A stretch of DNA of 64,000 nt from Natrinema salinisoli (lineage in GTDB: Archaea > Halobacteriota > Halobacteria > Halobacteriales > Natrialbaceae): NCBI RefSeq assembly GCF_020405205.1, contig NZ_CP084469.1, positions 2,604,001 through 2,668,000 of the forward strand. Reading direction: 5' to 3'. Below the pieces are notes generated by a model, which worked only from the letters and a program-made list of their open reading frames with translations, ran no database searches and was not told where the DNA came from. The position numbers and the translations under genes were made by a program. Positions 1 to 64,000 of the stretch are shown here, piece by piece (within the stretch, counting starts at the first letter, position 1; every line of letters begins with the position of its first letter).

Positions 1-17
1 GGCGAACAGGCAGCACG

Positions 18-25
18 TTTTTTAT
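18..25 (+). promoter_or_regulatory. TATA-like box of the first gene
   Basis: An A/T run (TTTTTTAT) in an otherwise GC-rich stretch lies 25-32 nt before the ATG at 50. This is the spacing expected of an archaeal TATA box serving a leaderless transcript, and it supports the chosen start. Confidence 0.5.
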
Positions 26-49
26 GCACTGGGTCGGTACGGTCGCACA

Positions 50-1096
50 ATGGTCCTGCGATGTTCGCTGCTCGGACACGACTTCGGCGAGGCCGAGGTC
101 GAACGCGAGCGCGAAGAACGGGGCAGTGAAGTCGTCGTTACCGTCCAGGAGTACGAAGAGTGTGCCCGCTGTGGCGAGAAACACGTCATCAGCGAGAACA
201 CCGAGGTCACCAGCCTCTCCGCCGGAACGGACGCCGACTCGATCCCCGACGAGCCCGATACCGAACCGCCCGAACCACCGCTCGAGTCCGACGCACCCGA
301 CGGCGATCCCGACGGGGACTCCGAATTCATCGATGCCGACGACGCCGTCGCCGAGATGCCCGACGGCGACGACGCCGAACTCATCGACGCGGACGACACC
401 GAGCCGGCCGGACCCGAGACCGAACCGTCCGCGACCCCGGAGCCGGACTCGACGACCGCCGCTGTCCCGGGAGCCGATGCTGACGGCGATACGGGCGGGG
501 TCGATCTCCCGACCGACGACGCCACCGACCCCGTCACCGACGACGGTGAGATCCTCGAGGACGACGAGGACTCGCCCGACCGGGATCGCGATCACGGCGA
601 GTGGCCCGACTCCGACGACGTCGGCCCGCCGGTCGGCAGCGAGTCCGAGCCGGCCACCTGGCCGGACGACGCGGCCGACGCCGATCCGGACGCCGACACC
701 GGCGGTCCCGACCCGGCAGCGATCGACGACGACGCCGTCCTGCTCGAGGACGACGAGACAGCGAGCGGCACCGAGACCGGGGCTCCCGGGGGTACCCAGG
801 GGACGACCGGGGCCGCAACGGACGCGCGGTCAGTGACCGCTGATCCCCCGGACCCCGCGACCGACGCCGCCTCGGACCCCGCGACCGACGCCGACTCGGG
901 AACCGGTATCGAGCGCGCCGCGTCCGCACCGACACCCGCCGAGAGCAGCGGCGGACCGGCCGAGGACGTCCCGACCGAGTTCTACTGCCCGCGGTGTGAG
1001 TACGTCGCCCCCGGAGACCGGAGTTCGCTTCGCAGCGGTGACATCTGCCCCGACTGCCGGAAGGGCTATCTCAGCGAGCGCGAACGCCGACAGTAA
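50..1096 (+). CDS. DUF7093-type protein with terminal zinc-binding Cys pairs and a long acidic linker
   Basis: The 348-residue protein has a compact N-terminal part with Cys5 and a CxxC at 38-41. A very long Asp/Glu/Pro/Thr-rich low-complexity segment follows (about residues 60-305), and the C-terminal 40 residues hold two CxxC pairs (313-316 and 333-336) that should bind one zinc. It resembles a haloarchaeal family I recall as DUF7093, whose function is unknown; the name is from memory. The acidic linker is probably disordered and soluble at high salt. The start at 50 is supported by the TATA-like box at 18-25. The zinc-ribbon-plus-linker layout suggests a nucleic-acid or protein adaptor, but that is inference. 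Confidence 0.8.
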   Translation: MVLRCSLLGHDFGEAEVEREREERGSEVVVTVQEYEECARCGEKHVISENTEVTSLSAGTDADSIPDEPDTEPPEPPLESDAPDGDPDGDSEFIDADDAVAEMPDGDDAELIDADDTEPAGPETEPSATPEPDSTTAAVPGADADGDTGGVDLPTDDATDPVTDDGEILEDDEDSPDRDRDHGEWPDSDDVGPPVGSESEPATWPDDAADADPDADTGGPDPAAIDDDAVLLEDDETASGTETGAPGGTQGTTGAATDARSVTADPPDPATDAASDPATDADSGTGIERAASAPTPAESSGGPAEDVPTEFYCPRCEYVAPGDRSSLRSGDICPDCRKGYLSERERRQ

Positions 1097-1295
1097 CGCG
1101 GATCGAACCGGAATCGGACGACCACTCGGTTTGCGTCAGTTCGGGCTCGCCGCTCGTCGACGCTCTCTCGCTTTTCGACCCGACCCCCGGTCGACAGCGG
1201 CCCGAATCGACAGTCTCCCCCGCCCGAGGACCCATCAGACACCCGAAACGTCGGGTATGAAAAGAGGTAAACACTCCGCCGTGTTTCTTCGAGCC

Positions 1296-1679
1296 ATGAA
1301 GGAGTACAAGATGCGTCGCGGTGAATATCTCGAGGAGCGAATTCCCGACATGGAGGCAACCATCGAGGACTACTTCGGCCCGATCACGGGGACCGAGGAG
1401 TACAAGGGCAACGACCTCCACGTGATCGGCGAGCCCGACAACCCGGTCTTCGAGAAAGTCGTCGTCGGCACCGTCGAATACTCCGGCAAGAAAGACAAAC
1501 TCGGCGTCGAGTTCTACGAACGCGACCCCACCGAGCTCGGCCCCGACGAACTCGAGGCCGCGGGCGAGGCCGTCGACGCGAAAAACGACTTCCTGCTCGA
1601 GGCGACCGGTCGCGACGCCAAGTCCCGTCGCGAATCGATGAAGCGGACGGTCGAAGACGATCCGGATCACGACTTCTAA
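1296..1679 (+). CDS. DUF5611 family protein
   Basis: A 127-residue protein rich in charged residues, recognised as the haloarchaeal DUF5611 family of unknown function. The family usually begins MKEYKMRRGEYLE, which sets the start at 1296. An in-frame ATG at 1257 would add 13 residues, but the A-rich stretch around 1257-1275 sits where a TATA box for a leaderless start at 1296 would be. No membrane segment or catalytic motif is visible. The TAA stop at 1677-1679 is also the first part of the structured repeat that follows. Confidence 0.85.
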   Translation: MKEYKMRRGEYLEERIPDMEATIEDYFGPITGTEEYKGNDLHVIGEPDNPVFEKVVVGTVEYSGKKDKLGVEFYERDPTELGPDELEAAGEAVDAKNDFLLEATGRDAKSRRESMKRTVEDDPDHDF

Positions 1680-1916
1680 CGAAATTTTACGCTGCGGTCT
1701 ATCGCGAGCGAGGCACGGAGCGTCTCGCTCGCGATGTCCCTCGGTAAAATTTCGATCAAAAGCACTCCTCCCTCCGTTCCAGGCGCTCGGGAGCGCCTTC
1801 CACATCGGTCGTCGGCCCGCTCGCTCGTTTCACTCGCTCGCGGTCGTCTCGGGTGAGCGCCTGCCCTCCCCCGGGTCGAACGGCTCTCGCGTTGCTCGAG
1901 CCGTCCTCCCGGCCAC
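1677..1916 (+). repeat. Structured 3'-flanking element, copy 1 (inverse of copy at 63257-63473)
   Basis: This gene-free stretch is a repeat whose second copy lies on the other strand at 63257-63473. P1 is an 11-bp helix, CGAAATTTTAC (1680-1690) with GTAAAATTTCG (1744-1754). It encloses P2, a perfect 12-bp hairpin (1701-1712 with 1724-1735). P3 is an 8-bp hairpin (1781-1788 with 1791-1798) and P4 a 7-bp hairpin (1880-1886 with 1898-1904). Linker blocks at 1741-1780 (36/40 identical), about 1799-1827 (28/29) and 1860-1874 (15/15) match copy 2, while the P2, P3 and P4 sequences differ. Both copies start at the stop codon of the upstream gene, in sense orientation. The function is unknown; a 3'-UTR RNA structure or a REP-like mobile sequence are the alternatives. 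Confidence 0.8.
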
Positions 1917-1991
1917 GGCACTGATACGTCTCGATCAGTCTGTCAATCGGCTTCGTAACGGCTTTCCTCGGGGCGTCGAATATCGCGCACA

Positions 1992-2180
1992 ATGGACGCA
2001 CAGTCGTTTCTCGCCGCGACGCTCGTCGCTCACATCGGGTTCGCGATCTTCGTAACTATCCACGCGCATCTGACGGGGCGAGACGCCGACAAGTGGCCGT
2101 TCGTGACGCTGGCGTTCGGACTGGCCGGGATCGCCGCCTACTTCTTCTACGACGAGACGACCGACTCCGGTCAGCGCTGA
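1992..2180 (+). CDS. Small two-helix membrane protein
   Basis: A 62-residue protein with two hydrophobic stretches (about residues 6-26 and 36-54) separated by a short polar loop containing TGRDADKW, and a short charged C-terminus. It is probably an integral membrane protein with two helices. I do not recognise a function, though small proteins of this type are common in haloarchaea. It follows the structured repeat on the same strand and ends 44 nt before the converging pitA gene. Confidence 0.7.
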   Translation: MDAQSFLAATLVAHIGFAIFVTIHAHLTGRDADKWPFVTLAFGLAGIAAYFFYDETTDSGQR

Positions 2181-2224
2181 AATCGGGTATCGCCTCGAGC
2201 CGACAGGAAAAGGCCGCCGCGTTC

Positions 2225-3763
2225 TCAGGCGAGGAAGACGTGTCGCGGTCGGTCCGCGAGGACGTCGCGGCCGAACTCGACGGTCTCCGAGAAGGCGTCG
2301 CTGCGGAAGAACTCCATGGCGTCCTTGCGGGCGTCCCAGCGGCTGGCGATGAACATGTCGTTCTCGTCTTCGCGGTTGACCAGCAGGTCGGTCTTGCGGT
2401 GGCCGTCCATGTCGGCGAGGAGGCCGCCGACGTCCTCGAAGACGCCGACGAAGTCGCCGCGGTGATCTGGCTTGACGGTGTAGAACATTCCCATCGTGCC
2501 CCAGGAGTCGTTCGCTTCGTCGTCGCCCGCCTGCCGGACGATCTCGGGAAGGTCGGCGAGGAAGCCGGCGGCCGTACTCGCGGCCCGTTCGGTATCCCAG
2601 AGGCTGACGACCGCGGTCTCCACCTCTTCGCCGCCATCTCGCGGTTCGTACACTGCCGTCTTCACGTGCGTGTCGTAGTGATCGAAGTTCCCTCGCAGGC
2701 CGTCGACCTCCTCGAACAGCTCGTCGGGGTCGGCCGCGGAGTAGAGCACGACCGCGTGGACGTCCTCGCCGTGGGGCTGGCCCGCGTAGACGCCGATGTC
2801 CTCGAGTTCGCTCCGGAGATCCTCGTCGTCGCTACCGTGTGCGTGATCGGACCCGTCGTCACCGTGGCCGCTCGAGTCCGCGTCGCCGTCGCCGTGGTGA
2901 TGGCCGCCGGAGCCGCCGTGGTGGCCATCGGAGTCGCTCCCGTGTGGATGACCGTGCTCCCCGTGAGCGTCACCCTCCTGTGGAACCGCCTCGCCAGCGA
3001 GGAAGGACCCGAGGTGTTCGGGCGGGAACCGGCGCGCCGAGAGGAACCGGCCGAACTCGGCGAAGCGGGAACTCGAGGGGTCGAAGCGCATCTCGTAGAG
3101 GAGTTCCTTCACGTCGGTCGGGTCGTCCGCGAACAGGGTGACGCCCCACTCGAAGTCGTCGAGGCCGATGCTGCCGGAGATGATCTGCGTGACGCGTCCG
3201 GCGTACCCCTTCCCGATCTCGCCGTGGGACGACAGGTGCTCCGCGCGCTCGTCGAAGGGCATGTCGTACCAGTTGTCCTCCGGTCCGCGGCGCTTGTCCA
3301 TCGGGTAGAAACTGAGGAACTCGCTGTCGGGAATTTCGGGCTTCAGACGGGACTCGATGTACCGTTCCATGCCGGTGTCCTCGACTTCGGCGTCCTCGTC
3401 GAAGTAGTCCTCGGACATGTAGCCCGAGACCTCCGTCACCGAGAGGTAGGAATCCGCTCGCTCGGTGAAGTCGGCGAGTGCGGTGTGCTCGAACCGCCGC
3501 TCGAGCGTGTCGATATCAGCGAGCGTCGGTCGGAGGTGGAGGACGAGCAGGTCGGCCTTGTGGCCCAGCACCGAGAAGACGGCCGAATCACCTGCCTCGG
3601 CGTCCGCGACGGCCTCGCAGGACGTCAGATAGTCGATACCCTCGTCGATCGCCTGCGAGCGGCATCGCTCGGGTGCGCCTCGCCAGGCGTCCCAGTCGAT
3701 CGACCTGAAATCGTGCAGGACGTACCAGCCCTCGTCGGTCTGTGGCGGTCGCCGTCGTTCCAT
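2225..3763 (-). CDS. pitA: PitA-type haem protein: chlorite dismutase-like domain fused to a monooxygenase-like domain
   Basis: The 512-residue protein has a chlorite dismutase/coprohaem decarboxylase (HemQ)-like domain at about 10-250, a His/Gly/Asp-rich linker at about 265-312, and a C-terminal antibiotic-monooxygenase-like domain. The fusion is known from haloarchaea as PitA. Within the first domain the HemQ signatures are intact: Tyr153 in YPMDKRR, His180 in SSHGEIG as likely proximal haem ligand, and Gln193 in the VTQII stretch. By family knowledge this suggests coprohaem decarboxylation to haem, with the second domain possibly handling haem or oxidant. The start at 3763 was chosen because known homologues begin just before the PQTDEGWY segment; an upstream in-frame ATG at 3877 would add an untypical Arg-rich stretch. 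It is divergent from the PadR gene. Confidence 0.88.
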   Translation of the reverse strand: MERRRPPQTDEGWYVLHDFRSIDWDAWRGAPERCRSQAIDEGIDYLTSCEAVADAEAGDSAVFSVLGHKADLLVLHLRPTLADIDTLERRFEHTALADFTERADSYLSVTEVSGYMSEDYFDEDAEVEDTGMERYIESRLKPEIPDSEFLSFYPMDKRRGPEDNWYDMPFDERAEHLSSHGEIGKGYAGRVTQIISGSIGLDDFEWGVTLFADDPTDVKELLYEMRFDPSSSRFAEFGRFLSARRFPPEHLGSFLAGEAVPQEGDAHGEHGHPHGSDSDGHHGGSGGHHHGDGDADSSGHGDDGSDHAHGSDDEDLRSELEDIGVYAGQPHGEDVHAVVLYSAADPDELFEEVDGLRGNFDHYDTHVKTAVYEPRDGGEEVETAVVSLWDTERAASTAAGFLADLPEIVRQAGDDEANDSWGTMGMFYTVKPDHRGDFVGVFEDVGGLLADMDGHRKTDLLVNREDENDMFIASRWDARKDAMEFFRSDAFSETVEFGRDVLADRPRHVFLA

Positions 3764-3940
3764 GAGCGCGGGTTGGAGCGGGATCGCTAAGAAGGGCCGG
3801 GTTTCGGTCGGCTCCCGTCGCGCCTGCTGGCGTCGACTCGTCTCCGGGAAGCCGCCGGATCCGTCGTTTCCGGCCATCAGCTCGTCGCTTTCTACCGTGA
3901 CCGAAACGCTTTACATCCGTCCGTTTAACCCACCAGTCGT

Positions 3941-4465
3941 ATGCGAAAGAGCGGGCCGCCGAAAGGGCTTATCGCCTACCTCGTGCTCGAGCTCCTCGAG
4001 GAGAAGCCCCGCTACGGCTACGAGATTCTCAAGGAGATCCGCGAGATCAGCGGCGGTCACTGGGAACCCTCCTACGGCTCGGTCTACCCGATCCTCTACA
4101 AGTTCGAGGAGAAGGGCTGGACCGAACGCATCGAACGGGAGGACGAACCCGATCGGAAGTACTTCGAACTCACCGACGACGGCCGCGCGGAACTCGAGGA
4201 GCGCCGCGAGAGCGGGTCGGAGAAGGCCCGCGACTTCGCCGACGTGATCCTCGGCTTCTTCCACGTCTACGCGGCGTTCTCGACGGACGACCGGTTCGAG
4301 ATCCCCGCGATCGAGGGCGAGTGGCGCTTCGACGAGGAGTTCAGCCGCTGGGTCGTCGAACAGGTCGTCCGCCACTACGAACACTACTTCGAAACCGAGT
4401 TCGAACGGCTCGAGGAGACGCCCGAGGAGTTCTACGACCGCCACGGGATCGAGACGGACGAGTAA
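3941..4465 (+). CDS. PadR family transcriptional regulator
   Basis: A 174-residue PadR-type regulator. The N-terminal winged helix (about residues 1-90) contains the family pattern GLIAYLVLELLEEKPRYGYE, then EPSYGSVYPILYKFEEKGW and the wing DRKYFELTDDGR. The C-terminal half is a helical dimerisation segment rich in acidic and aromatic residues. PadR proteins usually repress a neighbouring gene in response to a ligand. The divergent pitA gene shares the 177-nt intergenic region and is a plausible target, but this is inference. A TATA-like CTTTACA at 3908-3914 sits about 30 nt before the ATG. Confidence 0.92.
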   Translation: MRKSGPPKGLIAYLVLELLEEKPRYGYEILKEIREISGGHWEPSYGSVYPILYKFEEKGWTERIEREDEPDRKYFELTDDGRAELEERRESGSEKARDFADVILGFFHVYAAFSTDDRFEIPAIEGEWRFDEEFSRWVVEQVVRHYEHYFETEFERLEETPEEFYDRHGIETDE

Positions 4466-4537
4466 CCGGAGAGAGTGACAGGCCGTCTCGAAAAGGCGGG
4501 GTCGCTCGGTTCGTCGCACACGGTCGGCCCGTTCCGA

Positions 4538-6379
4538 TCAACCCGAGAACAGTTCCGGGCCGAACAGCAACATGAGGAAGCTCACGAGCATCGTCACGCC
4601 GATCGCCGTCGTCACCACGCGGACCATTCCGCGGGTCGCGTCGATCGGTAACCGGGAGACGATCGCCTCCGTACTCGTCCGGAGGATGTGGCCGCCGTCG
4701 AGCGGGAACGCCGGGATGCAGTTGAAAAAGCCGAGCTGAATGTTGATCCAGCCGGTCCAGAACAGCAGGTTCGCCAGCACGAAGACGGTCCCGTCGCCGA
4801 ACGCACCGAGCGCTCCCTGAGTCTCGTAGAAGTTCTGGACCCCGCCGGTGAAGCCGGCGAAGTTGAACGGCATCGCACCGCTGACCCCGAGGACCGGCAG
4901 CATGATCGTGATCACGATCTTTCCGAGGAAGGTGTCGGTAATGGGACCGAACCGCGTCTCGCCGTCGCCGCCGAGCAGCCCCAGATACTCGCCTGCGGGA
5001 TAGAGTTGGACGCCGATATCGTTCATCGCGATGCCGGACGTTCCCGGCTGGCCCTGAATTCCGAGGAACCCGCTATCGGCCCGCGGATGCTCGTCGAGCG
5101 TCACGGTGTAGGTCTCGCGTTCGTCGCCGAAGTAGCCCGCCACCTCGACCTGCTGATCGGGCTCGCTGTCCTCGAGGATGGGAGCGAGGTCTCCGTAGGT
5201 CTGGATGCGCTCGCCGTCGAAGCGAGTGATGACGAACGTCTCGTCGGTCGGCCCGGTTTCGCGCTCGAGCGGCCCGTCGGCGGCGACCGAGACGGCTGCG
5301 CCGATCGGTACCTCGCGTTCGACGCGCTCGTCGCCGCTCGCGGGGTCGATCGTCAGCGTCACTCGCTCGTCGTCACCGACGGCGTCCATGAATCCCCGTT
5401 CGGTCGCGATCGTCTGGCCGTCGACCGCACGGATCTCGTCACCGGCAGTGAGTCCCGTCGGGCCATCGTCCATCGCCGCGGTCACGAGCAGCGATCGATC
5501 GACGCTCACCGTTTCCTCGCCGTTGAGTTCGACTGTCACTTCCTCGCCGTCGGCGGCCTCGAGCCGATCAGCGAGGTCGTCGTTGCCCTCGACTGCGGTG
5601 CCGTCGATCGCCGTAATGCGGTCGTTCGGTTCGATGCCGGCGTCGGCGGCGGGCGAATCGGGTGCGACGCCGCCGACGGCGGCACCGGGCGCGACGCCGA
5701 TCGCGCCGACGACCGGTCCGAACAGCAGCGCGAAGGCCAGCAGCGTGATCGCGAAGTTGTTCGTGACGCCGGCGGCGAACATCCGCGTCTGGCCGCCGCG
5801 AGAGGCCGCCTTGCTGCTTTCCTGATCGGGTTCGACGAACGCGCCGACCGGAAGGACCGCGAGCATCGCGACCCCCATCGAGTCGATGTCGATGTCCTCG
5901 ACGCGACAGAGCAGGCCGTGACCGCCCTCGTGGACGACGAGGCCAACGAGCAGGCCGAAGACGATGCCGGGCGTGGCGGCGAGCGGCAGGAAGTCGTTGA
6001 CGCCGGGGATGACGAGGACGTTGCGCGGCTGTCGAACCGCGGACGACGTCATCTGTGGCGTCGAGAGTGCGGTCATCGCCGCCTGGATGAGAAACGCGAA
6101 CATGCCCACCATCACGACCAGCGCGATTCCGACGCCGAGGTTCGACCACGCCCGCCAGAACCGCTTCGGACGAGCGAGGCGATCGAGCAGCACTCGTCCG
6201 CGTTTGGTGTGGAACGTGAGAATCGGACCCTGCGTACCAATGTAGTCGGGGAGATAGCCGGCGTTCCGGACGGCGATTATCGCGACCCAGTAGAGGAGGA
6301 GGCCGACCAGAACCCACGTGACGAGTTCCGAGCCGAATATTTCGGGCGGTGAGACGAACGCGAACGAACCGTGATCCAT
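4538..6379 (-). CDS. Site-2 protease family (M50) intramembrane metalloprotease with PDZ region
   Basis: A 613-residue multipass membrane protein. The zinc-binding HEGGH motif lies at residues 150-154 in a hydrophobic helix, and the third-ligand motif PLDGGH at about 559-564. Between them is a long soluble region (about 230-440) with one or two PDZ-like repeats (GVAPDSPAADAGI; GLTAGDEIRAVDG). This order is that of RseP/S2P proteases, which cleave membrane-spanning substrates such as anti-sigma factors or membrane-bound regulators. The substrate here is unknown. It is monocistronic between padR and lysS. A second S2P homologue without an obvious PDZ region is encoded at 11722-12885. Confidence 0.93.
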   Translation of the reverse strand: MDHGSFAFVSPPEIFGSELVTWVLVGLLLYWVAIIAVRNAGYLPDYIGTQGPILTFHTKRGRVLLDRLARPKRFWRAWSNLGVGIALVVMVGMFAFLIQAAMTALSTPQMTSSAVRQPRNVLVIPGVNDFLPLAATPGIVFGLLVGLVVHEGGHGLLCRVEDIDIDSMGVAMLAVLPVGAFVEPDQESSKAASRGGQTRMFAAGVTNNFAITLLAFALLFGPVVGAIGVAPGAAVGGVAPDSPAADAGIEPNDRITAIDGTAVEGNDDLADRLEAADGEEVTVELNGEETVSVDRSLLVTAAMDDGPTGLTAGDEIRAVDGQTIATERGFMDAVGDDERVTLTIDPASGDERVEREVPIGAAVSVAADGPLERETGPTDETFVITRFDGERIQTYGDLAPILEDSEPDQQVEVAGYFGDERETYTVTLDEHPRADSGFLGIQGQPGTSGIAMNDIGVQLYPAGEYLGLLGGDGETRFGPITDTFLGKIVITIMLPVLGVSGAMPFNFAGFTGGVQNFYETQGALGAFGDGTVFVLANLLFWTGWINIQLGFFNCIPAFPLDGGHILRTSTEAIVSRLPIDATRGMVRVVTTAIGVTMLVSFLMLLFGPELFSG

Positions 6380-6443
6380 TAAGACTATCTCCGGGTGGCG
6401 TTCTCAAATGGCTTTTGTCTGTCCGGCCGGCCATCCGGGCGTG

Positions 6444-8150
6444 TTAGCGTTCGCGGCGAAGCCGCCCGACAACGAACTCCCGGTCGACCTTCGCGAGGAA
6501 CGGACCGAGCTTCGGGCCCTGCTCCTCGTCGAAGAAGAGCCGGTAACCCGCCGCGAAGAAGTCCCCGACGTCGACGTCGTGGCGCCTCGCGGCTTCGTAG
6601 ATCTCGCCCTGAATCTCCTCGGGGTCGTGGCCCGCCTCGATGAAGTCGGCCAGGTCCGCGAGCGCGGCCTCGGTGTCCGCATCGAAGTCGTGCTCCGGGA
6701 TCGCGGTCCGCTTGAGTTCGTAATCGAACTCGTTGCCCGTCCGACGCGCCCAGTTGCGGGCCTGCTCGACCCGCTCGAGGGCACCCTCGACGGCCCACTC
6801 GGGGGCGTCCTCGGGAATGTGGCCCTCGCGCCGGGCGATCTCCTCGCGCAGGTCGGGGTCGTCGGTCATGCCGAGCACCGCGGCGAAGGTGTATGGGAGT
6901 CGGACGCGCTCTTCTCGAGGCTCTTCGACCACGAAGGGGTAGACGCGGTCGGCGAACGCCTGTTCGTCCTCGCTGGCCTCGACTTCGCCGAAGTAGGTCG
7001 CCTCGAGCCGGTCGAACTCGTCGACCAGTTGATCGAGTCGCTCGATGCTGAAGTCCCGGGCCTTCGCGGGGTCCTTCGCGAAGAAGTACCGCAGCACCTC
7101 GGGCTCGAGCAGTTCGAGGACGTCCGAGACGAGGATGACGTTCCCCTCGGAGGAGGAAAAGGGCTCGCCCTCGAGGGTGAACCACTCGTAGACCATCGGG
7201 ACCGGGGGCTCGATCTCGAGGACGTTCCGGGCGACGTCTTGCCCGCTGGGCCAGGAGCCTTCGGCGTGGTCCTTGCCGAAGGGTTCGAAGTCGACGCCCA
7301 GTAATTGCCACTGGGCGGGCCACTCGAAGCGCCAGGGGAGTTTGCCCTCGCGCAGCGTGGCGGTACCCTCGCGGCCGCAGCCGTCGATGGTCTGGTCGCC
7401 GGCGTCCATATCGGTACAGCGGTAGTCGACGGTCGGCGTCTCGCCGTCCAAATCAATGCTCGTCACCGTCTCCGTGATCTTCCCGCACTCCTCGCAGATC
7501 GGGTTGAACGGGATGTAGTCCTCGTCGACTTTGTCCTGATACTTCGAGAGGACCTCGCGTGCGCGGTCCCGATGCTCGAGCACGAATCGAGTCACGTCCT
7601 CGAACTCGCCGGACTCGTACAGGTCGGTGTTCGAGACCATGTCGATCGGGACGTCGACCGCGTCCGCGCTGTCCTGGATGATCGTCGCGAAGTGGTCGCC
7701 GTAGGAGTCACAGCAGCCGAAGGGATCCGGGATGTCCGTATAAGGTGCGCCGAGATTGCGCCCGAGCGCGCCCGCGTCGACCTCGCCGAGATCGACGAGG
7801 TTCCCCCCGAGGTCACAGAGGGTCCGCGGGAGTTTTCGGAGCGGGTCGCGGTCGTCGGCGGTGAAGACCTGCCGGACATCGTGGCCGCGATCGCGCAGCA
7901 CCTCGGCGACGAAGTAGCCGCGCATGATCTCGTTGACGTTCCCGAGGTGGGGAACGCCCGACGGAGAGATGCCGCCCTTGACGACGATGGGCTCGTCCGG
8001 GTTTCGTTCTTCTACCCGATCAGCAACCGTATCGGCCCAGAACGCGTGGCGGGTTTCGCTCGCTTCCTCGCGCTGGAGGGTGTAGGGGCTGATCGCGTCC
8101 GACTCCGGGGAATCTGCCGTCGCTTCGGTGGCGTCGCCGTCGGGACTCAT
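6444..8150 (-). CDS. lysS: Lysyl-tRNA synthetase, class I
   Basis: A 568-residue class I LysRS, the form typical of many archaea and unrelated to the bacterial class II enzyme. The HIGH-type motif is GVPHLGN at 65-71 and the KMSKS equivalent is SSSEGN in the second half. A Cys pair CEECGK lies in the zinc-binding insertion. The reaction is ATP-dependent charging of tRNA-Lys in the cytoplasm. The ATG at 8150 overlaps the stop of pyrH by 4 nt, so the two are probably cotranscribed and translationally coupled. The roughly 30-residue polar N-terminal extension before the catalytic fold looks like a haloarchaeal addition. Confidence 0.97.
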   Translation of the reverse strand: MSPDGDATEATADSPESDAISPYTLQREEASETRHAFWADTVADRVEERNPDEPIVVKGGISPSGVPHLGNVNEIMRGYFVAEVLRDRGHDVRQVFTADDRDPLRKLPRTLCDLGGNLVDLGEVDAGALGRNLGAPYTDIPDPFGCCDSYGDHFATIIQDSADAVDVPIDMVSNTDLYESGEFEDVTRFVLEHRDRAREVLSKYQDKVDEDYIPFNPICEECGKITETVTSIDLDGETPTVDYRCTDMDAGDQTIDGCGREGTATLREGKLPWRFEWPAQWQLLGVDFEPFGKDHAEGSWPSGQDVARNVLEIEPPVPMVYEWFTLEGEPFSSSEGNVILVSDVLELLEPEVLRYFFAKDPAKARDFSIERLDQLVDEFDRLEATYFGEVEASEDEQAFADRVYPFVVEEPREERVRLPYTFAAVLGMTDDPDLREEIARREGHIPEDAPEWAVEGALERVEQARNWARRTGNEFDYELKRTAIPEHDFDADTEAALADLADFIEAGHDPEEIQGEIYEAARRHDVDVGDFFAAGYRLFFDEEQGPKLGPFLAKVDREFVVGRLRRER

Positions 8151-8872
8151 TCTTCGTCACTCGCCCAGTAGGTCGGTTCCGCGCCGGCACCCTCAGGGAC
8201 GATGTCCGTCCCCTCGTGGTCGCCGAATCGGACCGCACGCGCGATCCGCTCCGGGTCAGTGCCGTCGAGCACGATCGTTCGCATTCCCGAACGCTCGATG
8301 ATCTTCGCCGCCAGGAGGTCGACCGGTGCGGACGCGCCGGCGTTCATCTCGAGGCCGGCGATGGCGTCGACCAGCTCCGCCGCGGAGAGGTGGTCGTACT
8401 TGGTCGCGTCGTCGTCCTCGTTCGGATCGGCGCTGTAGACGCCGGGAACGCTCGTTGCATAGACGAGCAGGTCGGCGTCGATGTACTCCGCGAGGGCGGC
8501 CCCGACGGCGTCGGTGGTCTGGGCCGGCGCGACACCGCCCATAATACAGATATCGTCCCGGCGGAGCGCCTCGCTGGCCTCCTCGTAATCGAGCGCGGGT
8601 GCGGTCACGGACTCCTCGCTCAGCGCGGCGATGAGCAGGCGAGCGTTGAGTCGCGTGACGTCGATCCCGAGCTGATCGAGTTCGATTTCGTTCGCTCCGA
8701 GGTCTCGAGCGGCCGAGATATACTCGCGAGCGACGCCGCCGCCTCCGACGACGGCACCGATCCGACACCCCTCCGAAATGAGGTCTTCGATGACGCCAGC
8801 GTGCTCGGCCACCCGATCCGCGCCCGGCTCGGGGACGAGGACGCTCCCGCCGATAGAGACGACCACTTTCAT
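8147..8872 (-). CDS. pyrH: UMP kinase
   Basis: A 241-residue amino-acid-kinase-fold protein. The N-terminus MKVVVSIGGSVLVPE is the archaeal UMP kinase signature, followed by a Gly-rich GGGG loop and LLVYATSVPGVYSADPN near the nucleotide site. It phosphorylates UMP to UDP in pyrimidine metabolism. The start at 8872 was preferred over an in-frame ATG at 8914 because the family begins here and a TATA-like CTTAAGATA on the minus strand (about 8898-8906) lies about 30 nt upstream, fitting a leaderless mRNA. Its stop overlaps the lysS start. Confidence 0.95.
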   Translation of the reverse strand: MKVVVSIGGSVLVPEPGADRVAEHAGVIEDLISEGCRIGAVVGGGGVAREYISAARDLGANEIELDQLGIDVTRLNARLLIAALSEESVTAPALDYEEASEALRRDDICIMGGVAPAQTTDAVGAALAEYIDADLLVYATSVPGVYSADPNEDDDATKYDHLSAAELVDAIAGLEMNAGASAPVDLLAAKIIERSGMRTIVLDGTDPERIARAVRFGDHEGTDIVPEGAGAEPTYWASDEE

Positions 8873-8968
8873 ACTACCCCGGTGTAGCGGAGTTGCTATC
8901 TTAAGGGTTGTCAACTGCCCGGACGGCGTGGTGACACACCCCTCGAGACCCGCCGCCGTCTCTCCCCG

Positions 8969-10033
8969 TCACCGCTCGAGGGAGAGGACGAGCGCGTCGC
9001 CGTCCCGATCGAACTCGGTGCCGAACGGTTCGGACAACTCGCGCATTCGATCGCGGGACCACGCCGCCGCGTCCTGGCTCGCCTCGGCCACTGCACAGTC
9101 GTCGATCTCGGTCGGATGCAATCGGAGTTCGGTCGGGCGGCCCTCGGGCGTCACGGTGAGGACGAACAGGAAGCTCCGGTCGTTCCGTAACTCCCGATCG
9201 ACCCGGTAGTCGTCGACGAAGTCGCCCGCGTCGTAGACGATCGGACTCCCCTCGTGGACCTCGATGCCCTGAAAGACGTGGGCGCTGTGGCCGTGAACGA
9301 CGTCGACGCCCTCCTCGACCAGCCAGCGGGCGAACGCCCGGAACGACTCGGGAGGCTCCGTGACCATGTTCGGCCCCCAGTGCAGCGAGGCGACCAGCAG
9401 GTCCGGATCCGTCTCGCGTGCGCGCCCGAGCGCGTCACCCACGAGTCGTCTCGTCTCGGAGTCGTCGACGTCGTCGGCGGACCGCGTCCGACTGCGCGAG
9501 TCGCGTCGCGACTCGTCGATTTCGATCCGGGCCGTTCCCGGCGACTCCTCGTCGGCGGCGTACTCCGGCGTGTTGTCGGTGAACGAGACGACCGCCACGT
9601 CGAGTCCGTCGTGGCCGTCCGCGCCGGAGCCGTCGATCGTCCGAACCGCCGGCTCGAGCGCCTCGTCGATCGTCTCACCGGCACCCGCGTGGGCGATTTC
9701 GGCTTCCTCGAGCGCATCGATCGTGTCCCGTAGCGCTCCCTCCTCGTAGTCGAGGACGTGGTTGTTCGCCAGCGCACAGACGTCGACGCCGGCCGCCTCG
9801 AGTGCCGGGATCGCCCAGTCCGGGTCGGCCCGGAAATGAAACGGACGGTGGGTGCGCTGCCACTCTCGCCCGCGGGGCGAGAGCACGCACTCGAGGTTGA
9901 TCACCAGTCCGTCCAGGCCCCGTAACCGCTCGCGAACGGTCCCCCAGACGGCGTCGTCCGACCGACGTCGCTGGCTATCGTCGACGAGTCGTCCGAGCAT
10001 CACGTCGCCCGTGAAGCCGATTCGAACGGACAT
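8969..10033 (-). CDS. CapA family (PGA_cap) metallophosphoesterase-like protein
   Basis: A 354-residue protein of the CapA/PgsA poly-gamma-glutamate capsule family. Motifs in order are TGDVMLGR (8-15), NLECVLSPRG, ALANNHVLDYE, SLHWGPN and HGHSAHVFQ, all typical of the metallophosphoesterase-like fold. There is no signal peptide, so it is probably cytoplasmic, unlike anchored bacterial CapA. The family is linked to poly-gamma-glutamate synthesis, but no capB/capC genes are visible here and the actual substrate is unknown. It is followed upstream (plus-strand side) by a strong palindrome. Confidence 0.9.
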   Translation of the reverse strand: MSVRIGFTGDVMLGRLVDDSQRRRSDDAVWGTVRERLRGLDGLVINLECVLSPRGREWQRTHRPFHFRADPDWAIPALEAAGVDVCALANNHVLDYEEGALRDTIDALEEAEIAHAGAGETIDEALEPAVRTIDGSGADGHDGLDVAVVSFTDNTPEYAADEESPGTARIEIDESRRDSRSRTRSADDVDDSETRRLVGDALGRARETDPDLLVASLHWGPNMVTEPPESFRAFARWLVEEGVDVVHGHSAHVFQGIEVHEGSPIVYDAGDFVDDYRVDRELRNDRSFLFVLTVTPEGRPTELRLHPTEIDDCAVAEASQDAAAWSRDRMRELSEPFGTEFDRDGDALVLSLER

Positions 10034-10080
10034 ATCGAACGTTCACCGTGCACGGTCAAAATCCCGGGCCACCTGCCCTG

Positions 10081-10160
10081 GTAGGACTGAAGCCGTGCGG
10101 TGCTGGGTGGGACTGAAAGGGGCGCGCTGAGCGGTCGCGACCGCTCAGCGCGGGGCTTTC
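10081..10160 (+). repeat. Two GGACTGAA repeats and a 30-bp perfect palindrome able to form a long hairpin
   Basis: Positions 10123-10152 are a perfect 30-bp palindrome. It is flanked by GAAAG (10115-10119) and CTTTC (10156-10160), which extend the hairpin across a symmetrical internal loop. Just before it, GTAGGACTGAAG (10081-10092) and GTGGGACTGAAAG (10107-10119) form a degenerate direct repeat. The structure lies between the divergent CapA-like gene and moaE. It could be a structured RNA, a regulator-binding site or a terminator; there is no T-tract to favour the last. The GGGACTGAAAG core resembles the 3' end of haloarchaeal CRISPR repeats, but nothing else is CRISPR-like. Confidence 0.7.
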
Positions 10161-10200
10161 GGGCGACAGCTACAAAGTCCGACCCGACCTTACGTCGACT

Positions 10201-11040
10201 ATGCACGTACTCGGTGTTCGGGAAGAGGGGGCCGACGACGACGCGCTCGAGGACGTCGTCGATCGAGTCGTCGATCGGCTCGCCGAACGGGGGCGCGTCG
10301 GGGTCGTCAGGTACGACGCGACGATCGCGGACGGGACGCACGCACGCGAGTCGACGACGCTCGGCGGCGACGTCACGTACGAACTGGGCGTGGACGGCGA
10401 CTGGACCGCCTCGGGGACGGGGATGTCCGTCGACGACGCGCTCGATAGTCTGGCGACCGACTGCGAGTACGCAGTCGTCGTGGGCGTTCCGATGCTTCAG
10501 TATCCCTCGATCGCCGTGGGCTCGGCCGCTGCGACCGAGCGGGACGGCGACGAGACGGTTCTCGCCGCCGTCCGCGGACCCGGCGATCTCGAGCTCGACG
10601 ATCTCGTGACGGCCCTCGAGTCGACCGAACCCCACGAGAGCCTCGAGTCGCTGGTCGCTCGCGTCAAACGATCGCCGCGAGCCGATCGGGCGGGCGCGAT
10701 CGCGACGTTTACCGGGCGAGTCCGCGCCAAAGACAGCGCGGACGACGAACGCACCCAGTACCTCGAGTTCGAGAAGTACGAGGGCGTCGCCGACGAGCGG
10801 ATGGCGGCACTGGAAGCCGATCTCGAGGCACGAGACGGAATTTTCGACGTCGAACTCTACCATCGAACGGGGATCGTCGAGGACGGCGAGGACATCGTCT
10901 TCGTCGTCGTGCTCGCAGGCCATCGAGAAGAGGCGTTTCGGACCGTCGAGGACGGAATCAACCGGCTGAAAGACGAGGTTCCGCTGTTCAAAAAGGAAGT
11001 AACGATCGAGGACGAATTCTGGGTCCACGAACGATCCTGA
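10201..11040 (+). CDS. moaE: MoaE molybdopterin synthase large subunit fused to a MobB-like N-terminal domain
   Basis: A 279-residue protein. The C-terminal half (about 145-275) is MoaE: RAGAIATFTGRVR, the middle LEFEKYEG, RTGIVEDGED and the final NRLKDEVPLFKKEV with the conserved lysines. It transfers sulfur from the MoaD-like SAMP1 to precursor Z in molybdenum cofactor synthesis. The N-terminal half looks like MobB, but the P-loop is missing: the segment after MHVLGV is EEGADDDA rather than a GxxxxGKT loop. In Haloferax MoaE is also a known sampylation target. The window encodes the matching E1 enzyme UbaA at 24283-25119. Confidence 0.92.
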   Translation: MHVLGVREEGADDDALEDVVDRVVDRLAERGRVGVVRYDATIADGTHARESTTLGGDVTYELGVDGDWTASGTGMSVDDALDSLATDCEYAVVVGVPMLQYPSIAVGSAAATERDGDETVLAAVRGPGDLELDDLVTALESTEPHESLESLVARVKRSPRADRAGAIATFTGRVRAKDSADDERTQYLEFEKYEGVADERMAALEADLEARDGIFDVELYHRTGIVEDGEDIVFVVVLAGHREEAFRTVEDGINRLKDEVPLFKKEVTIEDEFWVHERS

Positions 11041-11290
11041 GCGTTCCGTTCGTTCAATGACCTCGCTGAAATAGCGTACCGGTCTGGAAAGATGAGATTA
11101 TATTCGAGATCAATATTGAAACGGAGATAATACGTTAGCAGCTGTTTTAAAATATCTCGGCGGTTCTGAAGTCACCGTTAATGGTTTTATAATCGAGAGT
11201 AAAACGTCTATTACCGTCCGGATCGCTGAAGACAATCGAAATGCGGCTAACCATCCTCCGTTTATAACAGATATCCCCAACAATGGGCAG
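11041..11290. other. AT-rich intergenic region with two TATA-like boxes
   Basis: This 250-nt region is far richer in A/T than its surroundings. It contains TTTTATAATCG at 11185-11195 and TTTATAAC at 11261-11268. The second is at the correct distance (about 27 nt) for a leaderless start at 11291. The first could start an additional transcript near 11215, but no open frame of convincing composition follows it. No tRNA or rRNA is visible. Confidence 0.6.
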
Positions 11291-11536
11291 ATGTCGATGA
11301 GCACGACAGCCCAAACCTCCACGGAAAGCAAGGAAATCCGCCTGAAACGCTACCTGCGCGAACGTGCCGAAGACGGTGAGCTGTACTTCAAAGGTAAGTT
11401 CATCGCCGACGACGTCGGAATGTCTCCCAAAGAGATCGGCGCGCTGATGGCCAAGCTCTCGGACTCGGTCAGCGACCTCGAGATCGAGAAGTGGTCGTAC
11501 ACGAGCGCGACCACGTGGCGCGTCGCCCCCGCCTGA
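11291..11536 (+). CDS. Small conserved helix-turn-helix-like protein (DUF7123 type)
   Basis: An 81-residue conserved haloarchaeal protein, recalled as DUF7123. After a polar Ser/Thr N-terminus, the segments KRYLRERAEDGELYFKGKF and IADDVGMSPKEIGALMAKLSD look like a winged-helix DNA-binding fold, followed by IEKWSYTSATTWRV as the wing. It may act as a small transcription factor, but no target is known to me. A TATA-like box at 11261-11268 supports the start at 11291; an ATG two codons later (11297) is possible. The AT-rich region in front may carry its regulatory sites. Confidence 0.85.
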   Translation: MSMSTTAQTSTESKEIRLKRYLRERAEDGELYFKGKFIADDVGMSPKEIGALMAKLSDSVSDLEIEKWSYTSATTWRVAPA

Positions 11537-11693
11537 CCTCCCTGCGAGTACGAACTCGAGCCGCCCCGACGAGTATCCCCGCTTTCGCTCCCGTGCCGGC
11601 GGTACCGACGCCGGCACGATCCACTCTGAGACGTCCCAGCGCTGACGCCCCCGTTCGGTCCCGAGAAACGGTCGGCCCTGCCGACGACAGTCG

Positions 11694-11700
11694 TTTTATA
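11694..11700 (+). promoter_or_regulatory. TATA-like box of the second site-2 protease
   Basis: TTTTATA lies 22-28 nt before the ATG at 11722. This decides the start, because the reading frame stays open for 231 nt further upstream but that part has no promoter and an atypical, basic composition. Confidence 0.55.
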
Positions 11701-11721
11701 CCGTGCGATCATGAATCACTG

Positions 11722-12885
11722 ATGATGGACGATGTCGATCGGTCCGGGTTCGGCGCGGCGGGACGCGGCGGACGCTCGCTCGAGGACGGGCCGCCGATCG
11801 ATCGTATCGAGTCGGTGTTTTCGATCTACGAGGTTCACCGGGAGGACGACCGACTGGTGTACTACGGTGACCCGCTCACAAACCCTAACCGGGTGATGGA
11901 AGAGCTCTGGCCCGAGTTCCGTGCTCACGGGTACGACGCGAACCTCGAGACGCGACACGGCGAGTACGTCCTCGTCGCCGAGCCGACGACCGTCGGCGTC
12001 GACGGGATTCCGTGGACGAACCTCGTACTCTTGTTCGCGACGGTGTGTTCGACGCTCTTTGCCGGCGCGATGTGGTACCAGATCGATCCGTTCACCGACC
12101 CGGCGGCGATCTGGCGGGCCTGGCCGTTCACCGTCGCGATCCTCGGGGTGCTCGGCGTCCACGAGATGGGCCACTACGTGATGAGTCGATATCATCAGGT
12201 CGACGCCTCGCTTCCCTACTTCATTCCGGTCCCGACGCTCATCGGGACGATGGGTGCGGTCATCAAGATGAAAGGCCGGATGCCCGACCGCAAGGCGCTG
12301 TTCGATATCGGCGTCGCCGGGCCGCTGGCCGGCCTCGTCGCGACCGTCGTCGTGACCGTGATCGGGCTCCACCTCCCGCCCGTAACCGTCTCACAGGCGG
12401 TCGTCCAGGATCCGAACGCCATACGGATCGAACTGGGGTATCCACCGCTGCTCGAGTTGCTGGCGGCCGGGTTCGATCGGCCGCTGTACCGGAACGATCC
12501 CGCGACGAGCGTGAATCCGGTCGTCGTCGGCGCGTGGGTCGGAATGTTCGTTACCTTCCTCAACCTGATTCCGGTCGGCCAACTCGACGGCGGCCACATC
12601 CTCCGGGCGATGGTCGGTGACTTCCAGGAGACGATCGCGGCGCTCGTGCCGGGCGCGCTGTTTGCGCTCGCCGGCTATCTCTACTATTTCCAGGAGTACA
12701 ACCTGAACACGGTCGGCGTCTGGGTCATCTGGGGGTTTTTGACGACGCTGTTCGCGTCGATGGGGCCCGCAACGCCGGTGCGAGACGACCGACTGGATCT
12801 CGGACGGTCCGTTCTGGGAGCCGTCACGTTCGGCCTGGGATTGCTCTGTTTCATGCCGATTCCAGTTGTGGTCACCGGCCCGTAG
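11722..12885 (+). CDS. Site-2 protease family (M50) membrane metalloprotease
   Basis: A 387-residue multipass membrane protein. A cytoplasmic N-terminal part of about 95 residues precedes the first membrane segment (about 96-118). The zinc motif is HEMGH, followed by PYFIPVPTLIGTMGAVIKM, a conserved surface of this subfamily, and the third-ligand region NLIPVGQLDGGH. There is no evident PDZ domain. Similar proteins occur in plants (EGY type), cyanobacteria and haloarchaea. The substrate is unknown; it is distinct from the PDZ-containing homologue at 4538-6379. The start is set by the TATA-like box at 11694-11700. Confidence 0.92.
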   Translation: MMDDVDRSGFGAAGRGGRSLEDGPPIDRIESVFSIYEVHREDDRLVYYGDPLTNPNRVMEELWPEFRAHGYDANLETRHGEYVLVAEPTTVGVDGIPWTNLVLLFATVCSTLFAGAMWYQIDPFTDPAAIWRAWPFTVAILGVLGVHEMGHYVMSRYHQVDASLPYFIPVPTLIGTMGAVIKMKGRMPDRKALFDIGVAGPLAGLVATVVVTVIGLHLPPVTVSQAVVQDPNAIRIELGYPPLLELLAAGFDRPLYRNDPATSVNPVVVGAWVGMFVTFLNLIPVGQLDGGHILRAMVGDFQETIAALVPGALFALAGYLYYFQEYNLNTVGVWVIWGFLTTLFASMGPATPVRDDRLDLGRSVLGAVTFGLGLLCFMPIPVVVTGP

Positions 12886-12914
12886 TGTAGTCTCCGTGCG
12901 TATCCGGACCGCAG

Positions 12915-13796
12915 TCAGTCACCGTGCGTGTAGCCCTGGTCCGCGAGCGGCTCGCCGTCCATCGTGATTCCGTCCGCGCTCTCCCGAACCGATCCGATCA
13001 CCGATAGGGACACGTCGGTCGCCTCTCGGAGCGCCGGCACCGCCGCTTCCGGAAGCGTCGCGACGAGTTCGAAGTCCTCGCCGAAGGTCGTCGCCGACTC
13101 GAGCGTGTCGTCGTCGCCATCGCTGACGTCGCGGAGGCTGTCGTCGATCGGAATCCGCTCCGACTCGATCGCGAACCCGCAATCGCTGGCCTCGGCGAGC
13201 TGGTGGAGCGAGCGGGCCAGTCCGTCGCTGGAGTCCATCATCGCGCTCGCGCGGGCGGCGAGCGCCCGACCGGCGCTGATCCGCGGTTCGAACTGGAAGA
13301 GATCGTTCGCGCGGTCGACGTTCCCGCGCTCGAACAGGCGGAGTGCAGCAGCGCTCCGTCCGAGCGTCCCGGTAACGCAGACGACATCACCGGGACGGGC
13401 CCCGCTCCGGAGAACGGGGTCGTCGGTCCGACCGATCGCGGTCGTCGACACGGTGAACTCGTCGTGGCCGTCCAGATCGCCGCCGACGTACTCGGCGTCG
13501 ACGCGATCACAGACGTCGCGTGCGCCGCGAACGAACGCGAGCAGTTCGTCGCGGTCGAAGGTCGGTGCGGCGTAGGCGGCGACTGCGGCCGTCGCCGGGG
13601 CCCCCATCGCGGCCACGTCCGAGAGGGACGCACCGACGGCGCGCCAGCCGGCCGTGTACCGGGTCGTGCCGTCCGGAAAGTCAGTCCGTTCGTGGAGCAT
13701 GTCCGTCGTGACGACGAGTCCGTCGACGACGGCTGCATCGTCGCCGGCCCCCTCGAGTTCGTCCGAGAGGAGTCCCAGGGCCGCGCGTTCGTCCAT
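12915..13796 (-). CDS. thiL: Thiamine-monophosphate kinase
   Basis: A 293-residue ThiL. Characteristic segments are GDDAAVVDGLVVTTDMLHE near the N-terminus, GASLSDVAAMGA, YVGGDLDGHDEFTVSTTAIG and MDSSDGLARSLHQLAEAS. It makes thiamine diphosphate from the monophosphate using ATP. It is slightly shorter than bacterial ThiL. The start at 13796 (MDERAALGLL) was chosen because an upstream in-frame ATG at 13895 adds an Arg-rich stretch that overlaps the rps19e promoter. It is divergent from rps19e, with 98 nt between the starts. Confidence 0.93.
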   Translation of the reverse strand: MDERAALGLLSDELEGAGDDAAVVDGLVVTTDMLHERTDFPDGTTRYTAGWRAVGASLSDVAAMGAPATAAVAAYAAPTFDRDELLAFVRGARDVCDRVDAEYVGGDLDGHDEFTVSTTAIGRTDDPVLRSGARPGDVVCVTGTLGRSAAALRLFERGNVDRANDLFQFEPRISAGRALAARASAMMDSSDGLARSLHQLAEASDCGFAIESERIPIDDSLRDVSDGDDDTLESATTFGEDFELVATLPEAAVPALREATDVSLSVIGSVRESADGITMDGEPLADQGYTHGD

Positions 13797-13863
13797 ACAC
13801 CCCGTTTCGACTCGAGGGCGAAAAACGGTCCGGGCCGCTCCCGGAGCGGGGAGATACGATGGT

Positions 13864-13870
13864 CTTAAAT
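13864..13870 (+). promoter_or_regulatory. TATA-like box of rps19e
   Basis: CTTAAAT lies 25-31 nt before the ATG at 13895 and indicates a leaderless mRNA. It supports starting at 13895 rather than at the in-frame ATG at 13859, which lies upstream of the box. Confidence 0.55.
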
Positions 13871-13894
13871 GCCGCCGACGGGAATCACACGCCA

Positions 13895-14350
13895 ATGGCT
13901 ACGATGTACGACGTTCCGGCGGACGACCTCATCGAGGCGCTCGCCGACGATCTCGCGGATCGACTCGAGGAACCGGAGTGGGGCAAGTTCGCCAAGAGCG
14001 GTGTCGACAAGGAACTGCCGCCAGAACAGGAGGACTTCTGGGCCACTCGCGCCGCGAGTCTCCTGCGCAAGGTCGCCGACCGCGGCCCCGTCGGCGTCGA
14101 ACGACTTTCGACCGAGTACGGCGGTGCGAAGGGCGGCTCCAACCGCTACCGAGTCGCACCCGACAAGCGCGTCGACGGCTCGAAGAACCTGATCCGAACG
14201 ATCCTCCAGCAGCTCGAGGAAGAGGATCTCGTCGAGACCGCCGAGGGCGAGGGTCGCCGGATCACCGCCGACGGACGAAGCCTCCTCGACGAGACTGCAG
14301 GCGACGTCCTCGAAGAACTCGACCGTCCGGAACTCGAGCGCTACGCGTAA
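13895..14350 (+). CDS. rps19e: 30S ribosomal protein S19e
   Basis: A 151-residue archaeal/eukaryotic-type ribosomal protein S19e with no bacterial counterpart. The N-terminus MATMYDVPADDLIEALADDLADRL and the segments WATRAASLLRKV, LSTEYGGAKGGSNRYRVAPDK and IRTILQQLEEEDLVE are strongly conserved; the last part forms the winged-helix fold. It is a small-subunit protein involved in late 40S/30S assembly. It starts the rps19e-PDCD5-PP-loop gene string. Confidence 0.97.
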   Translation: MATMYDVPADDLIEALADDLADRLEEPEWGKFAKSGVDKELPPEQEDFWATRAASLLRKVADRGPVGVERLSTEYGGAKGGSNRYRVAPDKRVDGSKNLIRTILQQLEEEDLVETAEGEGRRITADGRSLLDETAGDVLEELDRPELERYA

Positions 14351-14447
14351 GTACGGAACTCGTTTTCGCGTCGGTTTCACCGCTCAGAGCCATCGCTACC
14401 GTCGTCCGTAATCATTTTCCCGCCAGCCGGACAAGTGGGAGGTAACG

Positions 14448-14795
14448 ATGAGTGGTTCACCGGACGACGAAAAACTCGAGGAGCTCCGACAGAAAAAAAT
14501 GGAACAGCTACAGGACCGCGCCGAGTCCCAGGGCGAGGGCGGGCAGGAAGCGGCCCAGCAGCAGGCCGAGGCCCAGAAGAAGGCCGTCCTCCGCCAGCAC
14601 CTGACCGACGAGGCTCGCAAGCGGCTCAACACCGTCAAGATGAGCAAGCCCCAGTTCGGCGAGCAGGTCGAGCGACAGGTCGTCAGTCTCGCCCGGAGCG
14701 GCCGCATTCAGGGGAAGATCGACGACGACAAGATGAAACAGCTCCTCAAGGAGCTGAAACCCGATTCGCAGAGCTTCGACATTCAGCGCCGGTGA
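14448..14795 (+). CDS. PDCD5-related DNA-binding protein
   Basis: A 115-residue homologue of eukaryotic PDCD5/TFAR19 and archaeal MTH1615. It is mostly charged and helical: a Gln/Glu/Lys-rich N-terminal half and the conserved core [44 protein letters not shown]. Archaeal members are described as DNA-binding; some work links them to chaperone or ribosome functions. The gene pairing with rps19e is conserved in archaea. Its TGA overlaps the ATG of the next gene by one base (TGATG), so those two are translationally coupled. Confidence 0.93.
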
Positions 14796-15385
14796 TGGAG
14801 CTCGGACTGCTCTACAGCGGCGGCAAGGACTCGACGCTCGCCGCGCTCTTGCTCGAGGACTTTTACGACGTGACGCTACTGACGGCTCACTTCGGCGTCA
14901 GTGACGATTGGAAGCACGCCCGAAAGACGGCCGACGCCGCCGGCTTCGATTTCGAACGGCTCGAGTGCGACCCAGACGTCGCCCGCGAGGCCGCCGACCG
15001 GATTCGCGAGGACGGCTTTCCGCGCAACGGCATTCAACTGGTCCACACGCACGCGCTGGAACAGCTCGCGGACCGAGCGTTCGACGCGATCGCCGACGGG
15101 ACGCGCCGCGACGACCGCGTCCCGACCGTCTCGCGGGCGCAGGCCCAGAGCCTCGAGGATCGCCACGACGTCGACTACATCGCGCCGCTGTCGGGCTTCG
15201 GCCGATCGGCCGTCGATCGGCTCGTCGAGGCGCGGTTGGACGTGACCGTCGGGCCGAGCGAGGAGATCGACCGGGCCGATTACGAGGCTGAGCTCCGGTC
15301 GATTATCGCCGCCGAAGACGGTCCCGAGGCGATCGAGGAGTGTTTCCCCGATCACCACCAGACGTACGTGACGGACGTCCGATGA
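14795..15385 (+). CDS. PP-loop (adenine nucleotide alpha hydrolase) ATPase
   Basis: A 196-residue HUP/PP-loop protein. The pyrophosphatase loop LYSGGKDSTLAALLL is at residues 5-20, with the ATP-binding fold following. Related families include diphthine-ammonia ligase and tRNA thiolation enzymes. It lacks the zinc-binding Cys pairs typical of the tRNA thiouridine enzymes and is shorter than Dph6, so the substrate is unclear. A conserved YIAPLSGFGRSAVDRLVEA segment probably shapes the substrate pocket. The ATG at 14795 overlaps the stop of the PDCD5 gene. Confidence 0.85.
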   Translation: MELGLLYSGGKDSTLAALLLEDFYDVTLLTAHFGVSDDWKHARKTADAAGFDFERLECDPDVAREAADRIREDGFPRNGIQLVHTHALEQLADRAFDAIADGTRRDDRVPTVSRAQAQSLEDRHDVDYIAPLSGFGRSAVDRLVEARLDVTVGPSEEIDRADYEAELRSIIAAEDGPEAIEECFPDHHQTYVTDVR

Positions 15386-15424
15386 GGGGCGCCCGGGGCG
15401 AACAGCAGCTGGCCGACCCCGCGT

Positions 15425-16474
15425 TCAGCCGCCGCTAGTGAATTCGAACCGGGCTCCGCCCTCCTCGCTCTCGACGATCGTGACCTGCCAGCCGTGGGCG
15501 TCGGCGATGGCGCGAACGATCGCGAGGCCGAGCCCCGAGCCTTCTTCGGACGTCGAGTACCCCTGCTCGAGGACTTCGTCCCGCTCGTCTTCGGGGATCC
15601 CGGGGCCGTCGTCCGCGACGAAGAAGCCGCCGTCACACGGCCCGACGCGGATGTGGACGTCCTCGCGGCCGTGTTCGACGGCGTTTCGGTAGAGATTCTC
15701 GAAGAGCTGTTTCGCTCGGAGCGGGTCGACCTGGAGCGTTCGGTTCCCGACCGTCTCGTAGGTGGCCTCGCCCGTCTCCGCGACGGTCCAGGCCTCGCTC
15801 GCGAGTTCGACCAGCGGTACGTCGTGTGGATCCTCGACCTGCGTTCCGCTGCGAGCCACCGACAACGTCTCCTCGATCAGTTCGTCCATCCGGGTCAGCG
15901 CCGCGTCGACCTCTTGCAAGTGTACCGGATCACCGCTCGTGAACGACGCCCGGAGTCGCCCCTGGGCGACGCTGAGCGGGTTCCGGAGATCGTGGCTGAC
16001 GACGCTCGCGAACTCCTCCAGACGTGCGCTCTGTCGCTCCGCCTCGCGAACGGCGGCCCGCTGTTGGATCTCGTAAATGCCGGCGACGGTGCCCGCTCCG
16101 ACGCCGACGGTGCCACCCATCAGAAGCAGGTACAGGGGCGCTCTCGCACCGGTGCCCTCGAGATACAGCACGTAGAGGTGGAGCGCCGTCACGACAAACG
16201 CCGCGAGAAAGCCGCCGAGCCCGTAGCCGAAGACGGTGAGCCGATCCCTCGGCGAAACGTCTCGAGCCACCAGCCACCGATCGGCGAAGACGACCGCCGT
16301 CGCGGCCAGCAGCGGGAAGACGCTCTCGAGCAGGGCTCGGGTCGAGACGTGCTCGAGTGCGAGTCGAATGCCGATGATCGCGGCGAGAAAGAGGCCGAGG
16401 GCCGAGAGCGGCGAGATCGGCAGTTGCTCGCCGACGTCCGCGACCCAATCGTCGTTGTCGGCTACGCGTTGCAC
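15425..16474 (-). CDS. Membrane sensor histidine kinase
   Basis: A 349-residue kinase. Four hydrophobic stretches (about 22-40, 48-66, 80-104, 112-133) form an N-terminal membrane sensor of unknown ligand. The dimerisation/phosphoacceptor domain has His161 in VVSHDLRNPL. The HATPase domain has the N-box ENLYRNAVEHG, G1 DDGPGIP and G2 GSGLGLAIV. No response regulator gene lies next to it, as is common in haloarchaea. It converges with the PP-loop gene, leaving 39 nt between the stops. Confidence 0.9.
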   Translation of the reverse strand: MQRVADNDDWVADVGEQLPISPLSALGLFLAAIIGIRLALEHVSTRALLESVFPLLAATAVVFADRWLVARDVSPRDRLTVFGYGLGGFLAAFVVTALHLYVLYLEGTGARAPLYLLLMGGTVGVGAGTVAGIYEIQQRAAVREAERQSARLEEFASVVSHDLRNPLSVAQGRLRASFTSGDPVHLQEVDAALTRMDELIEETLSVARSGTQVEDPHDVPLVELASEAWTVAETGEATYETVGNRTLQVDPLRAKQLFENLYRNAVEHGREDVHIRVGPCDGGFFVADDGPGIPEDERDEVLEQGYSTSEEGSGLGLAIVRAIADAHGWQVTIVESEEGGARFEFTSGG

Positions 16475-16640
16475 AGTCGAAGTCCGGGACAGATGCGTAT
16501 CAACTTACGGGACGGTCTCAGGACCAGGAATATCGAACTAACGAACGTGACTGCTGAACCAAACGTTCGGCAACCCCGAGCGGTCGCTCGGTCGCCTCCG
16601 AACGGAAGGATAGAAGTTCGGCGTCGCCGAACGAGTTTCC

Positions 16641-17939
16641 ATGTACGACCGAATCAAGGGCTTTCGTGACTTCTATCCCGGCGAGATGTCCGCCAGGCGG
16701 GCGACCATCGACGTGTTGGAGGGAACCGCCCGCGAATACGGCTTCCGCGAGATCGGGACGCCGGCCGTCGAGCGCGCCGAGATGTGGACCGACAAGAGCG
16801 GCGACGAGATCGTCGACGAACTCTACTCCTTCGAGGACAAGAGCGGGCGCCACGTCACGTTGACGCCCGAACTGACCCCGACGGTCGCCCGGATGGTCGT
16901 CGCCAAGCAACAGGAGCTCTCGAAGCCGATCAAGTGGGTCTCGACGCGGCCGTTCTGGCGCTACGAGCAGGTCCAGCAGGGTCGCTATCGCGAGTTCTAC
17001 CAGACCAACGTCGACATCTTCGGCTCGTCGGAGCCCGAAGCCGACGCCGAGATCCTCGCGTGGGCGGCCGACGCCCTCACGAACCTCGGACTCACCGGCG
17101 AGCACTTCGAGTTCCGGATCTCCCACAGGGACATCCTCGGCGGCGTCCTCGAGAGCTACGATACCGACGTCGACACCGAGGCGGCGATCCGTGCGGTCGA
17201 CAAGTCCGACAAGATCTCGCGGGCGGAGTACCACGACCTGCTGATCGAGGCGGGGCTGACCGCCGACCAGGCCGTCGAGTTCGACGACCTCATCGCCGAC
17301 GGCGATCTCGACGAGGTCGAGGCCTTCGCCGATACCGAGCGCGTGACGGCGGCCGTCGAGAACCTCCGGAACGTGCTCGCCGCCGCCGAGGATTTCGGTG
17401 CCCGCGAGTACTGTACCGTCTCGCTCGAGACGGCCCGCGGGCTGGACTATTACACGGGCGTGGTCTTCGAGTGTTTCGACTCGGCCGGGGAAGTTTCCCG
17501 ATCGATCTTCGGCGGCGGCCGCTACGACGACCTGATCGAAGGGTTCGGCGGCCAGCCGACGCCAGCGGTCGGCGTCGCGCCGGGTCACGCGACGCTGTCG
17601 CTCCTGTTGCAGCGGGCGGGTGTCTGGCCCGACGAGGAGATCCAGACCGACTACTACGTCCTCCAGATCGGCGACACGCGGGCGGAGGCGGCCCGGATCG
17701 TCCGAGAACTGCGCGAGCAGGGTCACGTCGTCGAGACCGACATCGCGGGGCGCTCGTTCGGCGGCCAGCTCGACTACGCGGATTCGATTAACGCCGAAAC
17801 TGTCGTCATCGTCGGCGAACAGGACCTCGCGAACGACGAGGTGACGATCAAGGACATGGAATCGGGCGACCAGACGCAGGTCCCGGTCGACGAATTCCCG
17901 GGCGATTTCGAGCGGCCGACGTTCGACGACCTCGCGTAG
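16641..17939 (+). CDS. hisS: Histidyl-tRNA synthetase
   Basis: A 432-residue class II aminoacyl-tRNA synthetase. Motif 1 region and motif 2 (WRYEQVQQGRYREFYQTNVDIFG) are intact, as are the histidine-specific segments TLTPELTPTVARMV, ARGLDYYTGVVFE and GGGRYDDLI. The C-terminal anticodon-binding domain starts around residue 335. It charges tRNA-His in the cytoplasm. An 18-bp perfect palindrome begins within its stop codon. Confidence 0.97.
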   Translation: MYDRIKGFRDFYPGEMSARRATIDVLEGTAREYGFREIGTPAVERAEMWTDKSGDEIVDELYSFEDKSGRHVTLTPELTPTVARMVVAKQQELSKPIKWVSTRPFWRYEQVQQGRYREFYQTNVDIFGSSEPEADAEILAWAADALTNLGLTGEHFEFRISHRDILGGVLESYDTDVDTEAAIRAVDKSDKISRAEYHDLLIEAGLTADQAVEFDDLIADGDLDEVEAFADTERVTAAVENLRNVLAAAEDFGAREYCTVSLETARGLDYYTGVVFECFDSAGEVSRSIFGGGRYDDLIEGFGGQPTPAVGVAPGHATLSLLLQRAGVWPDEEIQTDYYVLQIGDTRAEAARIVRELREQGHVVETDIAGRSFGGQLDYADSINAETVVIVGEQDLANDEVTIKDMESGDQTQVPVDEFPGDFERPTFDDLA

Positions 17940-17955
17940 GCGAACCGGTTCGCCT
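17938..17955 (+). terminator. Perfect 18-bp palindrome overlapping the hisS stop codon
   Basis: AGGCGAACCGGTTCGCCT is a perfect inverted repeat that starts on the second base of the hisS TAG. A hairpin at this place could end or stabilise the hisS transcript. There is no T-run after it, so a terminator role is only a guess. Confidence 0.35.
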
Positions 17956-17966
17956 GCACCTCTTAA

Positions 17967-18027
17967 ACACCCTCTATCGCATGGGTCGACTGGAGCCAGT
18001 TCCCGAGAGACAGGAATCAGAGGGTGT
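17967..18027 (+). promoter_or_regulatory. Inverted repeat overlapping the doxX promoter region
   Basis: ACACCCTCT (17967-17975) and AGAGGGTGT (18019-18027) are perfect 9-bp inverted arms 43 nt apart. The right arm runs into a TATA-like TGTATTAA (18025-18032), about 45 nt before the doxX ATG. This arrangement fits an operator for a repressor at the doxX promoter, which is inference. Confidence 0.45.
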
Positions 18028-18059
18028 ATTAACGCCTGAGAGTGCCAATCATCACCTGT

Positions 18060-18066
18060 GAGGTGA
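18060..18066 (+). promoter_or_regulatory. Shine-Dalgarno site of doxX
   Basis: GAGGTGA, complementary to the 3' end of archaeal 16S rRNA, lies 6 nt before the ATG at 18073. It is one of the few clear ribosome binding sites before a first gene in this window and indicates a leadered mRNA for doxX. Confidence 0.6.
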
Positions 18067-18072
18067 AGCCCA

Positions 18073-18606
18073 ATGACAACTAACGAAGCCACTGTCCAGT
18101 GGCTTGGCAGGCGGGAAGAGTTCGAGTACGCCGATTCGGTCGCCGGCTACGTGCTGGTGGCGGTGCGGCTACTCGTCGGCTACTGGTTCCTCCACTCGGG
18201 GTGGACCAAGTTCGCGTTCGTCGCGGGTGAGCCGTTCGACGCGGCCGGCTACCTGCAGAACGCCTCCTCGCCCATCGCCGGCCTCTTCGAGGTCGTCGCC
18301 GGGACGCCCTGGCTGCTCGAGGTGACCAACGTGATGATTCCCCTCGGTGAATTCCTCATCGGGCTGGGACTCATCCTGGGGGCGCTCGTGCGCCTCGCCG
18401 CCTTCTTCGGCGGCGTCCTGATGACGTTGTTCTACCTGGGCAACGCCGACTGGGCGCACGGTTACGTCAACGGGGACCTGCTGGGACTCCTCATGTTCGT
18501 GATCGTCGGCGTCTTCGCCGCGGGCCGGATCCTCGGCGTCGACGCCTACCTCGAAGAGACGGCGTTCGTCCGGCAGCGACCGTGGCTGCGCTACCTCCTC
18601 GGCTGA
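18073..18606 (+). CDS. DoxX family membrane protein
   Basis: A 177-residue membrane protein of the DoxX family with four predicted helices (about 25-45, 75-97, 106-127, 135-153). The family pattern RLLVGYWFLHSGWTKF in helix 1 is clear. DoxX was first described as a small subunit of the archaeal terminal quinol oxidase/thiosulfate:quinone oxidoreductase; most homologues have unknown substrates. The gene has its own promoter region with an inverted repeat and a Shine-Dalgarno site, and it converges with the small zinc-finger gene. Confidence 0.88.
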   Translation: MTTNEATVQWLGRREEFEYADSVAGYVLVAVRLLVGYWFLHSGWTKFAFVAGEPFDAAGYLQNASSPIAGLFEVVAGTPWLLEVTNVMIPLGEFLIGLGLILGALVRLAAFFGGVLMTLFYLGNADWAHGYVNGDLLGLLMFVIVGVFAAGRILGVDAYLEETAFVRQRPWLRYLLG

Positions 18607-18627
18607 CGGGGAGGGGACACGGTCGAC

Positions 18628-18843
18628 TTACTGCTTTTTCGACGGATCGGGCGCGCGTTCGTTCGGTTCGGTCACGGACTCGATTCCTTCGTCGTTCGAG
18701 AGCCGATCTGCCGCGTCGCAGCGCTCGACCGGCGAGTGACCGGTCTCGACGAAGTGGTCGATCATCGCGCGACTGCAGTCGCCCGCCTCGTCCTCCTCGG
18801 CTCGGTACTGCCATTCACACTCACCACAGTACGCCCCCGGCAC
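18628..18843 (-). CDS. Small zinc-finger protein
   Basis: A 71-residue protein with a CxxC pair near the N-terminus (AYCGECEW) and a His pair about 20 residues later (DHFVETGH), giving a likely CCHH zinc site. The C-terminal 25 residues are acidic and probably disordered. It belongs to the very small zinc-finger proteins abundant in haloarchaea, several of which have been linked to regulation or biofilm phenotypes; the role of this one is unknown. Confidence 0.8.
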   Translation of the reverse strand: MPGAYCGECEWQYRAEEDEAGDCSRAMIDHFVETGHSPVERCDAADRLSNDEGIESVTEPNERAPDPSKKQ

Positions 18844-18904
18844 GCGTGAGTCGTCGGACGCCGGTTTAATGAACGGTCGGGTTCACACGCCGCTGGCTTA
18901 TCCC

Positions 18905-18956
18905 CCGCCGATCGGCGGTGTCACCCACTGCAGGTCCCACCCTTAACTGCGGTGGG
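18905..18956 (+). promoter_or_regulatory. Two inverted repeats at the sulfatase promoter
   Basis: CCGCCGATCGGCGG (18905-18918) is a perfect palindrome. CCCACC (18936-18941) and GGTGGG (18951-18956) flank a TATA-like CTTAAC (18942-18947), about 27 nt before the sulfatase ATG at 18972. Symmetric sites around the TATA box suggest control by a dimeric repressor. Confidence 0.5.
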
Positions 18957-18971
18957 GGTGTACCTCGCCCG

Positions 18972-20450
18972 ATGGCCGACGCCGACACCCGCCCGAACGT
19001 CCTGTTCGTCCTCACCGATCAGGAGCGATACGACTGTAGCGCACCCGATGGGGAACCCGTCGAGACTCCGACCATAGACCGGCTTTCCGGGGAGGGAGTC
19101 GGCTTCGAGCGGGCGTTCACGCCGATCAGTATCTGCTCGAGCGCTCGCGCCTCGCTGCTGACGGGCCAGTTCCCCCACGGCCACGGGATGCTGAACAACT
19201 GCCACGAACCGGACGCGATTCTGGCGGACCTCCCCGACGACCTGCCGACGTTCTCGGAGGAACTCGTCACCGCGGGATACGACCTCACCTACACGGGGAA
19301 GTGGCACGCCGGCCGCGACCAGACCCCCGCAGACTTCGGCTTTTCGTACCTCGGGGGCAGCGACAAACACCACGACGACATCGACGAGGCGTTCCGCGAA
19401 TATCGCGAGGAACGGGGGACCCCCGTCGGCGAGGCCGCTCTCGAGGACGAGATTTATACTGGCGACGATCCCAGAGACGGCTCCGACGGAACGTTCGTCG
19501 CCGCGAAGACGTCCGTCGACGTCGAGGACACGCGGGCCTACTTCCTCGCGGAACGGACCATCGACGCGATCGAGGCTCACGCCGACGGCAACCGGGACGA
19601 ACCCTTCTTCCACCGGACGGACTTCTACGGACCACACCACCCCTACGTCGTTCCGGAACCGTACGCCTCGATGTACGACCCCGACGGGATCGAGCCGCCC
19701 GCAAGCTACGCGGAAACCTACGACGGGAAACCGCAAGTCCACGAGAACTACCTCGCCTACCGCGGCGTCACCGACTTCGACTGGGAGCTGTGGGCCGAGG
19801 CCGTCGCGAAGTACTGGGGGTTCGTCACGCTGATCGACCACCAGCTCGAGCGGATCCTCGAGACGCTCGAAGAGGAGGGGCTTGCCGACGAGACGGTCGT
19901 GATCCACGCCTCGGACCACGGCGACTTCGTCGGGGGCCACCGCCAGTTCAACAAGGGCCCGCTGATGTACGACGACACCTACCGGATTCCGCTGCAGATC
20001 CGCTGGCCGGGCGTAACTGACGGCGGTTCGACGTGCGACACGCCCGTTCACTTGCATGACCTCGCGGCCACGTTTCTCGATCTCGCGGACATCTCCCCAC
20101 CCGACAGTTTCGATTCTCGGAGTCTGGTTCCCATCCTCGAGAACGACGGCGACCTGCCGGCCGACACCGAGTGGGCGGACTCGGCGTTCGCGCAGTACCA
20201 CGGCGACGAGTTCGGTCTCTACAGTCAGCGGATGGTCCGTACGGCGGGGTACAAGTACGTCTACAACGGTCCCGATATCGACGAACTGTACGACCTCGAG
20301 ACGGACTCGGCGGAGTTGCGGAACCTGATCGACCATCCCGCGTACGGGGACGTCCGGCGAGAGATGCGGGAGCGACTGATCGACTGGATGGAGGAGACGG
20401 CGGATCCGAATCGCGTCTGGGTGACGGACGTGCTCGAGAACGCGTCGTAG
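18972..20450 (+). CDS. Sulfatase / alkaline-phosphatase superfamily hydrolase
   Basis: A 492-residue sulfatase-fold enzyme. The start of the fold NVLFVLTDQERYD gives metal ligand Asp16. The active-site segment is ICSSARASLLTG with Cys55, which would be converted to formylglycine in a true sulfatase. The second metal site is HASDHGDFVGGHRQFNKGP. The site reads CSSAR, lacking the proline of the usual CxPxR recognition pattern, so its modification is uncertain. No signal peptide is present, so it is probably cytoplasmic. It could hydrolyse sulfate esters, phosphodiesters or phosphonate esters. The start at 18972 fits the TATA-like box at 18942-18947. Confidence 0.88.
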   Translation: MADADTRPNVLFVLTDQERYDCSAPDGEPVETPTIDRLSGEGVGFERAFTPISICSSARASLLTGQFPHGHGMLNNCHEPDAILADLPDDLPTFSEELVTAGYDLTYTGKWHAGRDQTPADFGFSYLGGSDKHHDDIDEAFREYREERGTPVGEAALEDEIYTGDDPRDGSDGTFVAAKTSVDVEDTRAYFLAERTIDAIEAHADGNRDEPFFHRTDFYGPHHPYVVPEPYASMYDPDGIEPPASYAETYDGKPQVHENYLAYRGVTDFDWELWAEAVAKYWGFVTLIDHQLERILETLEEEGLADETVVIHASDHGDFVGGHRQFNKGPLMYDDTYRIPLQIRWPGVTDGGSTCDTPVHLHDLAATFLDLADISPPDSFDSRSLVPILENDGDLPADTEWADSAFAQYHGDEFGLYSQRMVRTAGYKYVYNGPDIDELYDLETDSAELRNLIDHPAYGDVRREMRERLIDWMEETADPNRVWVTDVLENAS

Positions 20451-20505
20451 CGCTACCGATCGCGGATCGCGTACTGATTCCGCCGTCGTACGGCCGGCGA
20501 GTCGA

Positions 20506-21666
20506 TCACTCGAGCAGTGCCGCCGGCTCGAGCGACTGCGACGGCGCTGCGAGCCAGTCGGGTCGCTCGCCCTCGCCCGTGACCGCCAGCACGTCGGCGA
20601 TCCGGATTCGGGTGTCCGCACCGACCTGCCCGGCGACGTCGATTCGGACGACCGTTCCGGGGCCGACGTCGTCGCCGCCCTCGACGGGGCGCTCCCGGGG
20701 CTCGAGCCCGACGCCGGCGACGTCGGTTTCGATCGCGTCGCCCTCGGCGAACCCGAACGAACGAACCTCCGCCTCGAGGTCGGCCTCGACGGCCGTCACC
20801 GATTCCGTCCCGGCGGTCAGCATCGACCGCGCCGAGCGGAACGATTGGGTGACAGCGACGTGGACCCGTCGTTCGCGGCCGCCGTCGCTGTCGACGACCA
20901 GCGTCCGAACCAGTCCGCCGTAGTAGCCGGTCGGTCCGCGCGGGGCTGCCTCGAGGACGATCGGCTCGCCGGGTCGGAGCGGTTCCGCGTCGGTCCCGTC
21001 ACTCGAGTCGGGATTGACGGCAGTGGTACCGGCCGGAAACGCACCCGCTTCGACGATGGCTTCGTCGATAGCGATCCGCAACCGAGCGGGTGTCAGCGGT
21101 TCGGGATCGGAGCGGTCGCTCTCGGGTATCTCGAGTCGCCCGTCGACGACCGTCGCATCGGCCAGGATCGACGCCGCTCGCCGGATTCCGGCACTCGCCG
21201 CCCGCTGGGCGGCCGCGATTCCATCTCGCTCGCCGACCGTCTTCGTCGCTCGAGCGCGCTCGAGGGCGTCCGTCGACGCCAGCTCGAAGCCCGCGTGCTC
21301 GAGGTAGAGTGCTGCGTCGTGTGGCACCCGGGGCGGGGTCAGTATCGTTCCCTCGAGTCCGCGGTCGGCGAGCGACGACGCGAGTCGCTCGGCGGGATCG
21401 CCCCGCACCTCATCGTCGGCGGACTGGACGACCCACTCCTTTTCGGCGCGGAGGTACGCGACTGCGGTGCGTCCAGCGGCCGGTGCTGGACAGGTATACC
21501 TGATCCCCGGATCGCGGTCGGTCCCGACGTGAACGAACGCGGCGGCGTCGCGCTCCGAGAGGATCGCAGAAACGACGCTGGCCGCGTGGTCGCGCCGCTC
21601 GAGCACGGATTCGACGCTGTCTGCGGATCGATCCCCGCCGACACCGCGGCCGTTCCCACCAGTCAC
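20506..21666 (-). CDS. M24 (pita-bread fold) peptidase homologue with all metal ligands replaced
   Basis: A 386-residue protein with the aminopeptidase P/creatinase layout: an N-terminal domain to about residue 150 and a C-terminal pita-bread domain. The five metal ligands of the family (Asp, Asp, His, Glu, Glu) appear replaced: IVLEAAP in place of the first Asp segment, YYGGLVRT for the second, DVAGVGLEPRERP for the GHG segment, VVRIDVAGQ for the EPG segment and RIRIADVL for RIED. It is therefore probably not a peptidase. Its ATG overlaps the stop of the helicase gene by 4 nt, so the two are made together. Catalytically dead pita-bread domains elsewhere bind proteins, for example in Spt16. 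Confidence 0.82.
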   Translation of the reverse strand: MTGGNGRGVGGDRSADSVESVLERRDHAASVVSAILSERDAAAFVHVGTDRDPGIRYTCPAPAAGRTAVAYLRAEKEWVVQSADDEVRGDPAERLASSLADRGLEGTILTPPRVPHDAALYLEHAGFELASTDALERARATKTVGERDGIAAAQRAASAGIRRAASILADATVVDGRLEIPESDRSDPEPLTPARLRIAIDEAIVEAGAFPAGTTAVNPDSSDGTDAEPLRPGEPIVLEAAPRGPTGYYGGLVRTLVVDSDGGRERRVHVAVTQSFRSARSMLTAGTESVTAVEADLEAEVRSFGFAEGDAIETDVAGVGLEPRERPVEGGDDVGPGTVVRIDVAGQVGADTRIRIADVLAVTGEGERPDWLAAPSQSLEPAALLE

Positions 21667-23546
21667 GGCGCTTCGGCTTCGGCCTCGACCTCGTCTGCGT
21701 CAGCATCGGCGTCGGCCACGGGCTCCTGTGCCTGCTCGATCAGCTCCTCGAGGGTCGAGTCGGTCAGCCGATTCTGTAGCAGGACGTCGATCGGGAGCGT
21801 CGGCGCGCCGTCGACGAGGTTCTCGAGCAGGACGAGCCGTTCGCGGGCGCGGGACATGCCGACGTAGAAGACGCGGCGTTCGTTGTCGGTCAGGACGGGG
21901 ACCGGCGAGGTGGTCTTGGTGAACTCCTCGCAGTTGGGGATGTCCGTGGGGTCGTCGACGGTGGCGACCATCTGCTCGACGACCTTCTCGGTGAGGTCGG
22001 TTCCGACGAAGACGTGGTCGGCCTCGCGACCCTTCGCGGAGTGGATCGTGCCGACGCGGACGCGGTCGGTCGCCATGCCCTGATACTCGCCGATCGCGAA
22101 GTACGATCGGACGCTCTTCTTCTGGAAGTTGGTGACCTTCCGGAGCATGTCGGCCGCCGAGCCTGGACCGGGCATGAACGGGGCGTGATCCTCGATGACG
22201 TCGGCGGGGATCATGAGATCCTCGAGGTCCTCGATACCCGCCTCTTCCTGCCGGTCGTCGATCTCGTCGAAGAGGGCGTCGCGCTCGTTGGTACCGAAGG
22301 CCGACTCCTGGAGCATGTCGGCGAGCCGCCGAGCCTGCAGGCCGGTGACGTCGTCGCCCGCGTCGATCGCCTCGACCGCGCGGACGTACTGGGTGAGCCG
22401 GTCGGTCCACATCCGCTGGTCGGTCAGCGAGGTGAAGGGGACGCCCTCGGTGATGAACTCGTCGATGAACTGGAACATCTGGTAGCGGGCCCGGAACAGC
22501 ACCATGATCGTGCCATCGCCCTCGACGAGCGTGCGGCGAACCATCCGGACCACGTCGAGCATCGAGCCGTTCGTGCGGGCCTCGACGGCCCCGCCTTCGG
22601 TCCGGGGCTTGAGGTCCTTGTCCTGGCGCTGATCGATGTGACGGATCTCCTTGTTGACCGCGTTGAGGACGTTGGAAGGGAGTCGATAGGAGTTCGGGAG
22701 GATGATGTCCTCGTCGACTTCTTCCTCGAGAAGGAGCGCGGGGTCGGCGCCCTGCCAGGAGTAGACGACCTGGTCGTCGTCGCCGGCGATCAAGACCTGC
22801 TTCATGTGCGGTTTCCACTCCTCGTAGACGTCGTACTGCAGCGTGGTAATGTCCTGAAACTCGTCGATCACCAGGTAGTCGACGCTGGGCAGGAGCGAGC
22901 GCTGCTTGACTCGCTCGAGCATGTCGGCGAAGCCGATCTTGCCGTGTTCGCCCTTGTAGGAGCGCCAGGCGCGGATCGCTTCGGGGACGTCGATCCGGTC
23001 GTCGTCGCTGGGCCAGGTGGGGGTGTACTTGTTGCCTTCCTGAGCGTTGGGGTCGATCTCGGGCGGGAGACGGACCTCCTCTTCGTCCCACTGGAAGGGG
23101 ACGTCGTACCAGTCGGCGACCTCGCGACTGGTCCGCTGGAGCCACTGGCTCGTCGCGATGACCTTGTTCCCGATCGTGGTCGAGCGCGCAGTACGGCGGC
23201 CGGCGCCCGAATACTCGTCTTCGTATTCGATCCCGTACTCCTCGCAGAACTCCTCTTTATCGGATTCGCCGATAACGTCGCTCCGAGAGAGGTCGAGCAG
23301 CTCGTAGGCCTTCGCGTGCATCGTACAGACGTTGCCCTGCAGGGCACGGGGACTCTCGTCGAGCCGGTCGGCGAGGCGTTCCCGAACCTCCTGCGCTGCC
23401 GCTCGTGTGTACGAGACGACGAGAATATCTCGAAAGGTGACGCCGTCCTGCTCGAGGATTTCCTCGACGTGGTCGAGAAGGGCAGTCGTCTTGCCGCTTC
23501 CCGGACCACCGAACAGGCGGGTAACCGTCGTGTCCGTCGTAGTCAT
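21663..23546 (-). CDS. UvrD/Rep-family superfamily 1 helicase
   Basis: A 627-residue SF1A helicase. Walker A GGPGSGKT is at residues 13-20; motif II is VIDEFQD; motif III DDDQVVYSWQGADP; motif IV-V GTIHSAKGREADHVFVG; motif VI YVGMSRARERLVLLE. A 30-residue Ala/Asp/Glu-rich tail follows. The family unwinds DNA 3' to 5' and acts in repair or replication restart. The strong start at 23546 begins MTTTDTTVTRLFGGPG. It leads an operon with the degenerate M24 homologue, which suggests a partner role for that protein. Confidence 0.92.
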   Translation of the reverse strand: MTTTDTTVTRLFGGPGSGKTTALLDHVEEILEQDGVTFRDILVVSYTRAAAQEVRERLADRLDESPRALQGNVCTMHAKAYELLDLSRSDVIGESDKEEFCEEYGIEYEDEYSGAGRRTARSTTIGNKVIATSQWLQRTSREVADWYDVPFQWDEEEVRLPPEIDPNAQEGNKYTPTWPSDDDRIDVPEAIRAWRSYKGEHGKIGFADMLERVKQRSLLPSVDYLVIDEFQDITTLQYDVYEEWKPHMKQVLIAGDDDQVVYSWQGADPALLLEEEVDEDIILPNSYRLPSNVLNAVNKEIRHIDQRQDKDLKPRTEGGAVEARTNGSMLDVVRMVRRTLVEGDGTIMVLFRARYQMFQFIDEFITEGVPFTSLTDQRMWTDRLTQYVRAVEAIDAGDDVTGLQARRLADMLQESAFGTNERDALFDEIDDRQEEAGIEDLEDLMIPADVIEDHAPFMPGPGSAADMLRKVTNFQKKSVRSYFAIGEYQGMATDRVRVGTIHSAKGREADHVFVGTDLTEKVVEQMVATVDDPTDIPNCEEFTKTTSPVPVLTDNERRVFYVGMSRARERLVLLENLVDGAPTLPIDVLLQNRLTDSTLEELIEQAQEPVADADADADEVEAEAEAP

Positions 23547-23609
23547 TGTAGCTGAACAGGAGCGCGATACCCATAAGTGACGTGGGTTTTCTTCGACAGA
23601 AATCGGCGG

Positions 23610-23768
23610 TTATGGATCTCGGGGAGAGCGGGCGTCTCGGACGTCGGCACCGTCACGAATTTTGTCCTGACAGTCCGGACAGACGCGCGGATCGTCGACA
23701 TCGCGGGGAGTGAATACGCGGGCGTACGCCTCCGTGACGAACCCACCACAGTTCTGGCATTCCGGCAT
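23610..23768 (-). CDS. Very small zinc-ribbon protein (DUF7563 type)
   Basis: A 52-residue protein read from ATG at 23768 to TAA at 23610. Two Cys pairs, CQNC at residues 4-7 and CPDC at 30-33, are spaced for a single zinc ribbon; VTEAYARVF between them is the hydrophobic core. The composition of the last 15 residues (Arg/Asp) is polar and probably disordered. The family, recalled as DUF7563, occurs widely in haloarchaea with unknown function. Its length explains why gene finders may miss it. Confidence 0.75.
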   Translation of the reverse strand: MPECQNCGGFVTEAYARVFTPRDVDDPRVCPDCQDKIRDGADVRDARSPRDP

Positions 23769-23927
23769 AGTAGTGTCAATCGACTATACAGAACAACACA
23801 TTATAGTTGTGTCGAATTGATGTTGATAAAAACGGTGCTACACCCGAGGAGTACCGTCGCATTACGTGCCGAACAGTGATCGTCGACCACTCACAAAACA
23901 GTAGCGTTCGGCCCCGTCGCAACCCGA

Positions 23928-24113
23928 CTACGGCGCCGGTTGCCAGCCACAGACAGTACAGGACGTCGCTGACGTGTCGTGGAGGCCGCCACACTCCGGA
24001 CACTGCTTCTTGTTATACTCCTGCTCCCACCCTACTCGTTCGACGGAGTGACCGCGATCGGACAGGAATTGGTCCATGACGTCGTCACCGGCATCAGTGG
24101 GTGAGGTTGCCAT
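23928..24113 (-). CDS. HVO_0416-type small zinc-finger protein
   Basis: A 61-residue protein. The N-terminal part MATSPTDAGDDVMDQFLSDRG is a short acidic helix, followed by YNKKQCPECGGLHD and SCTVCGW, giving a CPEC/CTVC zinc site. It matches the family named after Haloferax HVO_0416. The start at 24113 was chosen over in-frame upstream ATGs because the family begins here and a TATA-like ATTTAA on the minus strand (24139-24144) is about 27 nt upstream. An inverted repeat lies between that box and the start. Confidence 0.85.
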   Translation of the reverse strand: MATSPTDAGDDVMDQFLSDRGHSVERVGWEQEYNKKQCPECGGLHDTSATSCTVCGWQPAP

Positions 24114-24114
24114 A

Positions 24115-24132
24115 GGTGTGTGAAGGCACACC
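24115..24132 (-). promoter_or_regulatory. Inverted repeat between TATA box and start of the HVO_0416-type gene
   Basis: GGTGTG (24115-24120) and CACACC (24127-24132) are 6-bp inverted arms with a 6-nt centre. They lie between the TATA-like box and the start codon, in the place where a bound repressor would block initiation. Confidence 0.4.
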
Positions 24133-24282
24133 ACACTATTAAATGGTCGGGTCGATGAAGGTCCTGCCACCTCTCCGAGACCACGCGTCGTCGCATCGAC
24201 CACGGAATCGTCGCGAACCCGGTCACGGGATCGACGAGAATCGACCCGCGGACTTTTCTCCCTCTCGTGCCAACGTGTCTCT

Positions 24283-25119
24283 ATGAGCGACCTGCGCCTC
24301 GATTCGACCCAACTCGATCGCTACTCGAGACACGTCATCATGGACGAGATCGGGCCCGAGGGCCAGCAACGGCTGCTCGAGGGATCCGTCCTGATCGTCG
24401 GTGCGGGCGGCCTCGGCTCGCCGGCGATTCAGTACCTCGCCGCCGCCGGTGTCGGCCGGCTGGGAATCGTCGACGACGACGTCGTCGAGCGGTCGAACCT
24501 GCAGCGCCAGATCGTCCACGGCGACGCCGACGTGGGCCGCCCGAAAGTCGAGAGCGCCGCCGACTACGTCGCCGCGCTGAATCCGGACATCGACGTCGAG
24601 ACCCACGAGGTCCGCGTTACGCCCGAGACGGTCGACGAACTGGTCTCGGCGTACGATATCGTCCTCGACGCCAGCGACAATTTCGCGACCCGGTACCTGC
24701 TCAACGACCACTGCGTCCTGACCGAGACGCCGCTGTTCCACGGCGCGATCTACCGCTTCGAGGGCCAGATCACGTCCTTCACCAACGAGCGCGGCGGCGA
24801 CGACTCGCCCCCGTGTTACCGGTGTGTCTTCCCCGAAGCCCCCGAGCCCGGTACCGTCCCCGACTGTGCCACCACGGGCGTGCTCGGCGTCCTCCCCGGG
24901 ACCGTCGGCTGCATTCAGGCCACCGAGGTCGTCAAGTACCTGCTCGGGAAGGGCGAACTGCTCGAGGGCCGCCTGCTGATGTACGACGCGATGGACATGA
25001 GCTTCGAGGAAGTCCCCGTCCAGCCGAACCCGGCGTGTCCGGTCTGCGGAGAGGACCCGGAAATCGAATCCGTCAGTGACGTGGCGTACGAAGGAACCTG
25101 CGAGATTTCGGCTGACTGA
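24283..25119 (+). CDS. ubaA: SAMP-activating E1-like enzyme (MoeB/ThiF family)
   Basis: A 278-residue E1-like enzyme. The nucleotide loop GAGGLGSPAIQYLAAAG starts at residue 40, SNLQRQ and DASDNFATRY follow, catalytic Cys195 is in PDCATTGVLG, and zinc-binding pairs are C178/C181 and C252/C255. In Haloferax, UbaA adenylates the ubiquitin-like SAMPs for protein modification and for sulfur transfer to molybdopterin and tRNA. There is no C-terminal rhodanese domain. Here it stands alone between small zinc-finger genes and a membrane protein gene; moaE, a pathway partner, is 13 kb away. Confidence 0.94.
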   Translation: MSDLRLDSTQLDRYSRHVIMDEIGPEGQQRLLEGSVLIVGAGGLGSPAIQYLAAAGVGRLGIVDDDVVERSNLQRQIVHGDADVGRPKVESAADYVAALNPDIDVETHEVRVTPETVDELVSAYDIVLDASDNFATRYLLNDHCVLTETPLFHGAIYRFEGQITSFTNERGGDDSPPCYRCVFPEAPEPGTVPDCATTGVLGVLPGTVGCIQATEVVKYLLGKGELLEGRLLMYDAMDMSFEEVPVQPNPACPVCGEDPEIESVSDVAYEGTCEISAD

Positions 25120-25155
25120 CTGCGAGTTGTCGAACCGCGAGCCGAACGACGCGGT

Positions 25156-26052
25156 TCAGGGAGCGCCGACGTGCCGGTGTCTGTCGGTGAGGTACACGAT
25201 CGACGAGAGCCAGAGTGCAACGAGGAATCCGAACACGCCATCACCGGACGGATTCCCCCATCGATGAAGCGTCGCAGCAAAATAGACGAGCGCGTACCCG
25301 ATGAGCGGCGTACCGACGTACACCCAGTAGTTTGGCATCCAGTCACGTTCCACCTTTCGATGGACGATTACGGCCGTTGAGAGCGCACCGAAAGCGACGA
25401 GGGAGAGCGGGACCAGCACGAACAGTGACGCCACAGCGACGGGAGTTCCGACGCCGACGGCGGGCCACACCTCGAACGCGGAGAGCAACCCGATCGGTGC
25501 GAGGAGGACGTACGCCGCGACGTACCGCCACCGGCCGGGGCCGGCGGCGTCCGTGCTCGGTCGCAACGCTGCCCTGTCTCGCACCCGGTCCACTCGCTCG
25601 GCCAGCCACTCGCCGACTGTCGCACCGACTACCCCCAGCAGGACGAAAGCTCCGACGGCGATGACGGCCGCGATCGAGAATAGGACGACAACAGCCACGA
25701 GACTCTCGTTCAGTTCGAGCCACAGACTCGAGAGCAACGGGCGAGGCTGCCAGATCGCTGCCGGGACGGAGCCGACGAGGCCAGTGAGGACACCGGCGCG
25801 GCAGCTTTCCGACGGGCGCTTGCCGTAGCGGTATCCACCGAGGGGGCCGACCCGGTGATTCTCGGCCGATCGATCGCCGCAGTGGAATCCGACGAGTAAC
25901 CCCGCGAGGAACACGGCCGTGCCCGAAACCGACGACGGCGCTGACTCCCATGAAAGGGCGATAGTAAACGGAATCGAACCGAGCCCGACGAGAACCGCCG
26001 TTCGAAACCGTGCGGCGGTCAGATCCGCGAGGGAATTTCGGATCGGAGGCAT
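25156..26052 (-). CDS. Multipass membrane protein (DUF5518-like N-terminus)
   Basis: A 298-residue hydrophobic protein with about eight predicted membrane segments. The N-terminal third (RFRTAVLVGLGSIPFTIALSW; VFLAGLLVGFHCGDRS; RAGVLTGLVGSVPA) resembles the haloarchaeal DUF5518 families, with glycine-rich helices. The C-terminal half adds further helices and ends with a short basic tail. No transporter signature or catalytic residue is evident, so I give no function. A TATA-like box at about 26073-26080 on the minus strand supports the start at 26052. Confidence 0.75.
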   Translation of the reverse strand: MPPIRNSLADLTAARFRTAVLVGLGSIPFTIALSWESAPSSVSGTAVFLAGLLVGFHCGDRSAENHRVGPLGGYRYGKRPSESCRAGVLTGLVGSVPAAIWQPRPLLSSLWLELNESLVAVVVLFSIAAVIAVGAFVLLGVVGATVGEWLAERVDRVRDRAALRPSTDAAGPGRWRYVAAYVLLAPIGLLSAFEVWPAVGVGTPVAVASLFVLVPLSLVAFGALSTAVIVHRKVERDWMPNYWVYVGTPLIGYALVYFAATLHRWGNPSGDGVFGFLVALWLSSIVYLTDRHRHVGAP

Positions 26053-26137
26053 ATCTGTAGGGAGTTGGTATTACCTCGTATAGGTTGAAATAATGTCCAG
26101 TTCGACTCCCTGTCGACAACCGGCCGGATACGCCCGC

Positions 26138-26923
26138 TTAGCTCCGCAACAGTCCGCCGTCGATCGGGATTTCGGTTCCGTTGACGAAACTCGCCTGCGG
26201 ACTCGAGAGGAACGCGACGACGTCGCCGAGCTCCCGCGGTTCGCCGATGCGTTCCATCGGGATCTCGCTCGCCAGTTCGACGAGCCCGTCCTCGTAATCG
26301 TCGTAGGTCCCGCGCTCGACGCCGGCCTCGATGAGTTCCTCGATTCTGGGGGTTTCGATCGTGCCCGGCAGGACTGCGTTCGCCCGGATGTCCGGCGCGA
26401 ACTCCCGGGAGACCGTCTTGACCAGTCCGATCACGCCCCGCCGCACCGAGTTCGAGAGCAGCAGTCCGTCCGCGACCTCCTGTACCGTCCGCGAGGTGAT
26501 GCAGGTGATCGATCCGTACTCGGACTCGAGGAGGTGGTCGTGCGCTTCCTCGATGGTCCAGACGACGCTCATCACCAGCAGATCGTAGGCCTGGTACCAG
26601 TCCTGTTCGTCGGTCTCGCGGAAGGTCGTACTGGGCGGGCCGCCCGAGGAGGTGACGAGGTGGTCGATCCCGCCGAACGCGTCGACCGTCTCGCTCACGA
26701 GGTGTGAGACGTCGGCGGGGTCCGTGAGGTCCGTCTGAACGGCGATGACGTCGCCCGTCGCCGTTTCAGCGAGTTCGTCGCGGGCGTCCTCGAGTCGTTT
26801 CTCGTCCCGACCGCAGATCGCGACGTTCGCACCCCCCTCGGCGAGCGCCTGAGCGCTCGCGAATCCCAGACCGCTCGAGGAGGCCGTTACCAGTGCGCTG
26901 TTCCCGTCGAGGTCGAAGTCCAT
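26138..26923 (-). CDS. SDR-family protein with altered catalytic Tyr/Lys
   Basis: A 261-residue short-chain dehydrogenase/reductase fold. The NADP-binding TASSSGLGFASA loop is at 13-24, DLTDPADV follows, and the C-terminal PIDGGLLRS is typical of FabG-like proteins. Ser144 is in place, but the YxxxK pair expected 13 residues later is Ser157 and Arg161 (SNSVRRGVIGL). It is therefore a non-classical SDR; either it uses another mechanism or it binds without redox. The start at 26923 (MDFDLDGNSA) suits the family better than the in-frame ATG at 26950. Confidence 0.88.
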   Translation of the reverse strand: MDFDLDGNSALVTASSSGLGFASAQALAEGGANVAICGRDEKRLEDARDELAETATGDVIAVQTDLTDPADVSHLVSETVDAFGGIDHLVTSSGGPPSTTFRETDEQDWYQAYDLLVMSVVWTIEEAHDHLLESEYGSITCITSRTVQEVADGLLLSNSVRRGVIGLVKTVSREFAPDIRANAVLPGTIETPRIEELIEAGVERGTYDDYEDGLVELASEIPMERIGEPRELGDVVAFLSSPQASFVNGTEIPIDGGLLRS

Positions 26924-27039
26924 ACCGGAGTCGACGGCGGGGCCGTACAAATCAGTCGGGGAATCGGATGGGCCTCACTGTGAGCGGCGATCAGAGATCG
27001 GTGTGTTATAGGTCGGCGAGCGCAGAGGCGTTAGCAACC

Positions 27040-27363
27040 ATGTCGTGGCCGCTCCTGTTCGTCGCGGGACTGTTCGAAATCGCGTGGGCGATCGGGCTGG
27101 CGTATTCGGAGGGGTTCTCGAAACCGTTGCCGACGGTCGGAACGGTCATCGCGATGGTCGTGAGTCTGATCCTGTTGGGCCAGGCCGTCGAAGACATCCC
27201 CATCGGAACGGCCTACGCGGTCTGGACCGGGATCGGGGCGGTCGGGACGGCAGCGCTCGGGATCGTGCTGTTCGACGAAGCGGTCACGACCGCCCGGCTG
27301 GCGTTCATCGGGGTCATCGTCGTCGGAATCGTCGGCCTCCATTTCGTCTCGGCGGGCCACTGA
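27040..27363 (+). CDS. Small multidrug resistance (SMR) transporter, Gdx/SugE-like
   Basis: A 107-residue protein with four membrane helices. The essential Glu of SMR proteins is in helix 1 (LFEIAWAIGLAYSEGF), and the helix 3 segment IGTAYAVWTGIGAVG is highly conserved. The WAIGL motif is closer to the Gdx (guanidinium exporter, formerly SugE) branch than to EmrE. It would work as an antiparallel dimer exporting guanidinium or small cations against protons. No guanidine riboswitch is visible upstream. The ATG at 27040 gives the standard family length. Confidence 0.9.
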   Translation: MSWPLLFVAGLFEIAWAIGLAYSEGFSKPLPTVGTVIAMVVSLILLGQAVEDIPIGTAYAVWTGIGAVGTAALGIVLFDEAVTTARLAFIGVIVVGIVGLHFVSAGH

Positions 27364-27423
27364 GGGCGCGACGCCGACTGCTGCGCCACTACACGGAGAC
27401 ACGGAGCTCCAACGGTATCGCTC

Positions 27424-27882
27424 TCAATCCTGATGGCGAACGCGAACCATTCCTTCCGACGTCACTCCGACGATCAGCGGCGTCGACACCTGCCGACCGG
27501 TGACGGCCGACCCAGCGGCGTCGCTGACGACTTTCATCAGGTCCGGCGCGGTGTGATCGACTTTGACCCCCGCCTCGTCGCAGGCGGCGTAGACCAATTG
27601 CGGGACGTCGTAGAGATCGGTGCCGGACGGGACGCGAACCCGAACCGGCGCCCGGAGCGCCTCCGCGAACGCGACCGTCTCGCGAGCCTTCGCGACGTTC
27701 TCGCGGGCACTGGACTCGATCGAGGAGACGTTCGCCCGCGAGGTCCCGAGCGCCTCGGCGATGTCGGCCTGCGAGACGTCGCGTTCGCGCAACGCGAGGA
27801 CCTGTGCCTGTCGGTACGTCAGGACGCTGGTCTCGGGATCGAACCCGATCTCTTCGAGGAGCTCCTCGACGTCGTCGATCAC
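27424..27882 (-). CDS. Tfx family DNA-binding regulator
   Basis: A 152-residue Tfx protein, starting at a GTG (27882). The N-terminal helix-turn-helix includes TYRQAQVLALRERDVSQADIAEALGTSRANVSSIE, followed by a helix rich in Ala/Arg and a C-terminal domain with PSGTDLYDVPQLVYAACDEAGV, conserved in the family. Tfx was first described in Methanothermobacter as an activator of the formylmethanofuran dehydrogenase operon; in haloarchaea the targets are unknown. GGAGG on the minus strand lies about 11 nt before the GTG. It is divergent from moxR, 172 nt between the starts, so moxR is a candidate target. Confidence 0.85.
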   Translation of the reverse strand: MIDDVEELLEEIGFDPETSVLTYRQAQVLALRERDVSQADIAEALGTSRANVSSIESSARENVAKARETVAFAEALRAPVRVRVPSGTDLYDVPQLVYAACDEAGVKVDHTAPDLMKVVSDAAGSAVTGRQVSTPLIVGVTSEGMVRVRHQD

Positions 27883-28022
27883 GGTGCGATTCCCCCTCCG
27901 GAACCGCAGACTCCCGTATGCATACGAATACCTAGCCCTCGGCGGGATCATAGCTTCCACGGTCCCGGAACCGACGTTCTCCCGATCCCTCGGTCCGACG
28001 GGGATCGACCTATCGGCCGGAC

Positions 28023-28030
28023 TGTATATG
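28023..28030 (+). promoter_or_regulatory. TATA-like box of moxR
   Basis: TGTATATG lies 25-32 nt before the ATG at 28055. It contains the alternative in-frame ATG at 28028, so the true start is more likely 28055 with a leaderless mRNA. Confidence 0.6.
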
Positions 28031-28054
28031 GTGGTCGGGCGATTCACCCGGTGT

Positions 28055-29008
28055 ATGAACGTTTCTGCGGCCGCCGAGACCTGTTCGGCCGTCCTCACGG
28101 AGATTCAGACCGCAGTCATCGGCGAGCAACGACGCTTCGAGACCATCCTCACTGCGATCGTCGGGAACGGGCACGTCCTCCTCGAGGACGTCCCCGGGAC
28201 CGGCAAGACGCTCACGGCGCAGTCCCTGGCCACGGCGCTGGATCTCGACTTCAAGCGGATCCAGTTCACGCCGGACCTGCTCCCGGCCGATATCACCGGC
28301 ACGCACGTCTACGACGAACACGCCGGCGAGTTCGAGTTCGAGGAGGGACCCATCTTCACGAACGTCGTCCTGGCCGACGAGATCAACCGCGCGCCGCCGA
28401 AGACCCAGGCCGCCCTGCTCGAGGCGATGGGCGAAAAGCAGGTTTCGATCGGCGGCGAAACCCGCGAACTGCCGGAGCCGTTCTTCGTCATCGCGACGCA
28501 GAATCCCGTCGAGCAGGAAGGGACCTTCCCCCTCCCCGAGGCACAGGTCGACCGGTTCATGATCAAGACGACGATGGGGTACCCCGACCGGGACGGCGAA
28601 CTCGAGTTGATCAGTCGCCGCGCGGACAGACGGGCCCGGACCCCCGACGTCGGCAGCGTCGTCGATCGCGACGCGGTGCTCGACCTCCAGACCGTTCCCG
28701 AGTCGGTCACCGTCGATCCGGCCCTGCAGGAGTATCTGGTGGACGTCGCTCGAGCGACCCGCGAGGACGAGCGCGTCGAGGTCGGGATCTCGCCGCGGGG
28801 TCTCCAGCGGCTGTTCGAGGCGAGTCGCGCCCGGGCGACGATCGCGGGTCGCGACTACGTCGCCCCGGAAGACGTTCACGCGGTCGTCCATCCCGTGCTG
28901 GACCACCGGATCGTCCTGACGACGGAGGCCGACGTCCGCGACGTCGATCCGGGGTCGATCGTCGAGGGCGCGCTGAACAGCGTTCCCGTCCCGTCGATGG
29001 AGAACTGA
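28055..29008 (+). CDS. MoxR family AAA ATPase
   Basis: A 317-residue MoxR-type AAA+ ATPase. Walker A VPGTGKT is at 46-52, then FTPDLLPADITG, Walker B VLADEINRAPPKTQ, sensor 1 ATQNPVEQEGTFPLPEAQVDRF and a C-terminal lid. MoxR ATPases act as chaperones for assembly or metal insertion, usually with DUF58 and DUF4129 partners in one operon. Here those partners (30873-35977) are on the other strand, separated by two unrelated genes. The start was fixed by the TATA-like box. Confidence 0.93.
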   Translation: MNVSAAAETCSAVLTEIQTAVIGEQRRFETILTAIVGNGHVLLEDVPGTGKTLTAQSLATALDLDFKRIQFTPDLLPADITGTHVYDEHAGEFEFEEGPIFTNVVLADEINRAPPKTQAALLEAMGEKQVSIGGETRELPEPFFVIATQNPVEQEGTFPLPEAQVDRFMIKTTMGYPDRDGELELISRRADRRARTPDVGSVVDRDAVLDLQTVPESVTVDPALQEYLVDVARATREDERVEVGISPRGLQRLFEASRARATIAGRDYVAPEDVHAVVHPVLDHRIVLTTEADVRDVDPGSIVEGALNSVPVPSMEN

Positions 29009-29082
29009 GAGCTACATCGGCGCTCGTTCGACTACACCGATAAGATCGGCTCGAGCCGTCGCGTACGGTCTCTCGTCGTGTC

Positions 29083-29676
29083 CTATCGCTCGAATCGGAT
29101 CGCGTAGTGATACGGCGGCAACTCGACGAGTTCCGTCGCGTCGAACTCGGCCGCATCTCGCACGATACCCGCCGTTTCGTCGGGGGATATCCGCAGTTCG
29201 GTCGGCGGGCCTCTCGGCTCGTCCGCGACGGTAGTCGTTTCGCGGGGCAAGTCGTGCCAGTTGATGATGACGAACTGGCCGCCGGGACGGATCGCTTCGA
29301 ACGCCTGTTCGACGAAGCGCGACCTGTCTTCGATCCCGTGAAACGTGTTCGCCACCACGAGCGCGTCGACGGGCTCCGGGAGGTGCCGCGTCAGTTCTCG
29401 AGCATCACCCCGAAGCGTCACGACGTTCTCGATCTTCTGTCGCTCGGCGAGCGCGGTGAGTTCGTCCAGCAGCGACTCGTCGATATCGAGCGCGTACACC
29501 GAATTCGGTTCGGTGATCCGGGCTGCGGGTAACGAGAAATACCCGTTCCCACAGGCGATCTCGGCTACCGTGTCGCCGGACGCGACCCCGAGGCGACGGA
29601 GGGTCGCACCGGGAGTCGGCCACAGCCGCCCCCACCAATCCCAGTCCGGTTGTCCCGTGTTCTGGAACGTATCCAT
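29083..29676 (-). CDS. Class I SAM-dependent methyltransferase
   Basis: A 197-residue methyltransferase. The SAM-binding loop is EIACGNGYFSLPAA (about 39-52), followed by YALDIDESLLDEL, GDARELTR and VVANTFHGIEDR. The GNGYFSLP variant of the Gly motif is close to small-molecule methyltransferases of the UbiE type. The substrate cannot be told from sequence. It sits between moxR and the metallo-beta-lactamase gene, with no operon link to either obvious. Confidence 0.85.
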   Translation of the reverse strand: MDTFQNTGQPDWDWWGRLWPTPGATLRRLGVASGDTVAEIACGNGYFSLPAARITEPNSVYALDIDESLLDELTALAERQKIENVVTLRGDARELTRHLPEPVDALVVANTFHGIEDRSRFVEQAFEAIRPGGQFVIINWHDLPRETTTVADEPRGPPTELRISPDETAGIVRDAAEFDATELVELPPYHYAIRFER

Positions 29677-29790
29677 GCTACCGATTCAACGTATACTCGT
29701 AATAGTGACTCGGTCGTCAGAGATACCGGTACGCACGACGAGAGCGCGGTCGAACCGTGGACTACTGCGGCGAGAGTACCGAAACCCGTG

Positions 29791-30783
29791 TCAGTACTCG
29801 AGTTCCCAGCGCTCCTCCTCCGTCGCCGCGAGTTCCTCGGAAACGCCGTCGGCGAGCCGATATTCGCGTCCCTCGCGGACCACGGTCCCCGCCCGCTCGA
29901 GGTGTTCCAGATGTGCGTACGACTCGCCGGGGCCGTGGAGGATGTGGATGCCCTCGAGATCGCCGAACAGGTCGGCGCTGACCGTCCAGGTGTCACAGGG
30001 ACCGAGTCTGTCGAGTGCGTCGAGGACGCGCCACGAGCGCTCCTCGTGGTGGTCGATGATGTACTGCGCGCGGTCGGCCGGGTCGTCGATCGGATCGCGA
30101 TGCCCGGGCCACGCGCGTTCGTACTCGGCGTCGACGATCCCCTGCAGCGCGCGGAGATACTTCTCGAGCGGGTTCTCGACGCGGACGTCTGCGCCGCCAA
30201 CGTTGGGGGTATAGACGGGGAGCAGTGCGTCACCGGAGAACACCTGCCGTTCGCCCTCGAGATCCGCCTCGAACATACTGAGGCCGGCAGCGTGGCCGGA
30301 CGTGTGGACGACCTCGAGTTCGGTGTCGCCGACCGAGAAGACGTCGCCGTCCTCGAAGGTCGTCACGGTCGGCGCCTCGACCGTCGTCTCGCCGTCCGCC
30401 ATCCGCTCGAGGAGCACCGCCTGCTGGTCCTCGGGCATCCCCCACTCGTCGAAGTACCGCTTCTGGCGGTCGTGCATCTCCTCCCAGGCGTCCTCGTCGC
30501 CCTCGACGAGCGCGGCGTCGTCCGCGTGGACGTACACCTCGGCCCCGCTTTCGGCCTGGATCTCGCCGGCCAGCCCGCAGTGATCGTGGTGCCAGTGGGT
30601 GAGGAAGATCCGGTCGACGTCCGCGAACGCGAGGCCGCGGTCAGCGAAGGCCGCCTCGAGTTGCTCGCGGGTCGTCGCCATCCAGTCGCCCGTATCGATC
30701 AGTACCGTCTCCCGCCCGTCGGCAAAGAGGTAGGCGTTGTTGTCTCCCTCGAACGCCGAGTTCGAGAGCGAAATGCGCTCCAT
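29791..30783 (-). CDS. Metallo-beta-lactamase fold hydrolase
   Basis: A 330-residue MBL-fold protein. The metal motif HxHxDH is at residues 63-68 (THWHHDHCG); further ligands are the His of HTSGHAAG, the Asp of FSGDALLP and the His of WPGHRDP. The C-terminal part (about 250-330) is a winged-helix-like domain seen in LACTB2-like and haloarchaeal homologues. Substrates of this group vary from thioesters to RNA, so none is assigned. The start at 30783 (MERISLSNS) was chosen as the start of the fold. Confidence 0.9.
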   Translation of the reverse strand: MERISLSNSAFEGDNNAYLFADGRETVLIDTGDWMATTREQLEAAFADRGLAFADVDRIFLTHWHHDHCGLAGEIQAESGAEVYVHADDAALVEGDEDAWEEMHDRQKRYFDEWGMPEDQQAVLLERMADGETTVEAPTVTTFEDGDVFSVGDTELEVVHTSGHAAGLSMFEADLEGERQVFSGDALLPVYTPNVGGADVRVENPLEKYLRALQGIVDAEYERAWPGHRDPIDDPADRAQYIIDHHEERSWRVLDALDRLGPCDTWTVSADLFGDLEGIHILHGPGESYAHLEHLERAGTVVREGREYRLADGVSEELAATEEERWELEY

Positions 30784-30872
30784 GCACCCACGTCTCACGG
30801 GGATCGAGAAAACGTTGTGTAAAGCGGAACGTCGCGAACGGGGGACCGGTACTCGACCGGTCACCCGGCCCG

Positions 30873-32564
30873 CTACCCGCGAAGGGTCCAGGCCACGAGC
30901 ACGACCGCGAGTAGGCCCGTTCCGACGGAGACGGCCGCGAGTGCCGGATGGGAAACCGACGGACCGGTCGCGCTCCAGCGATAGAGGACGATAGTCCCGC
31001 CCGCGACCACACCGCCGGCGAGTATCGTCCCGCCGACGTGGACGAGTTCCGCCCGCATCGTCGCCGCGTCGCGGCCGAGTTCCGTCCGAATCCCGTCGGC
31101 GTACTCGCCGATATCCCACAGGACGAACGCCCCCGCGGTCGTCCAGATCGCCGGCTCGAGTCGGCCGTTGATGGCGAGGCCGACCGCTAACGCGAACACC
31201 GCACCCGCAGCGAGCGCGGCACCGGTCGCTCGCCCGGGAAGCAGCCGCACCGCTCGCAGCATCGTGACGGTCCACAGGAGCGACGAGAGCGAACTCAGCG
31301 CGAGGACCAGCACGCCCGCAACGAGCACGAGCGGCGGGACCGAGGTGAGGAACTCGAGGACCGACGGCGGAGCCCGCCCCGCGAGCGCCGTCTGGAGGAT
31401 GCCCCGAAGGTCCGCCTCGGCCGCCGGGTCGGCGAGCGCTGTCGCGAGGACGAGCGCGACGAGCCCGCCGCCGACCATCGGCGCGACCATTCGGGCCACC
31501 ACGATGGCTGGTCCCCGGCCGAGAATTCCACGAAGCCGCTCGAGAGAGACGAGTCCGAGGGCGACCGCCGCGAGGGCGACCAGCGCCGATCTGATCCCCG
31601 GTGTCGTAACGAGCGTCGCCAGCCCGTCACCGGCCGGGGCCGGCAGCGCCGCCCGAAGTTCGACGGGCGTCACCGGCGGCGTGCCGAACTGCTCGACGAT
31701 CAGCGGGGCGGCGACTGCGGCGACGGTCAGCACGATCGCAGCGCGAGTCGCGAGCGAACAGCCCCGACGGAGCCCGTCGACGGCCGCAGCCAGCGCGTCG
31801 CGGCGATCCGGCGGCACGAGTCGCTCGGCGGGAACCGCCGCGAGCGCCCGGCTCGAGAGAACGGCCGCGACGAGCACCAGTCCGGTAAACGAGACGACCG
31901 CGAGCGATCCCTCGGGCGTAATCAGCTCGTCCTGGATCACGCCGAGAACGTCCGCGGCGGCTGCCACGGCGCGATCGCGGAGATCGGCCCGCGGAAGGAT
32001 CGGGAGGACGACGACGGCGACGACTCCGCTCGTCGCGAGCATCGTTCCCGTCGAACCGCGTCGGACGCCGCCACGGCCGAATTGCTGCCAGGAGACCAGC
32101 CCCGCGGCGACGGACGCGACGACGAGGACCCAGACGGCACCGCCGGCGATCACCCCCACGCTCGAGGACGTGAGCACGAGCACGCCAGCGAGGAGTAGCG
32201 GCGACGAAACCAGGACGGCGACCGGCACCGCGACGACGCCGCCGAGACCCCGCACGAGGGGGCGCTCGCTCGCGAGGAAGACGGTCGTCAGCGCCGCTGC
32301 AAACCCGGCTCCCATCGCCAGCGCGGCGAGCCGACCGCCGACGAGCGTCGTTCCGACGGCGAGTCCGATCGCCAGCGTACAACAGAGCATCGCGACGTCG
32401 CTCGCCGTCGGCTGGCGGAGCGTCCGTCGAACGCCGCGGACCGCCGACTCGAGCGTGTCGCGCGCGGTTTCGAGAGCTACCGTTCGCGTCGTTCCCGACT
32501 CGTCTCCGTCGAATCCCCTATACTCGTTTCGATCCCCAGTTCCGGTGAGCGCGTCGTTCGTCAT
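30873..32564 (-). CDS. DUF7519-type multipass membrane protein of the MoxR/DUF58 locus
   Basis: A 563-residue protein with about fourteen hydrophobic segments rich in Ala, Val and Gly, preceded by a polar N-terminus of about 55 residues. It resembles the haloarchaeal membrane protein recalled as DUF7519. Its ATG overlaps the stop of the DUF58 gene by 4 nt, placing it last in the operon DUF4129-DUF7269-DUF58-DUF7519. No transporter or enzyme motif is visible. By context it probably works in the membrane complex served by MoxR. Confidence 0.8.
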   Translation of the reverse strand: MTNDALTGTGDRNEYRGFDGDESGTTRTVALETARDTLESAVRGVRRTLRQPTASDVAMLCCTLAIGLAVGTTLVGGRLAALAMGAGFAAALTTVFLASERPLVRGLGGVVAVPVAVLVSSPLLLAGVLVLTSSSVGVIAGGAVWVLVVASVAAGLVSWQQFGRGGVRRGSTGTMLATSGVVAVVVLPILPRADLRDRAVAAAADVLGVIQDELITPEGSLAVVSFTGLVLVAAVLSSRALAAVPAERLVPPDRRDALAAAVDGLRRGCSLATRAAIVLTVAAVAAPLIVEQFGTPPVTPVELRAALPAPAGDGLATLVTTPGIRSALVALAAVALGLVSLERLRGILGRGPAIVVARMVAPMVGGGLVALVLATALADPAAEADLRGILQTALAGRAPPSVLEFLTSVPPLVLVAGVLVLALSSLSSLLWTVTMLRAVRLLPGRATGAALAAGAVFALAVGLAINGRLEPAIWTTAGAFVLWDIGEYADGIRTELGRDAATMRAELVHVGGTILAGGVVAGGTIVLYRWSATGPSVSHPALAAVSVGTGLLAVVLVAWTLRG

Positions 32565-33985
32565 AGGGAACCACCGCCGGACCCGCCGGGACCGCCGCGG
32601 AACGCACGCGCCAGATCGACCGAGATCGGATCCTCGAGCTGCCAGTCGACGACGGTCGCGCCGAGCCCGCGCAGGGCGTCGACGCGGTTGGCCCGCTGGA
32701 GCCCGGCGATTCGGAGACCGGTCGAGACCGACGACGACGCGATACCGGTCGTCACGTCGGGGGAGACGACCGTCACCGCCCGTCCGCTGGTTCGCAGCGT
32801 CTCGACGAGGCCGACCGATTCGGCGTCGGAGAGCGGCGTACAGAGGACGACCTGCGCTCGCTGGGGCAGCCGTCGCTCGAGGTCGACCGCCAGCGATCGG
32901 CTGGCCATCGATTCGTCGTCTCTCGACCCGCCACCGGTCGATCCGCCGTCCGCGACGGGCTGATCGCCCGCCGGGGTCGCTCCCGATCCACCGCTACCGA
33001 TCGCCTCCTCGACGCGACTCCGGACGTCGCCGCCGGCTCCCGGTTCGATCCAGGTCTCGCCCGACAGCGTCGCCAGTCCGGTTCGGTTGCCGTCCTCGAG
33101 CGACGCGACGACGCCCCGCGAGGCGGCGTACAGCGTGAGATCGTATGAGCTCGGCCCGCCGCCGGGCAACTCGCGGTGTGCATCGGCTCGGTCGTCGATC
33201 ACGAACACGATGGTCACCGCCCGCTCCTCGCGGTACTCGACGGTCGCGAGGTCGCCCGTCCGGGCGAACCGGTGCCAGTCGATCCGGTTCATCGGGTCGC
33301 CGCGGCGGTACTCCCGGGTCGCGAAGAACTCGACACCGCTCCCGCCGTCGTCGGTCGGCGTCTGGCCGACGAACTGGATCGTCCGGTCCTGAAACGGGAA
33401 CGAATCCAGCAGCGTCTCGCAGGTGAATCCGGTATCGCCGCCGGGTGTCACCGCGTCGGTCGTGACGGCCGTCGCCGTCAGCGATCGACGCCGCACCGTC
33501 GCCGTCCCGAACGCGTACTCGCCGCGCGGCGGCGTGAGTTCGTACTCGTGGGTGACGGTCTCGCCCGGTCGAACGGCGGTCGCGAACGCGGGCGACCCGC
33601 TCGTCACCGGCACCTCGGCCGGCGGTTCGTCGACGACGCGCACGTCCGAGGCGACCCCGGACCCGTCGTTCGTCAGTGACAGCGTCACCGTGACCGACCG
33701 GCCCGGTCGCACGCGCGATTCCTCGAGGCTGCGCTCGAGGCGGAGATCCGCCCCGGAACCGCCGTCGGTATCCGTATCGCCTTCGGCACCGCCGTCTGCA
33801 TCGGATTCGTCGTCAGAACCCCCCAGGTCGGGAACCGAGCTGACCTGTCCGAGGAGGACGAACCCCAGCGCGACGACGCCGAGGAAGAACAGCGACGGAC
33901 GCCCGAGCGCCACCGCGAGCACGGCGGCGACCAGGGCGATCACGAGCGCGCCGTGCCAGCGGGCCTGACGGGTGAATTCCGTCAC
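32561..33985 (-). CDS. DUF58 domain protein
   Basis: A 474-residue protein starting at GTG (33985) that overlaps the preceding stop by 4 nt. Two hydrophobic helices (about 11-48) anchor it. An acidic linker (about 55-80) and a beta-rich DUF11-like part follow. The DUF58 signature ATREYRRGDPMNRIDWHRFARTG lies near residue 245, then a VWA-like region with VIDDRAD. DUF58 proteins accompany MoxR ATPases and have VWA-like folds that may bind metal. Gly/Ser-rich stretches interrupt the domain, a common haloarchaeal feature. Confidence 0.9.
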   Translation of the reverse strand: MTEFTRQARWHGALVIALVAAVLAVALGRPSLFFLGVVALGFVLLGQVSSVPDLGGSDDESDADGGAEGDTDTDGGSGADLRLERSLEESRVRPGRSVTVTLSLTNDGSGVASDVRVVDEPPAEVPVTSGSPAFATAVRPGETVTHEYELTPPRGEYAFGTATVRRRSLTATAVTTDAVTPGGDTGFTCETLLDSFPFQDRTIQFVGQTPTDDGGSGVEFFATREYRRGDPMNRIDWHRFARTGDLATVEYREERAVTIVFVIDDRADAHRELPGGGPSSYDLTLYAASRGVVASLEDGNRTGLATLSGETWIEPGAGGDVRSRVEEAIGSGGSGATPAGDQPVADGGSTGGGSRDDESMASRSLAVDLERRLPQRAQVVLCTPLSDAESVGLVETLRTSGRAVTVVSPDVTTGIASSSVSTGLRIAGLQRANRVDALRGLGATVVDWQLEDPISVDLARAFRGGPGGSGGGSL

Positions 33986-34716
33986 GGTGTGGCCTCCGGA
34001 TTCGAATCCGTCCCGGGACTCGTTCGATCGGTCTCCGTCGATCCCGTCTCGACCGCGACCGCCGGCGTCGACTGCACCCGGTCGATCTCCGCGATCGTCC
34101 GCTCGAGACTCCGGCGGAACGGATCGGCGGTACTCACGAGGTCGACCAGCCAGAGCCACAGCGGGGTCGACGGCCCGTCGTCGCCCCCGAGGAAGGCGGC
34201 AGCTCTCGCGTCGTCGGTCCACGTGCCGGCCTCGATCGCGGCCATTGCATCGTCTTCCGTCAGTCCGGCGCGGTTCGCGTACGCGGTCGCGGCGATCGGC
34301 CGGAGCGAGTCGACGAGTCGCTCGCGCGCCTCCTCGCGCGTCGACCGCGAGCGGTCGTCGTAGGCCGTCGCGAGTTCGAGCCGGCGATCGAACCACGCAC
34401 CGGCGACGGGATAGTCGGCAGTCGATTCGTCGAACGAGGCAGCCCCGGATTCGGCTGTCGAATCGACCAGTGGTAGCGGCGCCGACGAGAACCGAACCCG
34501 ACCGATAATTCCGAGCGACGCCGCGGCCACGACGAGCAGGCCGATCACCGCTAACACGACCGTTCCGGGATCGAGCGTCGCCAACAGCGACTCGAGCGCG
34601 GGAGCCGCCTCGAGGAGCAATCCGGGCCGAACCGACAGGATCCCCCCGACGGCGAGCAGCGCCACCGAGAGGAGCGTGACGACGGCGAGCCCGCCCGTCG
34701 ACGGGGCTCTACTCAT
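33982..34716 (-). CDS. DUF7269-type membrane protein of the MoxR/DUF58 locus
   Basis: A 244-residue protein with two N-terminal hydrophobic helices (about 8-28 and 45-70) and a soluble domain of about 150 residues. The soluble part holds AYDDRSRSTREEARERL and AYANRAGLTEDDAMAAIEAGTWTDD, a pattern shared by the haloarchaeal proteins in this position, recalled as DUF7269. The function is unknown. The start at 34716 overlaps the end of the DUF4129 gene by 8 nt; the stop overlaps the DUF58 start by 4 nt. Confidence 0.82.
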   Translation of the reverse strand: MSRAPSTGGLAVVTLLSVALLAVGGILSVRPGLLLEAAPALESLLATLDPGTVVLAVIGLLVVAAASLGIIGRVRFSSAPLPLVDSTAESGAASFDESTADYPVAGAWFDRRLELATAYDDRSRSTREEARERLVDSLRPIAATAYANRAGLTEDDAMAAIEAGTWTDDARAAAFLGGDDGPSTPLWLWLVDLVSTADPFRRSLERTIAEIDRVQSTPAVAVETGSTETDRTSPGTDSNPEATP

Positions 34717-35977
34717 CGGTTTCCGCCTCCGCGACCGGTACCGTTCCCGACTCGTCCGCCTCCTCATCGACGTCCGCGGCGAGCGCGTCGCGCAATCGAT
34801 CGTGGGCGGTCGTCGTTCGCTCGAGGTAGCGCGCCGGATCGCGGTCGCCGTACTCGACGTCCCGGAAGGACTCGGTGATCGTCTCGACCGGCTCGTCGGG
34901 AACGCCGGCGTCCGTGGCGCTTCGAGCGACGTCGGTGGGGGTCGCGGTCGCGGCGCGACGCCGATACATCGGCGAGGCCTCGATCACGCTCTCGAAGGCC
35001 TGCCGGATGCGTTCGCGAGCGGGGACGTGTTCCTCCGCGGTCGCGTCGCCGTCGGTCCGGTCTTCCGCCCCGCCGAACAGGGACGCCGAAACCGACGAGC
35101 CGGCGGCTCGAGCGCGCGCCCGTGCGGATCGAAGCGCGTTCGCGATCGCCGTGAACACGAGCCCCGGCAGGTCCGCGATCGATGTCACGCCGCGAAGCGC
35201 GGCGAGCCCGCGCTCGAGAGCCTGTGAACAGGCGACGACTCCCGCCAGTGCGATCGAGACGATGCGTCCGGGAATCGAGCGCAGCGTTCCGATCGGATCG
35301 TCGCGGGTGTAGAACACGTAGCCGACGATCGACAGCGCGATCGCGGCGAATCCGGCGATCAGAGCGCGATCGGAGAGTCCGGAGACGGACTCCGGGAGCG
35401 ACGAATCGTCCGCATCGCTTCCGCCGTCTTGCCGGCTGCCGTCGGTCGCGGCGTCGGACCCGCCGCCGGTTTGATCAGCCGCGGCCTGTGACTCGCCGGT
35501 CTCGTCGAGCGACCGCTCGGTCGTCGACGAGTCGTCCTCGCTACCGTCGTCGGTGGACTCCGCGGAGTCGTCGGTCGTCTCCGCCTGACTACCGGAGCCG
35601 TCCGCAGTAGACGTTTCGCCCCCGTCGCTCGCCGTCGATCCACCGGATCCACCGGCACTGCTCCCGCCCAGTAGGGCCATCAGTTCCTCGAGAAGTCCGG
35701 CGGGAATCGGGATCTCCGCAGGGTCGATTCCCTCGAGGAGGCCCGATCCCCCCGACGGTTTCTCCGGCCCTCCGCCGTCGCTCCCACCGCTGGGCATCGG
35801 CCGTGACGTCGATTCCCCGTCGGTTCGATCTCCGAATCCATCCCCGAAAACGTCGCTCGCCGGAGAGGCCGAGGCGAGCGGCCCCATCGCGCTCGCTGCC
35901 AGTACGAGACCACAGATCGCACACGCCACCGCGGCGACTGCGAGGAATCGGCTCCCGGCACTCGGTCCACTCCCCAT
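34709..35977 (-). CDS. DUF4129 domain protein with signal-like N-terminus
   Basis: A 422-residue protein that leads the operon. A hydrophobic N-terminal helix (about 10-33) looks like a signal anchor. A Gly/Ser/Asp-rich low-complexity stretch follows (about 40-195), then a second membrane helix (about 205-224) and a third hydrophobic segment. The C-terminal region (about 315-390), with REIRQAFE-like pattern ERIRQAFESVIEASPMY and TDVARSATDAGVP, is DUF4129, which is the C-terminal part of TgpA-like transglutaminases but here lacks the protease domain. It probably works with DUF58 and MoxR at the cell envelope. Confidence 0.85.
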   Translation of the reverse strand: MGSGPSAGSRFLAVAAVACAICGLVLAASAMGPLASASPASDVFGDGFGDRTDGESTSRPMPSGGSDGGGPEKPSGGSGLLEGIDPAEIPIPAGLLEELMALLGGSSAGGSGGSTASDGGETSTADGSGSQAETTDDSAESTDDGSEDDSSTTERSLDETGESQAAADQTGGGSDAATDGSRQDGGSDADDSSLPESVSGLSDRALIAGFAAIALSIVGYVFYTRDDPIGTLRSIPGRIVSIALAGVVACSQALERGLAALRGVTSIADLPGLVFTAIANALRSARARARAAGSSVSASLFGGAEDRTDGDATAEEHVPARERIRQAFESVIEASPMYRRRAATATPTDVARSATDAGVPDEPVETITESFRDVEYGDRDPARYLERTTTAHDRLRDALAADVDEEADESGTVPVAEAETDE

Positions 35978-36120
35978 CGATTAGCGTACAGTAGATGCAA
36001 GCGATATTTACACTTTGTTGCCAAAACGGCGGGAGAGACGGGAGGGGCGGAGAAAATCGACCGTGAAGACGAGGCTACCCGAAAACGCACCGCGCGATCT
36101 GTCCACTCGAGAGCGTCGCG

Positions 36121-36591
36121 TTACGAGCCCCAGAAGTTGTCGCGGCTGCCGAGTCGCTCGCGCTCGGGGCCGCCGTCATCGTCGGGCGCATTGGGCGTCT
36201 CCTCGGCGTCGTCCCCGTCCACATCGCCGTCGGCATCCTCCGCTTCGTCGTCCGGATCCATCGGCAACACTTCGAGTTCCTCCGCGCGTGCGTGATTGCT
36301 GTGAACCCGCGTTATCTCGACTCGGGCACGGGCGTCCGGCAGGACGCCGTCGACCATCACGATGAATCCGTCTTCGGTTCGGCCGACGCCGGCGCCGCTT
36401 TCGTGCATGTCGACGACGTCGATGACGAGTTCCTCGCCGGATTTGACCGGCTGCGTCTTGAGATCCTCGATCGGCTGGCCGTAGTGGTTACACCACTCCT
36501 TGCCACCCCGGTCACCGTAGTGTTGACATCCCATTCCCGAAATCCGTTCGGAGAATTCGGGGCAGTCGTCGGCGAGTGGACAGTCTGCCAT
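36121..36591 (-). CDS. TRAM domain protein with N-terminal Cys cluster
   Basis: A 156-residue protein. The N-terminal 35 residues contain four Cys and several His residues (CPLADDC, GMGCQHYG, WCNHYG), a possible zinc site. The TRAM domain (about 47-105) includes GEELVIDVVDMHESGAGVGR and VMVDGVLPDARARVEIT, an OB-like RNA-binding fold. A disordered acidic tail follows. Archaeal TRAM proteins are proposed RNA chaperones. A TATA-like GGTTTAACG on the minus strand (about 36614-36622) supports the start at 36591. Confidence 0.88.
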   Translation of the reverse strand: MADCPLADDCPEFSERISGMGCQHYGDRGGKEWCNHYGQPIEDLKTQPVKSGEELVIDVVDMHESGAGVGRTEDGFIVMVDGVLPDARARVEITRVHSNHARAEELEVLPMDPDDEAEDADGDVDGDDAEETPNAPDDDGGPERERLGSRDNFWGS

Positions 36592-36797
36592 GCTCGTCAC
36601 TACTAGCGGTGGCGTTAAACCGTTTCCGTCTTCGGGATGGGTTCCGAGTTCGGACGAAACGCTGGTAGCAAACACCGATGTCAGGGACACCGAACATAAG
36701 ATAATTGAACGAATCTATAAATCGTGGTAACTGAACCCTTCCTGCGGGACCGGCGGTTTCGAAAAGGTTTACGGTATGGACGTAGCAGTGTAAGATG

Positions 36798-37589
36798 ATG
36801 AAAATTCTCGTTACGGTCAAAGAGGTGGCGACCGTCGAAGACGAGTTCGAAATCGAGGGAACGGAGATTGCAGACCAGTACCTCGGGGCCGATCTCAACG
36901 AGTGGGACGACTACGCGATCGAAGAAGCTGTCCAGCTACAGGAGGACGGCATCGCCGACGAGGTCGTGACGGTTACCATCGGTCCGGAAGACTGTGAACA
37001 GACCATCCGGCAGGCGCTCGCGAAGGGTGCCGACCGCGCCGTCCGCGTCTGGGACGACGCGCTCGAGGACGTCGACCTCCTCGACGTCAACGCCAAGACG
37101 GAGATCCTGAGCGCCGTCGTCGAGGAAGAGGACCCCGATCTCGTCCTCTCGGGCGTCCAGGCCGGCGACGACAGCTTCGCCGCGACCGGCGTCTCGGTGG
37201 CCGAGAACCTCGGCTTCCAGTGGGGTGCCGTCGTCAACCACCTCGAGCACGATCTCGACGACGGGATCGCGTCCGTGCGACGCGAGCTCGAGGGTGGCGT
37301 CGAGGAGCTGACGGACATCGAGCTCCCGGCCGTCCTGACGATCCAGACGGGTATCAACGAGCCCCGCTACGCCAGCCTGCGCGGCATCCGGCAGGCCCAG
37401 CGGAAAGAGCTCGACGTCAAAGCGTTCGCCGACATCGGCGTCGACGAGAGCACGATCGAAACCGAACTCGAGCTGACGGACATGTACGAGCCCGAAAGCG
37501 AAACCGACGCGACGTTCTGGGAGGGCAGCGCCGAGGAGACGGCCTCGGAGCTGGGTGAACTGCTCCGCGACAAGGGGGTGGCACAATGA
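36798..37589 (+). CDS. etfB: Electron transfer flavoprotein subunit beta (FixA type)
   Basis: A 263-residue EtfB/FixA. The N-terminus MKILVTVKEVATVEDEFEI, the DEYAIEEA-like DDYAIEEAVQL, AKGADRAVRVWD and VLTIQTGINEPRYASLRGI are characteristic. With EtfA it forms a heterodimer carrying FAD (and AMP or FAD in the beta subunit) that moves electrons from acyl-CoA dehydrogenases or other donors to quinone. No fixC/fixX lies next to it here. The start at 36798 is about 27 nt from a TATA-like TTTACGG at 36768; an ATG one codon earlier (36795) is also possible. It overlaps etfA by 4 nt. Confidence 0.94.
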   Translation: MKILVTVKEVATVEDEFEIEGTEIADQYLGADLNEWDDYAIEEAVQLQEDGIADEVVTVTIGPEDCEQTIRQALAKGADRAVRVWDDALEDVDLLDVNAKTEILSAVVEEEDPDLVLSGVQAGDDSFAATGVSVAENLGFQWGAVVNHLEHDLDDGIASVRRELEGGVEELTDIELPAVLTIQTGINEPRYASLRGIRQAQRKELDVKAFADIGVDESTIETELELTDMYEPESETDATFWEGSAEETASELGELLRDKGVAQ

Positions 37590-38542
37590 CGGACGTCCTC
37601 GCGGTCGCGGACCACCGACGCGGCGAACTGCGCGACGTCAGCTACGAGATCATCACCGCCGGTCGCCAGCTCGCCGACGAAACCGGCGGCGACCTCCACC
37701 TCGCAGTCATCAGCGGCACCGTCGACGACTTCGCAGAGAAGCTCAACCGCGACGGCGTCGACGCGATTCACACCGTCTCCCACGGCGAGGAGTTCAACCA
37801 CGACGTCTACACGCAGGCGATCACGCAGCTCTACGACGAACTCGCCCCGCAGTACGTGCTGACGCCCAACAGCGTCAACGGGCTCGACTACGCGCCCGCG
37901 ATCGCCAATCAGCTCGACCTGCCGGTCGTCACTGACACGATCGATCTCGACAACGACGGCGAGACGCTCGTCGCGACCCGCGAGATGTACGGTGGCAAGG
38001 TCGAGACGACCAACCAACTCGAGGGCGACGCGGTCATTACGATCCGCGGTGCCGAGTGGCCCGCCGCCGAAGGGACCGGCGACGCCGCGATCGAGGCCTT
38101 CGATGCGGACATCGACGAGGACGCGATCGGCTCGACCGTCAACGGCTTCGAGGAAGTCGGCGGCGGCGACGTCGACATCAGCGAGGCCGAACTCCTCGTC
38201 TCCATCGGCCGTGGGATCGAGGAAGAGGAGAACCTCGACCTGATCCGCGACCTGGCGGACGCGCTCGGCGCGACGCTGTCGTCCTCGCGACCGATCGTCG
38301 ACAACGGCTGGCTGCCCAAGAACCGACAGGTCGGCCAGTCCGGGAAGGTCGTCACCCCCGACGTTTACATCGCGATCGGCATCTCCGGCGCAGTCCAGCA
38401 CGTCGCCGGAATGAAGGGCTCCGATACGATCGTCGCGATCAATACTGACCCCAACGCGCCAATCATGGACATCGCGGACTACGCGATCGTCGACGACCTC
38501 TTCGACGTCGTGCCGGAACTGATCGAAGAGTTCGAAGGGTAA
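37586..38542 (+). CDS. etfA: Electron transfer flavoprotein subunit alpha (FixB type)
   Basis: A 318-residue EtfA/FixB. The C-terminal FAD domain is intact: [40 protein letters not shown] and [17 protein letters not shown], ending with [13 protein letters not shown]. The ATG overlaps the etfB stop, so the two subunits are translated together. A 3'-flanking structured repeat begins a few nt after its TAA stop. Confidence 0.95.
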
Positions 38543-38665
38543 GCGATCGTACCGCGAGCGCTGCGCGGTTCGGAACGAGCGCAGCGAGTGAGAACCGCGA
38601 ATCGAACGGGGAACGAAGTGACCCGTGAGCGAACGGACGCTCGGTTTGTAGCTGTATTTTTTCGC
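38543..38665 (+). repeat. 3'-flanking repeat family 2, copy 1, with alternative stems and T-tract
   Basis: Block 1 at 38551-38602 is 51/52 identical to 46081-46132. CGCGGTTC (38564-38571) can pair with GAACCGCG (38592-38599), or its first six bases with ACCGCG (38551-38556), so two exclusive stems are possible. Block 2 at 38606-38627 matches 46197-46218 in 21 of 22 positions. A run of six T (38657-38662) follows. The position behind the etfA stop suggests a terminator or 3'-UTR element. The rest of the gene-free stretch to 38990 is AT-rich around 38745-38790 and then has an open frame of basic composition that I do not consider coding. Confidence 0.75.
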
Positions 38666-38990
38666 CAGCGTGAGAAATCGCCGTCCCTACTCAGCCGCGT
38701 ATGCCGCTTGAACACGATCGGATCGCTGCCGTCGTTCTAATATCTTGACAAACAATCAGTAAAATCCAAATAGCTTCGAATTAATTATGCGTAGAATGCG
38801 AACTGGAACCGATGTGAAACTGACGATGCGTATCGGATTCGGGGGGGAGCGTGGCAGTCGGCGAGTCGTCGTCCGATCCTCACGGACGGCGACAGTCGAT
38901 GCTGGGGTCTCGCCGGACCGGCTCGTGGAACGCGATCGGTCGTGGCCGGACGATAGCTCCCCGGCAGACGGTCCCGGTTCACGACGGGTC

Positions 38991-40679
38991 ATGACCGACG
39001 GCGGAACCGTTTCGGATGCCAAAGAGGATCACCGAATCGGAGATCGAATCGACGATCTCGAGGCCGAGGTCGCCAGCGCCGAGAAGACGCTCGAATCGCT
39101 CGAGGACCGACTCTCCGAACGAGCCAGTCGGGAATACGTCGACGCCCAGCTGGACGCGCTCACCGCCGTGATCGAGGACGTCGATAGCTCGGTCGAAGAC
39201 CTCGAAACGGCGCTCGAGGAGACGGGCGACGACGCGGCCGACGTCGACGCGGCGGCCGTCAACGCCCTCGAGGCCGACGTCGAGGCGCTGTCGGACGAGT
39301 TCGAGTGGCTCGAGGAACAGGTCTCCGAACGGCCGAAGCGGGAGGCGGTCGACACCCAGCTGAACGCGCTCACGGCCGTGGTCGACACGGTCGACGACTC
39401 CGTGCAGGAACTCGAAACCGAACTGCGATCGCTTTCGGAGACCGTCGAGTCGATCGAGGCGTCGGAGTCGTCGACGGCCGGCGACGCACGAGCGGCCGCC
39501 GACCTCGAGCGCGACCTCGAGTCGCTGGCGAGCGATATCGAATCGCTGTCGGCGGAACTCGAGTCGGTTGCCGAGACTGCAGTCGACGAATCGGACCTGC
39601 GAGCGGCGACGGAGGGGCTGGCCGACGCGGACCGCCTCCGGGAGCTCGAGGAGGCCGTGCCGATGATCACCCAGACGGTCGACAACCTCGAAACGGCTAT
39701 TTCAGAACGTCTCGAGCGGCTCGACGCGTACGACGGCGGAGCATCCGACGAGTCCATCGGTGCCCTCGAAGAACGGGTCCAGACGCGCTTCGAGGAGATC
39801 CACGGCGAGCTGTCGACGCTCGACGCGGAGCTCACGGAGGTTCGCGAGACAGTCCCCGAACTGGAACGGTCGGTCGAGTCGACGGACGAGACCGTCCGCG
39901 CCGTCCGAGGGGAACTACGGGAAGAGGTCGGATCGATCCGCGAGGAGTTCGAGGCAGTACGAGAGCGGATCGATGCGGTCGAAACTCGGGTCACCGAGGT
40001 CCCAGACGACGCCGCGGATTCGGACCGAGTGGAGGGTCTCGCGGAGACCGTCACCGACCTCCGTCAGAGCCTCGAGACGCTCGAGGAAGACGCCGTCACC
40101 ACGGAGTCAGTGACGACGCTGCAGGCGGAGCTGGCCCAGACTCGCCGGCGGCTCGAGGCTGTCGAAGGGACAGTCGAGAACGTCGAAGCCACCGCCGAAG
40201 AGACCGTCGAAGACATCGAAGAGACCGTCGAGACGCTGGAACCGGCCGTCACGGACCTCCGGACGGACGTCGACGCCAATCGAGAACAGCTGAAACGGCT
40301 CACGACGACCGTCGAGACGGTCGAAACGTCGGTCGAGTCGGACACCGAGCTCGAAGCGACCGTCGACGACGTCGAATCGAGCGTCGACGAGATCGAGGCG
40401 CGGGTCGACGGGATCAATGGAAAGCTCGAGTCGGACCTCAAGACCCTCCATCTGGAGATCGACGACCTCCGTGAGCAGGTTCAGACGGACGAGGGGAGTC
40501 TCCTCAAGCGAATGGTGAAAGACGACGTCTTCGGACTGGTGACGGTCGCGTTCGTGGCCATCAGTGCGATCGGCGCGTCGATGGCGTTCTTCGACGGGCA
40601 GCTCGCCTTCGCCGCCGTGTTCGCCGCCATCCCGATCGTGACCGTTCTGGGCGCTCACGTTCTCTCCCAGCGATCGTGA
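38991..40679 (+). CDS. Long coiled-coil protein with C-terminal membrane hairpin
   Basis: A 562-residue, strongly acidic protein. Residues about 15-490 are nearly continuous heptad-like coiled coil rich in Glu, Asp, Val, Leu and Thr. Two membrane helices (about 515-535 and 538-557) close the protein. An internal duplication is clear: ASREYVDAQLDALTAV near residue 45 and PKREAVDTQLNALTAV near residue 118 recur in similar context. It resembles bacterial tail-anchored SMC-like proteins only in layout. The start is uncertain: the frame is open back to 38787, where the AT-rich promoter-like sequence lies, but the added stretch is basic. The function is unknown. Confidence 0.75.
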   Translation: MTDGGTVSDAKEDHRIGDRIDDLEAEVASAEKTLESLEDRLSERASREYVDAQLDALTAVIEDVDSSVEDLETALEETGDDAADVDAAAVNALEADVEALSDEFEWLEEQVSERPKREAVDTQLNALTAVVDTVDDSVQELETELRSLSETVESIEASESSTAGDARAAADLERDLESLASDIESLSAELESVAETAVDESDLRAATEGLADADRLRELEEAVPMITQTVDNLETAISERLERLDAYDGGASDESIGALEERVQTRFEEIHGELSTLDAELTEVRETVPELERSVESTDETVRAVRGELREEVGSIREEFEAVRERIDAVETRVTEVPDDAADSDRVEGLAETVTDLRQSLETLEEDAVTTESVTTLQAELAQTRRRLEAVEGTVENVEATAEETVEDIEETVETLEPAVTDLRTDVDANREQLKRLTTTVETVETSVESDTELEATVDDVESSVDEIEARVDGINGKLESDLKTLHLEIDDLREQVQTDEGSLLKRMVKDDVFGLVTVAFVAISAIGASMAFFDGQLAFAAVFAAIPIVTVLGAHVLSQRS

Positions 40680-40743
40680 CTGACTCGAGTGCGAGGACGG
40701 TCGATCCGTTACGTACTTTTCGCCCCTCTCCTAAACCCCTGCA

Positions 40744-41586
40744 ATGGAACTGCTGGAGCGTCGACGAGCGCTGATCGAGGAGCGTCTCGTCGAGGTCGTC
40801 GATGGGGTCGAACCCGAGACGCTCAGCGAGGAAGTTCGTCACGTCGCGCTCTCGGGCGGGAAGCGCGTCCGACCGATGATAACACTGTTGGCCTGCGAGA
40901 CAGTCGGCGGACGGGCCGAGGATGCGGTCGAGTTCGGCGTCGGTATCGAACTCGTTCACGCGGCCTCGCTGGTCGTCGACGACATCATCGACCGCTCGGA
41001 GCTGCGACGCGGGACGACCAGCGCGTGGGCCGAGTTCGGTCACGGCCCGGCGATCATCACCAGCGACGGGTTGCTCGGCGAAGCCTTCGCTCTCTTTTCG
41101 GCCGATCCGAACGCGACCCGCGTCGTCGCCGAGGCGATGGTCGAACTCGGCATCGGCGAAGCGACCGAGCTGTCGGCCGAGCCGACGAACGAGGAGGAGT
41201 ACATGACCCTCGCTCGGCGAAAGACCGGAGCGCTGTTCCGTGCCGCGGCCGAACTCGGCGCGATCGCCGCCGACTCGGACCCCGTCACCGTCGAGGCGCT
41301 GGGCGAGTACGCCGAGCGGGTCGGCGTCGCCTTCCAGATCAGGGACGACGTGTTAGACGCCGTCGCCGACCCCGAGGAACTCGGCAAACCGACCGGCAAC
41401 GACGCCGCCCTCGAGCGGCCGTCGGTCGTGCAGGTGACCGATCTCACGCCCGAGGAGGCCAACGCCTCCGCCCGGCGGGAAGCCGACCGCGCGATCGACG
41501 CCCTGGACCGGGTCGACGTCGCGGATCCGGAGGCGCGAGACTACCTGCTCGAACTGGCGGAGTTCGTCGTCGAGCGCGAGCGGTAG
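40744..41586 (+). CDS. Polyprenyl diphosphate synthase (GGPP/GFPP type)
   Basis: A 280-residue trans-prenyltransferase. The first Asp-rich motif is DDIID at 79-83 with RSELRRG after it; the second is DDVLD at 201-205. GGKRVRP near residue 38 is the substrate-binding region. It condenses isopentenyl diphosphate with allylic diphosphates for archaeal lipids. The residue five before the first motif is Ala74, small, so a long product (C20 or C25) is possible. At 280 residues it is shorter than many family members, resembling secondary haloarchaeal paralogues. It is 65 nt downstream of the coiled-coil gene. Confidence 0.9.
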   Translation: MELLERRRALIEERLVEVVDGVEPETLSEEVRHVALSGGKRVRPMITLLACETVGGRAEDAVEFGVGIELVHAASLVVDDIIDRSELRRGTTSAWAEFGHGPAIITSDGLLGEAFALFSADPNATRVVAEAMVELGIGEATELSAEPTNEEEYMTLARRKTGALFRAAAELGAIAADSDPVTVEALGEYAERVGVAFQIRDDVLDAVADPEELGKPTGNDAALERPSVVQVTDLTPEEANASARREADRAIDALDRVDVADPEARDYLLELAEFVVERER

Positions 41587-41595
41587 GGACGCGAG

Positions 41596-42711
41596 TCAGA
41601 CACGGCCGGCCTGTCGCGATCCCTCCTCCCGGTCCGTATCCGAAAAGCGCGACTCCGCGACGGCGAAGGTGAGCGTGCTCACGATCCCGAGCAGCGTCCC
41701 CGCCGTCAGCGCCGCCGCGAGATAGGCGATCTCGACGTCGCCGAGGAAGAACGCGCTCACCGCGTGGAGGACCACCGCGATCGAGAGCACGTAAAACGGC
41801 GCGTTGAGGTATCGCCACTCGAGCGAGCCGGCGATGTACTCGTCGGTGATCTGCCCGAGGCTGGTAGTGAGGCCCGCGGCGGCGAACCAGTGGATCGAAC
41901 CGTAGACGAGCGCGGCGAGCATCACGGGAACGTCGAGCTCGCCGGCCGTCGTTCGCTGGACCGTCTCGAGCGTCTCGACGCCGCTGACGCCGCCGAGAAC
42001 GAACAGGGCCGCGGCGACGACGTACGCCAGTAGCGTCGTTCGGCCGGCGTACAGCGATCGGCGGGCCCGTTCGACGGTCTCGTCCAGTCGATCGCCGAGC
42101 CCCAGTCCGCGCGAAATGAGATAGAAGCCGAGCAGTGCCGACGTCGTCCCCAGGACGAACCCGGGCATGTTCAGCACCGACCCGATCAGCGCGAGCGGAT
42201 AGATCAGCAGGAGGATACCGAGCGGAATGAGGACCGTCCCTCGCGTCTCGGGGTCGTCCAGCACCTGCTTGATCGTGTAGTACATCGACTCGAGGTTCTG
42301 TGCCTGTCGGACCACGACCCGCCGAACGCCGTCGATGGGGACGCGCGAGCGGATGATCGGAATGACGGACTCGTCCTGTGCGCCGTCGGTGACGACGAGC
42401 GTCGTGACGTCCTCGGCCGTCGAGAGGCTCGCGAGGACGGTATCGACTTCGTCGCCGACCTCCCGGTTGGCGCTGACGTCGCCCTCGTCGTTGCCGGTCA
42501 CGACGGCGACCTCGACGCTCTCGTCTCGTTCGTCGAGATCGTCGTAGATGTTCAGTCCCTGAAAGATGACGTTGACGTCGGAGTCCTCCGGGTCCGCGGT
42601 CGCGAGCGCGACGGCCGCCTCCTCGACGGGATCGCGACCGATGACCGGCGTCGAAAAGCCGGTCTTTCGACCGAGGTCGTCGTCGAGGTCGACACAGAGG
42701 ACCAGCAGCAT
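41596..42711 (-). CDS. DUF373 family membrane protein
   Basis: A 371-residue protein of the archaeal DUF373 family. The N-terminal soluble part (1-145) begins LVLCVDLDDDLGRKTG and has a Rossmann-like pattern. The second half has about seven membrane helices. No enzyme activity is known to me. The start at 42711 was set because the family begins at MLLVLCVDLDDD. It is convergent with the prenyl synthase gene, 9 nt between the stops. Confidence 0.9.
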   Translation of the reverse strand: MLLVLCVDLDDDLGRKTGFSTPVIGRDPVEEAAVALATADPEDSDVNVIFQGLNIYDDLDERDESVEVAVVTGNDEGDVSANREVGDEVDTVLASLSTAEDVTTLVVTDGAQDESVIPIIRSRVPIDGVRRVVVRQAQNLESMYYTIKQVLDDPETRGTVLIPLGILLLIYPLALIGSVLNMPGFVLGTTSALLGFYLISRGLGLGDRLDETVERARRSLYAGRTTLLAYVVAAALFVLGGVSGVETLETVQRTTAGELDVPVMLAALVYGSIHWFAAAGLTTSLGQITDEYIAGSLEWRYLNAPFYVLSIAVVLHAVSAFFLGDVEIAYLAAALTAGTLLGIVSTLTFAVAESRFSDTDREEGSRQAGRV

Positions 42712-42838
42712 CGATCGGACGTTCGAGCGCGGGGTATTTCCATCTTCTGGGGTCGAAAGAATGCGAGGCGGGCCTCGAGTCCGAGAGGGACGTGGGGTCG
42801 GCCGGCGACGCGAAGGGGTCGTCGCGGAAACGGAGGAC

Positions 42839-44776
42839 TCAGGGATACTCGAGGTCCGTCTCGTCCGCGTCGAGGGAAACGCCGCGAATTTCGAAGCGCG
42901 CGCCGCCGTCACGGCTCTCGCCTGCGCTGACGTCCCAGCCGTGGGCCTCGGCGATCTGTTCGACGATCGCCAGCCCGAAGCCGGTTCCCTCCGCCGCCGT
43001 CGTGTAGCCGAACTCGAACAGCGACTCGCGGTCGTCGGGCAGTCCCGGGCCCGAATCCGCGACGTAAAACCCGCTCGAGCCTGTCGGGTCGTCGGTCGAT
43101 CCCTGCTCCCGATCGACCGTTCCGATGGTGACGGTCAACTCACTAGTTCCGCTGCCGTCGCCGTTGACGAGGTCTCGTCCGACCGGGTCCGAATCGGTCC
43201 GTGACTCGGGATCCGTCGAACCGTGTTCGACGGCATTGCGGCAGAGGTTCTCGAGCAGTTCCCGGACTCGAGCCTCGTCGGCGTAGATTCTGACGTCGGA
43301 GTCGACCTCGAGCCGGGCATCACCGGTGTCAACGGTCGACCACGCCTCCCGAGCCGCCGAGGCGAGCGGGAACCATTCCCGATCGCCGATCGTCTTTCCC
43401 TGGCGAGCCAGCCGGAGGAGTCCGTCGACCAGTTCCGTCATCCGAGAGAGCGACCAGCGCAGTTCGTCGACGTGTTGGCTGTCGACCTGCTCGTCGAGCA
43501 TGTCGAGGTGGCCCTGTGCGACGTTCAGCGGGTTCCGGAGGTCGTGGCTGACGAGGCTCGCGAACTCCTCCAGGCGCTCGTTCTGGCGCTCGAGTTCGTC
43601 TCGGTAGTGTTGTTGCTGCGTAATGTCGCGAAGCGCGTGGACCGTCCCGGCGAACTCGCCGTCTTCGAGCGGAAGGAGTTTGGTGTGAACGTCGTAGATC
43701 CGCTCGTCCCCCTCGGCGGACCGAAACTGAATGTTGTACGTCGCCAGCTCGCGGTCGTTGTTCGAGGAGAGGAGCGCTCGGACGTCGTCGATGTACCGGT
43801 CGATCGCCGCCTCGTGATAGTACCCGCGCTCGACGAGTGTCGGAAATTCGAGCCCGAGCAGTTCGTCTCTCTCTTCCTCGAACCCGGACGCGTACTCCTC
43901 GTTCATCCAGACGATAGTGGCGTCAGCGTCGAGCACGAACAGACCGAAAGGTGCCGTCTCGAGGATCGTTTCGTACTGTGAGAGCTCGCGTTCGCGCTCC
44001 TTGCGGCGGGTAATCTCCCGAACGACACCGACCGACCCGTCGAGCTCGCCGTCCTCAGTGAGCAGCGGCGTGACGCTCGTCTCGCAGATCTTCCGACTCC
44101 CGTCTCCGGTTTCGAACGTGGACTCGAAGCTCGATCCGGTAGTCGCGTCCGACTCGAGGGCCGCCCTGAGCGCATCGGTCGCGCGCTCGAACGTCTCGTC
44201 GGTAACGAACCGTTCGATGTTCGATCCGACCAGCCGGTCGCGGTCGTGGCCCAGACGGTCGACCAGCGCGTCGTTGACCATCGTGATCGATCCGGTCTCG
44301 TCGAGCAGATACATCGGATCCGCGGCGTTTTCGACCAGCGTTCGGTACTGCTCGAGGCGGCGGTCGGCGGCCGCTCGGGCGCGTTCCGCACGGCGTTTCT
44401 CGACGGCCTGTCTGATCCGGTGTGCCAGTATTTCGTACTGAACGGTCCCCCGTCGCTTCTGTAGATAGTCAGTGACGCCGGCCTCGATGGCCTCTCGTGC
44501 GATGTCCGAAGGGTCCGTGCCAGTGACCAGGAGAAACGGGATCGCCGGATCGCGGTCTCGAACGATATCGAGGAACTCGAGTCCGTCCATCTCGGGCATG
44601 TCGTAGTCGCTAACGATGCAGTCGATATCGCTGTCGTCCAGAACTGCCAGCCCCTCGCGGCCGCTGCCAGCGGTCGTCACGTCGAGACCCTCGTCCGTTC
44701 GCTCGAGAACTGTCGCCGCCAGTTCGCAGACGCTCGGGTCGTCGTCGACGCACAGGACGTGAATCCCCGATCCCAT
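42839..44776 (-). CDS. Hybrid receiver-PAS-PAS histidine kinase
   Basis: A 645-residue cytoplasmic kinase. An N-terminal receiver domain (1-120) has Asp57 as phosphoacceptor, with acidic residues 11-13 and TGTDPSD. Two PAS domains follow (about 140-255 and 268-390). The HisKA box has His411 in SLVSHDLRNPLNVAQ. The HATPase domain carries ENLCRNAVEHGS, DSGPGLPDD and GTGFGLAIVEQIAEAHGW. An acidic insert splits the HATPase region (about 520-560). This architecture is common in haloarchaea; ligand and partner are unknown. It is divergent from the radical-SAM gene. Confidence 0.92.
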   Translation of the reverse strand: MGSGIHVLCVDDDPSVCELAATVLERTDEGLDVTTAGSGREGLAVLDDSDIDCIVSDYDMPEMDGLEFLDIVRDRDPAIPFLLVTGTDPSDIAREAIEAGVTDYLQKRRGTVQYEILAHRIRQAVEKRRAERARAAADRRLEQYRTLVENAADPMYLLDETGSITMVNDALVDRLGHDRDRLVGSNIERFVTDETFERATDALRAALESDATTGSSFESTFETGDGSRKICETSVTPLLTEDGELDGSVGVVREITRRKERERELSQYETILETAPFGLFVLDADATIVWMNEEYASGFEEERDELLGLEFPTLVERGYYHEAAIDRYIDDVRALLSSNNDRELATYNIQFRSAEGDERIYDVHTKLLPLEDGEFAGTVHALRDITQQQHYRDELERQNERLEEFASLVSHDLRNPLNVAQGHLDMLDEQVDSQHVDELRWSLSRMTELVDGLLRLARQGKTIGDREWFPLASAAREAWSTVDTGDARLEVDSDVRIYADEARVRELLENLCRNAVEHGSTDPESRTDSDPVGRDLVNGDGSGTSELTVTIGTVDREQGSTDDPTGSSGFYVADSGPGLPDDRESLFEFGYTTAAEGTGFGLAIVEQIAEAHGWDVSAGESRDGGARFEIRGVSLDADETDLEYP

Positions 44777-44904
44777 CAGATACGCTACGTTCTAACTCCA
44801 CAGTATAATAATATGTGGCTACGAGTCAGGTGCCAGCGATCGCCACACATGGACCGCGTCAGTTTCGGACTGCTTTTGAGGCTCCAGTGGCTATGTTCCC
44901 TCGA

Positions 44905-45900
44905 ATGATCTCGAAGGGCTGTGAGCAGTGCGCGAAAGGTGGCAAGATGGTGCTGTTCGTCTACGGATACTGCGACCAGCGCGACTGCTTTTACTGCCCG
45001 CTCGGCGAGAACCGCAAGAACGTCACCGACGTCTACGCCAACGAACGGCTCGTCGAGAGCGACGAGGACGTCCTCACCGAGGCCCACCGGATGGAGGCGC
45101 TCGGCACGTCGATCACCGGCGGCGAGCCCCAGGAAGCGCTGGGTCGGACCTGCCACTACCTCGAGCTCCTGAAAGACGAGTTCGGCGAGGACCATCACAC
45201 GCACCTCTACACCGGCATCACCGGCGGCCGCGAGAACATGCGCCGCCTCTCGGAAGCGGGCCTCGACGAGATTCGCTTCCACCCGCCCTACGAACAGTGG
45301 GGCGACCTTCACGGGACCGAGTGGGAGGAGATCCTCCACATCGCCCGTGAAGAAGGCCTGACTCCCGCCTTCGAAATCCCCGGCATTCGCGCCGAAGAGG
45401 AGTTCCTCGAGTTCCTCGACGAGGGCGCGGCGGAGTTCTGCAACATAAACGAGTTCGAGATGAGCGACGGGAACTACCGCCGGATGCAGGAACAGGGGTA
45501 CGAACTCAAAGAGGACCACATGAGCGCCGTCGAGGGCTCTCGCGAGGACATCCTCGACGTCATGGGCGACCACGAGAAGGTCTACTTCTGTACGTCCGTG
45601 TTCAAGGACGCGGCCCAGCACCGCCGCCGCCTGAAACGGATGGCCCGGAACATCCGCCGCGAGTTCGACGACGTCACCGACGACGGAACCCTCGTCTACG
45701 GCAAGACCCACGCCGACCCCGAGGAGTTCGACGCCCTCGGCGTCCCCGAAGAGTTCTACACCGTCAAGACCGACCACGTCGAAGTCGCCTGGTGGCTCCT
45801 CGAGGAAATGATCGAGGACGGCGACCTCGAGGACGGCGAAATCGTCGAGCAGTACCCGACCTACGACGGGCAAGTGGTCGAGCGGACGCCGCTAGCGTAA
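44905..45900 (+). CDS. Radical SAM-like protein with unusual CX4CX2C cluster motif
   Basis: A 331-residue protein. The putative [4Fe-4S] motif is YCDQRDCFYC with Cys23, Cys28 and Cys31: four residues between the first two Cys, not the usual three. The radical-SAM glycine motif SITGGEPQEA follows, and the beta-alpha fold segments TGITGGRENMRRL and DEIRFHPP. Two further Cys (6 and 9) precede the cluster. I know archaeal homologues of unknown function, so no substrate is given. The start at 44905 suits the family; ATG at 44893 is an alternative. Its last nine codons and stop are duplicated at 46050-46078. Confidence 0.85.
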   Translation: MISKGCEQCAKGGKMVLFVYGYCDQRDCFYCPLGENRKNVTDVYANERLVESDEDVLTEAHRMEALGTSITGGEPQEALGRTCHYLELLKDEFGEDHHTHLYTGITGGRENMRRLSEAGLDEIRFHPPYEQWGDLHGTEWEEILHIAREEGLTPAFEIPGIRAEEEFLEFLDEGAAEFCNINEFEMSDGNYRRMQEQGYELKEDHMSAVEGSREDILDVMGDHEKVYFCTSVFKDAAQHRRRLKRMARNIRREFDDVTDDGTLVYGKTHADPEEFDALGVPEEFYTVKTDHVEVAWWLLEEMIEDGDLEDGEIVEQYPTYDGQVVERTPLA

Positions 45901-45990
45901 GAACCGCGAACGAACGGAAGCGCGGCGCTACGCGCCGCGGGAAGACGAGCGGCCCGCGGCCGCGAGTGAGTGATCGGGTCTTTTTTGGTG
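45901..45990 (+). repeat. 3'-flanking repeat family 2, divergent copy, with hairpin and T-tract
   Basis: Immediately after the TAA stop of the radical-SAM gene the element starts with GAACCGCG (45901-45908), the same stem half as in the other copies. A perfect 8-bp hairpin CGCGGCGC/GCGCCGCG (45921-45928 with 45932-45939) follows. GAGTGAGTGA, shared with the copy at 46079-46245, and a run of six T (45981-45986) complete it. It could act as a transcription terminator. Confidence 0.65.
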
Positions 45991-46049
45991 CAGATTTTTG
46001 CTCCGAGCGGTGCGCTGTGCGCACCCGAGGAGGAAAAAGGTGCACGTGG

Positions 46050-46078
46050 CAGGTCGTCGAGCGGACGCCACTAGCGTA
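46050..46078 (+). repeat. Second copy of the 3' end of the radical-SAM gene
   Basis: These 29 bases match 45871-45899 at 26 positions. In frame, both encode QVVERTPLA. The three differences (CAA/CAG, GTG/GTC, CCG/CCA) are all synonymous, and the stop is TAA in the gene and TAG here. The copy is preceded by unrelated sequence. It looks like the end of another allele of the same gene left by recombination. Confidence 0.8.
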
Positions 46079-46245
46079 GGACCGCGAGCGCTGCGCGGTT
46101 CGGAACGAGCGAAGCGAGTGAGAACCGCGAATGCGAATAGCGAGGGACGCAGAGCGTCCCTCGGACCATGCGAGCCGGCCGTCGGCCCGCGAGCAGACGG
46201 GGAACGAAGTGATCCGTGTACGAGTGAGTGAGCGGCTTTTTATCC
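46079..46245 (+). repeat. 3'-flanking repeat family 2, copy 3, with inserted hairpins and T-tract
   Basis: Block 1 (46081-46132) matches 38551-38602 in 51 of 52 positions and can form the same alternative stems. An insert with the hairpin GAGGGACGC/GCGTCCCTC (46142-46150 with 46154-46162) and a GGCCGTCGGCC hairpin follows, which copy 1 lacks. Block 2 (46197-46218) and a five-T run (46237-46241) close it. Nothing else coding is seen before 46317. Confidence 0.75.
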
Positions 46246-46316
46246 ACGGTTGTCCGTCCGACTCGCGGCCGGTGTCACTGACGCTCGTCGAGGCTCCGGT
46301 GAACACCGGCCGTCGT

Positions 46317-47621
46317 TCACTCCACTTCGGTCGGATCGACGCCCGGCAGCGTGATGAGGTTCTCGCGCCCGATCCGAAGCTTTTCGATCTCGTCGTCGTC
46401 GTCCATCTTCGAGAGGAGCTGTGAGACCTTGGCGTTCGACCAGCCGGTCTCCGAGACGATCGAGGCCTGTTTCATCCGCCCGCCGTTTTGCTTGAGCAGG
46501 CGGTGGACGCGCTCCTCGTCGCTCAACAGTTCTGGGTCGATCTCGTCGTCGACGGATTCCTCGAACTCGAGGCTCGTCCCCGACTCGGGATCACCGGACG
46601 CTGACGAATCGGCCGTCGAGACTACGTCGGAGCCGCCGTTTCCATCGGCCGTTGCGGTCTTGTGCCCGTCCGCGGGACTGTTCGAACGGCCGGGCAACTC
46701 CGCGTTCTCGAGGACCGACAACCGATCGGACGGAATCGGAACGCCGACGTCTATATCACGACGCGTGAGCAGGTATGCAATCCCACCGACGAGGATCACG
46801 AGGGCGAGAACTGACGCGATCAGCCATCCGGCTCCGGGAAGGAAGAAGGGGCCGCCGGCACCCTCGAGAATCGTGATCTGGACTCCGTTCTCGCCGAATT
46901 CGTGGGGGCCGTCCCAGACGAGTGCGCCGTCCTCCGTACTCGTCGGCGCATCGACGAATCCGTAGTTCGATGGGGGTTCGATAACCAGGCGCTGCCCGCT
47001 ACTCAACGTCCGGAACAACGTCCCGTCGGACGTTTGGAGGGCGTCACCGACGTGAATCCGTTCGCCGTCGACGGTGGCGAAGTTCGTCCACGTAAACGAG
47101 TAGGAGATGATCCCGACTCGATACGGCTCTTCGTCAACCGATCGGTCCGCGTCGAGGTCGACGGTTTCGATTCGGGGGTCGTCCCACGCTGCGTTCTCGA
47201 TCGACATATTGCGGCCGGTCGACTTAGACGCGAGATTCGCGTACCGTTCGAACAGTTGGGGATCGTACCCGGCGTCTCGTTGGCCCGAGACGACCGCATC
47301 GGCATACTCGTCGAACGTTTCGGCATCGTCGTCGTCCGTCACGCGGAACCGACTCTCGACCGTCCATTTCGCGTCCCCGGTATCGGTGATCCGAATCCTG
47401 ATCACCTGCCAGGTATCGGGTCGTTCGAGCGGCGGTGGTGCGGTGGACGAGGCCGAAACGGACTGAGACTGCTCGGGAGCTGTGGAGAGCGATGAGGGGT
47501 CTGGGGCTGGCCGCTCGATAGTCGCCGGGGTCGATGCCGACGGCGTGGCGGCCACTGCCCCCATCGTGGTTGTCGCGAGGAGGACCGCGAGGGCAAGTGT
47601 GGCGGCAGTGGACATCCGCAT
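46317..47621 (-). CDS. Membrane-anchored protein with extracellular domain and C-terminal winged helix
   Basis: A 434-residue protein. A signal peptide (about 1-25) leads to an extracellular domain of about 220 residues, a membrane helix (about 262-284) and an acidic linker. The C-terminal winged helix (about 370-425) includes LLSDEERVHRLLKQNGGRMKQASIVSETGWSNAKVSQLLSKM. This is the layout of haloarchaeal regulators recalled as DUF7345/DUF7343 proteins. It could sense an envelope signal and bind DNA from the membrane, possibly after cleavage by a site-2 protease; this is inference. The ATG at 47621 was chosen; 47615 is also possible. It is divergent from the DUF7094-type gene. Confidence 0.82.
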   Translation of the reverse strand: MRMSTAATLALAVLLATTTMGAVAATPSASTPATIERPAPDPSSLSTAPEQSQSVSASSTAPPPLERPDTWQVIRIRITDTGDAKWTVESRFRVTDDDDAETFDEYADAVVSGQRDAGYDPQLFERYANLASKSTGRNMSIENAAWDDPRIETVDLDADRSVDEEPYRVGIISYSFTWTNFATVDGERIHVGDALQTSDGTLFRTLSSGQRLVIEPPSNYGFVDAPTSTEDGALVWDGPHEFGENGVQITILEGAGGPFFLPGAGWLIASVLALVILVGGIAYLLTRRDIDVGVPIPSDRLSVLENAELPGRSNSPADGHKTATADGNGGSDVVSTADSSASGDPESGTSLEFEESVDDEIDPELLSDEERVHRLLKQNGGRMKQASIVSETGWSNAKVSQLLSKMDDDDEIEKLRIGRENLITLPGVDPTEVE

Positions 47622-47790
47622 GCGTATCAACGGGTGGTTTCCCGGGGGAAAAAACACTTTCCATCGGAAAATAAAACGTTACTGGCGGCGTTGAAAGCTC
47701 TAATTCGCCGTGAGAGGTTCGCTACGATCGGTTTCTTCTCATCACCGACAGACGACCGGTTTTTGTATCAAGAGCCCATACGGAACCCCG

Positions 47791-49011
47791 ATGACTAACG
47801 CGACCCCCGCTCTCTTCGCGGTACTTCTCGTTCTGTCCCTGCCCGCGATACCGCTCGTCGGGGCAGGTCCCGACGACGGGAGTATCGACGGCCCCGAGGC
47901 GGCCCTCCTCCAAGACACCACCTCGGGAACGGAGCCGACGGCGGTCGACAATACGACCAACAGGCTCCAGCTTACCGGAGACGTCAGAAGCGAGTACACC
48001 GAGTACGGACCGAATCTCGGAACGGCACTCGCAAGCGCCGACGATCACCTTCGAGTCGACCACGATCAGTACACCATCGTCGACAGCGAGTTCGACGGCG
48101 CAACCGCCGAGGAACGAGCGGCGATGATCCAGACGGCCTACGAGCGGCTCACGGAGCGAGCGGACGAACTCGATCAACGCGAACGCGAGGCCGTCAGAGC
48201 ACACGCGGCCGGCGAGCGCTCGTCGACCGAGCTCCTCCAGACGCTGGTGCGAAATCACAACGAGGCGGCGATGCTGTCCCGCGACCTCGAGACACTGGAG
48301 GATCGGGCAGCCAGTGTCCCGGGATACTCGCTGTCAGCGAGCGAGGTGCGTGCCGACCACAAGTCCCTGGACTACCACCAGACCTCCCTTCGGACGACCC
48401 TCGAGCGACTGTCCGAACGACCGACGAGTACCCATCGCGATATCGTCGTCTCGACCTCTGAGACCGGATACAGCGTTGCGGTCATAGACGGGAGTCAGTA
48501 CGTCGTCGAAACGAGTCGGTTCGATAACCGCGACGAAACCGCACCTGACCGGTTCGAAAACGGCGAAGCGTACGATCACACGGCCGAGCTCTACCCGTGG
48601 GCGAGCGAATACGGCCCCCACTTCCAGGACAACAGCCCCGACTACTACTGGGCGGAAATGGGACACGATCACGGTCGACTCGAGTTCTACTTCGACAGTG
48701 GGACGGGAGACGTCTACCGCGAAATGCAGCAACTGTCCGCATCGTCCCTTCCCGCGATGGAGGCCACCTCGTGGCCCCGTGACGAACTCAACCTGACGGT
48801 CACCGAGACGCCGGCGAACGGGCCGGCCAAGGTCACAGTGACTGATCCGGAGACCGGAGATCCCGTCCGATCGACGGTTACGGTCGACGGCGTCGAAGTC
48901 GGCGAGACCGGCGAAGACGGATCCATGTGGATCGCGCAACCGGTCGGGACGTACGACCTTACAGTGTCGACCGAAGCGGAGAGCGTGAACGCGACGATAA
49001 CGGGTGACTAG
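47791..49011 (+). CDS. Secreted DUF7094-type protein
   Basis: A 406-residue protein with a signal peptide (about 6-26, ALFAVLLVLSLPAIPLVGAG). The middle (about 85-200) is helical and charged, and the C-terminal 80 residues look like a beta-sandwich (VTVTDPETGDPVRSTVTVDGVEVGE), similar to carboxypeptidase-regulatory-like repeats. It resembles a family recalled as DUF7094. It is divergent from the membrane HTH regulator and precedes a pilin-like gene. A TATA-like TTTTTGTAT about 28 nt upstream supports the ATG at 47791. Confidence 0.78.
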   Translation: MTNATPALFAVLLVLSLPAIPLVGAGPDDGSIDGPEAALLQDTTSGTEPTAVDNTTNRLQLTGDVRSEYTEYGPNLGTALASADDHLRVDHDQYTIVDSEFDGATAEERAAMIQTAYERLTERADELDQREREAVRAHAAGERSSTELLQTLVRNHNEAAMLSRDLETLEDRAASVPGYSLSASEVRADHKSLDYHQTSLRTTLERLSERPTSTHRDIVVSTSETGYSVAVIDGSQYVVETSRFDNRDETAPDRFENGEAYDHTAELYPWASEYGPHFQDNSPDYYWAEMGHDHGRLEFYFDSGTGDVYREMQQLSASSLPAMEATSWPRDELNLTVTETPANGPAKVTVTDPETGDPVRSTVTVDGVEVGETGEDGSMWIAQPVGTYDLTVSTEAESVNATITGD

Positions 49012-49090
49012 TGACCGTCGGATACCGGATCAGTCCGTACGGGTAGCAGTTCGAGTCGAACGGCGAGTTCTGCGTAACCTCGAGCTGTGA

Positions 49091-49097
49091 TTTATAC
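49091..49097 (+). promoter_or_regulatory. TATA-like box of the pilin-like gene
   Basis: TTTATAC is centred about 28 nt before the GTG at 49122. This spacing supports a leaderless transcript starting at that GTG. Confidence 0.55.
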
Positions 49098-49121
49098 GAA
49101 AAGGGGAAGCCACCGTGTAGC

Positions 49122-49631
49122 GTGTACCGAAAGCGGAACTGCCGGTGCCGGCGAGCATCGGTGGTGGGCGATCGACGCGGCGTCAGTCCGATACTCGGCG
49201 TCGTCTTGTTGCTGGCGCTCACCGTCTGTCTCGCGACCGTCGTCGCCGTCGCGATCGGCGGATGGTCGCCAGAGTCGCCCGGTCCGAACGCGACCTTCGA
49301 GCTGTCGGCCGACGCCGACGGGTCGTCGATCGTGCTCGAGCACGTCGCGGGCGATCCGATCGACGTCGAGGCGCTGTCCGTAACGGTCGCAGTAAACGGG
49401 ACGGAACTATCCGCTCAACCGCCGATTCCGTTCGTCGGGGCGAACGGATTTCGTGGCACACCGGACGGGCCGTTCAACGCGAGAAGCGGATCGGAATGGA
49501 CTCCCGGAGAGGAAGCCGGCGTTTCGGTCGCAGACACGAATACGCCGACGCTCGAGGCTGGCGATTCGGTTGCTGTGACGCTCGTCGTCGACGGCCGACG
49601 GATAGCCGAACTCGAGACGACGGCAAGGTGA
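49122..49631 (+). CDS. Type IV pilin-like protein
   Basis: A 169-residue protein with a GTG start. A basic N-terminal leader (about 1-20, several Arg and Cys) is followed by GVSPILGVVLLLALTVCLATVVAVAIGG, the class III signal and hydrophobic helix of archaeal type IV pilins, which would be cut by the PibD prepilin peptidase near RRGVSP. The C-terminal beta domain is acidic. Such proteins form adhesion pili or pseudopili. The two Cys in the leader are unusual. The next gene is convergent, 4 nt away. Confidence 0.85.
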   Translation: MYRKRNCRCRRASVVGDRRGVSPILGVVLLLALTVCLATVVAVAIGGWSPESPGPNATFELSADADGSSIVLEHVAGDPIDVEALSVTVAVNGTELSAQPPIPFVGANGFRGTPDGPFNARSGSEWTPGEEAGVSVADTNTPTLEAGDSVAVTLVVDGRRIAELETTAR

Positions 49632-49635
49632 GGAA

Positions 49636-50259
49636 TTATTCCGGTGCGCGCCCGATCGTCGTGATCGCGACGTCGGGGTCGTACGATGGGCCCATGAACG
49701 CGTGTTTCACATCCTCGAAACCGGCGGTTTTGAACATCTGATCGGCCTCGTACTCGTCGTAGAAGAGCATGATCGAGTCCGCCAGCAGCTGACTGACGAC
49801 GTTGTCGGGATAGTTCGGTCCGACGACGAGTACCTGCCCGCCGGGTTTGAGGACGCGGCGAAACTCCCGGAGTGCGAGGATCGGATTCGGCCAGTATTCG
49901 ATCGATCCCGACGACCAGACAACGTCGAACGTGTCCGTCGCGAACGGGAGTCGTTCGGCGTCGCCGCGATGGAAGTTGACCGGCGGCGCGCGTTTACCGA
50001 ACTTCTCGTAGGCCTGGTCGAGCTGGTGTTCGCTCTGGTCGAGCGCGTAGACCTCGTCGGCGTGCTCGAGGAGCCCCTCCGTGGCGAAGCCGGTGCCACA
50101 GCCGACGTCGAGGACCGTCATGTCGTCCTCGATATCGAGCAGGGAGAGCGCCTCGGTTCGCATGTCCTCGGTCCAGATGAAGGGGTTCACCTGATCGTAG
50201 ACCCGTGAGAGGTACTTGTAGAACAGTCGGGCACGGGCCTTGTTCTCGAGAAGTCCCAT
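49636..50259 (-). CDS. VTE3-like (MPBQ/MSBQ-type) quinone methyltransferase
   Basis: A 207-residue SAM methyltransferase. After NKARARLFYKYLSRVYDQVNPFIWTEDM come the SAM loop LDVGCGTGFATEGLL, YALDQSEHQLDQAYEKFG, and the VTE3-like SGSIEYWPNP with LREFRRVLKPGGQVLVVGP. Plant VTE3 methylates the MPBQ/MSBQ ring in tocopherol and plastoquinone synthesis, and archaeal relatives of VTE3 are known. Here the role is probably methylation of menaquinone, which is inference. The start at 50259 fits a TATA-like box on the minus strand at about 50282-50290. It is divergent from the ATP synthase operon. Confidence 0.86.
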   Translation of the reverse strand: MGLLENKARARLFYKYLSRVYDQVNPFIWTEDMRTEALSLLDIEDDMTVLDVGCGTGFATEGLLEHADEVYALDQSEHQLDQAYEKFGKRAPPVNFHRGDAERLPFATDTFDVVWSSGSIEYWPNPILALREFRRVLKPGGQVLVVGPNYPDNVVSQLLADSIMLFYDEYEADQMFKTAGFEDVKHAFMGPSYDPDVAITTIGRAPE

Positions 50260-50424
50260 TAGTGAGGAGTTTCGGTCCGATCGGCATATGTCTGCTGTTC
50301 CCGGCGGAAGAAAGGGAGAGTAACAGATAATTACCGGTCTCGGAAAGCGAATCGCGCTGAGCCACTTTCGCAACTACCATATACGCGCTCTGGCAAACGT
50401 CCGATTGCTTAGAGTATGTAGAGT

Positions 50425-50757
50425 ATGCCGAGGCCAGAGGTTCTCGAACGAATTAAGTCGGCGGAGGACGAGGCCGACGAGATCGTCGCATTGGCAGAGA
50501 ACGACCGCGACGAGCGAATAGCCGAGGCCCGGGAACGTGCCGAGGAGATTCGCACGGAAGCGGAACAGGAGGCGCAGGAGCTGAAAGAGCGCCGTCTGGA
50601 GGAAGCTCGCGAGGAGATCGACGCGGAATGCGAGCAGGTCCTCGAAGCAGGCGAACAGGAGCGTGAGGAACTCGCCGAGCGCGCCCGGAAACGGGTCGGC
50701 GACGTGACCGACCACGTCGTCGAACTGTTCCAGGAGGACGTCCATGCTCAGACCTGA
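50425..50757 (+). CDS. atpH: A-type ATP synthase subunit H
   Basis: A 110-residue, almost purely helical coiled-coil protein rich in Glu, Arg and Ala. It begins MPRPEVLERIKSAEDEADE, typical of AhaH. With subunit E it forms the peripheral stalk linking the A1 head to subunit I. It is the first gene of the operon; a TATA-like CATATACG at about 50376-50383 would give a short leader. Its end overlaps the start of subunit I by 14 nt. Confidence 0.93.
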   Translation: MPRPEVLERIKSAEDEADEIVALAENDRDERIAEARERAEEIRTEAEQEAQELKERRLEEAREEIDAECEQVLEAGEQEREELAERARKRVGDVTDHVVELFQEDVHAQT

Positions 50758-52999
50758 ACGAATGAGCAAGGTCTCGGTGACCGGTTCCAGGGGCGTCATG
50801 CCCACGGTCATCGAGACGGTTCACGAGCTCAGTCTGGTGCATCTCTCGGACTACGACGGCTCCTGGGAGGGGTTCGACAACGGCAACCCGATGGAGGGTG
50901 CCGATCGCGCCTCCGAGAAGCTGGTGACCGTTCGCGCCCTCGAGAGCACCCTCGAGCTGTCGGCCGACGAGGCCGAGCCGGGAACGCTCGATGACGACTG
51001 GGAAGACCGGCTCGAGGAGATCCGAACCCGTGTCAACGACCTCGACGACCGCCGCGGGGAGATCAACGACGAACTGCGGCAGGTCAACGAGAAGATCGAC
51101 CGCGTGGCTCCGTTCGCGGAGCTCGGCATCGACCTCGATCTGCTGTCGGGGTACGAGACGGTCGACGTGCTCGTCGGCGAGGGCCCCCTCGACGAGGTCG
51201 AGGCGGCCGTCGAAGCATCCGACGACGTTCGGGCCTTCGAGACGTTCACCGGTGGCGACGTCGTGGCCATCGTGGCCGCACCCGCCGAGGACGCCGACGA
51301 CGATCCGATCGACGACGCCCTGGTCGGCGTCGAGTTCACCCGCTACGAGGTGCCCGACACCGAACAGAGCCCGGAGGCGTACGTCGACGAACTCCAGAGC
51401 CGGCAGCAGGAACTCGAGTCCGAGATCGACGAGATCGACGCGGAGCTCGCGGAAATCAAGCAGACGGAAGCGAGCTTCCTCCTGCGCGTCGAAGAGGAGC
51501 TGACGATCGACGTCCAGCAGGCGGAAGCGCCGCTGCAGTTCGCGACGACCGAACACGCGTTCGTCGCGGAGGGCTGGATCCCGACCGCCGAGTACGACCG
51601 GCTCGTCGCCACGCTGCGCGACGCCGTCGGTGACAGCGTCGAGGTCGAAGAACTCGAGCGGGCGGACTACGACCGTCACGGGGCACACTCCCACACGGAA
51701 GACGTGCAGAAAGGGACGCCCGCGGCGGCCGACGAAGACGACGATGCGGCCGCGGATGCGGACGAGCAGAAACAGAAGGCCGTCACGGACGGTGGCTCGA
51801 CGGTGACGATGGACGACGAGCCGCCGGTGATCCAGGACAACCCGTCGATCAGCAAGCCGTTCGAGTTGCTGGTGCAGGCTGTCAGCCGACCGAAGTACAG
51901 CGAACTGGATCCGACGATCTTCCTGTTCCTGACGTTCCCGCTGTTCTTCGGGTTCATGATCGGTGACGTCGGATACGGCATCATCTACATGGCCATCGGG
52001 GCCTACATGGCGACCCAGGTCGACAGCGAGGCGATCGCCAGTCTCGGCGGTGTGGCCATCTGGGCTGGCCTGTTTACGACCATCTTCGGGTTCGTGTACG
52101 GTGAAATATTCGGCCTGCACGTCCTCGGAGAGATCGTCTGGCATGACATGCTGGACGTCGAGTTGCTCCCGCTGAACAAGGGACTCGAGCCGGCAGCTGC
52201 CGACTTCGCACTTGGCTGGATGGTGATTAGCGTGCTGGCCGGGATCGTCCACCTCAACATCGGATACATCCTGGACTTCTACGAGAATCTCAGCCACGGC
52301 GTCAAGGACGCCCTCTTCCACAGCGGGTCGTGGATCCTGATGATCAACGGGATCTGGATCTGGATCTTCTCGGCCCAGGCAGAGGGCTCGAAGCCGGACT
52401 TCCTGTTCACGACCTTCGCCAGCGACGGGCCGTTCCCGATCGGGTTCACCGGGTTCCCGATGTGGGAGCTATTCGCATTCCCTGAATGGATTCCGCTACT
52501 CGGCGGGTTCCCGTTGACGGCCCCGCTGCTCGTCTTCCTGATCGGGCTCGTTATGCTCGGAGTCAGCGAACCCGTCGAACTCGTCGAATCGCTCGACGTC
52601 GTCGTCAACGTCTTCTCGTACACCCGGATGGGCGCAGTGTTGCTTGCGAAGGCCGGCATGGCCTTCGTCGTCAACCTGCTGTTCTTCGGCGCGTACGAGG
52701 ACCCCGACGGCGAGTTCCACTTCCTTCGAACGCACGAGCCGAGCTACGTCGCCGAACACTACGGCGAGGGTGCAGAGGTCGTCTTCAGCGGTCTGATGCA
52801 CTCCGGCACTGCAGCCCTGGTCGGCGGACTTGTCATTCTCGTACTCGGACACATTGTCGTGTTAGCGCTTGGCGTGACAAGCGCCGGCTTACAGGCTGTG
52901 CGCCTCGAGTACGTCGAGTTCTTTAACAAGTTTTATGAAGGCGGTGGGGAGAACTACGAACCGTTCGGAACCGATCGAAAGCACACTGAGGACTACTAA
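50744..52999 (+). CDS. atpI: A-type ATP synthase subunit I (a-subunit equivalent)
   Basis: A 751-residue membrane subunit. The N-terminal cytoplasmic half (about 1-390) is coiled coil and acidic loops, containing a disordered Asp/Ala-rich linker (about 325-360). The C-terminal half has seven or eight helices; Arg628 in FSYTRMGAVLLAKAG is the conserved Arg of the ion half-channels. It carries ions to the K ring and holds the peripheral stalk. The start MLRPERMSKVSV is typical of haloarchaea. Confidence 0.95.
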   Translation: MLRPERMSKVSVTGSRGVMPTVIETVHELSLVHLSDYDGSWEGFDNGNPMEGADRASEKLVTVRALESTLELSADEAEPGTLDDDWEDRLEEIRTRVNDLDDRRGEINDELRQVNEKIDRVAPFAELGIDLDLLSGYETVDVLVGEGPLDEVEAAVEASDDVRAFETFTGGDVVAIVAAPAEDADDDPIDDALVGVEFTRYEVPDTEQSPEAYVDELQSRQQELESEIDEIDAELAEIKQTEASFLLRVEEELTIDVQQAEAPLQFATTEHAFVAEGWIPTAEYDRLVATLRDAVGDSVEVEELERADYDRHGAHSHTEDVQKGTPAAADEDDDAAADADEQKQKAVTDGGSTVTMDDEPPVIQDNPSISKPFELLVQAVSRPKYSELDPTIFLFLTFPLFFGFMIGDVGYGIIYMAIGAYMATQVDSEAIASLGGVAIWAGLFTTIFGFVYGEIFGLHVLGEIVWHDMLDVELLPLNKGLEPAAADFALGWMVISVLAGIVHLNIGYILDFYENLSHGVKDALFHSGSWILMINGIWIWIFSAQAEGSKPDFLFTTFASDGPFPIGFTGFPMWELFAFPEWIPLLGGFPLTAPLLVFLIGLVMLGVSEPVELVESLDVVVNVFSYTRMGAVLLAKAGMAFVVNLLFFGAYEDPDGEFHFLRTHEPSYVAEHYGEGAEVVFSGLMHSGTAALVGGLVILVLGHIVVLALGVTSAGLQAVRLEYVEFFNKFYEGGGENYEPFGTDRKHTEDY

Positions 53000-53001
53000 C
53001 A

Positions 53002-53259
53002 ATGAGTGGACTTGAACTTGCGGCGGATGTTGCACTGCAAACAGAACAGGCGGCCGGTCCGACCCTCGAGAACGCGGGCGCAGCGGCGATCGCTGTCGGC
53101 CTCGCGGCGCTCGCAGCAGGCTATGCCGAGCGCGGTATCGGCGCAGCGGCAGTCGGCGCGATCGCCGAAGACGACGACATGTTCGTTCCGGGCCTGATCA
53201 TGACCGTCCTCCCAGAGACGCTCGTGATCCTCGCTCTGGTCGTCGTCTTCATCGTATAA
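53002..53259 (+). CDS. atpK: A-type ATP synthase subunit K (proteolipid, c-ring)
   Basis: An 85-residue proteolipid with a short N-terminal extension and two helices (about 26-43 and 62-84). The ion-binding carboxylate is Glu72 in VLPETLVIL. One hairpin per subunit is the simple form, unlike the fused hairpins of some methanogens. It starts 2 nt after the subunit I stop. Confidence 0.94.
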   Translation: MSGLELAADVALQTEQAAGPTLENAGAAAIAVGLAALAAGYAERGIGAAAVGAIAEDDDMFVPGLIMTVLPETLVILALVVVFIV

Positions 53260-53281
53260 ACGCACCCCCTTTCTCTCACCA

Positions 53282-53863
53282 ATGAGTTTGGACACAGTCG
53301 TAGAAGACATTCGAGAAGAAGCCCACGCGCGTGCGGAGGACATCCGCTCAGAGGGCGAGACGCGCGCCGAGGAGATCGAATCGGCAGCGGAGGACGACGC
53401 CGAAGAGATCCTCGCCGACGCGGAGGCCGAGGTCGAGCGCGAAATCGACCAGCTCCGCGAACAGCGCCTCTCCAGTGCGAAGCTGGAGGCGAAACAACAG
53501 CGCCTGGAGGCCCGCCGCGACGTGCTCGGGGAGGTCCGGGAGGCCGTCGAGGACGAGCTCGCCGCCCTCGAGGGGGACACCCGCGAGGAACTCACGCGAG
53601 ACCTGCTCGAAGCCGCGAGCGACGAGTTCGACGAGGGCGACGACGTCTCCGTCTACGGTCGGAGCGACGACCAGGAGCTGCTCGAGTCGATCCTCGAGGA
53701 CTACGACGGCTACGAGTACGCGGGCGAGTTCGACTGCCTCGGCGGCGTCGTCGTCGAGAGCGAGCAGTCTCGCGTTCGAGTCAACAACACGTTCGACTCG
53801 GTGCTCGAGGACGTATGGGAAGACAACCTTCAGGCGATCAGCAACCGACTCTTCGAGCAATGA
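53282..53863 (+). CDS. atpE: A-type ATP synthase subunit E
   Basis: A 193-residue peripheral-stalk subunit. The N-terminal half (1-100) is a charged coiled coil that pairs with subunit H; the C-terminal half is globular and includes YEYAGEFDCLGGVVVESEQSRVRVNNTFDSVLEDVWE, the conserved part that binds the A1 head. The stop overlaps the subunit C start by 4 nt (ATGA). Confidence 0.94.
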   Translation: MSLDTVVEDIREEAHARAEDIRSEGETRAEEIESAAEDDAEEILADAEAEVEREIDQLREQRLSSAKLEAKQQRLEARRDVLGEVREAVEDELAALEGDTREELTRDLLEAASDEFDEGDDVSVYGRSDDQELLESILEDYDGYEYAGEFDCLGGVVVESEQSRVRVNNTFDSVLEDVWEDNLQAISNRLFEQ

Positions 53864-54912
53864 GCGCAGGTGCCTCGAATCCGGAATACGTGAACGCTCG
53901 CGTACGGTCGCGCCGAGCCTCGCTGTTCTCGGACGAAGACTACCGCAAGCTGATCCGGATGGGGCCGAGCGAGATCGCGCGGTTCATGGAGGAGACGGAG
54001 TACGAACGCGAGATCAACGAGCTCGGTACGCGGTTTTCAGGCGTCGACCTGATCGAATACGCCCTGAACCGCAACCTCGCGAAGCACTTCGACGACCTGC
54101 TGGAGTGGTCGCAGGGACGACTCTACGACCTGATCGCTCGCTACCTGCGGAAGTTCGACGTCTGGAACCTGAAGACGATCATCCGCGGGATCTACACCGA
54201 CACCGACCCCGAGGATATCCAGACCGACCTCATCCGTGCCGGCGAACTCGAGGAGCGGACGATCGACCGGCTGCTCGAGGCCGACACGATCGAGGACGTC
54301 GTCGAGATGCTGTACAACACGAGCTACTACGAGTCGCTGACGGTCGCCTACGAGGAGTTCGAGGAGACCGGCGCGCTCGTTCCCCTCGAGAACGCCCTCG
54401 ATCGGGAGTTCTACGAGAACCTGCTCGCGGACCTCGGCCGGCCTCAGGAAGGGCCCGAAGCGAAGTACGTCGAGTTCCTCGAGGCGGAGATCGACTTCCG
54501 GAACGCCCGGAACGCGTTGCGACTCGCACGCAGCGGTGCCGACCTCGATCCGGCGACCTACTACATCGACGGCGGCGTCCTGTTCGACGCGTCCGATCTC
54601 AACCGGCTCGTCGGTGACTACGACGCGCTCGTCGATCACATCGCCGATAGCAGGCGGTACGGCGACCGACTCTCGACTGCGCTCGGTCGGCTGCGCGATG
54701 CTGACAGCCTTATCCAGTTCGAGCACGCACTAGACGCTGCGTTGCTCGAGTACGCCGACACGCTCTCGAGCATCTATCCGGCCTCGGTCTCGGCCGTCCT
54801 TTCGTACATCCTCGCGAAAGAGCGCGAGGTCGAGAACATCCGTGCCATCGCGCGCGGTCGCGAGGTCGGACTCGCAGAGAACGAGATCGAAGAGGAGCTG
54901 GTGATCCTATGA
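53860..54912 (+). CDS. atpC: A-type ATP synthase subunit C
   Basis: A 350-residue mostly helical subunit of the central stalk, the socket between the K ring and D/F. NPEYVNARVRSRRASLFSDEDYRKL at the N-terminus and AYVLAKEREVENIRAI-like SYILAKEREVENIRAIARG at the C-terminus are family signatures. The ATG at 53860 overlaps the subunit E stop; the end overlaps the subunit F start by 4 nt. Confidence 0.94.
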   Translation: MSAGASNPEYVNARVRSRRASLFSDEDYRKLIRMGPSEIARFMEETEYEREINELGTRFSGVDLIEYALNRNLAKHFDDLLEWSQGRLYDLIARYLRKFDVWNLKTIIRGIYTDTDPEDIQTDLIRAGELEERTIDRLLEADTIEDVVEMLYNTSYYESLTVAYEEFEETGALVPLENALDREFYENLLADLGRPQEGPEAKYVEFLEAEIDFRNARNALRLARSGADLDPATYYIDGGVLFDASDLNRLVGDYDALVDHIADSRRYGDRLSTALGRLRDADSLIQFEHALDAALLEYADTLSSIYPASVSAVLSYILAKEREVENIRAIARGREVGLAENEIEEELVIL

Positions 54913-55241
54913 GCCAGGAAATCGCAGTCGTCGGCAGTCCGGAGTTTACCACCGGCTTTCGCCTCGCTGGCGTCCGTCGGTTCGAGAACGTCCCGGACGA
55001 CGAGAAAGACGACCGACTGGACGACGCTGCAACGGCGGCCCTCGAGGACGAGGGCGTCGGGATCGTCGTCATGCACGACGAGGACCTCGAGCACCTGTCG
55101 CGAAACGTTCGCCAGGAAGTCGAGACGAGCGTCGAGCCGGTCGTCGTCACGATCGGCAGCGGAACCGGTGGCGGCGGGCTGCGCGACCAGATCAAACGCG
55201 CGATCGGGATCGACCTGATGGACGAGGACGAAGACAGCTAA
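54909..55241 (+). CDS. atpF: A-type ATP synthase subunit F
   Basis: A 110-residue central-stalk subunit with a Rossmann-like fold. It begins IAVVGSPEFTTGFRLAGVR, typical of the family, and has VGIVVMHDEDLEHL. It ends with the helix DQIKRAIGIDL. It binds subunit D and contributes to regulation of ATP hydrolysis. The gap to subunit A is 3 nt. Confidence 0.94.
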   Translation: MSQEIAVVGSPEFTTGFRLAGVRRFENVPDDEKDDRLDDAATAALEDEGVGIVVMHDEDLEHLSRNVRQEVETSVEPVVVTIGSGTGGGGLRDQIKRAIGIDLMDEDEDS

Positions 55242-55244
55242 ACT

Positions 55245-57008
<1,764 letters not shown>

Positions 57009-57010
57009 CA

Positions 57011-58426
57011 ATGAAAGAGTACCAGACTATCACGGAAATCAGCGGTCCGCTGGTGTTCGCCGAGGTCGACGAGCCGGTCGGCTACGACGAGATCGTCGAG
57101 ATCGAGACCGAGGACGGGCGAACGCTGCGCGGCCAGGTGCTGGAATCGAGCGAGGGTATCGTCTCGATCCAGGTGTTCGAGGGTACGGGCGGGATCGACC
57201 GCAACGCCTCCGTTCGCTTCCTGGGCGAGACGATGAAGATGCCCGTCACCGAGGATCTGCTCGGGCGGGTGCTCGACGGCTCCGGGAACCCGATCGACGG
57301 CGGCCCGGAGATCGTTCCGGACGATCGACAGGATATCGTCGGCAAAGCGATCAACCCCTACTCGCGTGAGTACCCCGAGGAGTTCATCCAGACCGGCGTC
57401 TCCGCCATCGACGGCATGAACACGCTGGTTCGGGGCCAGAAGCTCCCGATCTTCTCCGGGTCGGGGCTCCCCCACAACGAACTCGCGCTCCAGATCGCCC
57501 GTCAGGCGACGGTGCCGGAGGAAGACGAGGAGGGCGAGGGGTCGGAGTTCGCAGTCATCTTCGGCGCGATGGGAATCACGGCCGAAGAGGCGAACGAGTT
57601 CATGGACGACTTCGAACGCACGGGCGCGCTCGAGCGCTCGGTCGTCTTCATGAACCTCGCGGACGACCCCGCAGTCGAGCGGCAGGTCACCCCACGACTC
57701 GCGCTCACCACGGCCGAGTACCTGGCCTTCGAGAAGGACTACCACGTGCTGGTCATCCTGACGGACATGACCAACTACTGTGAGGCGCTGCGCGAGATCG
57801 GTGCCGCACGCGAGGAGGTCCCGGGCCGCCGTGGCTACCCCGGCTACATGTACACCGACCTGGCACAGCTCTACGAGCGTGCCGGTCGTATCGAGGGCAA
57901 GGAGGGATCGGTCACGCAGATTCCGATCCTGACCATGCCCGGCGACGACGACACGCACCCGATTCCGGACCTGACCGGGTACATTACCGAGGGTCAGATC
58001 ATGATGGATCGGGACCTCAACAGTCAGGGGATCGAGCCGCCGGTCAACGTCCTCCCCAGCCTCTCCCGGCTGATGGACGACGGGATCGGCGAGGGCCTGA
58101 CCCGCGAAGACCACGGCGACGTCTCCGACCAGATGTACGCCGCCTACGCGGAGGGTGAGGACCTGCGCGACCTCGTGAACATCGTCGGTCGCGAAGCGCT
58201 CTCCGAGCGGGACAACAAGTTCCTCGACTTCGCCGACCGCTTCGAGGAAGAGTTCGTCCAGCAGGGGTACGATACCAACCGCTCGATCGACGAGACGCTC
58301 GAGATCGGCTGGGACCTGCTGTCGGACCTGCCGAAGGAGGCGCTCAACCGCATCGACGAGGAGCTCATCGCAGAGCACTACCGCGAGGACGAGTCCGAAG
58401 CCGCCGAAGTCACGGCCGACGACTGA
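57011..58426 (+). CDS. atpB: A-type ATP synthase subunit B
   Basis: A 471-residue non-catalytic nucleotide-binding subunit. The family start [18 protein letters not shown] fixes the ATG at 57011, 2 nt after the subunit A stop. The P-loop is degenerate ([18 protein letters not shown]), as expected for [26 protein letters not shown] near residue 345 is conserved. It alternates with A in the hexameric head. Confidence 0.97.
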
Positions 58427-58598
58427 TCCGAGCGATCAGTTTCGGCTGCCGCGCCTTTCTCCGATGGAGTAACGGCCAGTGCCCCGCCTCTCGTGTCACG
58501 TCGGCGTGCCGTCTCCGACTAGCGAATCACGCCGAGAACTGTCAGTGAGTGCGACCAATCGAAACTACCGTATGGATCGCCAATGAACCATGGTATGC

Positions 58599-60212
58599 AT
58601 GCACAAACCACTTCTCGTGCCGGAGTTCTTGGACCGGGCGCGAACGCACTACGGCGACGACGAGGCGGTCGTCGCCACGACGGGGGAACGATTCACGTAC
58701 GACGAACTCGGCGAGCGGGCCGACCGGTTTTCCGCGGCGTTGCAGGAACGGGGGGTCGAAAAAGGGGATCGGGTCGCCGTCCTCGACCCGAACACGCACT
58801 ATCACCTCGAGGCGGCCTACGGAATCATGCAACTGGGTGCGGTCCACACGCCGCTGAACTACCGGCTCACGCCCGACGACTTCGAGTACATCCTGTCGGA
58901 CGCAGGCGTCGACGCGATCTACGCCGACTACGACTTCGCCGACAGGATCGAGGAAATCCGCGACGAGGTGCCGACGGAGACGTTCATCACGAACGATCCC
59001 ACCGAAGTGGACGGTGACTGGGAGAGTTTCGACGCGGTGCTCGAGGACGCGGGCACCGAGTACGACCGCCCCGAGATGGCCGAGGACGAGATCATCACGA
59101 TCAACTACACGTCGGGAACGACGGGCGATCCGAAGGGGGTCTGTCGCACTCACCGCTGCGAGACGATTCACGCCTACTTGTTGGTCGGTCATCAGGAGAT
59201 CACCGACGACGACGTCTACCTGTGGACCTTGCCGATGTTCCACGCGAACGGCTGGGGCCACATCTTCGCGGTGACGGGGATCGGCGCGAAACACGTCTGT
59301 ACGCGCGGGGTCGACGCCGCGGACATCTTCGAGGCCGTGCGGTCGGAGGACGTCTCCTACATGTGCGGCGCGCCGACGGTGTTGAACATGCTCACCGAGT
59401 ATTATGACGAAAACGAGCCGGAAACGACCGGCGAGGCCGACGTTCGACTCGCGACCGCGGGCAGCGCGCCGCCGGAGGCGACGATCCGGACCGTCGAGGA
59501 CGAGTTCGGCTGGTACCTGAAACACGTCTACGGCGCGACCGAGACCGGGCCGCTGATCACGACCTCCGACGCCCGCCGACACTTCGAGGACAGCAGCGAC
59601 GACCGGTTCCGGATCAAGAAACGCCAGGGGCTGGCCTATCTGGGGACCGAAATCCGCGTCGTCGACGAGGACGGCGAGGACGTCCCCCGGGACGACGAGA
59701 CGCTCGGCGAGGTGGTCGTCCGGGGCAACCAGATCATGGAGAAGTACTGGGAGAAACCCGAGGCGACGGAAGAGGCCTTCAACGACCGAATCGAAGGCTA
59801 CTACCACACCGGCGACCTCGCGACGGTCGACGAGAACGGAATGATCGCCATTCAGGACCGCAAGAAGGACATCATCATCTCCGGCGGCGAGAACATCTCG
59901 AGCATCGAACTCGAGGACACCCTCTTCGACCACCCCGAAGTCTCTGACGTGGCGGTGATCCCGTCCCCGAGCGACGAGTGGGGCGAGACGCCGAAGGCGT
60001 TCGTCGTCCCCGCGAGCGGCGATCCCGACGATCCCGGCGTGACGGAAGGTGACCTCGAGGCATTCACCCGCGAGAACCTCGCGGGGTACAAGACCGTCCA
60101 CCGGGTCGAGTTCGTCGAGGAACTGCCGACGACGGCGACGGGGAAGGTCCAGAAGTACGAACTCCGCCAGGAGGAGTGGGGCGAGGAGGATCGAATGGTC
60201 GGGGAGGGGTGA
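58599..60212 (+). CDS. AMP-forming acyl-CoA synthetase family enzyme
   Basis: A 537-residue ANL-superfamily enzyme. The ATP-binding P-loop is NYTSGTTGDPKGVCRTHR; YGATETGP, GYYHTGDLATVDENG and DRKKDIIISGGENISSIELE are the further core motifs; Lys in TATGKVQKYELR is the catalytic lysine of the C-terminal domain. It activates a carboxylic acid through the acyl-adenylate; the type of acid is not clear. It lies between atpB and the lone subunit D gene on the same strand, with its own promoter region (163-nt gap). The start at 58599 is preferred; an ATG at 58590 is possible. Confidence 0.92.
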   Translation: MHKPLLVPEFLDRARTHYGDDEAVVATTGERFTYDELGERADRFSAALQERGVEKGDRVAVLDPNTHYHLEAAYGIMQLGAVHTPLNYRLTPDDFEYILSDAGVDAIYADYDFADRIEEIRDEVPTETFITNDPTEVDGDWESFDAVLEDAGTEYDRPEMAEDEIITINYTSGTTGDPKGVCRTHRCETIHAYLLVGHQEITDDDVYLWTLPMFHANGWGHIFAVTGIGAKHVCTRGVDAADIFEAVRSEDVSYMCGAPTVLNMLTEYYDENEPETTGEADVRLATAGSAPPEATIRTVEDEFGWYLKHVYGATETGPLITTSDARRHFEDSSDDRFRIKKRQGLAYLGTEIRVVDEDGEDVPRDDETLGEVVVRGNQIMEKYWEKPEATEEAFNDRIEGYYHTGDLATVDENGMIAIQDRKKDIIISGGENISSIELEDTLFDHPEVSDVAVIPSPSDEWGETPKAFVVPASGDPDDPGVTEGDLEAFTRENLAGYKTVHRVEFVEELPTTATGKVQKYELRQEEWGEEDRMVGEG

Positions 60213-60239
60213 GTTAGCGGGCTCCAGTCCGATCGAGCG

Positions 60240-60548
60240 TCAGGCGCGTCGATTTCCCCATCCGTCGTCGCGCTCGTCGCGATCGAAGCCCGTCTCCCAG
60301 TCGCCCTCCTCTCGATCAGTCTCCGCGCGGTGATCGCGACGGCCGTCCGTCGTGCGGTCGTCACCGGTGGAACTCCGGTCCGCATCAGTCGGCGAGCGCG
60401 ACGTATCGCGACCGCCGCGTTCTTTCGCGATCCGTTCCGCCTCCGCGCGGTCGACTACGGTCGGGTTCGACGTTTCCTGACTGATCGCCAGCCAGAGGAT
60501 CAGCGGAATCCCGAGCGAGATCAGTACGGCGAGAACGGCGACTGCCAT
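60240..60548 (-). CDS. Small membrane-anchored protein with charged tail
   Basis: A 102-residue protein. One N-terminal hydrophobic helix (about 2-22, AVLAVLISLGIPLILWLAI) is followed by a polar, disordered tail rich in Asp, Arg, Glu and Thr. The topology fits a signal anchor with the tail outside or a single-span membrane protein. Function unknown. It is divergent from the zinc-ribbon gene across a perfect inverted repeat. Confidence 0.65.
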   Translation of the reverse strand: MAVAVLAVLISLGIPLILWLAISQETSNPTVVDRAEAERIAKERGGRDTSRSPTDADRSSTGDDRTTDGRRDHRAETDREEGDWETGFDRDERDDGWGNRRA

Positions 60549-60582
60549 GACTCGTCGATCACTCGAGTCGCAGGACACAAAA

Positions 60583-60604
60583 GTTTTTGTCACCTAACAA
60601 AAAC
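60583..60604. promoter_or_regulatory. Perfect inverted repeat between divergent genes
   Basis: GTTTTTGT (60583-60590) and ACAAAAAC (60597-60604) are perfect 8-bp arms with a 6-nt centre. They are the most AT-rich part of the 64-nt gap between divergent starts at 60548 and 60613, and the left arm is at the TATA position for the right gene. A shared operator or a bidirectional promoter are both possible. Confidence 0.5.
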
Positions 60605-60612
60605 GCTGGAAT

Positions 60613-60816
60613 ATGAACGGCGACGATCGCGGCTGTCCGAAGTGCGACCATACGGAGACGGAGATCGACGAGATTTCGACGACCGGTGGCGGCCTCTCGA
60701 AGATGTTCGATATTCAGAATCGGAGCTTCATGGTTGTGAGTTGTACGAACTGCGGCTACTCGGAGCTCTACAAAGGCCAGTCGTCGGGCGACATGATCGA
60801 TCTGTTCCTCGGCTAG
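60613..60816 (+). CDS. Small zinc-ribbon protein (YpzJ/COG3478 type)
   Basis: A 67-residue protein with CPKC at residues 8-11 and CTNC at 44-47, forming one zinc ribbon; GLSKMFDIQNRSFMVVSC between them and GYSELYK after them are conserved in the family, called nucleic-acid-binding Zn-ribbon or YpzJ-like. Its exact function is unknown. It is followed by atpD on the same strand (104-nt gap). Confidence 0.85.
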   Translation: MNGDDRGCPKCDHTETEIDEISTTGGGLSKMFDIQNRSFMVVSCTNCGYSELYKGQSSGDMIDLFLG

Positions 60817-60920
60817 GATGGGACGCCTCGACCGGAGGCGGCAATTCGCCTCGGAACGGGCGCGGCGGTGCGGAGAAACTGTAAACAGTTATCCGACTGG
60901 GGGCGCTAGCCCCCCACAAG

Positions 60921-61667
60921 ATGGCCAACGACGTCAAGCCCACGCGCAAGAACTTGATGGCGATCGAGGATCGCATCGAGCTCTCCGAGCGGGGGCACGG
61001 CACGCTCGAGAAGAAACGCGACGGGCTGATCATGGAATTCATGGACATCCTGGACAAGGCCCAGGACGTCCGCGGCGACCTCGCACAGGACTACGAGGAC
61101 GCCCAGAAGAAGATCAACATGGCCCGTGCGATGGAAGGCGACGTCGCGGTTCGCGGTGCCGCAGCGGCGCTGCAGGAACACCCCGAGATCACCACCGAGT
61201 CCAAGAACATCATGGGCGTCGTCGTTCCCCAGATCGAGTCCTCGCGGGTCTCCAAGAGCCTCGATCAGCGCGGCTACGGCATCATGGGCACCTCCGCCCG
61301 CATCGACGAGGCCGCCGAGGCCTACGAGGACCTCCTCGAGAGCATCATCCTCGCCGCCGAGGTCGAAACGGCGATGAAGAAGATGCTCCGTGAGATCGAG
61401 ACGACCAAGCGACGCGTCAACGCCCTCGAGTTCAAGCTCCTGCCGGAACTGTACGACAACCAGGAGTACATCGAGCAGAAACTCGAGGAGCAGGAACGCG
61501 AGGAGACGTTCCGTCTGAAGAAGATCAAGGACAAGAAGGAAGCCGAAGAGAAGGCCGAGCGGGAGGCCGAAGCGGAAGCCGAGGCCGAAGAAGCGGAAGC
61601 GAAAGAGGAGGAACTCGACGAGGTACAGCCGGACACGGCGGCTCAGTCACCCACGGCGAACCAGTAG
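60921..61667 (+). CDS. atpD: A-type ATP synthase subunit D
   Basis: A 248-residue central-stalk coiled-coil subunit. [31 protein letters not shown] at the N-terminus and [18 protein letters not shown] are the family signatures. The last 50 residues are Glu/Ala/Lys-rich and make it longer than most D subunits, which are about 210 residues. It is separated from atpB by about 2.5 kb with three foreign genes, so it must use its own promoter. Confidence 0.95.
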
Positions 61668-61726
61668 GGACACTGACCACGTCGCGCCCTCGATCGGCCG
61701 GATATCCACTCACGTTCTCGATTCCG

Positions 61727-62122
61727 ATGGTCTGTTCCGAATGTAACTCGGCGACGATTTCGGTTTCCGTCCCGGAGAAATATCGCACACACGCACCGTC
61801 CGAGGCCGCCGTCGTCTCGTTCTGTTCGCACTGTCTGACCCTCGAGCCGGCGTCATCCGAGGACGCAACTGATCCCGATTTCTCACGAGTTAGCGACGCC
61901 TTTCCCACCAACCCCGAGCGTGCGATCCCGCTCGCGCTCGCGATCGGGCTGTGTTCGTCGCTCGCGACGAACCGCTCCGCGATCGAGTCACTGCTCGAGG
62001 CGGTCGAACGGGCCGGTGCCGATCCCCTGCTGGTGCTCGATCGGCTCGGTTCAGATCCGTCGGTCGAGCCGGCGCTCGACCTCGAGCGGCGGCGACACCA
62101 GCTCGAGCAGCTGCTCTACTGA
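61727..62122 (+). CDS. DUF6276 family protein
   Basis: A 131-residue haloarchaeal protein of the family recalled as DUF6276. An N-terminal zinc ribbon has CSEC at 3-6 and CSHC at 33-36, and the C-terminal half is helical with RAIPLALAIGLCSSLATNRSAIESLLEAVERAGADPLLVLDRL. The function is unknown. It follows atpD by 59 nt and may be cotranscribed. Confidence 0.85.
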   Translation: MVCSECNSATISVSVPEKYRTHAPSEAAVVSFCSHCLTLEPASSEDATDPDFSRVSDAFPTNPERAIPLALAIGLCSSLATNRSAIESLLEAVERAGADPLLVLDRLGSDPSVEPALDLERRRHQLEQLLY

Positions 62123-62251
62123 CGATACCGTCTTCGGTCCTCAATGTCACCACTCCGGGACGGGCATCGTCTGTTCGTCAAAACGGAGCTGTATCGATCC
62201 CAGCGGTTGGGACGAGACGATCGAACAGGGGAGTCCGAGAGCGGTACTCGG

Positions 62252-62650
62252 CTACTTTCCGGTCGGCCGCACGTTGTTGCTGATCGCCTGTTTCACTTGC
62301 AGGGCCGCACTCGCGGCCAGCCCGCGAGCGACCTCGTCGCGTTCGTCGGCGGTGATGACCTCCTCGGCGGCCGCCGCCTCCTCGAGGTCCGGCGTGAAAC
62401 CGGCGCTGACGGCGTGGCCGACGGGCGGCCGGACCGCGACGGTGACCTCCGGGCCGGTCATGCCGTTCGAGACGTCGGCGTCGACGACGTATTCGTTCGG
62501 GAGGAACTCGCGGGTACGGGCGGCGATTCGCGAGACGTCGCGGTGGAGCAGTCGTTTCTGCGCACTCGAGAGGTCAGGAACGTCCGCCGCTGCACGTTGC
62601 CCAGCACCAGTCTCGCCCGGTAGCCCTGCGTACGGCGTATTTCCGTTCAT
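62252..62650 (-). CDS. DUF5811 family protein
   Basis: A 132-residue conserved haloarchaeal protein recalled as DUF5811. It starts MNGNTPYAGLPG and contains LLHRDVSRIAARTREFLPNEYVVDADVS and PEVTVAVRPPVGHAVSAGFTPD, a mixed alpha/beta pattern, ending with an Ala-rich helix. No catalytic motif or membrane helix is visible. The role is unknown. It lies 54 nt downstream of the arginine decarboxylase gene on the same strand and may share its transcript. Confidence 0.85.
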   Translation of the reverse strand: MNGNTPYAGLPGETGAGQRAAADVPDLSSAQKRLLHRDVSRIAARTREFLPNEYVVDADVSNGMTGPEVTVAVRPPVGHAVSAGFTPDLEEAAAAEEVITADERDEVARGLAASAALQVKQAISNNVRPTGK

Positions 62651-62704
62651 GAGAAGTGTGTACCAGTAGCAATGCGCCCGCGGTTCAAAAGGGTTCGCCT
62701 TCAG

Positions 62705-63190
62705 TCAATTTGAGAGGATCGGCTCGCTGTCGCCGTAGACGGCCAGCACCACCGCCGTCGTGTACAGTCCCGATTCGGCCTGTCGGCTCTCGACGGCGAC
62801 CTGTGGGTCTCCAAACTCCCAGTCGCGCAGTTCCTGACCCGCAGCCAGTCCCTCGCGAACCCGTCGTTCGACGGCCTCGCTGTCCATCTCGCCCGCCGTC
62901 TCGTAGAACAGTCCCGGTCCGTCGTCGACCGACTGGGCCCACGCGAGCGCAGCGCTCACGCGGCCGGGACCGGCAGTGGTGGCTCGAGCCTCGACGACGG
63001 TCAGGCGCTCGCCGGCGGGGCCGAGATCGGGAGCGGTGCCGACGGCCTCGACGAAGGTCTCAGCGGGAACCACGGAAGAAACCGAGACAAGGTTGTAGTT
63101 CTCGATGCCGGCCTCCGCGAGGGCCGCGTCGTAGGAGGCCATCGCCGTGGGTGCCGACGCGGTCCCCCAGACGACTCGAATCGTGCTCAT
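62705..63190 (-). CDS. pdaD: Pyruvoyl-dependent arginine decarboxylase
   Basis: A 161-residue proenzyme. The self-cleavage site is the Ser38-Ser39 pair in NLVSVSSVVPAET, which yields a beta chain and a pyruvoyl-carrying alpha chain. TTAGPGRVSAALAWA and the Glu-containing GLFYETAG complete the active site. It converts arginine to agmatine, needed in archaea for polyamines and for agmatidine in tRNA-Ile2. The structured repeat lies between this gene and the nucleotidase gene upstream of it. Confidence 0.93.
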   Translation of the reverse strand: MSTIRVVWGTASAPTAMASYDAALAEAGIENYNLVSVSSVVPAETFVEAVGTAPDLGPAGERLTVVEARATTAGPGRVSAALAWAQSVDDGPGLFYETAGEMDSEAVERRVREGLAAGQELRDWEFGDPQVAVESRQAESGLYTTAVVLAVYGDSEPILSN

Positions 63191-63256
63191 GTCTGTACTC
63201 GGGGACGAGCGGCGTAAGGACTTGCGATCCGGGATCGATGAGACGCGTCTCGCCCA

Positions 63257-63473
63257 GTGGCCGCGAGCGGAGCCCGAAGAACTGAGGGCGCCGCGAGCCG
63301 GGGGAGGGCAGGCGGTTGTCCGGTTCTGACCGCGAGCGAGGCCGAAGGCCGAGCGAGCGGGCCGACGATCGATGTGGAGAGCGCGAAGCGCTCGGAACGG
63401 AGTGAGGAGTGCTTTTCATCGAAGTTTTGCCGAGGGCGCGGCGAAGCCGCGCCCGCAGAGCAAAAGTTCGTTA
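63257..63473 (-). repeat. Structured 3'-flanking element, copy 2 (minus strand)
   Basis: Read on the minus strand this copy begins with the TAA stop of the nucleotidase gene (63471-63473). P1 pairs 63460-63470 with 63420-63430 (10 of 11 bp); P2 is a 9-bp hairpin with a TTC loop (63434-63442 with 63446-63454); P3 is a 6-bp hairpin (63379-63384 with 63388-63393); P4 is 63267-63275 with 63286-63294 (8 of 9 bp). The linkers match copy 1 closely while P2, P3 and P4 have other sequences. In P1 an A-T pair of copy 1 is a G-C pair here. 63298-63312 is the 15-nt block identical to 1860-1874. Nothing else is seen in the gap to 63190. Confidence 0.8.
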
Positions 63474-64000
63474 TTGATAGAAGTAGCCCGCCGACGAGAC
63501 CACGTCGCTCGAGTCGTCGTCTTCGATCTTCTCGAGGGCCTCGGCGAAGTCCTGGTGGCGGACCTCGTCGCGCTCGTTGCGGATAGCGAACATGCCGGCT
63601 TCGGTGGCGAGGCTTTCGATGTCGGCGCCGGAGTAGCCGTCGGTGTCGTCGGCCAGGTCGGCGAAGTCGACGTCCCCGGCGATGTTCATGTTGCGGGTGT
63701 GGATCCCGAGGATCTGCTCGCGGCCGTCGCGGTCGGGCTCGGGGACTTCGATGAGGCGGTCGAAGCGGCCGGGGCGAAGGATGGCGCGGTCGAGCATGTC
63801 GTAGCGGTTGGTGGCGGCGATGATGCGGATCTCGCCGCGGGCCTCGAAGCCGTCCATTTCCGAGAGGAGTTGCATCATGGTCCGCTGGACCTCGGCGTCG
63901 CCGGAGGTCTTTGATTCGGTGCGCCGCGTCGCGATGGCGTCGATCTCGTCGATGAAGATGATGGCGGGCTGGCGCTCGCGGGCCATCTCGAAGAGGTCGC
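63471..64000 (-). CDS. pan: Proteasome-activating nucleotidase, C-terminal part (gene runs off the window)
   Basis: Partial: the reading frame continues beyond position 64000; 175 codons are visible. Walker [12 protein letters not shown], the SRH segment [32 protein letters not shown] and the C-terminal helical domain [21 protein letters not shown] identify an AAA ATPase of the PAN/Rpt type. The protein ends in YFYQ, an HbYX motif (FYQ) that opens the 20S proteasome gate. Haloarchaea often have two paralogues (PanA and PanB); which one this is cannot be told from the visible part. The stop codon is also the first part of the structured repeat. Confidence 0.92.

Follow-up and report, generated by a model that had tools for sequence, protein, structure and literature searches.

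A double-hairpin repeat with tandem G-A pairs in terminator-like hairpins of Natrinema

Behind certain Natrinema genes lies a hairpin followed by a T-run, and a non-coding double-hairpin unit appears to have entered the loop of this hairpin; a passive 3'-end structure is the most likely explanation for the unit (probability of roughly two in three). The repeat looks like a modular 3'-end structure with unusual G-A pairs and not like an on/off switch. It is of ordinary size; its structural style is unusual and class-wide. According to the proposed mechanism, a unit of 69–72 nt would insert into the loop of a host hairpin upstream of a T-run. With the unit placed in the loop, insertion would leave intact both the T-run and the outer stem (CCGC-GA ... 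GA-GCGG or its Watson-Crick equivalent). The sense transcript could then fold as a cloverleaf just 5' of the T-run, composed of the outer stem, hairpin 1 and hairpin 2. Such a cloverleaf would act passively, as an aid to termination and/or as a block to 3' exonucleases, and the T-run would be the release signal. The relevant features of the window, which is the whole stretch of 64,000 nt of Natrinema salinisoli DNA that was analysed, are given below.

37586..38542, + strand: etfA (electron transfer flavoprotein alpha; Pfam ETF E 8e-32, ETF_alpha E 4e-36)
38555..38560, + strand: 5' arm CGAGCG of the host terminator-like hairpin, paired with 38638-38643 in the predicted RNA fold
38561..38631, + strand: inserted 71-nt double-hairpin unit CTGCGCGGTTC...CCCGTGAGCG, delimited by the filled/empty comparison
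38564..38599, + strand: hairpin 1 (predicted RNA fold; pair counts in 72 copies)
38603..38629, + strand: hairpin 2 (predicted RNA fold of the region, in which the outermost pairs differ)
38638..38643, + strand: 3' arm CGCTCG of the host terminator-like hairpin (predicted fold; element-less comparison)
38657..38662, + strand: T6 run 3' of copy 1, read directly
44905..45900, + strand: radical-SAM-like gene (codon-bias gene call; start uncertain, 44815 or 44905)
45902..45999, + strand: first terminator-like region of the radical-SAM gene, listed as a second copy in the preliminary description and not a copy of the block
46048..46081, + strand: duplicated gene tail including the stop codon (88% over 34 nt against 45869-45902)
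46081..46133, + strand: 5' half of a repeat copy, with hairpin 1 at 46094-46129 (51/52)
46134..46200, + strand: extra hairpins such as CGAGGGACGC/GCGTCCCTCG, nested within the hairpin-2 region (approximate borders)
46201..46241, + strand: hairpin-2 remnant and host 3' arm with T5 at the end, read directly

Filled and empty insertion sites

The first copy of the repeat lies in the 3' flank of etfA. The conserved block of 52 nt noted in the preliminary description is real, and positions 38551-38602 and 46081-46132 are identical at 51 of 52. Of the three copies claimed there, those at 38551 and 46081 stand. The one at 45901-45990 was rejected; its best ungapped 52-mer match is only 23/52, which 168 of 500 shuffles equalled or beat. 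The only thing common to this stretch and the block is the host frame ACCGCGA..GAGTGAGTGA..T-run, a general feature of terminator-like hairpins in the genus Natrinema. The gene upstream of it (Pfam Radical_SAM 28.1 bits, slightly below the cut-off of 29.5) is followed by this frame with other hairpins and then by T6GGTGCAGAT5. A location behind a stop codon was found directly for the copy at 38551, and for that at 46081 only via the duplicated last ~32 nt of the upstream gene. The T-runs 3' of the claimed copies are present (38657-38662, 45981-45986, 45995-45999 and 46237-46241). Nested hairpins like those in 46134..46200 are present too in G027 (L118/L178). No TIRs were seen at the repeat copies of the window, and a comparison of window positions 36000-48000 with Rfam found nothing at E values up to 0.1.

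The 3' flanks of three genes were compared in 29 genomes of the genus (etfA, 30 loci; radical-SAM, 29; purH, 29). In a frame found in many of the flanks, CCGC-GA begins 2-8 nt after the stop codon, and GA-GCGG is followed by TTTTT and often by TTTTTGGTCCAGATTTTT. What lies between CCGC-GA and GA-GCGG varies from species to species; in L149, L151 and L164 it is a plain Watson-Crick hairpin. The etfA and purH flanks of relatives carry the arrangement stop - CCGCGA..GAGCGG - TTTTT on the sense strand. For the comparison of filled and empty sites, the unit was removed by script and the joined flanks were matched to element-less relatives. When 71 nt (38561-38631) are taken out of the etfA flank of the N. 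salinisoli genome, CCGCGAGCGAACGGACGCTCGG is left, and it matches G005 at 23 of 28 positions, the first 22 being identical. The etfA flank of G005 has this type of site as one piece, with the host 5' arm (38555..38560) contiguous with the 3' arm. Without its 72-nt unit, the radical-SAM flank of G004 agrees with G007 at 26/28 positions. For purH, where 69 nt were cut out in each of three genomes, the agreement with G013 is 26, 26 and 27 of 28.

The insertion point is identical in the etfA, radical-SAM and purH flanks (CCGCGAGCG^AA); it lies in the hairpin loop and has GAGCG at the junctions. In the window, GAGCG flanks the 71-nt unit (38561..38631) on either side, and the ends of the unit are identical in the radical-SAM copy of G004 (72 nt) and similar in purH (69 nt). 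The GAGCG at both junctions may be a target-site duplication of the MITE type or, equally well, shared micro-homology. Four of the ten filled sites (L165, L207, L215 and L358) had no good empty partner, with 13-18 of 28 positions matched, and therefore the borders vary. At L180, only the site of another gene matched (23/28). The dispersed nature of the family suggests insertion as the polarity; exact excision of the unit between its two GAGCG copies would leave the same picture. The element-less orthologous sites make terminator evolution directly observable.

Judged from its copies, the repeat is a dispersed non-coding double-hairpin family with a unit of 69-72 nt, and the spread suggested in the preliminary description fits the occurrence of the block as a dispersed family in relatives. 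A search of the own genome (4.70 Mb) with the 52-nt block, which had been proposed there, returned the two strong copies, one at C1:1056655 (85% over 46 nt) and otherwise weak partial matches. The block is commoner in relatives: among the matches listed for a query of 155 nt (E<=0.001), 39 of 61 genomes are represented, mostly through query positions 34-118. This query includes 46 nt of the etfA coding tail with its stop codon, and some matches are therefore coding. Dispersal within a single genome, a mark of REP sequences, gives a mixed picture: copies are few in the own genome, and among the matches listed there are up to 22 in one relative, with some in tandem. The exact hairpin-1 pattern occurs in 75 stretches among 84,980 genomes, all titled haloarchaea. 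Copies were read from the best 29 loci and from 60 further places of the longer match list, which gave 72 distinct copies after those with the same core were merged; copies outside the search expression are not part of this count.

Tandem G.A pairs, covariation and RNA folding

In most of the 72 copies, hairpin 1 follows the consensus CGCGGTTC-G-GA-RC-GA-RC-NNN-GY-GA-GY-GA-GAACCGCG. The etfA copy (38564..38599) reads CGCGGTTC-(G)-GA-AC-GA-GC-[GCA]-GC-GA-GT-GA-GAACCGCG, with a GNA triloop and two tandem G.A steps. Hairpin 2 has the form GC-GA-ACGG..CCGT-GA-GC in the 72 copies, and its core is variable yet self-complementary; in the window it is C-GA-ACGGG-GA-AC-[GAA]-GT-GA-CCCGT-GA-G. In both hairpins, 2-8 Watson-Crick pairs alternate with tandem 5'-GA-3'/5'-GA-3' mismatches, and a GNA triloop is present in 53 of the 72 copies. 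The bases of tandem GA mismatches generally form sheared pairs.

The G.A hairpin architecture covaries across haloarchaea. Among the 72 copies, the outer inner pair is G-C in 40, A-T in 28 and G.T in 4, and the next pair is A-T in 50, G-C in 19 and G.T in 3; A.C was found at neither position. Behind orthologous genes with a Gly-Met-rich tail, the stem base is AGCGGTTC/GAACCGCT in L101 and L102 versus CGAGGTTC/GAACCTCG in L107 and L227, and the stem-base changes at these orthologous sites come in pairs. Class-wide counts come from 116 genomes, 112 of which contain the A-T form GCGAACGNAGTGAGC (1485 matches) and likewise 112 the G-C form GCGAGCGNAGCGAGC (1279 matches); among the matches listed, the half-changed forms have 86 and 73 and the scrambled form 6. 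With the A-T pattern reversed as a control, only 11 of the 116 genomes had a match, 13 matches in all. That of the G-C form was high because of GCGAGC runs, so that the G-C count is weaker evidence than that of the A-T form. Of 156 genomes from outside the class, 25 have the A-T form, mostly with one or two matches each. The exception is g64, a genus of another class in the phylum, with 5-11 A-T-form matches in G207, G227, G245, G303 and G306; most other genomes there have no match.

The mismatch itself was examined in an own-genome sample of 1.264 Mb (the window and 60 stretches), with genes called by codon bias. Among non-coding triloop hairpins, GA/GA tops 144 classes of two-by-two mismatches, with 57 cases versus 20 for the next class when its own complement is set aside. 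At non-coding sites of the form NN-GA-NN-GNA-NN-GA-NN, all four pairs are complementary in 31 cases versus 2.5 by partner shuffling; the coding figures are 12 versus 6.0. The singling out of GA/GA is not readily explained by a site that acts only as double-stranded DNA, through protein binding or another non-B structure, and is a pseudo-palindrome by chance. Such a site is very improbable, and the hairpin-2 inner stems, which vary among copies with their complementarity retained, also speak against it. Its attractions are that the core GAGCGAAGCGAG is a mirror repeat and that the G.T and A.C intermediates are about equally rare throughout the class, as a duplex palindrome would give. The ratio of G.T to A.C was discarded as a pointer to the folding strand; it is 7 versus 0 in the 72 copies, and class-wide G.T (86) is not clearly above A.C (73), so the folding strand is not indicated. 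With DNA parameters the predicted fold differs, and the energies are alike for both strands, so that DNA folding was likewise dropped as a strand discriminator.

Haloarchaeal genomes are rich in purine-rich strings like GCGAACGAAGTGAGC. A full-text search of 5.39 million papers with six strings of this kind, each of 14-16 letters, gave no occurrence, and no description of this repeat was found in the literature searches. The reading as G.A hairpins accounts for the form and the covariation of these strings. It also leads to a testable model of archaeal 3'-end formation at very high salt.

The predicted RNA fold of 38549-38650 is a cloverleaf of the outer stem and hairpins 1 and 2 at -40.8 kcal/mol, with a z of only -1.24 versus shuffles. 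The bulky terminator, which the preliminary description had offered as the simpler reading, fits the location of the block, which lies on the sense strand inside the loop of the host hairpin, past the stop codon and ahead of the T-run. The same description had raised a terminator/antiterminator switch, in which the nascent RNA would choose between the ACCGCG/CGCGGT upstream stem and hairpin 1 and thus control read-through. The exclusive pairing can indeed be drawn. CGCGGTTC (38564-38571) pairs either through its CGCGGT part with ACCGCG (38551-38556), which gives 6 bp, or with GAACCGCG (38592-38599), which gives 8 bp, and not with both. The separate energies are -16.8 kcal/mol for hairpin 1 and -9.0 kcal/mol for the upstream stem.

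The copy survey, the host-site comparison and the energies led to the rejection of the switch as a working model, and only a slight chance is left to it. The upstream arm is missing from 59 of the 72 copies. In the 13 that have it, it is essentially invariant, which does not count as evidence of selection, and it shows no covariation. ACCGCG overlaps the 5' arm of the host hairpin and, by the comparison with G005, is part of the host site and not of the repeat. Twelve of the 13 copies with the host arm are behind a sense gene. Folding with ~110 nt from hairpin 1 onward predicts hairpin 1 in 7 of the 13. The upstream stem is predicted in one of them (L215), and when it is forced on the other 12 it is unfavourable by 1.9-9.9 kcal/mol. 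Besides L215 and the fact that both stems can be drawn, the switch is favoured by the triplet between the short arms, which varies in the 13 copies while the arms are constant. Against it, the structure lies behind a stop codon and no obvious target gene for regulation follows; no leader peptide or ligand site was seen either. For the etfA copy with a longer flank, an alternative fold lacking hairpin 1 is better by 0.2 kcal/mol, and a short-lived early hairpin might form during transcription.

Orientation, dispersal and gene tails

The G.A hairpins in the etfA and radical-SAM flanks (first 200 nt) are 26 sense and 0 antisense, and those in the purH flanks (300 nt) are 13 sense and 0 antisense. 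Combined, the three orthologous 3' flanks give 39 to 0, in counts that are not independent, as flanks and copies are related by descent. Sorted by their neighbours, 61 of the 72 repeat copies (10 lack a neighbour and 1 is inside a gene call) are distributed as ++ 22, +- 18, -+ 13 and -- 8, with gene strands taken from codon-bias gene calls and not from annotation. The orientation bias whose check had been proposed holds for the repeat family in tandem intergenics, with 22 sense versus 8 antisense, but not for G.A hairpins overall. The latter showed no sense bias in the own sample (7 tandem sense versus 9 antisense; 7 and 13 with looser gene calls) or in pattern-chosen haloarchaeal loci (15 versus 22), and therefore some of them are probably REP/MITE-like DNA. 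Their density in the own sample is highest in convergent intergenics (12 in 52.4 kb) and lowest in divergent intergenics (4 in 73.8 kb) and in coding DNA (15 in 937 kb). A T4 lies within 10 nt of only 5 of the 32 non-coding ones.

In G018, G008, G021 and G032 (L185-L216), a longer dispersed element of ~200 nt carries the hairpin block inside. Many of its copies have TATAGTAGCCACTGAAAGTCA/TTTCAGTTGTTACTATA-like ends, judged by eye to be TIR-like, and some contain tandem 16-nt or 57-nt repeats. The copies within this element occur in all gene contexts. Another recurring intergenic frame, GATGACGA-[perfect hairpin]-CGAACCAC, has variable stems (L003 1401-1700, L009 1401-1700, L101 1601-1720) and is perhaps the other family of the preliminary description.

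The unit could also be selfish DNA, namely the interior of a REP/MITE-like element whose location in terminators is tolerated and not used, with hairpins that matter as single-stranded DNA in replication or transposition. This is unlikely, although it has been kept as a rival because of the longer element and the lack of an overall sense bias. The tandem arrays would suit it. So would the stability of the loop, as the available text of PMC6582339 describes GCGAAGC, whose GAA loop contains a sheared G-A pair, as a very stable DNA hairpin. Against it stand the sense-only orthologous 3' flanks, the paired changes at orthologous sites and the preservation of the outer stem and the T-run. The ends of Y1 transposase elements give no sign of G.A hairpins either: of 28 Y1 loci in the genus, 25 have none and 3 have one, in no case placed at an element end. 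An IS200/IS605 origin was rejected on these counts, and by this test the Y1 loci are not the source of mobility for the unit. A passive 3'-end structure remains the preferred explanation.

The own sample also contains duplicated gene tails. These are 5'-truncated copies of the last ~28-111 nt of a gene, usually with the stop codon, situated 110-270 nt downstream, past a terminator-like hairpin, T-runs and a AAAAAGGT string. Examples are window 45869-45902/46048-46081, L064 5807-7684, L078 15090-15815 and L079 2194-3894. A 3' tail copy within 450 nt was found for 4 of 745 genes, compared with 0 of 745 at 5' ends and 0 of 745 with the mid-gene control. The four with a tail copy are the radical-SAM gene, a PIN- and KH-domain ATPase, a purH-like gene and an archaeal diphthine-ammonia ligase; in every case a GGAAAAAGGT-like string precedes the copy. 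In relatives, tail copies are present in 8 of 29 radical-SAM and 9 of 30 etfA flanks (threshold 22/27 or more) and in 11 of 29 purH flanks (23/30 or more). They recur at the same genes across the genus, and some are in series. At purH, G013 with a tail copy and G009/G001 without one have a common flank beyond it. A conserved pair of T-runs, TTTTTTGGTCCAGATTTTTT, is located 3' of hairpin CCGCGAGCGAACGNAGTGAGCGAGCGG in L033, L067 and L078, comparable to window 45981-45999. The L033 and L067 cassettes have no clear sense gene nearby and share the upstream string GAGGGCAGGCG.

A strand-specific structural code of haloarchaea, modular 3'-end cassettes that nest, and the gene-tail duplication of Natrinema may be taken together as one reading, which is tentative and rather doubtful as a whole. 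If it is true, Watson-Crick pairs alternating with tandem sheared G.A pairs, together with GNA triloops, would be a style suited to saturated salt. Transcript 3' ends would have a modular structure, with cassettes that spread by nesting in each other's loops. Natrinema would add the recurrent duplication of the gene tail and stop codon downstream of the terminator.

Comparison with known systems

A bacterial intrinsic terminator consists of a GC-rich hairpin with a T-run directly after it, behind a stop codon. The layout of hairpin and T-run is common to both systems. The own copies and the etfA and purH flanks of relatives show the intrinsic-like arrangement, in which a sense-strand stem-loop separates the stop codon from the T-run. 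The differences are the archaeal polymerase, the long multi-hairpin structure and the G.A pairs in the stems; in contrast with the bacterial terminator, the hairpin is not known to be required. In Haloferax volcanii, hairpins lie upstream of 503 termination sites, and one tested hairpin gave 59% termination and T5C 95% (Berkemer et al. 2020, PMC7237163, as excerpted). Its T-run terminators have a T stretch 3' of the gene, as here. Compared with what that excerpt describes, tandem G.A pairs, inserted units and element-less orthologues belong to the present repeat only.

Haloarchaeal MITEs are short dispersed elements with terminal inverted repeats. REP sequences and BIMEs are short dispersed extragenic palindromes, some in tandem (RepRanger, PMC12306157, in the portion available). 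The repeat resembles these groups in its short dispersed palindromes, some in tandem and some inside a TIR-bearing element. It differs in its defined insertion point in a terminator loop and its G.A-rich stems, and no link to a Y1 transposase was found for it, as far as the available portion allows the comparison. Mitochondrial double-hairpin elements or repetitive hairpin-forming elements (Paquin et al. 2000, as cited in part of PMC2800124) are likewise adjacent hairpins that are dispersed. They are found in non-coding places or are tolerated inside genes, and their mobility was deduced from differing insertions in close relatives. In contrast to them, as far as they are portrayed there, the repeat is archaeal, sits in terminator-like loops and carries tandem G.A pairs, with no sequence relation shown. 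Finally, GNA mini-hairpins of the d(GCGAAGC) type are known from PMC6582339, in its available text, as a structural fragment. Their GC-GNA-GC core is literally present in the repeat, and here it belongs to a genomic repeat family.

Follow-up and report, generated by a model that had tools for sequence, protein, structure and literature searches.

Recombination between haloarchaeal species is well known, and its single events are hard to see once the flanks have been homogenised. In homology-facilitated illegitimate recombination, one end of the exchange is homologous and the other is not. Further systems close to the case described here are in situ allele displacement and the islands that integrate into, and restore, gene 3' ends. 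Homologous recombination between haloarchaeal species is frequent (PMC4500145). For the deletion-coupled insertions of Haloquadratum walsbyi, the mechanism is left unexplained in the sections of the published account on which we draw (PMC3119063).

Here, we describe a locus of Natrinema salinisoli at which the end of a radical-SAM gene occurs twice, on either side of a hairpin. The locus lies in a stretch of 64,000 nucleotides, analysed as a whole and referred to as the window. A relic of a displaced allele beside the incoming one would be a direct footprint of exchange, findable by scans for gene ends, with both alleles visible and datable against relatives. In the open-access literature searched, we found no description of such relics.

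The duplicated end of the radical-SAM gene

The last nine codons of the radical-SAM gene (327-335), together with its stop, recur downstream, with 179 nt between the two starts (Table 1). The match of the gene product to its Pfam family falls just short of the curated cut-off, and orthologues are present in most sampled haloarchaea. The functional end (L) reads CAA GTG GTC GAG CGG ACG CCG CTA GCG TAA and the relic (R) reads CAG GTC GTC GAG CGG ACG CCA CTA GCG TAG. All three differences in sense codons (CAA/CAG, GTG/GTC, CCG/CCA) are synonymous, and the stop is TAA in one copy and TAG in the other. The initial annotation had reported this duplication correctly, with ends (45899 and 46078) that fall one base short of each stop, the true ends being 45900 and 46079.

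Table 1. Features of the radical-SAM locus (window coordinates)
Feature	Position	Strand	Basis
Radical-SAM gene, functional copy, 335 aa	44893..45900	+	ORF; Pfam PF04055, E 2.9e-6
Functional end of the gene (L, left), nine final codons plus TAA	45871..45900	+	
G+C-rich hairpin block, stop to T-run	45901..45973	+	93% match to N. salsiterrestre L039 5264-5336
Hairpin element E	45981..46049	+	Fold, junction spacing, compensatory stem changes
Parts of E	T-run; TGCA 45989-45992; T5 45995-45999; inner hairpin; A5 46034-46038; GG; TGCA 46041-46044		
Relic end (R, right), nine codons plus TAG	46050..46079	+	
Relic's own flank, hairpin block from 46081 on	46080..46247	+	Alignment to N. mahii locus L045
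Convergent neighbour, HTH protein (DUF7345, DUF7343)	46317..47657	-	ORF, domain matches

With up to 3 mismatches allowed, the gene-end pattern matches only twice in the 4.7 Mb genome, and the reversed pattern, used as a control, has 0 matches. A dispersed repeat that carries the radical-SAM end is ruled out, since the end is found only these two times. The initial annotation had named a separate expressed gene as an outcome that would count against its reading. There is no sign of one ending at 46079: R is preceded by a hairpin and T-run spacer, and the sole open frame across it (45792-46079) overlaps the radical-SAM gene in a different frame. The PINc ATPase gene of this genome is followed by a block that matches 45901-45973 at 86% (L032).

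N. mahii carries a single-copy state, the existence of which the initial annotation had made a condition of its reading. There, the functional gene end runs straight into a block of the 46081 type (...ACGCCACTGGCGTAA GTG CCGCGAGCGCTGCGCGGTTCGGAACGAGCG). Such an allele had been predicted together with a TAG stop; the run into the block holds, and the stop is TAA, not TAG. Positions 46050-46137 of the window align to 4976-5064 of the N. mahii locus (L045) at 92%, with an alignment that spans the functional stop. Over the 80 nt behind each gene end, the relic's flank reaches its highest score, 51, with N. mahii; the next best match scores 21, and the flank of its own gene 10. Of the 27 coding positions of the relic, one differs from the N. 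mahii end and three from the end of its own gene. As judged from these sequences, R is probably the end of another radical-SAM allele, left behind by recombination.

How recent was the event? The nearest named relative by the radical-SAM gene, N. salsiterrestre, has the same relic, the same joint and the same block after the relic. Its identity to the window is ~94% in the 5 kb that lead to the gene end and 94% in 3 kb downstream of it; within the gene, 100-nt steps give 92-100%. As identity to N. salsiterrestre shows no step, we reject the idea that the focal gene was replaced recently in this strain. The initial annotation had proposed comparing the gene with its neighbours, and ~94% across the gene and both flanks speaks against a late date: allele replacement that leaves an old end behind stands in kind (N. 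mahii, and pheT and ileS below) and falls as an event recent to this strain.

On the radical-SAM gene tree, the window genome and N. salsiterrestre are sisters and the next relative, G010, lacks the relic. The scar being common to the pair, the event predates their split. The G+C-rich block lies behind L in the window and behind R in N. salsiterrestre, so units seem to have swapped parts since. On this tree, the focal gene falls together with G010 and the N. pallidum group, and the relic and its flank resemble N. mahii. On this comparison, the import could be either the focal gene or the relic with its flank.

The neighbourhood of the gene also varies. A lipoprotein gene adjoins the radical-SAM gene in some Natrinema (loci L003-L006, L018); in the window (46317-47657), N. 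mahii and other genera, a convergent HTH gene follows instead. This context changed at least twice on the gene tree within Natrinema, a count for which many loci are unscored.

The hairpin element at the joint

Two features escaped the initial annotation: a conserved hairpin stands at every junction, and some species carry tandem, homogenised arrays. The junction in the window falls directly after 46049. Hand-checking of 21 scars from ten gene/lineage combinations places the start of the relic 9-11 nt after an A-run, and this right joint lies in sequence unrelated to the gene. The A-run is the right arm of an element, E, of the form T5-6 GG NNNN GA T5-6 - inner hairpin - A5-6 GG NNNN. Over 66 distinct instances of E, the NNNN arms pair at a mean of 3.38 of 4 positions; with shuffled partners the mean is 2.66 of 4, and the highest of 1000 shuffles reaches 2.98. 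At position 2 of the outer stem, C-G occurs 40 times and G-C 21 times, and the corresponding counts at position 3 are 39 and 18. These compensatory changes in the arms indicate that the outer stem is real. A search of E with the covariance models of Rfam gave nothing near significance.

The spacers between the two ends, 62-267 nt long, contain E and no gene, and a T-run lies between stop and relic in 21 of 21 hand-checked scars. T-stretches act as transcription terminators in Haloferax volcanii (PMC7237163), and E probably includes or follows a terminator. Eight strict elements occur in 1.2 Mb of two Natrinema genomes, six of them with a gene-end repeat at the right edge. Across the whole genome of the window, the repeat is present at 5 of 10 motif sites; the others are intergenic, some between convergent genes. 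E has a defined right edge, paired arms and dispersed copies, and the length duplicated beside it varies, always extending across a gene end.

These properties could also belong to a small mobile hairpin element that inserts behind the terminator T-run and duplicates 30-110 nt of its target, the gene end together with the terminator. L and R would then be identical at first, and a later allele exchange would replace L and leave R. We regard this sequence of events as unlikely; insertion with a long target duplication and later exchange is still the main rival, and fits the data almost as well. Mobility would account for the defined right edge, the compensatory stem changes and the fractions of strict elements and motif sites that carry a repeat of the upstream gene end at the right edge. 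It would also account for copies that stop exactly at the T-run (L064, L090) and for an E core of the radical-SAM type at ileS of G015 and G020. However, E carries no gene, and we know of no transposition that yields target duplications of 30-110 nt always covering a stop. L and R are also different alleles at ileS of G042 and pheT of N. zhouii, so a second process would be needed anyway.

Other observations concern the surroundings and relatives of E. At ileS of G015 (L270) and G020 (L278), the inner stem is of the radical-SAM type, a hint that the cores of E move, or are converted, from one gene to another. An element 85% identical to that of the window stands upstream of another gene at G000:C1:1054861 (L034, L123), with no relic, and is a possible source of the window's E by conversion. 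Separately, a dispersed block with the core CCCGGGGGAGGGCAGGC lies just upstream of E at four sites of the window's genome (G000:C1 near 449950, 2908308, 3702989 and 3842258; L171, L173, L174, L175), and a similar block lies behind the relic in Natronococcus (L060, L086, L087, L089). It may be an RNA or a repeat in its own right, and it has no match in Rfam.

Scars across haloarchaea and at other core genes

In a survey of 60 genomes, mostly Natrialbaceae, the repeated radical-SAM end was found in 23. The scars lie at the same junction in many genera, and a relic is also present behind the radical-SAM gene of a Haloferax. On the gene tree, the scar must have been gained or lost at least 14 times, with well supported branches forcing no fewer than 8 of these changes. 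Some loci are tandem arrays with two or more repeats of the end (L011, L013, L015, L016, L076, L086). Repeats are identical or near-identical to the gene end over 84-121 nt at L069, L072 and L086. More broadly, few or no differences separate L from R over 30-120 nt at L072, L069, L086, L013 and L058, where the copy reaches into the terminator. Near-identity over such lengths in several relatives is what in-situ duplication or conversion would produce.

Differences between L and R, pooled over 29 pairs, fall 23/8/41 on first, second and third codon positions, a count drawn from non-independent pairs, with the codon at the joint contributing part of the first-position share. This bias to the third position, and the fact that different species carry relics at the same genes, might suggest a repeated end that selection maintains for a function of its own, for instance as a regulatory RNA or a DNA site. 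Such a function is scarcely credible given the patchy presence with many gains and losses, the truncated or broken state of some relics (L283, L079) and the lack of any common sequence among relics of different genes, whose starts likewise share no common core.

Scars at other genes were sought with a stop-anchored scan of gene ends and pseudo-end controls, replacing local alignment, which was noisy from repeats within proteins. Pseudo-ends gave similar raw numbers of matches through protein repeats, and the stop together with the A-run or element distinguishes true scars. Apart from the radical-SAM gene and its neighbour, gene names were read from translated ends, with no family search. The scan covered four genomes: that of the window (G000) over 800 kb, and G026, G060 and G045 over 400 kb each. 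The 800 kb hold four scars of one architecture, at the radical-SAM gene, pheT, a PINc-domain ATPase and an SDR gene. In 400 kb of a second Natrinema there are three, all at genes of that set. Two genomes from other families, scanned over 400 kb each, and 50 kb of E. coli yielded no scar of the E-R type. Whole-genome motif searches of the window's genome added ileS and dph6, which brings the core genes with relics there to five besides the radical-SAM gene (pheT, ileS, dph6, the PINc ATPase and SDR). Relics of etfA occur in other Natrinema and one Natrialbaceae genome, and a relic of the DNA polymerase D large subunit in a Haladaptatus.

The relics of pheT and ileS are the most informative about origin. 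In the window's genome, the working pheT ends in FDLAALQ and the relic encodes FDLEALR, the pheT end of all other sampled Natrinema but two, which have FDLEALH. In N. zhouii, the working pheT ends in ...CTCCGGTAGGGCCGCGAGCG, with both this end and its flank of the type of G010, G015 and G020, and is followed by E and a relic ending in ...CTGCGCTAATCGG in the other downstream context, the single-copy form of which occurs in G014, G004 and G008. The N. zhouii gene is nearest to those of G020 and G015 and has their end type, and its downstream neighbour is of the other type. In G042, from another family, the working ileS ends in ...FEADQREASEQASGD and the element is followed by a Natrinema-like end, DVEGVGMEIAIEPLAAPEASD-stop. 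Relic plus flank at ileS scores 46 for G015 against the single-copy G010, and 38 for G018 against G008, on a scale where 95% of unrelated flanks score 14 or less and hairpin-rich flanks reach up to 50. Compared in this way, the pheT and ileS relics of relatives are clearly the end of another allele in its old context.

Two loci may record more. At L293, the space between the working ileS stop and the element holds a second relic, very short (GCTGCACCCGAAGCGTCGGAGTAG), which hints at two replacements in succession. In G039 (1134851-1135709 region), a second 94-residue match to the ileS C-terminus adjoins the gene and could be a longer relic of the same kind.

Could the gene end and terminator simply have been duplicated in tandem in place, by slippage or unequal crossing-over at the hairpin, with subsequent divergence and gene conversion? 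The exact repeats and the arrays of three or more units (L013, L076, L086, L011, L015 and ileS of G014) would be natural products, as would the position of the 45901-45973 block in a different unit of the sister species. At most pheT and ileS scars, however, the flanks of L and R score only 7-10, at the level of the control, and are unrelated, and R often equals the single-copy flank of another species. The G042 ileS relic was not copied from L, and together with pheT of N. zhouii it contradicts tandem duplication as the sole process. We therefore consider this origin improbable for the scars as a whole, and tandem duplication likely as the route by which units expand.

Origin of the scars and comparison with known systems

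The reading that we favour, and consider probable, is exchange between alleles with the right edge set by E, followed by expansion and homogenisation of units. Recombination would join two versions of an allele, with the gene, its own end, the terminator and E on the left, and the end of a different allele (R) with that allele's 3' flank on the right, the joint being the right edge of E. On the left, the exchange would proceed through homology inside the gene; on the right, it would involve a DNA end or a template switch at the base of the hairpin. Where a donor already has the L-E-R arrangement, R would serve as the right homology arm, so that E would travel with the gene between strains. E and a gene end that pass to a new strain would leave the recipient's end in the R position. 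The mosaic ileS relics of G016, G019 and G011, the first half of which equals their own L and the second half of which differs, fit R in the role of homology arm. Unequal crossing-over and gene conversion would then add, remove and homogenise units. The exclusively synonymous changes between L and R would be a trace of R's earlier life as a working gene end.

The two ends lie side by side, R has a single-copy counterpart and the joint is fixed at E. Scars are old and shared, units seem to have been exchanged, and the architecture recurs at further core genes, with L and R clearly from different alleles. The spread of L-R differences over codon positions and the number of changes required by the gene tree also speak for allele exchange. 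Counting against allele exchange, the focal gene shows no identity step and its sister shares the scar. Relative to what the initial annotation had envisaged, the replacement is older, recurrent and tied to a conserved hairpin. Hairpin plus relic looks like a recurrent footprint of swaps between gene versions at core genes. A fixed right junction is unexpected for ordinary homologous replacement. Lying as it does at a conserved hairpin, the junction suggests that a structure at transcription terminators determines one edge of the exchanged DNA, an idea testable in laboratory haloarchaea. We tentatively raise the possibility that E is an undescribed small haloarchaeal element that sets one end of interspecies DNA exchange. 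A cut or end at the hairpin base would let gene ends and terminators be swapped, with the resident end left as a datable footprint.

How do these scars relate to known systems? As in in situ allele displacement, a functional gene sits in the context of another allele and only a local stretch is exchanged. Single-copy alleles with the relic's end and flank occur (the radical-SAM gene in N. mahii; ileS in G010 and G008; pheT in the class II species). However, the old gene end is retained here, and the right breakpoint lies at the base of a conserved hairpin, not in homologous sequence. The deletion-coupled insertions of Haloquadratum walsbyi are likewise haloarchaeal exchanges at identical positions, with some variant genes in shared context; as far as the sections on which we draw describe them, they have no targeting sequence, junction hairpin or relic end (PMC3119063). 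Islands that integrate into and restore gene 3' ends also leave inserted DNA flanked by a duplicated gene end. Here, in contrast, the insert is 62-267 nt long and has no gene, the targets are many unrelated genes and there is no common core site. An integrase-type island is rejected, as such spacers are too short for an integrase gene and no core is shared. Homology-facilitated illegitimate recombination would yield a donor L, a non-homologous joint and the recipient's remaining end, as in the scars described here, but in these the joint is confined to a 3-nt window behind a defined element, which would not be expected of its non-homologous joint.
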